Below, in pieces: positions 1 to 24,304 of a stretch of DNA of 24,304 bases (position 1 is the first letter of the stretch; each line of letters begins with the position of its first letter). The DNA comes from a virus. Under the pieces are notes generated by a model. It was not told the origin of the DNA, made no database searches, and was given only the letters and a program-made list of their open reading frames with translations. The position numbers were made by a program, and so were the translations under genes. Location: positions 1 through 24,304 of the IMG/VR virus record IMGVR_UViG_3300023104_000017; one strand, given 5' to 3'.

Positions 1-20
1 AAATTAATAATAATAGAATT

Positions 21-716
21 ATGATAAGTGAAGTAACAAACGAAGATAATATGGTTATGATGGCTCGCTATCCTGATAAGTTTTTTGACTTGGCTGTGGT
101 TGATCCGCCTTATGGGATTAAAGAAAGCGGTCAAAGGAATGTTACTGGAGATAGGCCAACTAAAAAATGGGCAAATCCTAAAAGTAAAAAATATTTAAAA
201 TTTGATGATAGTTCAACTCCAAATGCAGAATATTTTATTGAATTAAAAAGAGTTTCTAAAAATCAAATAATTTGGGGTGGCAACTATTTTACAGAATATT
301 TAACCCCATCTAAGGGGTGGATAGTTTGGGATAAAAAGGCCGATATTAAAGAACATTTATCTATGTGTGAATTAGCATGGAGTAGCTTTGATTGTAAATG
401 TAATAAGTTTGAATTTTTATGGGCTGGTTTTAAAAAAGCAATACAAGAACAAAGAATACACGTTACTCAAAAGCCAGTTTCTTTATACGTGTGGTTACTT
501 AATAACTATGCCAACACCAACGATAAAATCCTCGACACCCACCTCGGCTCTGGCTCATCACGCATAGCAGCTTACGATTTAGGCTTTGACTTTTACGGTT
601 GTGAGTTAGATAAAATATATTACCAAGCCCAAGAAAAACGCTTTGCCACCCACATAGCCCAAACAAAACTATTTGCACCTGAACAAAAATTAGCTGAACA
701 AATTAAAATCTTTTAG
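21..716 (+). CDS. Phage DNA adenine methyltransferase (N6, DPPY type)
   Basis: This 231-aa protein should transfer a methyl group from S-adenosylmethionine to adenine in a short DNA recognition site. The catalytic motif DPPYG is at residues 28-32, and the AdoMet-binding motif (D-T-H-L-G-S-G-S) is near residues 172-179. Catalytic motif before AdoMet motif is the beta-class order. No restriction endonuclease lies beside it, so it is probably an orphan phage enzyme that protects the genome from host restriction, or a regulatory methylase; this is inference. The reading frame is open to the window edge, so the true start may lie upstream, although Met at 21 gives a normal N-terminus for the family. 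Codon use changes from AT-rich to C-rich around position 525, inside the gene. The next gene begins 3 bases after the stop. N4-cytosine specificity is less likely with DPPY. Confidence 0.9.
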   Translation: MISEVTNEDNMVMMARYPDKFFDLAVVDPPYGIKESGQRNVTGDRPTKKWANPKSKKYLKFDDSSTPNAEYFIELKRVSKNQIIWGGNYFTEYLTPSKGWIVWDKKADIKEHLSMCELAWSSFDCKCNKFEFLWAGFKKAIQEQRIHVTQKPVSLYVWLLNNYANTNDKILDTHLGSGSSRIAAYDLGFDFYGCELDKIYYQAQEKRFATHIAQTKLFAPEQKLAEQIKIF

Positions 717-719
717 AAA

Positions 720-905
720 ATGCACCCACCCTACTACGACAACACAAAAGGCAGCTTATATAAAGTTGCCACCGAGCGAAATTGGAATGCTTACTTATTC
801 GACGTTGTGAAACGCCTGGAACGTGGCGGCAAAAAAGACCCGCTTAAACAGGAAATTGAAAAAAGTATAGCAGTTTTGGAACTTTGGTTAAAGGAGATTG
901 AATGA
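720..905 (+). CDS. Small DUF3310-like phage protein
   Basis: This is a 61-aa soluble protein. The pattern Y-D, then N-x-x-L-F-D-V-V-K-R, then a Gly-Gly-Lys-Lys turn, followed by a long amphipathic helix ending in L-E-L-W-L, resembles the DUF3310 / phage nucleotide-kinase-like family, whose members carry a similar 'G.vi.Yl.R.gkK' helix-turn-helix pair. The match is by eye and the biochemical role is not established. It lies 3 bases after the methyltransferase stop, and its TGA overlaps the next start (ATGA), so it is translated with its neighbours. It shares the C-rich codon use of the 3' end of the methyltransferase. Confidence 0.7.
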   Translation: MHPPYYDNTKGSLYKVATERNWNAYLFDVVKRLERGGKKDPLKQEIEKSIAVLELWLKEIE

Positions 906-1234
906 TGAACGCATATATATTCCCAGGCTTAAAACCAACATCGCAACTATACTTTGATTTACAAGCTATGATTGCCGAGAATGGGGGTCGTTTGAAGTTT
1001 GCTGATGCGCTGGAAAGTGAGATGGTAAAGAAGTATTTGCCGAGAAAGGTTGTGGGAAACTACGATGAGTGGAGTGCAGACGAGTTAAGATTGCTTATTA
1101 AATTATATCCAACTACAAAGGACACCGAACAAATGTTACATATTAACCGTACTATTTATGCAATTAGGTCAAAGACGCACGAATTGCAAATGTTAGGAAT
1201 TATTAAAAGAAAACAGGTTAGAAAAAGTAAATAA
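902..1234 (+). CDS. Myb/SANT-like DNA-binding protein
   Basis: This is a 110-aa basic protein. Residues about 57-100 look like a Myb/SANT-type helix-turn-helix: a W-S-x-x-E-x-x-x-L start (Trp 57), three predicted helices and an R-T-I-Y-A-I-R-S-K recognition-helix-like segment, then a Lys/Arg-rich tail. The N-terminal half is not recognised. It starts within an ATGA overlap with the preceding gene; a second ATG directly follows at 905. It may be a transcription factor or a replication accessory of the early region; the target is unknown. Confidence 0.7.
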   Translation: MMNAYIFPGLKPTSQLYFDLQAMIAENGGRLKFADALESEMVKKYLPRKVVGNYDEWSADELRLLIKLYPTTKDTEQMLHINRTIYAIRSKTHELQMLGIIKRKQVRKSK

Positions 1235-1239
1235 TTTCT

Positions 1240-1247
1240 TATATTAG
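1240..1247 (+). promoter_or_regulatory. Candidate promoter -7 box upstream of the DUF3127 gene
   Basis: TATATTAG matches the Bacteroidota -7 element TAnnTTTG at all but one fixed position. It lies in the 44-base gap before the gene at 1279 and would give a leader of roughly 25 bases. No clear TTTG is visible at the expected upstream distance. The surrounding 25 bases (1235-1259) match 1538-1562 at 20 positions, so both copies may bind the same regulator or phage-encoded factor. Confidence 0.4.
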
Positions 1248-1278
1248 TAGTGTAATTAAAAAAAAAGAACGAACGAAT

Positions 1279-1536
1279 ATGGAATTAAACGGAAAGGTTT
1301 TAAAAGTAACCGAAGATGAAGTAATTAGCGATAAGCTAACAAAAAGATTACTTATTGTGGAGTATGCTGAAAATCCACAATACCCCGAAACAATAAGTTT
1401 TGAGGCAGTAAATACCAAAACAGCATTACTTGACAATTTGAGTATCGGTCAGGATGTTAAAGTACATTTTAACCTGCGTGGCCGTGAATACAACGGTAAG
1501 TACTATAATACTTTAAGCCTGTGGAAAGTTGAATAA
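1279..1536 (+). CDS. DUF3127 (OB-fold-like) protein
   Basis: This is an 85-aa protein. It follows the DUF3127 pattern known from Bacteroidota and their phages: M-E-L-x-G-K-V at the start, a central I-V-E-Y ... P-x-x-I-S-F strand pair, then L-D-N-L-S-I-G-Q-D-V-K-V and a final F-N-L-x-G-R-E-Y-N-G-K-Y-Y-N ... W-K-V-E. The all-beta layout suggests an OB fold, and the position next to replication genes suggests single-stranded DNA binding. That role is inference. An A-rich leader precedes the ATG, which is typical of Bacteroidota start sites. Confidence 0.82.
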   Translation: MELNGKVLKVTEDEVISDKLTKRLLIVEYAENPQYPETISFEAVNTKTALLDNLSIGQDVKVHFNLRGREYNGKYYNTLSLWKVE

Positions 1537-1537
1537 T

Positions 1538-1562
1538 GTTACTATATTAGTAACGTAATTAA
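1538..1562 (+). promoter_or_regulatory. Candidate promoter with overlapping 17-bp palindromic operator
   Basis: TATATTAG at 1543-1550 resembles the -7 element TAnnTTTG, and transcription would start near 1557. The box sits inside a perfect hyphenated palindrome, GTTACT-atatt-AGTAAC (1538-1554). The 25-base stretch is a near-copy of 1235-1259. In that earlier copy the right arm is altered, so only this one is a full palindrome. A dimeric repressor or activator site over the promoter is plausible. Confidence 0.4.
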
Positions 1563-1666
1563 TCAGGATAGCCAGCTTCTAATTACGCTATCAAACAATA
1601 TTTTAAAAACCCTTATTGCCTAAGTACCGAGTAGAAGCCGGGAAAGGGCGGTAAGGGTTTTATTAT
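1557..1666 (+). ncRNA. Candidate structured RNA / leader with two hairpins and complementary loops
   Basis: Two hairpins lie in the gap before the HNH gene. Hairpin 1 pairs 1567-1572 (GATAGC) with 1587-1592 (GCTATC) around a 14-base loop. Hairpin 2 pairs 1606-1620 with 1647-1661 over 15 pairs, two of them G-U, around a 26-base loop. The loops contain GCTTCTA (1575-1581) and TAGAAGC (1632-1638), perfect 7-base complements that could form a kissing interaction. The second stem is followed by a TTTTATTATTAT stretch and then, 9 bases on, the HNH start codon. The stem includes the purine-rich AAGGG that could serve as a ribosome site. It may be an independent small RNA ending at an intrinsic terminator, or a cis-acting leader. 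Confidence 0.55.
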
Positions 1667-1669
1667 TAT

Positions 1670-2308
1670 ATGAACTATAAATTAACCAAACAATTAAAAA
1701 ACCATCCAAAGCATTTTATCCATGTTGGCGGTTTTGTTTTTAAGGTAGCGTCTCCTAAAAAGGATATTATTTTAATAAATGAAATTGATGAAAAAACTAA
1801 AAATGTTTTTGTTACGGTTGATGGCGAAAAAATGAACTTGCTATATCTTATGATAGAGAATTTCATGCCCGATGTTAAACTTACCCAGCAGTTTAAGTTT
1901 TCCTTACAAAACGAAACAAATTATATGCCTTTAAATGGCATAATTGTAAGTGACTTTGTTTCAGAAATTTCAGATGAAATAAACAATACAATTGTTAAAT
2001 TTAACTGCAAACAACGTGCCGACGGGGCAAATCAAAGAGCAAGACACTTTATTACACCTATCCATGTGGCACAAACACTTAAAACACATAATTTTAAATG
2101 TGTTTATTGCGGATGTGAATTAAATCTTAAAAATTGGCACTTAGATCATTATATACCATTGTCAAGAGGAGGTGCTAATGTTTTTGGGAATATAGTCCCT
2201 GCTTGTGCAATTTGCAACACTATGAAAGGTGCTATTAATCCGATGGAATTTTATAAAAAGTGCTGTACAATAGCAGATAAATTTATGTTTAAACCTGCTA
2301 CTGTATGA
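1670..2308 (+). CDS. HNH endonuclease (homing-type)
   Basis: This 212-aa protein carries a C-terminal HNH nuclease domain at about residues 142-185: Cys144-Cys147 and Cys179-Cys182 bind the structural zinc, Asp159-His160 form the catalytic core of the beta-beta-alpha-metal fold, and Asn174 is the conserved Asn. The N-terminal half contains a V-D-G-E-K-M-x-L-x-x-L-M-I-E-x-F-M-P stretch (about 50-67) that resembles the DNA-contact segments of phage homing HNH proteins. It overlaps the primase gene by ATGA and is preceded by the structured leader at 1566-1661. Free-standing HNH genes in phages are usually mobile. The coupling to the primase could also mean it has been recruited into replication or recombination. 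It lacks a RuvC domain, so it is not IscB. Confidence 0.88.
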   Translation: MNYKLTKQLKNHPKHFIHVGGFVFKVASPKKDIILINEIDEKTKNVFVTVDGEKMNLLYLMIENFMPDVKLTQQFKFSLQNETNYMPLNGIIVSDFVSEISDEINNTIVKFNCKQRADGANQRARHFITPIHVAQTLKTHNFKCVYCGCELNLKNWHLDHYIPLSRGGANVFGNIVPACAICNTMKGAINPMEFYKKCCTIADKFMFKPATV

Positions 2309-4611
2309 CCGATACTACATTTTTAGACCTGTTTCGTATGGGTCTTATGCCTATACCATTAAAATGGAACACGGAAACCAAGTCGGCTGATAGTCATTAC
2401 ATAGCACATAGTGAAATAACACCTGAAACTTATAATGAGGCTACTTTTGGCACCATTATAAAAGGATTGCATGAAGCCAATGGTATGGCTATTAAGTTAT
2501 TCAGCCCATTTGGATGCGTTGACTTTGACCTGAAAAATACAGAAGATAAGTCTGTTTTTGATAATTGGAAACGTGCGGTTGCTTCATTAGATGATGGTAT
2601 TTTTGAAAAGGTTTGTATTGAAACAACCCGCAACGGTGGCTATCATGTTTATATTAAGTATAGTAAATTATCATCTAAAATTAGTTTAGCTAAAGAAGAA
2701 AAAGGCGAAGAAGTTATAGCTATTTATACTGGCGGAACTTTAGCCTATTGCGATCCAACCCCTGGCTATGAAATGATACATAATGAGTTTAATGATTTAT
2801 CTGAATTAACAGATGATCAGTTTGACATTATTACATCATGTGCAGCCCACTTTGATAAATATAAACCCGAATTAAATAGTCAATCAAATGAGATTGTAAA
2901 ATCATATCCTTTAGAATATGAAAGCCTTTGTTTGCAATTTGATAGTAAATGCACAGATGAAATATTTACCCACTTATTATCTGAAATTGGTTTAGTTGTA
3001 GCAGATAAATATAAAACACGGGCAAAGGATAAGTTTATACCGATGTTACGTGTAGGATCAAAAGCAACTTATTCGGCAAAGGCTTATTATTCTACAAAAA
3101 ACCTGCAATTATTTACATCTTCAATAGCCGGGTTTCCTTGCTTTAATGACCGAATCAATAAAGACGATACATCATGGAACTTAAGCCCGACTAAAATACT
3201 ATTTTATAAAAACGATAAAGATTGGATATTAACAGTTGAAGAAATAATATTATTGTGTGAAAGCGCAGGGATTGAAATTATTGCGCAACAACCCGTAACC
3301 AATCAGCCATTAATAAAAGAGGATAGACTAAAGTTTCCTTATGACATTTTTCCAGATGCAATTTTAAATTTCATTAAAGGTCAATTTATTCAGCATGATT
3401 ATTTGGGCGGTTTTGCTTTAACGGCTGTATCTACTTTAATTGGCAACTCTTGTCGGCTTAGAGCTAATGCAGGTTATTTTGTTAAACCTATTTTGTATAT
3501 GACGGTTGTTGCTCCGCCTGGGGCATCTAAAACTCCAGCCATGAAAGCTATATATAAGCCTTTGGAATTGATTGATGATATGTTTTATAAACAATATCTG
3601 CATGAGAAAAAAGATTATATCATTAAACTTTCAGAGTATAAAAATCAAAAAAAAGGTGACGGTATAACCGAGCCTACAAAACCCGTAATGCACCAAATGC
3701 TAATTAAGGACAGTACCATAGAAATGGTTATAAAAATACTATCTTTTAATCAACAAGGTTGTTGCCTTTATGCTGATGAGTTTGCTGGTTTTATGAAGCG
3801 CATGAATAGATACGGTGACGGTGATGAGTTGCAAAAATGGTTGGAACTTTGGAGTGGGTCGCCTGTATTGATGCAGCGTATAAGCAGGGATGAGGATAAG
3901 GTGGAAAATCCATTTTGCACAATTGTTGGTGGTATTCAGCCTGGAGTATTAGATATTTTAAGTAGTGATGCAAATGAGCATAATGGGTTTTTCCATAGGT
4001 TTTTATTCTTATACCCTGAGCCTGAATATAAACCTGACTGGACACAACGGGATTTTCCTTTAGAACTACAAACAGAATACTATAACCTGATTGATACTAT
4101 AAATGAGTTTAGGGATAAAGACCGTTTATACACAATGTCAAATGAGGCTAATTCTTTATACGCTGAATGGTTTAATAATAAAAACCGTAAATATAATGCC
4201 AGTCAGTCCGATCAGGTAAAGGGTATCATTGCTAAGTACCAAGACTATTGTTTACGTTTCTGCTTAATTATTGAGGTTATGAATAACCCAAATAGTTATA
4301 GCAATACAATATCCATACAAAGCATGGAAAGGGCTATCAGGTTAACTGAATACTTTTTAGGTAATATGAATAAGGCCATGAAGATATTAACGCCTGTAAC
4401 GCCCTTAGATAAGCTTACAGGCATTAATGAAAAGTTTTATAACTCACTACCTGAACAATTTTCAGCATTAAAAGCCATAGAAATAGGCCGAGAACTTAAG
4501 ATGAAAGACAATAATATCCGTTCCATACTTTTAAGATGGTGTGATAAAAAAGGACAAATTTTAGATAAGAAAGGAGCGCAAAGTAGTGCAATTTATAACA
4601 AAATTTACTAA
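2305..4611 (+). CDS. Primase-helicase: PrimPol domain fused to DUF3987 ATPase
   Basis: This 768-aa protein probably primes and unwinds DNA at the phage origin. The N-terminal part resembles an AEP-type bifunctional primase/polymerase, with the metal-binding pair Asp73-Phe-Asp75 and His114 in a G-G-Y-H-V-Y context. Residues about 345-600 match the DUF3987 helicase-like ATPase family: Walker A is A-P-P-G-A-S-K-T (403-410) and Walker B ends in Asp491-Glu492. The last 80 residues look like a winged-helix domain that could bind DNA. The start overlaps the HNH stop by ATGA. An iteron-like array begins 30 bases after the stop, the expected relation between an initiator/helicase gene and its origin. 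I am confident in the ATPase; the PrimPol assignment is somewhat less certain. Confidence 0.87.
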   Translation: MTDTTFLDLFRMGLMPIPLKWNTETKSADSHYIAHSEITPETYNEATFGTIIKGLHEANGMAIKLFSPFGCVDFDLKNTEDKSVFDNWKRAVASLDDGIFEKVCIETTRNGGYHVYIKYSKLSSKISLAKEEKGEEVIAIYTGGTLAYCDPTPGYEMIHNEFNDLSELTDDQFDIITSCAAHFDKYKPELNSQSNEIVKSYPLEYESLCLQFDSKCTDEIFTHLLSEIGLVVADKYKTRAKDKFIPMLRVGSKATYSAKAYYSTKNLQLFTSSIAGFPCFNDRINKDDTSWNLSPTKILFYKNDKDWILTVEEIILLCESAGIEIIAQQPVTNQPLIKEDRLKFPYDIFPDAILNFIKGQFIQHDYLGGFALTAVSTLIGNSCRLRANAGYFVKPILYMTVVAPPGASKTPAMKAIYKPLELIDDMFYKQYLHEKKDYIIKLSEYKNQKKGDGITEPTKPVMHQMLIKDSTIEMVIKILSFNQQGCCLYADEFAGFMKRMNRYGDGDELQKWLELWSGSPVLMQRISRDEDKVENPFCTIVGGIQPGVLDILSSDANEHNGFFHRFLFLYPEPEYKPDWTQRDFPLELQTEYYNLIDTINEFRDKDRLYTMSNEANSLYAEWFNNKNRKYNASQSDQVKGIIAKYQDYCLRFCLIIEVMNNPNSYSNTISIQSMERAIRLTEYFLGNMNKAMKILTPVTPLDKLTGINEKFYNSLPEQFSALKAIEIGRELKMKDNNIRSILLRWCDKKGQILDKKGAQSSAIYNKIY

Positions 4612-4641
4612 TAATCAGTTAGTTATGATAAAAAACACCTC

Positions 4642-4932
4642 TTGTGCAGTTGTGCAAAACTTGTGCAACTCACTTGCACAACAAAAAACAGCCTTAACGA
4701 TACCAAAAACACGGTTTTTAAGCCAGTTGTGCAACTTGTGCAAACTTTTAGGCATCTTTAAATATCTTGTGCAACTTATGCAAAAAACACAGGATAATAA
4801 TTTTAAACTATATATATATTATATATTAATTAGGCTAAAAATCTGCACAACTGCACAAATGTTGGATAACTTGTTAATAATCATTAAATTACACTTGTGC
4901 AAGGCTTGCACAACTCATGCACAACTGCACAA
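4642..4932. repeat. Iteron-like TTGTGCAA array with AT-rich core: candidate origin or operator
   Basis: Fourteen copies of TTGTGCAA or its complement, allowing a base or two of variation, fill this 323-base gap. Plus-oriented copies start at 4642, 4650, 4661, 4727, 4736, 4767, 4776 (TTATGCAA) and 4895. Minus-oriented copies (TTGCACAA / TGCACAA) start at 4674, 4844, 4852, 4906, 4918 and 4926. Left of the middle nearly all point one way, and right of it nearly all the other. Between the halves is an almost pure A/T run (about 4797-4832). Iterons flanking an unwinding element behind the helicase gene are the layout of a phage replication origin; a multi-site operator is the alternative. The open frame across it (4586-4942) has unusual composition imposed by the repeats and is not treated as a gene. 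Confidence 0.75.
4797..4832. other. AT-rich segment, candidate DNA-unwinding element
   Basis: This 36-base stretch has only one C and no G, and includes an alternating TA run. It sits between the two oppositely oriented halves of the TTGTGCAA array. Such an element is where strand opening begins at many iteron origins. The inference depends on the array being an origin. Confidence 0.45.
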
Positions 4933-4934
4933 CC

Positions 4935-5132
4935 ATGCCTAAAGACTACAAACGCCACCTAATTTCAAACTTAAAAGGGGATTTTATAGAAATTGAGAAA
5001 ACGAAGTATAAAGCTAAACCGAGAGTAATAACAAAAGACCCACGAATAACAGCCTATCAATTAGAACGTGATAGGATATTATGGAAAGAGGGTAAAAGTA
5101 TTGATGAACTTAAAATGAAATATGGAGTATGA
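4935..5132 (+). CDS. Small basic protein of unknown function
   Basis: This is a 65-aa protein rich in Lys and Arg, with a C-terminal amphipathic helix (I-L-W-K-E-G-K-S-I-D-E-L-K-M-K-Y-G). That helix resembles the start of a helix-turn-helix, as in 'ly.eGkSi.eIa..ygv' segments of resolvase-like and sigma-like proteins, but it ends there. I chose the ATG at 4935 over the in-frame ATG at 4917, because the first six codons of the longer form are made of repeat sequence. Its stop overlaps the next start by ATGA. Confidence 0.65.
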   Translation: MPKDYKRHLISNLKGDFIEIEKTKYKAKPRVITKDPRITAYQLERDRILWKEGKSIDELKMKYGV

Positions 5133-5371
5133 AAAATAGAAAATTATCACAAGCGCAGGCTAATGTTATTAATTGCTTAATGGAAAATGAGGGAAGTTTT
5201 ATTAGGCCCAGCCAATACTATGCTCATAACAGGGTTGTAAGTAAAGAGCCATTTACTCATCCATCTGGATATGAAACAAGAGAGTTAATGAGTTTTACGA
5301 AGCCTACACTAGACGTGTTAATTAAAATTGGTATAATTAAAAAACAAGATACAGGAGATTATATATTATGA
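5129..5371 (+). CDS. Small winged-helix-like phage protein
   Basis: This 80-aa protein is not firmly recognised. L-S-x-A-Q-A-N-V-I-N-C-L, a middle loop, F-T-K-P-T-L-D-V-L-I-K-I-G-I-I-K-K and a closing G-D-Y-I-L give the order expected of a winged helix: helix, turn, recognition helix, beta hairpin. Such small proteins often sit in phage replication clusters. ATGA overlaps join it to both neighbours. Confidence 0.65.
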   Translation: MKNRKLSQAQANVINCLMENEGSFIRPSQYYAHNRVVSKEPFTHPSGYETRELMSFTKPTLDVLIKIGIIKKQDTGDYIL

Positions 5372-5907
5372 AATCCAACATCCTAGACAACTCCAATCCA
5401 TTTAATCTTTATACTTCAGCTAAAAAGATGAAGATTGTAACAGCTAAACAGATTAAGGATAAAAAAGATAATAGCGAAACAGCACTACAAACTAAAATTT
5501 GCAAATGGTTGCGTGAAACATATCCAGGTATATTGTTTTTGAGTGACTTTGCTGCTGGTATTCAATTAACACCTTATTTGGCTAAAATAAGGTCAGGTCA
5601 ATCATGTGATGATAAGATGTTAGACTTGTTTATATTTGGCGAAGGTGTGCCATTAATAATTGAAATTAAGACAATACAGGCAGACGTATTCTTAGTTGAT
5701 GGAATAACTTTATATAGTGAACATTTACAGCGTCAATACGAAACTATTAAGAAATTGAGGGCATTGGGTTATTTAGCTGATTTTGGAATTGGCGAAAACG
5801 ACATTAAATTAATGATAGCCGAATACATGGGATGGGGTGAAATAAAGTACAAGGTTATTAAAGACAACCAAACTCACCTTAAAAAGATTATTTCACCCCT
5901 CATTTAA
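5368..5907 (+). CDS. VRR-NUC (PD-(D/E)XK) nuclease
   Basis: This 179-aa protein fits the VRR-NUC family, whose phage members are structure-specific nucleases, several acting on Holliday junctions or flaps. The visible motifs are E37-x-x-L-Q (N-terminal helix with the first acidic residue), the A-G-x-x-L-T segment at 63-68, Asp86 in L-D-L-F-I-F, and Glu99-x-Lys101 in I-I-E-I-K. A Q-R-Q-x-x-T-I-K-K-L helix (121-130) and G-Y-L-A-D-F-G-I-G complete the fold. About 20 residues separate E-x-K from the Gln motif, more than in many relatives. The likely role is processing replication or recombination intermediates before packaging. The ATGA overlap supports the start at 5368; Met21 is an alternative. 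Confidence 0.83.
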   Translation: MKSNILDNSNPFNLYTSAKKMKIVTAKQIKDKKDNSETALQTKICKWLRETYPGILFLSDFAAGIQLTPYLAKIRSGQSCDDKMLDLFIFGEGVPLIIEIKTIQADVFLVDGITLYSEHLQRQYETIKKLRALGYLADFGIGENDIKLMIAEYMGWGEIKYKVIKDNQTHLKKIISPLI

Positions 5908-5922
5908 ACCAGTAAAGAAAGT

Positions 5923-6255
5923 ATGAAAAAGTACAACGTAGGCGACAAGATAAAATTCGCAGAACACAAAAGACCTTTCACTATAAAGGCTTGTAACGAT
6001 AGGTGGTTAATATGTACAAAGCCATTTAACCCTAAAAAAACATTTATATATACGATTGTTGACCTGCTTAATAATTTACGTGGGCCAGATAATTACTATT
6101 GTAAATTTGATTATGATAATATTGAACAGGCTAATTTAGCTTTAATAGAACTTGATACACCTATTAGCGAAGATAGTTATTCGCGTGCGCCTTACACCCA
6201 ACATGAATTAGAAATAAGTGGTAAACGCAGAATTGCACTTAATATAACTAATTAA
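5923..6255 (+). CDS. Conserved phage protein of unknown function
   Basis: This is a 110-aa soluble protein. The opening Y-N-V-G-D-K-I-K-F, then F-T-I-K-A-C-N-D-R-W-L-I-C-T-K-P-F-N-x-K-K-T, then Y-T-I-V-D-L suggest a small beta-barrel (SH3/KOW-like) fold. Proteins of this layout occur next to terminase genes in Bacteroidota phages as hypothetical proteins. It starts 15 bases after the nuclease gene behind the purine-rich stretch AAAGAAAG. It is the last gene before a new promoter. Confidence 0.75.
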   Translation: MKKYNVGDKIKFAEHKRPFTIKACNDRWLICTKPFNPKKTFIYTIVDLLNNLRGPDNYYCKFDYDNIEQANLALIELDTPISEDSYSRAPYTQHELEISGKRRIALNITN

Positions 6256-6263
6256 CATTTTCT

Positions 6264-6296
6264 TTTGCATTGTAAGGAATTATTTGTATAGATTTG
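6264..6296 (+). promoter_or_regulatory. Bacteroidota-type promoter for the GTG-start nuclease gene
   Basis: TTTG at 6264-6267, read as T-T-T-G ending at 6267, is followed after 21 bases by TAGATTTG at 6289-6296, a perfect match to TAnnTTTG. Transcription would begin near 6303, about 20 bases before the GTG. This is the clearest two-part promoter in the window. It lies between the replication cluster and the packaging genes, so it may also drive terS. Confidence 0.65.
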
Positions 6297-6321
6297 TAAG
6301 TAAAAAAACTGCGAGGATACT

Positions 6322-6738
6322 GTGAAGCATATACAAAATTTTAATTTTCTAGGTAGTGAATTAGATATTCAAAATCACATTGTCGATAACATCGATGATA
6401 TATGTGAAAAGTGTTTTTTTGGGGGTGTAAAACGTACACTAACTAACTTAAGAATAAAAGGTTCTGACACGAACGGTATATGTGATATATTGGTATTTCA
6501 CAATAATAATACAGCCACTCTAATAGAGGTTAAAAAATACACTAGTGATATGCATTTATTATCTGCAATTGGTCAGATTTTATTTTATGCTGAACTATGT
6601 AAAATTCAAATTGATAATTACCCTCGCTTAATTATAGCGTCTAACTATATTCCTACATCAATAATATCAATTATAAAAACTAATAATTTACCAATAAGAT
6701 TATTGGAATTAGATGGTGATAAAGTAACTTTTATATAA
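6322..6738 (+). CDS. PD-(D/E)XK nuclease-like protein (NucS/DUF91-like layout)
   Basis: This 138-aa protein begins with GTG, preceded by GAGGA at a short distance. It opens with G-S-E13-L-D-I-Q (the E-x-D-L-Q pattern of NucS-type nucleases), then Asp55 in G-I-C-D-I-L-V, Glu69-Val-Lys71 in L-I-E-V-K-K, and a G-Q-I-L-F-Y-A-E helix from residue 84. Together these form a complete PD-(D/E)XK core. The catalytic residues appear intact. It has its own promoter and sits alone between replication and packaging genes, like a moron. DNA processing, host-genome attack or counter-defence are all possible; the substrate cannot be read from the sequence. Confidence 0.75.
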   Translation: MKHIQNFNFLGSELDIQNHIVDNIDDICEKCFFGGVKRTLTNLRIKGSDTNGICDILVFHNNNTATLIEVKKYTSDMHLLSAIGQILFYAELCKIQIDNYPRLIIASNYIPTSIISIIKTNNLPIRLLELDGDKVTFI

Positions 6739-6741
6739 TTT

Positions 6742-7134
6742 ATGGCAAACGAAAAAAATCTTAAACCATTTCTTAAAGGTGAAGACCCGAGGCGAAATGT
6801 AGACGGTAGGCCAGAGGGAGTTAAAAACCGTTCTACTATTGCAAAACATGTATTGGAAATGGTAGCAATATTACCCGATGATGTTTTTGATAGAGTTAAA
6901 GAGTTATTTCCTGGCATAGATAAACGAATGACGGCAGAAGAAATATCAACTCTTGTTTTGTTGGGAAACGCTATTTCTAAAGGAGATGTTAATGCTTACA
7001 AGGCTATTATGGATAGTGCGTATGGATCGCCTAAAGTTGAGATAAGCGGTACGTTTGACAATAAAAACACAAACATCAATCTTACTAATGAAGAAATAAA
7101 ACAGCTTTCAAAAGAATTAGATGGAAGTTATTAA
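6742..7134 (+). CDS. Terminase small subunit-like protein (DUF5681-like)
   Basis: This 130-aa protein begins with K-P-F-L-K-G-E-D-P-R-R-N-x-D-G-R-P-E-G-x-K-N-R-S-T. That is the DUF5681 / small-terminase N-terminal signature: a flexible P-N-G-R-P-K-G-type segment before a helical body. The helical part ends in A-Y-K-A-I-M-D-S-A-Y-G-S-P-K, also usual in this group. It should recognise the packaging site and stimulate TerL. TerL begins inside its last codons (14-base overlap), the standard arrangement. The basis is family pattern plus position. Confidence 0.82.
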   Translation: MANEKNLKPFLKGEDPRRNVDGRPEGVKNRSTIAKHVLEMVAILPDDVFDRVKELFPGIDKRMTAEEISTLVLLGNAISKGDVNAYKAIMDSAYGSPKVEISGTFDNKNTNINLTNEEIKQLSKELDGSY

Positions 7135-8626
7135 CGATATTGATATACTTACGGTTTCAAAAGTCAAGTGTTTAAAGTCACTACTATTTCACACCCGTTA
7201 CTTTTTCAAACACCAATATAACAGAAAATTTGTTATTGGTGAACACCACGAAATTATATGCAATGCATTGGAGCGTATATTGTCGGGCGATCTAAAACGC
7301 TTGATAATAAACATTGCACCACGTTACGGTAAAACCGAATTAGCAGTAAAGGCTTTTATATCACATGGGCTGGCACTAAATCCATCCGCTAAATTCATAC
7401 ACCTATCTTATGCCGACGATTTGGCATTGGATAACTCTGAAACGGTAAAGGATTTAATTCAAACCGAAGCATACCAACAATTATTCCCCGCAGTTCAAAT
7501 AAAGAAAGATGCCAAAGCAAAAAACAAATGGTACACTACACAGAATGGTGGGGTATTAGCACGTGCCGCAGGTGGACAGGTAACAGGATTTGGTGCTGGT
7601 AAAGTTGATGAGGAAGAAGATTTCGACGAATGGTTAAACGGAATTGAGCAAACAGGTAAAAGTCAATTAGAAAAGAAATTTAGTTTTGGTGGTGCCATAA
7701 TCATTGATGACCCAGTTAAGCCAGAGGATGCAGATCAGGACACCATACGTGAAAAGGTTAACAGTCGTTTTGATAGTACGATACGCAATAGGGTAAACAG
7801 TAGGCATACACCTATTATCGTTATTATGCAACGCCTACACCCAAATGATTTGGCTGGCTATTTACAACGTGATGGTGAACAAGATGAATGGGAAGTAATA
7901 TCATTACCATGCTTAAAAGAAGATGGTACATCATTGTGGCCTTTTAAACATACTGTAACTGAATTATTAGCTATGAAGCAGGCTAATGATATTGTTTATG
8001 AAAGGCAGTACAATCAAAACCCTAAGCCCAAAGCAGGTTTATTATTCCCAATTGATGATCTACATTTTTACGACCCAAATGTAGTTAAAGGTTTATCAGA
8101 CCCAGACTTCTGTTATGTAGCTGCCGATCCTGCTGGTGATGGTGGTGATGACTTTGCTACGGGTGCAAGTAAGTTGATTGGTGATAAGATTTATATAACC
8201 GATGTGCTGTACAATACCGATGGGGCAGACTTTAATGAAGCCGCATTGGTTAAGTTATGCCTACAGGTAAAAGCAGGTAGTTGCGGTGTTGAAGCCATTA
8301 TGGGGTGGAAAGAAACGGCAGAGCGCGTACGTGTTGAATTAGAGCAAAAAAACTTTCAGGGTGAATTTAGGTTATTACGTCCGCGTACGGGCAAACATAG
8401 TCGTATATTAAATCGTGCTAGTTTTATAAGAAATAATTTCTATTTTCGTAAAGATTATAACGATTATCCAGAATATGCTAAATTTATGCGAAATTTAACG
8501 TCATATTTGCGTATTCAGGAGGCAGGCAGAGGCAACAAGCACGACGATGCGCCCGACCTTTGCGAAATGTTAGCAGTATATTATGAAAAGAATTTTGCAC
8601 ATTTGTATGGTAACAACTCTAATTAA
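7121..8626 (+). CDS. terL: Terminase large subunit
   Basis: This 501-aa motor cuts concatemeric DNA and pumps it into proheads. The ATPase motifs are A-P-R-Y-G-K-T-E (66-73, a Walker A with Arg-Tyr as in many TerL proteins) and I-I-I-D-D-P (Walker B, 193-198). The motif I-V-I-M-Q-R-L-H after it corresponds to the coupling motif. The RNase H-like nuclease domain shows Asp336 in A-A-D-P-A-G-D-G-G-D-D and a final K-H-D-D-A-P-D (Asp475/476 and 479). Length is normal. A 14-base overlap with terS and direct abutment to the portal gene give the canonical packaging cassette. Confidence 0.96.
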   Translation: MEVINDIDILTVSKVKCLKSLLFHTRYFFKHQYNRKFVIGEHHEIICNALERILSGDLKRLIINIAPRYGKTELAVKAFISHGLALNPSAKFIHLSYADDLALDNSETVKDLIQTEAYQQLFPAVQIKKDAKAKNKWYTTQNGGVLARAAGGQVTGFGAGKVDEEEDFDEWLNGIEQTGKSQLEKKFSFGGAIIIDDPVKPEDADQDTIREKVNSRFDSTIRNRVNSRHTPIIVIMQRLHPNDLAGYLQRDGEQDEWEVISLPCLKEDGTSLWPFKHTVTELLAMKQANDIVYERQYNQNPKPKAGLLFPIDDLHFYDPNVVKGLSDPDFCYVAADPAGDGGDDFATGASKLIGDKIYITDVLYNTDGADFNEAALVKLCLQVKAGSCGVEAIMGWKETAERVRVELEQKNFQGEFRLLRPRTGKHSRILNRASFIRNNFYFRKDYNDYPEYAKFMRNLTSYLRIQEAGRGNKHDDAPDLCEMLAVYYEKNFAHLYGNNSN

Positions 8627-10072
8627 ATGACCTGGTACAATCCTACTACATGGGGCAAAGACATTGCCATGCAACACAGGTCAATGCCTGCCGATAGCTT
8701 ATCCGATAAAGTTTACGTACAAGGCCCGTTTGGTGACCAATACCAAATGAATGATTATGAATATTCTGGCGATGCCCCCGCAAGGCTAAACAGAACAATT
8801 GATAATTTGCTATATGGAGAATATGGCAGACAGAACTTCATTAACTTATTTTACACGTTGCCAGAGATATTTGCACCAATAAACGAAATAGCTTCAAGGG
8901 TTGCAGATGCTACATGGCAGTTACGTAAGTCATGGAACGATGAGGTAGACTATTCAGATAAGGATTTTAACCGCCTTTTTAGCCGACCTAATCCATTAAT
9001 GTCATTTAAACAGTTCGTATATCAAGCGGTATGCTATGAGTACCTTACAGGGGCTAATATTGAGTATTTCAACCGTCCATCTACACTTCCTAATGAATAT
9101 AAGAATTTCCTAAGCTGGTTTAACCTGCCTAGTGAAAAGGTTTGTATAAAGGTTAATAAAAACGCAGACCTGTATTCATCAACTAAATTAGATGATTTGA
9201 TATTGGGCTACGAAGTAGGCACGCGCAAGTTTGATGTTAACAACGTATTGCCTTTTATGAATACCGATTTACAGGCAAGCGGTGATATAACTAAATTCAG
9301 GTCGCCATTATGCGGTGCAAGGTTAGCGATTAAAAACCTTTTGCCTGTATATGAAGCAAGGGGTGTTATTTATATCAAACGTGGAGCGTTAGGGTTTTTG
9401 GTATCCAAGAAATCAGACGAAAGCGGATTGATTAGTTTAACTAAAACAGAGAAAGAAGAAGCTCAAAGGAACTTTCAAAATACCTATGGACTGCAAGGCG
9501 ACAAACACCAGGTAGGTGTAACTGCCGCGCCAGTTGAATTTGTTAAAACATCAATGAGCATACAGGAATTGCAACCATTCGATGAAACTTTAGCAGATGC
9601 GGTTGCTATATATGCCACTCTTAAAGTTCCACGTCACTTAGTGCCGTCTAAAGACAATAGTACATTTGCCAATGCAGATGCGGACATGAAGTCCTTTTAT
9701 GCAAACGTTATTATCCCATGTGCAAATCGTTATGCCGAAGCATGGACTAACAAGTTTGGTTTTGACAGGCGTTATATCTATGCTGATTTTTCTAGTATCC
9801 CTGAATTGCAGGAAAATAGAAAAGAGCGCGCAACTACCGATAAAACAATGGGTAGTGTCTGGTTAGAAAGATGGACAAATGGTGTATGTACGCTCAATGA
9901 ATGGATTGTCGCTAACGAGGGCACTAAAGGCAGTGGTGGTGTTTATGATAAGAAATTATTTGATTTAACACCCGAAGAATTGGAAATGGTTAAAAATGTT
10001 ATAAATTTGAAAGCAAATGCAAGCACAAATACAGGAACTGAAGAAACGAGCAGCACCGATAGCGTACAGTAG
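8627..10072 (+). CDS. Portal protein (HK97 family)
   Basis: This 481-aa protein should form the dodecameric ring through which DNA enters and leaves the capsid. The evidence is position between TerL and the protease and the portal-like pattern. That pattern includes an N-terminal L-P-E-I-F-A-P-I-N-E-I-A-S-R-V-A, then the R-P-N-P-x-x-S-F-K-Q-F segment near residues 121-131, then V-P-R-H-L-V-P-S-K-D-N-S-T-F-A-N-A (about 337-353), typical of the HK97 portal core. It starts on the base after the TerL stop, and its 3' end overlaps the protease gene by 56 bases. Confidence 0.93.
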   Translation: MTWYNPTTWGKDIAMQHRSMPADSLSDKVYVQGPFGDQYQMNDYEYSGDAPARLNRTIDNLLYGEYGRQNFINLFYTLPEIFAPINEIASRVADATWQLRKSWNDEVDYSDKDFNRLFSRPNPLMSFKQFVYQAVCYEYLTGANIEYFNRPSTLPNEYKNFLSWFNLPSEKVCIKVNKNADLYSSTKLDDLILGYEVGTRKFDVNNVLPFMNTDLQASGDITKFRSPLCGARLAIKNLLPVYEARGVIYIKRGALGFLVSKKSDESGLISLTKTEKEEAQRNFQNTYGLQGDKHQVGVTAAPVEFVKTSMSIQELQPFDETLADAVAIYATLKVPRHLVPSKDNSTFANADADMKSFYANVIIPCANRYAEAWTNKFGFDRRYIYADFSSIPELQENRKERATTDKTMGSVWLERWTNGVCTLNEWIVANEGTKGSGGVYDKKLFDLTPEELEMVKNVINLKANASTNTGTEETSSTDSVQ

Positions 10073-10763
10073 CACTACTGTAAACATTGACGGGCAACTG
10101 CAAGAACGCACCTCGCTACTTGATAAAAGGGTAGTTGAGGGATATGGTGCTATTTGGGGTAATACCAATTTACATCAAGAACGTTTTTTTAAGGGTGCAT
10201 TTAAAAGGTCAATTGAAGAAAACGGGCCAGGTAGCAATGCCGCTTATCAAATAAAATACCGTGATGAGCATGGCAGGGCAATGGGTTTGTTTGAGGAATT
10301 GAAAGAGGATAATATCGGGCTTTACTTTCGCACAAAACCATTGGACGATGTAAGCTGGGCAGATGACCACTTAACTCAATTACGCAGTGGTACTATCAAT
10401 AACTTTAGCAACGGTTTTAAATATATATTTGATGAGCGTTCTATGAAATGGAACGAAGAAGATAAGGTGATAGATATTTATAACGCAAGGTTGTTTGAAA
10501 TTAGCGGCACTGCCATCCCGTCTGATATGGGTACGTTTGCCATTAGATCATTAGGTAACGAAGATATATTTGAATTAACAGAGGATTTCATAAAGACATT
10601 ACCCCGCCAAAATCAATTGGAGGCGAGGCGTATTTTTGCCATTCACAAATCGCTTAATGAAAGCATGGCTCACGAAGCAAAGCTAAATGACCTGCAAACT
10701 GAAAAGCCGATCGAGAAAAGGGGCATCGATTATCAATATTTAATTAACAATTTAAAAAACTAA
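10017..10763 (+). CDS. HK97-family prohead maturation protease
   Basis: This is a 248-aa serine protease that would cleave the scaffold (delta) domain of the capsid protein inside the prohead. The conserved opening V-V-E-G-Y-G-A-I-W-G-N (about 39-49) is followed by a F-F-K-G-A-F segment. His85 in R-D-E-H-G-R-A-M-G fits the catalytic His, and Ser131 in N-F-S-N-G-F fits the nucleophile of the family's 'lS.GF' motif. The last 70 residues are helical and not needed for the family match. The start lies inside the portal gene; a later Met would cut off part of the domain, so the overlapping start is preferred. Confidence 0.92.
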   Translation: MQAQIQELKKRAAPIAYSSTTVNIDGQLQERTSLLDKRVVEGYGAIWGNTNLHQERFFKGAFKRSIEENGPGSNAAYQIKYRDEHGRAMGLFEELKEDNIGLYFRTKPLDDVSWADDHLTQLRSGTINNFSNGFKYIFDERSMKWNEEDKVIDIYNARLFEISGTAIPSDMGTFAIRSLGNEDIFELTEDFIKTLPRQNQLEARRIFAIHKSLNESMAHEAKLNDLQTEKPIEKRGIDYQYLINNLKN

Positions 10764-10766
10764 AAC

Positions 10767-12098
10767 ATGACACCAGAGGAAAAAGCAGCCCATGATGCCC
10801 TGTTAGCCCAAGTTAAAGAAACGGCAAAAACAGAAATAGAAGCACGTGGCTATCAAAACAAAGAAAGCGTTGAGTCGCTTTTAAACACCGCATTAAGCGG
10901 ATTGCCTTTAGATGCGTTGCGCTCTTACAGCAATGATGCTGACAAGGTAAACTTGACCCTGCGTAACATCGCAGAAGAACTTGAAAAAGTTAAAAACATC
11001 CGCGTTGGCGAAATCAGCAATGATAACACTAAAGAACTAATCCAACGTTCTTTAAATGCGTTGTTGTTCCCAGAAGATGGTACACCAGGCGAAGTTGAGC
11101 AAATACTAAAAACCCGTAATGGCAGCACAGCACGTGAAGTTGTATTGAATATACGCGCGGCAGCTAATATGGATACTACTAATACCATTAACGAAAACAA
11201 TTATCCATTAGCGATGATTGAAAGTTTCAATGTTATTGACGGTGTAGTTAAAAAACGCAGAGGCACTCAGTATATCTTTGATATTGCTGACGTTACTACC
11301 GTTGCTGAATTAGAAGAATATACCACTTGGTTAGAAGAGGGATCAGAACAAGGTGCATTTGCTATAGTAGCAGAGGGCGCAGTTAAACCCCTTGTTTCTA
11401 CCGCGTTGGTACGTAACTTCGCTAAAGCTAAAAAAGTTGCAGCTAAATACGTAATTACAGAGGAATTTGAGAAATTCCGTAAAAAAGCATTGCAAATCAT
11501 TCAGAACCTTATCAATGATAAAATTCTACGCGATTACGCAGCTATTTTAACAACTGACTTACAAGCACAAGCGGCTGGGTATGTTGGTACATCATTAGAT
11601 GATACCTTTGTTGCGCCAAACGATTATGATGCTATCGGTGCAGTTGCCGCCCAAATTGAAACTTTAAACTTCTTCCCTGACTTGTTGATTATACATCCAC
11701 AAGACAAATGGAGATTGTCTTTAGAGAAAGATAGCCAGGGCCGTTATTACATGATGATACCTATGTACAATCCAGATGGACTTGTAGTAATGATGGGTTT
11801 CAGAGTGTTAACTTCTACCTATCAAACTATCGGTACTTTCACATTAGGCGAAAGCGGTTTGTTTAAAATCGAACAAGAGGCATTAACTATCCGTATCGGC
11901 TACGGTATTGATTTCACTACAGCAACAGTATCAGGCACAAGCGTGGTAACTTCTGTATCAAGTGACTTTGATAACAACCGTAAACGTATAATCGTTGAGA
12001 ACTTCTTTAAAGATTATATCGCAACTAATAACATTGGATCATTTGTAACCGCGTCTTTTGCAACTGTAAAAGCAGCACTATTGGCACCAGGCGTTTAA
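10767..12098 (+). CDS. Major capsid protein (HK97 fold)
   Basis: This 443-aa protein has the two-part layout of HK97 capsid proteins. Residues about 1-125 form a helical, charged delta/scaffold domain. The shell domain follows, with E-G-A-V-K-P (about 210), the long spine helix A-A-K-Y-V-I-T-E-E-F-E-K-F, and the terminal G-x-D-F-T-T-A-T-V-S-G strand region. Cleavage by the upstream protease probably falls near residues 125-140, by analogy. Codons are less AT-biased than in neighbours, as expected of a highly expressed gene. The gap to the protease gene is 3 bases. Confidence 0.93.
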   Translation: MTPEEKAAHDALLAQVKETAKTEIEARGYQNKESVESLLNTALSGLPLDALRSYSNDADKVNLTLRNIAEELEKVKNIRVGEISNDNTKELIQRSLNALLFPEDGTPGEVEQILKTRNGSTAREVVLNIRAAANMDTTNTINENNYPLAMIESFNVIDGVVKKRRGTQYIFDIADVTTVAELEEYTTWLEEGSEQGAFAIVAEGAVKPLVSTALVRNFAKAKKVAAKYVITEEFEKFRKKALQIIQNLINDKILRDYAAILTTDLQAQAAGYVGTSLDDTFVAPNDYDAIGAVAAQIETLNFFPDLLIIHPQDKWRLSLEKDSQGRYYMMIPMYNPDGLVVMMGFRVLTSTYQTIGTFTLGESGLFKIEQEALTIRIGYGIDFTTATVSGTSVVTSVSSDFDNNRKRIIVENFFKDYIATNNIGSFVTASFATVKAALLAPGV

Positions 12099-12116
12099 TT
12101 ATTAACAATAAATATC

Positions 12117-12344
12117 ATGGCTCAAAAATCAAAAGAAGAAGAAATAATCCCCGCCGGTCAGGAGGATATTAAACCGTTAACCACGCAAAACAGTGTTGTT
12201 GATGGTGGCACTTTAGTAAGACCTAAAGAAGATACCGTAATCGTTGGTACATCTGGCAGTTTATTAGGTGATGGCGTTGAGCATACTGTTCACCGTGTAT
12301 TAGCTGACAAATTGGTTAAAAAAGGCCAAGCAACACTAAAATAA
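12117..12344 (+). CDS. Small head-region protein (FluMu gp38-like ending)
   Basis: This is a 75-aa protein. After a charged, probably disordered first 30 residues, the C-terminal half reads as short strands followed by H-R-V-L-A-D-K-L-V-K-K-G-Q-A. That resembles the 'v...A..Li..G.A' ending of small Mu gp38/FluMu-type proteins found between capsid and connector genes in many phages. The role in the virion is unknown. Its last base is the first base of the next gene's ATG (TAATG). Confidence 0.7.
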   Translation: MAQKSKEEEIIPAGQEDIKPLTTQNSVVDGGTLVRPKEDTVIVGTSGSLLGDGVEHTVHRVLADKLVKKGQATLK

Positions 12345-12895
12345 TGGCAAACATAATACAGCCTACAGATTTTGAAGCCGAATTGTTTATCGCAAACGCA
12401 GCGCAACCTGGAGTATCTGGGGAACTAAATAGTTTCATAACTAAATATGAGCGTTTGTTTTTGAGGCAACTATTTGGCGACACTTTCTATGCTGTATTTA
12501 TCGCTAATATTACCGAACAACGGTTTGTAGATTTGATTGCTATCCCTGAATTTAAAACGGGGATAGCATCTTATATATACTATTATTATATAAGAAATCA
12601 GGTAACTCAAACCGTAGGTATGGGCAACGTGGAACCAAAATCGGGTAATGCTACAGTAACCAATCACGGCAGAAAACAAACAAGGGCATTTAACGAAATG
12701 GTAAAATGTGTATACGAAATAATTCGTTACATAACAACTTCTGGTTTATTCCCTGAATATGTAGAGCCTCAATGGTTACGGTGGAGAATGCAACGCGACA
12801 TGCTAAGCTGGTGGGTACAAGATTATTATTTATACCCTATTGGGTTTAGGAACATTCCTGAAATATTCAATAGCATAACTGAAAATAATATATGA
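12344..12895 (+). CDS. Putative head-completion / connector protein
   Basis: This 183-aa protein occupies the adaptor slot just after the capsid genes. It is mostly helical, with Y-E-R-L-F-L-R-Q-L-F-G-D-T-F-Y near residue 35 and a Trp/Tyr-rich C-terminus. The layout is reminiscent of DUF6712-type head-tail connector proteins of Bacteroidota phages, but my match is tentative. It overlaps the next gene by ATGA (12892-12895). Confidence 0.7.
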   Translation: MANIIQPTDFEAELFIANAAQPGVSGELNSFITKYERLFLRQLFGDTFYAVFIANITEQRFVDLIAIPEFKTGIASYIYYYYIRNQVTQTVGMGNVEPKSGNATVTNHGRKQTRAFNEMVKCVYEIIRYITTSGLFPEYVEPQWLRWRMQRDMLSWWVQDYYLYPIGFRNIPEIFNSITENNI

Positions 12896-13443
12896 CCGCC
12901 AAGCCAGTATTTGTAACCGATATATTTGGTGAAATTGTAGCAAAGGTAAATGCTAAACTATTACCCGCCTTGCAAGAATATGACACGACAATTGTCGGTA
13001 TAAATTACCAATATGGCGAGTATAAAGAGGTATTCGGTACGTTGGTGCAGCAAGGCAAAGAAGCTGGTGGCGCAAAGAAATACCCATTAGTTTGGTTATG
13101 GATGCCTATAACTTTAGATGTGGGCGGTACTATTGGAGTTGCGGAAGTTTCACCATTGCGCATAATAATTGCAAGATGGGGTAATAATACCGATAAGACA
13201 GCCGAAAGATATACCAACAACTTTAAGCCAGTGTTATACCCTATTTATTTAGAGTTACTAAACCAACTTTCTTTAGACCCCCGAATAATATCGGATGCTA
13301 AGGGAATACCACACAGACATATTGATTGGCCTTATTGGGGTGGTGATAGCCCAAGCGAAGAAGCAAATCCATTTAGCGATTACGTGGATGCCATTGAATT
13401 AAAAGACGTTAAATTAAACTTATTACTAAAAAACTGTTACTAA
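12892..13443 (+). CDS. Putative tail-terminator / head-tail joining protein
   Basis: This is a 183-aa protein not recognised by a specific motif. It has a mixed alpha/beta pattern: an N-terminal helix, then P-L-V-W-L-W-M-P-I and a V-S-P-L-R-I-I-I-A-R strand. These strands and the place between the connector and the tail-tube gene fit a tail-terminator or neck protein of the lambda gpU type. The function is inferred from order alone. It is followed one base later by the tail-tube gene. Confidence 0.65.
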   Translation: MTAKPVFVTDIFGEIVAKVNAKLLPALQEYDTTIVGINYQYGEYKEVFGTLVQQGKEAGGAKKYPLVWLWMPITLDVGGTIGVAEVSPLRIIIARWGNNTDKTAERYTNNFKPVLYPIYLELLNQLSLDPRIISDAKGIPHRHIDWPYWGGDSPSEEANPFSDYVDAIELKDVKLNLLLKNCY

Positions 13444-13444
13444 C

Positions 13445-14407
13445 ATGGGAGTAAAAAACATAAGTGTTTGCAACCAGCCAGGGGGCAACACAGGCGTTAA
13501 AGCTTGCTACAATGATATAGGTATCCCAAGAGCGATATTATTCGTTCCTATAGGACAAACATATACCACAGCATCTTTCGCTGCATTAAAGACCGCATTG
13601 GCGGCAGGGATATTAAACAACAGCCCTTATAGCAGGATTTATCCTTTGCAGAACATCGTTCAAATTACCGACAATAGCAGCGAGCCAACTTCGCAAACAT
13701 TTTCAGGTGATAACAGCCAAGTGTTTACTTCGCAAGGATTTTATAACCTGAATTTTCAATGGGTAAATGGTGGTATTTGTTTGCTGATCGCGCTATTAAA
13801 AGCTAACAGCCGCAACAAAGCGTTTTTCATTATTGATAGCTATGGTCAATTGATCGGTCAGGATGGTGGCACAGATTTGATAAAAGGTATTGTTGGTAAC
13901 AGCTTTACTCAAAAATTCAAATTTGCTGTAGGTAGTGACGCTGTTGCGGCCTATTCGACTAACCTAATCTTTTCACCAGAGCAAGTAAATGAAAACTTAG
14001 CTATCGTTAACTTCAACCTTGATGGTGGTGGCGGTTTAGCTTACTTAACAGGATTAAGCGGGCTGTTAGATGTTAACATATCTCAAAACGCTGCTCGTTC
14101 AGCAGGTGTGTTAAAAGTAGGTGCAAAAACAGCGTGTGGTACTGTTAACCTTTATGATGATTACGCTGCTGCATTAGCTACAGCTACAGCATGGAGAGCT
14201 AAAACTACTACAGGTGGTTTGCCTATAGCTATTACAGGTGTTGTTGTAGATACTACTAACTTAGGATGGACTGTAACATTAGACACTACAGACCCTAACT
14301 ATTCAGCTACTGCGGGTGCTATACAAATTGGTTTGGCTGGCCCTGCTACTTTAGCAGCACTTGGCACGCCAGTTGTAGGTTATGAAAGTAATTTCTTAGC
14401 ACAATAA
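13445..14407 (+). CDS. Probable major tail (tube) protein with C-terminal Ig-like region
   Basis: This 320-aa protein is the best candidate for the tube of the long tail. The evidence is position, size, a beta-rich sequence low in charge, and expression-type codons. The N-terminal 190 residues would form the tube domain. The last 90 or so (I-A-I-T-G-V-V-V-D-T-T-N-L-G-W-T-V-T-L-D) read as an extra all-beta domain like the surface Ig-like decorations of many tail proteins. I do not recognise a diagnostic motif. It is followed 2 bases later by a very small gene. Confidence 0.75.
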   Translation: MGVKNISVCNQPGGNTGVKACYNDIGIPRAILFVPIGQTYTTASFAALKTALAAGILNNSPYSRIYPLQNIVQITDNSSEPTSQTFSGDNSQVFTSQGFYNLNFQWVNGGICLLIALLKANSRNKAFFIIDSYGQLIGQDGGTDLIKGIVGNSFTQKFKFAVGSDAVAAYSTNLIFSPEQVNENLAIVNFNLDGGGGLAYLTGLSGLLDVNISQNAARSAGVLKVGAKTACGTVNLYDDYAAALATATAWRAKTTTGGLPIAITGVVVDTTNLGWTVTLDTTDPNYSATAGAIQIGLAGPATLAALGTPVVGYESNFLAQ

Positions 14408-14409
14408 TC

Positions 14410-14565
14410 ATGGAAGCATTAAAGCACTTTAACAAAGACGTTGCAAGACGCACGAAAAAAGAGGATTGGGTAAAATCATTAGAACATCATAAAGATGATT
14501 TTGATCTACCTGCCGTTTGGGAAGCGTTGCAAGAGAAAAAAGAGGTTGAAAAACCTAAAAAGTAA
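14410..14565 (+). CDS. 51-aa charged protein at the end of the head/tail-tube operon
   Basis: An uninterrupted 51-codon frame begins 3 bases after the tail-tube stop and ends just before the terminator. The product is highly charged (many Lys and Glu), with two Trp residues, and looks like a short helical protein. It shares direction and tight spacing with the tail-tube gene, so it is probably translated. The function is unknown. Its position suggests a short tail accessory or chaperone. Confidence 0.7.
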   Translation: MEALKHFNKDVARRTKKEDWVKSLEHHKDDFDLPAVWEALQEKKEVEKPKK

Positions 14566-14568
14566 AGG

Positions 14569-14597
14569 AAAAGCCCTAGCGTAATGTTAGGGCTTTT
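14569..14597. terminator. Bidirectional intrinsic terminator
   Basis: AAAAGCCCTA (14569-14578) pairs perfectly with TAGGGCTTTT (14588-14597) around a 9-base loop, with T's continuing to 14599. On the minus strand the stem likewise ends in TTTT. It closes the head/tail-tube operon from the left and the minus-strand unit from the right. The minus-strand stop codon at 14587-14589 lies in the loop and stem. Confidence 0.9.
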
Positions 14598-14796
14598 TTG
14601 TTAAATAACCGCACGTAGTACACATATCATAATATTTATTATAATATTTCATCTTGTGGTTACATTCATCTTGTGGAACGTAAATACCTATGGCTTCTAT
14701 CAAGTCCTGAACAACCTGTGCCTTTCCAAAATTTTCTTCTATGCTGTATTTAGCCTTTTGTCTAAATATTTCAATTCTTGGCTTTAAAGAAATCAT
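14587..14796 (-). CDS. Small zinc-ribbon-like protein (minus-strand tail island, gene 3)
   Basis: This is a 69-aa protein read from ATG at 14796. A GTG at 14832 would add 12 residues and overlap the preceding gene; I prefer the ATG because an AT-rich TTAATATTAAAAAT leader precedes it. The first 40 residues are helical and basic. The end carries Cys45-x-His47 followed by Cys59-x-x-Cys62-Gly, a probable one-zinc ribbon. The same C-x-H ... C-x-x-C-G arrangement closes the upstream gene, so the two share a C-terminal module. It lies antisense to the tail operon. The function is unknown. Confidence 0.65.
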   Translation of the reverse strand: MISLKPRIEIFRQKAKYSIEENFGKAQVVQDLIEAIGIYVPQDECNHKMKYYNKYYDMCTTCGYLTKKP

Positions 14797-14806
14797 ATTT
14801 TTAATA

Positions 14807-15178
14807 TTAAGGTCTAAATCCACACTTGGCACATGCCATTACGTAATCAGAACATGGTAATTCAGTACGTGGGACAACTGTCATTTCATTGTGGGGGCAG
14901 TCTACTAAAGGCATGGTTATGGTATATCCACTTTCTGTTTTGATTAATTCAGCACCTTGCTCACCCACAATAGCCATCCCATTTTCGGGATGTACACCTC
15001 CTTTAGGATATTTAGGTGTAGGTTTGGCGAATTTAGTTAAAGCTTCGTGCAGTTTATCAAATCCGTTTTTCTGAATTATCGCCTCACTAACAAACTTACT
15101 TTTATTCTTAACCTTATCAATTATCTCTTGTGCTTCGATTGATAGCGTGTAGTTGTTGCGCTTTCGGAGTTGTTTCAT
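14807..15178 (-). CDS. Mosaic protein: RHH-like start, tape-measure motif, zinc-ribbon-like end (minus-strand island, gene 2)
   Basis: This 123-aa protein has three recognisable parts. Residues about 9-36 (Y-T-L-S-I-E-A-Q-E-I-I-D ... S-K-F-V-S-E-A-I-I) resemble a ribbon-helix-helix DNA-binding segment. Residues 59-79 contain K-G-G and V71-G-E-Q-G-A-E77, the motif that closes phage tape-measure proteins; the tape measure in this window has V827-G-E-K-G-A-E833. Residues 94-120 hold Cys94-x-His96 and Cys116-x-x-Cys119-Gly, a probable zinc site. The start overlaps the membrane-protein gene by ATGA. It may mimic part of the tape measure; this is inference. The RHH reading is the weakest part. Confidence 0.72.
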   Translation of the reverse strand: MKQLRKRNNYTLSIEAQEIIDKVKNKSKFVSEAIIQKNGFDKLHEALTKFAKPTPKYPKGGVHPENGMAIVGEQGAELIKTESGYTITMPLVDCPHNEMTVVPRTELPCSDYVMACAKCGFRP

Positions 15179-15360
15179 GATGCATTTCTTTTTTCGTGAG
15201 CTTCTTCTATGATTTCAGCAATTACTCTCCATAAATACCCAAAAAATAACCCGTACGTAACAGGTAGTAAAGAATGATCGCCAAAATAATAGCTCAATGC
15301 TATAGTAATAATGCAACCAAAGAAAATTAAATTTCCCATTAAGGCTTTTGCGTTTTTCAT
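15175..15360 (-). CDS. Two-helix membrane protein (minus-strand tail island, gene 1)
   Basis: This is a 61-aa protein from ATG at 15360. A longer frame to 15414 would begin inside the promoter and is not preferred. Two hydrophobic segments (about residues 7-25 and 31-48) are joined by a short polar loop, and the C-terminus is charged (E-E-A-H-E-K-R). It is predicted to lie in the inner membrane. It is the first gene of the minus-strand unit and is coupled by ATGA to the tape-measure-motif gene. The size would suit a holin, but nothing else here suggests lysis. A role in blocking DNA entry is considered in the findings. Confidence 0.7.
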   Translation of the reverse strand: MKNAKALMGNLIFFGCIITIALSYYFGDHSLLPVTYGLFFGYLWRVIAEIIEEAHEKRNAS

Positions 15361-15383
15361 ATCATTTATTTTTACTTTCCACA

Positions 15384-15415
15384 AAAAAGTACACACTTTT
15401 TTATTAACAAACAAA
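15384..15415 (-). promoter_or_regulatory. Promoter of the minus-strand island
   Basis: On the minus strand TTTG (15415-15412) is followed after 20 bases by TACTTTTT (15391-15384), a match to TAnnTTTG except for the last base. Transcription would start near 15378, about 18 bases before the ATG at 15360. It lies back to back with a plus-strand -7 box at 15420-15427. Confidence 0.55.
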
Positions 15416-15419
15416 TAGT

Positions 15420-15427
15420 TATATTTG
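15420..15427 (+). promoter_or_regulatory. Plus-strand -7 box, divergent from the island promoter
   Basis: TATATTTG is a perfect TAnnTTTG. The upstream element at about 19 bases is only TTTT (15397-15400). It would drive the gene at 15501 with a leader of about 70 bases, restarting plus-strand transcription after the antisense unit. Confidence 0.5.
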
Positions 15428-15430
15428 GAT

Positions 15431-15517
15431 ATGATAGGATTAATAACAATAGCACCAACAGCAATAGTAGAATTTTATAAACTCATTAAAAACTATTTGA
15501 GTGGCAACAATATCTAA
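15431..15517 (+). CDS. Possible 28-aa leader peptide
   Basis: An ATG-initiated 28-codon frame with a hydrophobic first half (M-I-G-L-I-T-I-A-P-T-A-I-V) ends 17 bases inside the next gene, which starts with GTG. Its translation could deliver ribosomes to that GTG. If the -7 box at 15420-15427 is the only promoter, the ATG would lie at or before the transcript start, which argues against it. The evidence is only the open frame and the overlap. Confidence 0.25.
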   Translation: MIGLITIAPTAIVEFYKLIKNYLSGNNI

Positions 15518-15938
15518 ATATGCATCCAACTTCGCCAAAATAGACATACCCTCACAGTTGCCTATTATAATTCAGGAATTAGATCCCGAAGCCGTTGCAT
15601 ATAACCAACAACAGTTATACAGGTCATCTGTTGATAGGTTTGGTAAATCACTAAAAAAATATCAATCCCCATCTTACGCCATATACAAATACAGGCGTAA
15701 CCCGTTACCAGGATTAGGCAAACCAGATTTAAACTTAACAGGTACGTTATATCGGGGTATGTATTTAAAAGCAGATAGAAAATCTTTTTACTTAGGTTCA
15801 ATTGATAGCAAAGAGCCTAAAGTTGAGCGCAAATACGGTAAAGATATTTGGGGTTTGACACGTGAAAATAAAGCACGTTTAAGCAGGGATGTTAGACCGT
15901 TGTTAATGGGGTATATTAGGGGTGTCTTGCGTGCTTAA
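15501..15938 (+). CDS. Phage virion protein, gp10 / morphogenesis-like
   Basis: This 145-aa protein starts with GTG directly after an in-frame TGA, so no earlier start exists. It has an N-terminal helix (I-P-S-Q-L-P-I-I-I-Q-E-L), a basic middle (Y-R-R-N-P-L-P-G-L) and strands L-N-L-T-G-T-L-Y-R-G-M-Y and F-Y-L-G-S-I-D. Residues around W-G-L-T-R-E-N-K-A-R-L follow. The 'L..tG.L..s...' type pattern is common in HK97 gp10 and phage virion-morphogenesis proteins, which act in tail completion or at the neck. It lies in the interrupted tail region. The family is likely but not certain. Confidence 0.7.
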   Translation: MATISKYASNFAKIDIPSQLPIIIQELDPEAVAYNQQQLYRSSVDRFGKSLKKYQSPSYAIYKYRRNPLPGLGKPDLNLTGTLYRGMYLKADRKSFYLGSIDSKEPKVERKYGKDIWGLTRENKARLSRDVRPLLMGYIRGVLRA

Positions 15939-16004
15939 TGTTTGATCGGATAGGTACTAAGCGTCTAAATGTATAGTAAAATAATTTACAGTACAACAAA
16001 GATT

Positions 16005-16035
16005 TTTGTTTCATAATGTAAATGTAGTATATTTA
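16005..16035 (+). promoter_or_regulatory. Candidate promoter in the 15939-16098 gap
   Basis: TTTG (16005-16008) is followed after 19 bases by TATATTTA (16028-16035), one base off TAnnTTTG. No plus-strand gene follows closely. A hairpin at 16070-16100 does follow, so a short RNA of about 60 bases is possible. Otherwise this gap shows nothing coding. Confidence 0.35.
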
Positions 16036-16069
16036 TATCGTTTTCATAAAATTTGGGTTTATTTGATAT

Positions 16070-16100
16070 AGAAAGGGATTGCGCAAGGCAGTCCTTTTCT
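16070..16100. terminator. Hairpin terminator between convergent genes
   Basis: Bases 16070-16082 pair with 16088-16100 (13 pairs, two G-U) around the 5-base loop GCAAG. On the plus strand the stem ends in CCTTTTCT, and on the minus strand in CCCTTTCTATAT. It lies between the plus-strand gene ending at 15938 and the minus-strand gene ending at 16099. Confidence 0.7.
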
Positions 16101-16266
16101 AGTTAATATAGTTCTGAATAACTATAACCCAACCTAAAATCATTAATATAGCTGATACCGCGCGTATGCCCCAATGATAGGTAAATGTAGCATAGGCAAA
16201 AGGTAGTAATGTGATTATGGTAAATACAAAAGTACTTATCCATATAAATATTGGTATTATTTGCAT
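16099..16266 (-). CDS. 55-aa two-helix membrane protein
   Basis: Reading the minus strand from ATG at 16266 gives 55 codons of mostly hydrophobic residues. One membrane span is at about residues 3-26 (I-P-I-F-I-W-I-S-T-F-V-F...). A short T-Y-H-W-G-I-R loop follows, then a second span at about 35-51 (V-S-A-I-L-M-I-L-G-W-V-I-V-I). The stop is inside the terminator hairpin. It is divergent from the gene at 16333. The strong membrane pattern supports a real gene; the function is unknown. A longer open frame in another frame across the same bases has no such pattern. Confidence 0.7.
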   Translation of the reverse strand: MQIIPIFIWISTFVFTIITLLPFAYATFTYHWGIRAVSAILMILGWVIVIQNYIN

Positions 16267-16287
16267 GTTTGTTTAACGAATAATTTT

Positions 16288-16295
16288 TATATTTG
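16288..16295 (+). promoter_or_regulatory. -7 box for the 160-aa gene
   Basis: TATATTTG is a perfect TAnnTTTG. TTTG copies lie 16 bases (16268-16271) and 24 bases (16260-16263) upstream, neither ideal. The leader would be about 30 bases to the ATG at 16333. Confidence 0.5.
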
Positions 16296-16332
16296 TTTGT
16301 CGGTAATTCAGCCGATTGTAAAACTCTAAAAA

Positions 16333-16815
16333 ATGAAAAATCAAGAACTATTCGACAGGACTGTCGGAATTTTAGTAAAGGCTTATCAAAACGACACACT
16401 TCATCATTCAAATTGCTATGCTTGCGCAGTTGGAAATTTAGTATGTGCAAATATGGGCATGGGATATGAAAAAGATAAAAGTGGGGTGGTTAATATTAAA
16501 TGGAGTGGTTATGATAGAATTGCATCTTGGGTGAATGTTTTTTGCACAATAAGCAATGATGAACAAGATATTAACCCTTTTTCTTATCTTGGTAGAGCAA
16601 AGGAAGAAATAGACGCTACTGGCTATTCTTGGGAAGACTTAGCCAAAATAGAATATGCCTTTGAAACTGCACCATTTGGAAATAGCGATGATGATTTTAT
16701 GTTTAACGGTTTAATGAAAGTAGTAGATATATTAATGGAAATCCATGAAGCTAACAAAGCTGAAATAACAGCCGCAAAATCTTTATTTAAAAAAGAATTA
16801 ACCGAAGTAGGTTAA
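16333..16815 (+). CDS. Phage protein of unknown function with conserved-looking H-H-x-x-C-x-x-C
   Basis: This is a 160-aa acidic, soluble protein. Residues about 24-30 read H-H-S-N-C-Y-A-C, which could bind a metal. Further on are G-Y-S-W-E-D-L-A-K-I-E-Y-A-F-E and F-M-F-N-G-L-M-K-V-V-D-I-L. I believe I have seen similar proteins in Bacteroidota phages without an assigned role, but I cannot name a family. It has its own promoter and terminator, so it is an independent unit between tail genes, consistent with a moron. Confidence 0.7.
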   Translation: MKNQELFDRTVGILVKAYQNDTLHHSNCYACAVGNLVCANMGMGYEKDKSGVVNIKWSGYDRIASWVNVFCTISNDEQDINPFSYLGRAKEEIDATGYSWEDLAKIEYAFETAPFGNSDDDFMFNGLMKVVDILMEIHEANKAEITAAKSLFKKELTEVG

Positions 16816-16839
16816 TTAGAGTTATCCTACCACGTTAAT

Positions 16840-16870
16840 AAGCCTATTGCATTTGTGATAGGCTTTTTTT
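16840..16870 (+). terminator. Intrinsic terminator after the 160-aa gene
   Basis: AAGCCTAT (16840-16847) pairs with ATAGGCTT (16858-16865) around a 10-base loop, followed by a T run to 16870. The final T of the run is the first base of the next promoter's -7 box. Confidence 0.88.
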
Positions 16871-16877
16871 ATATTTG
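16847..16877 (+). promoter_or_regulatory. Promoter of the tape-measure operon, embedded in a terminator
   Basis: TATATTTG (16870-16877) is a perfect TAnnTTTG. A TTG at 16847-16849 followed by C stands 20 bases upstream as a partial -33 element, inside the terminator hairpin. Transcription would begin near 16884 and read into the tail genes. Confidence 0.5.
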
Positions 16878-16892
16878 ACTGCCGCTATTCGG

Positions 16893-16951
16893 GAGCATAG
16901 CACAATTGTAGCAACGTAGCTACAGGCATTTTACTCTAAACAGCTATGCTC
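16893..16951 (+). promoter_or_regulatory. Nested hairpin that covers a start codon
   Basis: GAGCATAGC (16893-16901) pairs perfectly with GCTATGCTC (16943-16951). Inside it TGTAGC (16907-16912) pairs with GCTACA (16919-16924). The right arm of the outer stem contains the ATG at 16946-16948. A 9-pair stem over the start codon could lower or time translation of the tail gene. Confidence 0.55.
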
Positions 16952-17497
16952 TACAACTCATGCACTAAAACTCCTATGCAAGTATTTATTGACGTTCAAG
17001 TCAGTAAGGATTTAGCGCATTTGGGTGATGGTGAGCCAGATGTTTTATTAGAAGCGTGGGAAAGCATCATTCAGGAATACCAAACTCTTACCAACGACAC
17101 ATCCTATAATTACTTGTTCGAGTTGCGCAAATCTATTGAATATTTAGATAAACGCTTGGTTATACTGCGCATATCATTAGACTATATGGAGAAACACAAC
17201 TCGAAATTAGTTGCTGATTGGATTGCGCAAGAATATGGTTACACAGGCGATGCAGTTTCAATATGGAACAGAGCCAAATCAGAAATGCACAAACTAAAAA
17301 TTAAAGAAGCCGAATTGGAAAAGCAACAAGCCGCAATCCCACAAACAGAACATAGCGCATTTGATTGGATAAAAAACATTGAGGTTTTATCCCAATTCAG
17401 GGGCTTTAAGTTTAATACCAAAGAGGAAACGGTAGCAGAATACATTGCACTATTAAATAACTTTAAAATAGCTAACACTCCAAAAAATGGCAGGTAA
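16946..17497 (+). CDS. Protein in the tail-assembly-chaperone position
   Basis: This 183-aa, largely helical protein is encoded directly before the tape measure, the slot of the tail assembly chaperone in long-tailed phages. The start M-L-Y and the following helix pattern (F-I-D-V-Q-V-S-K ... A-W-x-x-I-I-Q-E-Y) resemble hypothetical proteins at the same place in Bacteroidota phages. That is recall, not a search. ATG at 16976 is an alternative start that would escape the hairpin over 16946. It overlaps the tape measure by 11 bases. No classical gpG/gpGT-type second frame is present. Confidence 0.72.
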   Translation: MLYNSCTKTPMQVFIDVQVSKDLAHLGDGEPDVLLEAWESIIQEYQTLTNDTSYNYLFELRKSIEYLDKRLVILRISLDYMEKHNSKLVADWIAQEYGYTGDAVSIWNRAKSEMHKLKIKEAELEKQQAAIPQTEHSAFDWIKNIEVLSQFRGFKFNTKEETVAEYIALLNNFKIANTPKNGR

Positions 17498-20261
17498 TAA
17501 AGAATTAATAGATGAAATTGTTGACCCCATTGCGGTCAAACAGGTAGACGAACTAAAGGCGCACATATTAAGTTTAGAGGCATCATTTGTTACTGCGGCT
17601 AAACAGGCAGCAAATTTAAATGCAAAAGCGGCACAAACATCTGGTTTAAGTAAATTCAATGCGGCTGCCGACAAATCGGCTATTGCAACACAAAGATTGT
17701 TAAATCTTCAAACGCAAAGAGCCGTTGCCGAAGCTAAATTACAAGATGTAGAAGAAAGGCGCGCAGCAAGAAAAGAAGCTATTTATAATAAAGAAATTGC
17801 AGCAGCGGCTAAAATACAAGCGGCAGAAGATGCTAAAACAAAAACTATTATTTCAAATTCACAAGATGAAATTGATGCTTATGAGAAATCTCGTCAGGGT
17901 CAGGAAAATATAACAACTACAGTTAGCAAAAGAAATAAAATAGAAGCACAGGCTGCCAATGAAAGTGCAGCTAGAAGTGCAAAAACATTAAAACAACAAG
18001 CTGATCAGGCTAAAGAATATGTAAGAGCGCAAGGGTTAATTGAAGCCACTAAAACAAAATTAGAGCGTTATAAAATATTAGCCGAGGGCGCAACCAATCC
18101 TGAGCAACTACAAAAGTATAATAAAAAGATACAAGAAACTCAAACTGTAATTACCCAATTAAGCAACGTCGGAAAAGAGGGCTTTGATAGCTTAGGCAAC
18201 GCTGTTAAAAAGTCATCTAACTTATTTCAGACAATAGGACAAAAAGTTGTAACACTTGCAAGAATATTGCCAGGCATAGGCGTTGTTGGATTGATTGCTT
18301 TTGCTACAGAGCCGATATTAAATTATATATCTACTTTAGATATATTTAAAGGGAAAGTAAGTTCCGCTGCTGAAAATCTAAAAAATATTAATGACGTATT
18401 TACAACCGCCAATAAAGAAGCAGGGCAACAATCAACAAATTTAAAAATACTTTATCAAGCCACAACAGATGTAAACAATTCAATGAAAAGGCGTATTGAC
18501 GCAGCAAGGGAGTTGCAGCAAGAGTTCCCTACAACTTTTGGTTTGCAAACTAAAGAAAATATTATCAATGGTGAGGCATCTGGTATCTACAATCAATTAA
18601 CTGCTGATATTTTAACTAATGCAAGAGCAAAAGCGGCAGCGGCAAAGGTTTCTGATATTGCTGCAAAACAATTAGATGAAGATTTCCAGCAACAAAAAAT
18701 AAGAATTGCACAGCAAAACGAACTGATTAAAAGTAGAAAAACAGAAGCTAATGGCGGTTTTGATGTTGAAGGGGGTGGTATTTTAGCAGGAGAAAACGAA
18801 CGTAAAATAAAAGAGCGAGCTGATAATGCTATAAAATTAAGTAACATTCGTAAAAAATCACTAAAAGATCAGGCAGACTTTTTAATAAAATTTGTTGGTG
18901 GTAATAACAAAATTGCAGAGGCATTAGGAAATGGGGACGGCGGCAAAGCAGAGGAAGCAGCCGCTAAAAAAGCAGCCGCCGAAGCCAAAAAACGTGCAGA
19001 TGAAGCAAGCAAAGCCGAAGATGAGGCTCAAAAACGTGCTTTTGATGACAGGATTAGAGCATTACAAGCTGAAATAAAATTACAAGAGGAAGCCAATAAA
19101 GAGGAAGCCGACTTGCGTAAAAAGAGTTTAGATGATGCTACTAATTTTGAAAACGATGCCAATAATAAACGCCTGATATTAAATGATAAAATAGCCAATG
19201 AAGAATATGCTTTGTTACAGCAGCAATATAAAGATAGGCTAATATCAGAGCAGGAATTTCAACAAATCAAACAAGATATTGAGCGTGAAAGTGCGCTAAG
19301 GTCAATTGATAGTGCAATAGTAGAAGCCGAAAATCTTATTGAGATACAACGTTCATTTGGTAAAGATACTCAAGCCGAAGAAGATAAATTGGCCGCGTTA
19401 AAAATCAAACGTGGTAAATTAGTTTTAGATAATACTTTATCGGATATTGAAAAGGAAAAGGCTGCACGTAAATCGCTAAATGAACTAACTAAACAAGTTG
19501 AGCAGGAAGCATTTAATTTTATTGTAACCTTAGTTAACGCGGGTTTTGAAAACCGTAAAAACAAAATTCAAGATCAAATTAATCTTACCGACGAAAATGC
19601 AAAAGCTGAGATAGATGCTGTTAATCGCTCGTTACTTTCTACGTCTGATAAAGCAGATAAGGTAAAACTTATCGAAGCCCAAGCAGACGCACAAAAAAAA
19701 CAATTACAGCGTGAACAGAAGCGCGTAGATCAGGAAAAAGCAAAGTTTGATAAAGCTGTTTCAATAGCACGAATAATAGAGGCGACTGCAATTGCTGAAA
19801 TACAGGCGTTATCCTATTTATCAAACCCCATTACAGCACCATTATATCCAGGAATTGCGGGGTTGATAGCTGCGTTGGGTGCTATACAATTAGCCACCGT
19901 ATTAGCTACACCAATACCAGCCTACGAAAAAGGTACAAGAAACGCTAAGGGTGGTACTTCATTAGTAGGTGAAAAAGGTGCAGAGTATGTTATTACGCCA
20001 CAGGGGGCAACGTTCTTAACTCCTAACAAGCCTACGTTAATGGATATACCCAAAGGTTCAACAGTTATTCCCCACTTGCAAACTGCGCGCATGATGGATG
20101 TGCAAAAATATGCAGGTGGTCAGGCTGTTGATATGAGTGAAGTGGTTAGGGCTATTGAACGCAACAGACCAGTTAAGAGTAAAACGGTAATAAATGGATG
20201 GTTGCAAGAAAGCAGGGCATCATCAGCTAATCAGAAAAGACGTAACGATTATTTCAACTAA
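17487..20261 (+). CDS. Tail tape measure protein
   Basis: This is a 924-aa protein that sets tail length and is ejected toward the cell membrane with the DNA. Residues about 1-245 and 480-750 are alanine-, lysine- and glutamine-rich coiled coil. A hydrophobic span lies near 250-280 (I-L-P-G-I-G-V-V-G-L-I-A-F-A) and another near 770-810 (I-T-A-P-L-Y-P-G-I-A-G-L-I-A-A-L-G). The C-terminus holds the familiar K-G-G-T-S-L-V-G-E-K-G-A-E motif (V827-E833) and P-K-G-S-T-V-I-P. It starts within the preceding gene and ends one base into the next ATG. The motif recurs in the antisense gene at 14807-15178. Confidence 0.93.
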   Translation: MAGNKELIDEIVDPIAVKQVDELKAHILSLEASFVTAAKQAANLNAKAAQTSGLSKFNAAADKSAIATQRLLNLQTQRAVAEAKLQDVEERRAARKEAIYNKEIAAAAKIQAAEDAKTKTIISNSQDEIDAYEKSRQGQENITTTVSKRNKIEAQAANESAARSAKTLKQQADQAKEYVRAQGLIEATKTKLERYKILAEGATNPEQLQKYNKKIQETQTVITQLSNVGKEGFDSLGNAVKKSSNLFQTIGQKVVTLARILPGIGVVGLIAFATEPILNYISTLDIFKGKVSSAAENLKNINDVFTTANKEAGQQSTNLKILYQATTDVNNSMKRRIDAARELQQEFPTTFGLQTKENIINGEASGIYNQLTADILTNARAKAAAAKVSDIAAKQLDEDFQQQKIRIAQQNELIKSRKTEANGGFDVEGGGILAGENERKIKERADNAIKLSNIRKKSLKDQADFLIKFVGGNNKIAEALGNGDGGKAEEAAAKKAAAEAKKRADEASKAEDEAQKRAFDDRIRALQAEIKLQEEANKEEADLRKKSLDDATNFENDANNKRLILNDKIANEEYALLQQQYKDRLISEQEFQQIKQDIERESALRSIDSAIVEAENLIEIQRSFGKDTQAEEDKLAALKIKRGKLVLDNTLSDIEKEKAARKSLNELTKQVEQEAFNFIVTLVNAGFENRKNKIQDQINLTDENAKAEIDAVNRSLLSTSDKADKVKLIEAQADAQKKQLQREQKRVDQEKAKFDKAVSIARIIEATAIAEIQALSYLSNPITAPLYPGIAGLIAALGAIQLATVLATPIPAYEKGTRNAKGGTSLVGEKGAEYVITPQGATFLTPNKPTLMDIPKGSTVIPHLQTARMMDVQKYAGGQAVDMSEVVRAIERNRPVKSKTVINGWLQESRASSANQKRRNDYFN

Positions 20262-22468
20262 TGGCAACCGAAGATAAAATTGATCCGCATAGGTTTAAGT
20301 ATACGTTAGACATTCGGGGCGTACAGCAAGAGGAAATTGACAATGCGCCCGATGGATGGTTGGATACTACCATTACTTATAAACGTAGTGCGTTATACAA
20401 TGGCTTGTTACGTAGCTTAACATTGCCTATGCGCTTTACGTTAAAGGCAGCTTATTTGTTGCGTAAAGAGTTTTATAAGTATGGTATTTTAGCACGTGTT
20501 TATTTAGCAATAACATTTTGGCGCAAACCATATATTTATGAGCCGTTATACAATGCTAAATTAGATTTTGGAAAGACAAAAGATAGTGAAAATCATTTTG
20601 AGATTGATGCTATACAAAACGACTTCTCTATTCAGTTAGATGCTTATGATGATGTAGATTTTGCCATACCTTTAGAAAGTGGTGCCGTAACTGTAACGTT
20701 GCCAGCGCTAAAACTCAAAGAGCAGCCACAATTTATATTCTTACCGTCATCTGATTTCAGGTCAGATGCTTACCCCGCTTTGCAATTAATAAATTATCAA
20801 CCTAATTCTGTCAATGCAAGTGTTAAGAACGCAGGTTTTTATGCGGATAGCTTCCCTAATTGGGACACAGGCAATGATAACTATTTTTATAAAGCAACTA
20901 CGGACACCATTGTTAATATCAAAGGACATTTAGAGGGTATTGTTTTTGCACTAAATACACCGCGTAATTATACCATAGGAATTTACAAATCAGGCGCAGG
21001 GTTAATTAAAACGTTGTATTCCGTTAATCTACCCAATGCTACACCTCAGGGATTTAACTTTGATTGGGATTTTAGCGTTTCATTATTAGCCGATGAGCGT
21101 TTATTTTTATATTGGGATCATGTTGGTAGTAACATTAGTACCGATAACGGTTTTGCAGTGGGCAAAGGTAACATGGATTTATCTTATCAAACCATAAGTC
21201 CTGAAAGCCAGTGTAAGGCATATCGGGTTTACGATGTTTATACCAAGCTATTGCAGTTGATGAATACCACATCGCCAAATGTACCAAATCAGCCCGTCCC
21301 TAATCAATCCTTTTTGTTGCAGAATACATGGAAAGATTTGGTTATTACTTGTTCTGATAGCATCCGTCCCGACATAACAGGTACTATATTTCAAGCTGGC
21401 GATACCCTACAGGCTGGTGCAACTTACTTAGTAAAAGGCGGGGCAGTAACTTATAATTCTATATTGTATGTCATTGGGGCAACATTTAATTATAAAATAG
21501 GACAAGACACATTTACCACTATTGCAGACGGGTTTGTTGAGCAAGTAAAATCTACACCATCTTTAATCATATCGTTTAAAACATTTTATGCGGCTATGCG
21601 TGCTTTGCAAGGCGGTAATATTGGTTTTGGGCAGGATATGGGATTGTCGTGCATGGAAACTATGGCTTATTTTTTCAGGGCGGGTATAGGTCAGCTTAAC
21701 TTAGGTACGATTAACCAGTTTGAATTATCGCCCGCTATTGAATTAATGGCTAATAGTATAAAGGTGGGCTATAAAGATCAGCAATTTGATAAGATTAACG
21801 GCACCCAAGAGGTTAACAGCACGCAGCAATATATAACCGATTTGTTATCCCCTAAAAAAGAATTAGATTTAGTTAGTCCTATTAATGGTGCGCCATATTT
21901 TATTGAGCAAGTTAGGATAACACCATTAGACAGTGCGGCATCCAGGTCGGATAATGATTTGCATTTTATATACTTAAAACCAACGCCAGAGGGCGATGGT
22001 AGTTATAAACCCTTACAAATGGATGCCTTGCTATCATATAGCGGGATAGACGATGTTAATTATTATAATTGGTATATTACACCTAAAAGAAATTTATTGC
22101 GTGGTGGGGCTTATTTAGCCTCTATATTTGATAAGATGGATGGCTATACTATACGCATGGCAAGCGGGTTAAAGAATACAGCTTTGATTACAACGGATAG
22201 CAATGGTTTAAGGGTTGCCGAAAGTGCAAACATACCTATATCAAATTTACCTGCTAAGATATTCCAACCTTACTACGTTTCAGTTTTAGCTGGTTTGGAG
22301 TTGTATAAGTTGTTAGATGTGCCCTATGGTGATATAAAATTTACTTATAACGATGTTGAATATAAAGGTTTTGTTGATGAAATTGGCATAGATGTAGGCG
22401 AAAATTCAGCGCAAACCTATAAATTGCTGCTTACACCCGATAATAATTTATTAAATTTAGTACATTAG
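20261..22468 (+). CDS. Large distal-tail / tail-tip protein
   Basis: This 735-aa beta-rich protein directly follows the tape measure, the slot of distal tail protein and tail-tip hub. The first 160 residues look like a separate N-terminal domain (F-K-Y-T-L-D-I-R-G). Residues about 190-310 read as a beta-sandwich insert (I-V-F-A-L-N-T-P-R-N-Y-T-I-G-I-Y). The last 300 or so may form the hub part that ends in Y-K-L-L-L-T-P-D-N-N-L. No enzyme motif is visible. Its start codon overlaps the tape-measure stop (TAATG). Confidence 0.75.
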   Translation: MATEDKIDPHRFKYTLDIRGVQQEEIDNAPDGWLDTTITYKRSALYNGLLRSLTLPMRFTLKAAYLLRKEFYKYGILARVYLAITFWRKPYIYEPLYNAKLDFGKTKDSENHFEIDAIQNDFSIQLDAYDDVDFAIPLESGAVTVTLPALKLKEQPQFIFLPSSDFRSDAYPALQLINYQPNSVNASVKNAGFYADSFPNWDTGNDNYFYKATTDTIVNIKGHLEGIVFALNTPRNYTIGIYKSGAGLIKTLYSVNLPNATPQGFNFDWDFSVSLLADERLFLYWDHVGSNISTDNGFAVGKGNMDLSYQTISPESQCKAYRVYDVYTKLLQLMNTTSPNVPNQPVPNQSFLLQNTWKDLVITCSDSIRPDITGTIFQAGDTLQAGATYLVKGGAVTYNSILYVIGATFNYKIGQDTFTTIADGFVEQVKSTPSLIISFKTFYAAMRALQGGNIGFGQDMGLSCMETMAYFFRAGIGQLNLGTINQFELSPAIELMANSIKVGYKDQQFDKINGTQEVNSTQQYITDLLSPKKELDLVSPINGAPYFIEQVRITPLDSAASRSDNDLHFIYLKPTPEGDGSYKPLQMDALLSYSGIDDVNYYNWYITPKRNLLRGGAYLASIFDKMDGYTIRMASGLKNTALITTDSNGLRVAESANIPISNLPAKIFQPYYVSVLAGLELYKLLDVPYGDIKFTYNDVEYKGFVDEIGIDVGENSAQTYKLLLTPDNNLLNLVH

Positions 22469-22477
22469 TAGAAAATT

Positions 22478-24133
22478 ATGGCTCTAACATTCCGCATCCC
22501 TACATTAAACCCTTTGCCATTTTACAACCCGAATTTGGTTGTGGCTGCAAAGTATAATAACCGTACTTTCGATGATAAAGTAGGTGAGGATTGCTATATA
22601 ATCAAACGCCAACGCACAGATACTTCAGTTAAGCTACAAATATTATCTGATTACCCAACAGTTGCCCTAAAGTTTTATACATCAATAGGACAGTTTGCGC
22701 TTAGTGTGCCATTTACAGCTATAGGAATACCAATTACTGGCGCAACCTTTAAAGGATACGAGGCAATAATAGATTTTAGCAATCTAGCCGAAGATATTTA
22801 TTATGGTGAAATAACTTATACTGATGAAAATTCTAACCTTATAACTTATCGTACCCCGTTAATCGATGTTAAAAATGAGCATCCTGATACAATACTATTT
22901 GAGTATACTGATGTGGTAAATCGTTTGGGCGTTATATTCGATACGGGCATAGAGTTTAACTTTAGAGTCGAGGGTTTATTACGTAACTATCAACCATCAT
23001 CCAGTGATGAAGATTATGTAGATCAGAAATATAATTCAATTAGCTTAAATTCAATCCCATATCGTATATTTGATTTATTTATAGGTGCATTTGGGATACA
23101 ACAATATCCCGATTGGTTAATTGAAAAGCTAAACTATATATTTGCCTGTAAGCTAAAGAAGATTGAGGGTACTTATTATAATAAGGCTGACGGTGCTAAA
23201 TTTGAAGTAACACGGCCAACACAAAAAGACGATAGGGGCTATCCTAAAATTACAGTTATACAGGATGAAAATTTAGGTATTCAGGAATATAAAACAGGTA
23301 ATGAGCCTGTAGGAGATTTAATAGTGGTAAGAAAATCATATAAAGTAGGCGATAATATTTCAACTAATCAAACGGTTGCAGGAATATTTACCGATAACAC
23401 AACCCTTTGCCGTATTGATTTATGGAATTATGGCATGGATGTTTTTACACTTACTGTTGATGACGGCACAGATGTATTAGGTGAATTTGAAATTGACGGC
23501 ACTAACTTAACCGAAGCATTGGAATTGGTTAAGGTGTTTAACTCGCCAAAAACTTTAAACATTACAGGCTTAACAGGTACTAACCTTAAAATATACCTTG
23601 TTTATGATAAATTAGATGCACCTGTTTTAAATCCTACAGGGGGTGTCGGTGAATACCTGCCAAAAACTATTTACACTTATTATGAAACTGCGCCTGGTGA
23701 TGTAGATAATGACTGGAACGTAGCAACAGGGCAAGGGGCTGCGGGTACTCAATTTGAGGGGTGTGTTATATTGGGCACAAACGGCACGGATGACATAACA
23801 GACATGGTGCTGATTAATTGGGATAGATTAAACCCCGCTACGTTACAAACCAGTGTGGGTGGTAATACAGTTACATTAGATCGCGATAATCTACCTGCCG
23901 AGGGTTTAGAAATGTTTGTGCAGGAACAAAATGATACAGTTGGGGATATACCTACGCCATCAAGTTACGTGGCTGTATCTTCTGACCCCGCATCGTCAAG
24001 TCGTAAAGCATATGAAATGAAAAAATGGACTGCCAACCCGCCTAATATTGGTTTAACGGCCAATATGGGTAGTGGTATTCCTGTGGACATTACACCGTTT
24101 GGATATATAGTTTTAATGTTTATTAAGTTATGA
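22478..24133 (+). CDS. Minor tail / baseplate protein
   Basis: This 551-aa protein is beta-rich in its first 150 residues (repeated V-x-L-x-I strands, D-I-Y-Y-G-E-I-T-Y-T-D). A helical section follows near 190-225 (I-F-D-L-F-I-G-A-F-G ... W-L-I-E-K-L-N-Y-I-F-A-C). The later half is rich in Thr, Gly and Asp, typical of surface tail proteins. No catalytic motif is recognised. It begins 9 bases after the tail-tip gene and overlaps the next by ATGA. Confidence 0.72.
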   Translation: MALTFRIPTLNPLPFYNPNLVVAAKYNNRTFDDKVGEDCYIIKRQRTDTSVKLQILSDYPTVALKFYTSIGQFALSVPFTAIGIPITGATFKGYEAIIDFSNLAEDIYYGEITYTDENSNLITYRTPLIDVKNEHPDTILFEYTDVVNRLGVIFDTGIEFNFRVEGLLRNYQPSSSDEDYVDQKYNSISLNSIPYRIFDLFIGAFGIQQYPDWLIEKLNYIFACKLKKIEGTYYNKADGAKFEVTRPTQKDDRGYPKITVIQDENLGIQEYKTGNEPVGDLIVVRKSYKVGDNISTNQTVAGIFTDNTTLCRIDLWNYGMDVFTLTVDDGTDVLGEFEIDGTNLTEALELVKVFNSPKTLNITGLTGTNLKIYLVYDKLDAPVLNPTGGVGEYLPKTIYTYYETAPGDVDNDWNVATGQGAAGTQFEGCVILGTNGTDDITDMVLINWDRLNPATLQTSVGGNTVTLDRDNLPAEGLEMFVQEQNDTVGDIPTPSSYVAVSSDPASSSRKAYEMKKWTANPPNIGLTANMGSGIPVDITPFGYIVLMFIKL

Positions 24134-24304
24134 GTTTAAACCAAAAATCGGCAAATAGAATAATGCACCCTGTAGCGGGGGGTAAATTGCAGGTACGCGA
24201 TTTAATGGAAGACGAGGGGCAGAGAACTTACGTTGACTTTGGGCAATATGATTATATAACTAAAAAGGCATTAGATGGTTATAACCCACTTCCGCAGGTA
24301 GTGG
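24130..24304 (+). CDS. Tail-region protein, truncated at window end
   Basis: An open frame starts at the ATGA overlap with the preceding stop and runs off the window after 58 codons. The visible part is polar, with M-H-P-V-A-G-G-K-L-Q-V-R-D-L-M near residues 12-26 and D-F-G-Q-Y-D-Y-I. Position suggests another baseplate or fibre component. Nothing more can be said from 58 residues. Confidence 0.65.
   Translation, partial: MSLNQKSANRIMHPVAGGKLQVRDLMEDEGQRTYVDFGQYDYITKKALDGYNPLPQVV

Follow-up and report, generated by a model that had tools for sequence, protein, structure and literature searches.

The window analyzed here is the whole 24,304-nucleotide virus record IMGVR_UViG_3300023104_000017 of IMG/VR (24.3 kb), and all positions are counted from its first letter. 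It carries genes of Bacteroidota-type phages that were identified with Pfam (DUF3127, HNH and DUF3987 primase), followed downstream by terminase-like and portal-like ORFs that were read from their translations. An HNH endonuclease gene is located at 1670-2308 on the + strand (Pfam HNH, 1.8e-11) and a DUF3987 primase/helicase gene lies on the same strand at 2305-4611 (Pfam DUF3987, 3.3e-56; ORF coordinates). The primase gene start overlaps the HNH stop and therefore the two genes are probably on one transcript. No close relative of the HNH protein was found among the viral contigs, and DNA comparison of this region with phage isolates gave no match. In the gap after the DUF3987 gene (4640-4932), direct and inverted repeats cluster around TTGTGCAAC / GTTGCACAA, which looks like an iteron or origin region.

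Immediately upstream of the HNH gene, on the same strand, lies a predicted RNA leader of roughly 105 bases, in the order promoter box, P1 hairpin, A-rich linker, P2 hairpin, T tract and ATG. The promoter box, TATATTAG (1543-1550), is of the Bacteroidota -7 type (TAnnTTTG-like) and the same box precedes the leaders of relatives. In P1, the 5′ arm GATAGC (1567-1572) is the exact complement of the 3′ arm GCTATC (1587-1592), and the pairing is part of the minimum-energy fold. Loop 1 holds the segment GCTTCTA (1575-1581), whose equivalent covaries in relatives and which is the exact complement of TAGAAGC in loop 2 (1632-1638), so that the two hairpins may kiss. The A-rich linker AAACAATATTTTA (1593-1605) is unpaired in the fold and is the counterpart of AAAATATTAA in relatives. 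The arms of P2 (1606-1620 and 1647-1661) were defined by RNA folding and by their complementarity. On top of P2, AGUA (1623-1626) is the 5′ strand of an internal loop of loop-E-like type (AGUA/GAA), a layout shared with some of the relatives; the P3 5′ arm CCG (1627-1629) pairs with 1639-1641, where relatives have GAG/CTC or GGG/CCC; and the P3 3′ arm CGG is followed by GAA, the 3′ side of the loop-E-like module (1639-1644, read from the sequence). The T-rich tract TTTTATTATTAT (1658-1669) runs from the end of P2 up to the ATG at 1670, and 8 bases separate P2 from this start codon.

A first-pass annotation of this DNA had described the two stems and their exactly complementary 7-base loop segments, and both were read directly at these positions. 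The 15-pair stem that it reported is in place, with 13 Watson-Crick and 2 G-U pairs (87% complementary). The purine-rich stretch that it noted in the second stem exists as well, but this GAAAGG is a conserved part of the apical module and no special ribosome site. A competing stem (1554-1561 with 1580-1587) is an exact 8-base complement, but no conserved counterpart of it was noticed in relatives. RNA folding of the leader gives both hairpins in the minimum-energy and in the centroid structure. The fold z-scores are -3.85 for 1555-1669 and -4.94 for hairpin 2, with 0 shuffles equally stable, and the opposite strand folds far less well (z = -1.5).

Relatives of the leader were gathered via homologues of the primase and of DUF3127, and then by pattern scans of viral contigs (promoter plus linker). 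They show the same layout at other genes, in unrelated sequence and with matched loops: before a DUF3127 gene (L002, GTTGAAG/CTTCAAC), before another primase-operon gene (L005, TTGCGCT/AGCGCAA), before an HNH-like gene (L004, AGCGTTCAGTT/GACTGGACGCT, including G-U), before a helicase-like gene (L010, TTGAGAGG/CCTCTCAA) and before the gene of a CxxC protein (L009, AAGGCGAT/ATCGCCTT, read by eye). The list comprises 47 leaders with 32 different loop pairs, counted by their loop-1 segments, and in most relatives the 5′ end carries a P1 of 4-9 pairs. The apical layout of AGUA, 3 pairs, loop 2, 3 pairs and GAA is also found in L163, L219, L394, L451, L452, L454, L462, L468, L475 and L478. The cultured phages with the leader are Flavobacterium columnare phage FCV-1, Flavobacterium sp. 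LMO6 phage hemulen6-2 and Cellulophaga baltica phages phi10:1 and phi19:1, in which direct testing is possible. In hemulen6-2 a leader with the loops GTGAGACG/CGTCTCAC is found at a small gene shortly before the primase; at the orthologous position of the primase operon phi19:1 has a leader with the loops GTACGAC/GTCGTAC, and in phi10:1 one was seen by eye, with a slightly different box.

Among the 42 leaders with a box, the variant TATATTTG occurs in 26 and the variant of the window in 3 (also L002 and L005). A TTG is present 17-22 nt upstream of the box in 17 of these 42 leaders, against 15% of control boxes; the window box has no TTG at this spacing. The promoter region of the window is itself repeated at 90% before the DUF3127 gene (1240-1259 versus 1543-1562), with a second copy of the TATATTAG box at 1240-1247 and no hairpins after it.

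Covariation was examined in the loops of a subfamily. The pattern used to collect it describes only P1 and the linker and places no constraint on loop 2 or on part of loop 1. It matched 39 contigs with 23 distinct leaders, and a perfect 7-base loop partner was found downstream in all 23. A first MAFFT alignment of divergent leaders (A1) misaligned the stems and so was dropped. In a second alignment of 19 subfamily leaders (A2) 209 of 209 cells are paired, 5 of the 7 kissing pairs show changes on both sides, and the covariation score is 0.428, compared with 0.077 after shuffling and no more than 0.054 after sliding. P1 is invariant within this subfamily and thus gives no covariation signal there, but it differs between subfamilies (e.g., GATAGC/GCTATC in the window). 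The linker AAAA[C/T]ATT is present in 19 of 19 A2 sequences, although it also belongs to the search pattern. L453 and L463 share a DUF3987 gene and match almost completely on either side of the leader, whereas the leaders themselves are wholly different, each being internally matched. Judged from these sequences, the loops of relatives remain complementary while their sequence changes. The kissing complex that the first-pass annotation had proposed as possible gains strong support from compensatory change in the leaders of relatives. We regard it as nearly certain, from this sequence evidence, that the feature is a structured RNA under selection.

Whether the copy in the window belongs to the same family was addressed in several ways. 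A covariance model (R1), which was built without the window, does not recognize it (best overlapping match 9.8 bits, E 2.4). R1 finds L412, L205, L188 and L384 and also misses L002, L005 and L219, and therefore it covers one branch and describes no family-wide defining feature. A structural descriptor (promoter box, P1, loop match, P2 and T tract) places the window 12th in a scan of 2.98 Mb of phage DNA and gives 2 matches on reversed control DNA at ≥55, the score level of the window; it was written after the feature had been seen and serves as a consistency check. Not included in the original observation was the apical module, AGUA-3bp-1 to 3 nt-loop 2-3bp-GAA, which marks one branch of the family. 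It occurs a single time over both strands of the 24.3 kb, at 1623-1644, and its loop holds the kissing segment. In all DNA examined, 13 of 160 module matches, from 11 sources with the window among them, come with a kiss; reversed DNA gives 2 of 211. Further features of the window copy are a box of the form TAnnTT[T/A]G (TATATTAG) directly upstream, loops that are complementary over at least about 7 bases (GCTTCTA/TAGAAGC), a long P2, a T tract and a same-strand start codon within about 46 nt. The two tests that are independent of R1, the descriptor and the apical module, favor membership of the window leader, which rests on architecture.

One could ask whether such hairpins simply arise by chance in A/T-rich DNA. 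A lone exact 7-base match between loops of 14 and 26 bases has a probability of about 1% (8 x 20 / 4^7), and the window copy taken alone could be a look-alike. For the family, chance is ruled out by the covariation in relatives. The matches in all 23 subfamily leaders, the replacement between L453 and L463, the leaders of the isolates, the descriptor and the apical module speak against it too, and the probability that we assign to chance is close to negligible.

The position of the leader relative to genes is constant. In 47 of 47 leaders the next ORF after P2 is on the same strand and starts after 3-46 nt (median 10). A T-tract score of at least 3.29 is reached by 72% of the 47 leaders and by 1.4% of control positions (4.22 in the window); this strength is partly selected, since some leaders entered the list through scores in which T tracts count. 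Leaders found by pattern, unselected for the T tract, mostly have strong tracts too. About six leaders have a weak T tract (L168, L478, L451, L461, L454 and L394) and therefore strong termination is not universal. The proposal that the RNA has its own promoter and ends in a terminator-like hairpin is likewise strongly supported. At L453 (around 2440-2490), and at the same locus in L463, a second, separate hairpin of terminator type overlaps the leader's promoter box, and one T run is both the end of the upstream operon and the lead-in to the leader promoter. Such a hairpin just before the promoter was also found in L205. It follows from these separate hairpins that hairpin 2 belongs to the new transcript.

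The downstream proteins were long enough in 44 cases, and 41 of them, including that of the window, were scanned with Pfam, the 3 left out being near copies or fragments. Homing-type endonucleases (NUMOD4/HNH_3, HNH, GIY-YIG, NUMOD3 and T5orf172) make up 20 of the 41, a share that is inflated by the subfamily search pattern. The remaining proteins include DUF3987 and BT4734-like primases, DEAD helicases, DUF3127, DUF6291 and Mom; one leader links homing endonucleases and replication operons. In relatives of FCV-1 the leader and a NUMOD4/HNH gene lie between a RusA-like gene and the next gene, whereas in the otherwise collinear FCOV-F16 the RusA-like gene runs straight to the next gene, without leader and endonuclease. 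Therefore leader and endonuclease behave as a unit at this F. columnare locus, either both present or both absent. Phage V156 (L447, 1436-1783) has a different small HNH gene at the FCV-1 endonuclease site, without a leader. From these comparisons, endonuclease genes have targeted the FCV-1/V156 intergenic site repeatedly.

The first-pass annotation had left a choice between a cis-regulator and an autonomous RNA. The cis leader is favored because of the same-strand position just before the start codon, which is constant in relatives, and we consider that the RNA is probably a cis leader of the following gene. Were it instead an autonomous small RNA gene, a stable RNA of ~105 bases would act in trans, and the next gene would be a neighbor with another promoter or with leaky read-through. 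The own promoter box and T tract and the compact fold fit such a gene, as does hairpin 2, which is weakly similar to TEG147, an RNA of Staphylococcus. On the other hand, an ORF start follows on the same strand within 46 nt in every leader, leader and gene come and go together in the F. columnare phages, and no other promoter-like site was found on the + strand before the primase in a sigma-70 scan, which does not cover Bacteroidota promoters. An autonomous RNA is thus unlikely.

Comparison with known RNAs, as the first-pass annotation had advised, gave no family: in Rfam 15 no match at gathering was found for the window leader or for 17 loci of relatives. Known ribozymes, riboswitches and other Rfam families gave none at gathering either, and the hits below threshold to snoRNA or Listeria families were weak and are ascribed to chance. 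In RT-14 (RF02921) only hairpin 2 matches (26.3 of 48.1 bits), and RT-14 was not found in 395 Bacteroidota genomes, in a search that recovered no positive control. TEG147 (RF03535) reached 20.8 of 56.1 bits, far below gathering, and its strong copy has no matching kissing partner. The likeness of both to the leader lies in hairpin 2 alone, with its GAGUA...CGAAA or UAGUA...CGAA module; a terminal T run and a place in front of a gene are further likenesses of TEG147. The TEG147 copy, L487, has the GAGUA...CGAAA hairpin module as in L475 (9537-9586) and no kissing partner. No paper on the motif was found in an open-access search. Host chromosomes gave no member convincing by eye in a pattern scan of genome contigs, and R1 found none in 395 Bacteroidota genomes under strict filters and with no positive control. 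On these comparisons, the leader family is so far undescribed. It would be a new RNA family for Bacteroidota phages, and little is known of how phages control their genes in this host phylum.

RNA hairpins are known before T4-type homing endonuclease genes (I-TevI, segB, mobE and seg43), and in seg43 of phage 25 the hairpin is immediately upstream of the ribosome site (PMC2988022). These resemble the leader in having a stable RNA structure right before an HNH or GIY-YIG start codon, where it likely limits expression. However, they are single hairpins that hide the Shine-Dalgarno site only in read-through transcripts, while the leader family has two hairpins with kissing loops, its own promoter and a T-tract end, and also leads replication genes. 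For I-TevI the own promoter is inside or after the 5′ arm, whereas the window promoter box at 1543-1550 precedes both hairpins in the sequence. The I-TevI model, which the first-pass annotation had invoked, gains no support, as the purine-rich stretch is part of the apical module and the hairpin lies within the leader's own transcript. Another hypothesis is that hairpin 2 blocks ribosome entry, or that the mRNA is protected by the 5′ hairpin, with the T tract being just an A/T-rich start region. The T4 precedents (PMC2988022) and the stem that ends 8 bases before the window ATG agree with this, but T tracts far above control are unneeded for translation control, and we regard this hypothesis as highly unlikely.

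A mechanism that fits the data better is that of a conditional terminator. RNA polymerase would start at the promoter at 1543-1550, hairpin 1 lying at the likely 5′ end, and the loop-loop helix would form in the nascent RNA as loop 2 emerges, before the P2 3′ arm is made. Because loop 1 can meet loop 2 before that arm is transcribed, the kiss comes at a point where it can influence the termination decision, and the folded domain may set how often hairpin 2 works as an intrinsic terminator. The HNH protein and the coupled primase would then be made only via regulated or partial read-through of hairpin 2. A T tract and stem directly before a start codon, in a transcript starting just upstream, fit a terminator that has to be passed. 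No alternative antiterminator pairing was found. We lean slightly towards a conditional terminator as the main action. Overall, we infer with fair confidence that the feature is a ~105-base 5′ leader of a recurring Bacteroidota phage family with a conditional intrinsic terminator.

Another option is that the folded leader binds the RNA polymerase leaving the promoter, so that it passes hairpin 2 and later terminators. This would be akin to the RNA-mediated antitermination of HK022 (PMC6256539). The likeness to put is that of a structured leader directly after early phage promoters, at several operons in one phage, with a conserved shape and free sequence, and the weak T tract of some leaders would fit as well. 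The host phylum, however, is another one. HK022 put RNAs are not known to have kissing loops or a terminator-like end, and a put-like action seems quite unlikely. Under the conditional-terminator reading, the unit of promoter and leader may move with homing endonuclease genes and would give them their own expression at any landing site. Many free-standing endonuclease genes of T4 are promoter-less; the present case shows that such genes can bring along, as one cassette, a promoter and a structured leader of their own.

Pairing between loops that is tied to termination in the leader of a replication operon, with loops that vary between relatives, also occurs in antisense-controlled attenuators such as plasmid pT181 RNAI/RNAII, phage P4 CI RNA and P1 c4 RNA. 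In those the partner loop is on a separate RNA, whereas in the leader family both loops are in one RNA. One may speculate that the loop pair is a specificity tag, with a terminated leader RNA kissing the same-pair nascent leader of another phage copy and so causing termination of the replication operon. We see this as distinctly improbable; if true, it would be RNA-based immunity or dosage control, and would explain the differing loop pairs within a phage and the wholesale replacement of leaders between near-identical phages. Several phages have more than one leader, each with its own pair (two in G002, two in G003, four in G013 and two in hemulen6-2). The mean duplex energy is -10.0 kcal/mol for own loop pairs, compared with -1.7 kcal/mol for unrelated pairs, which hardly bind.
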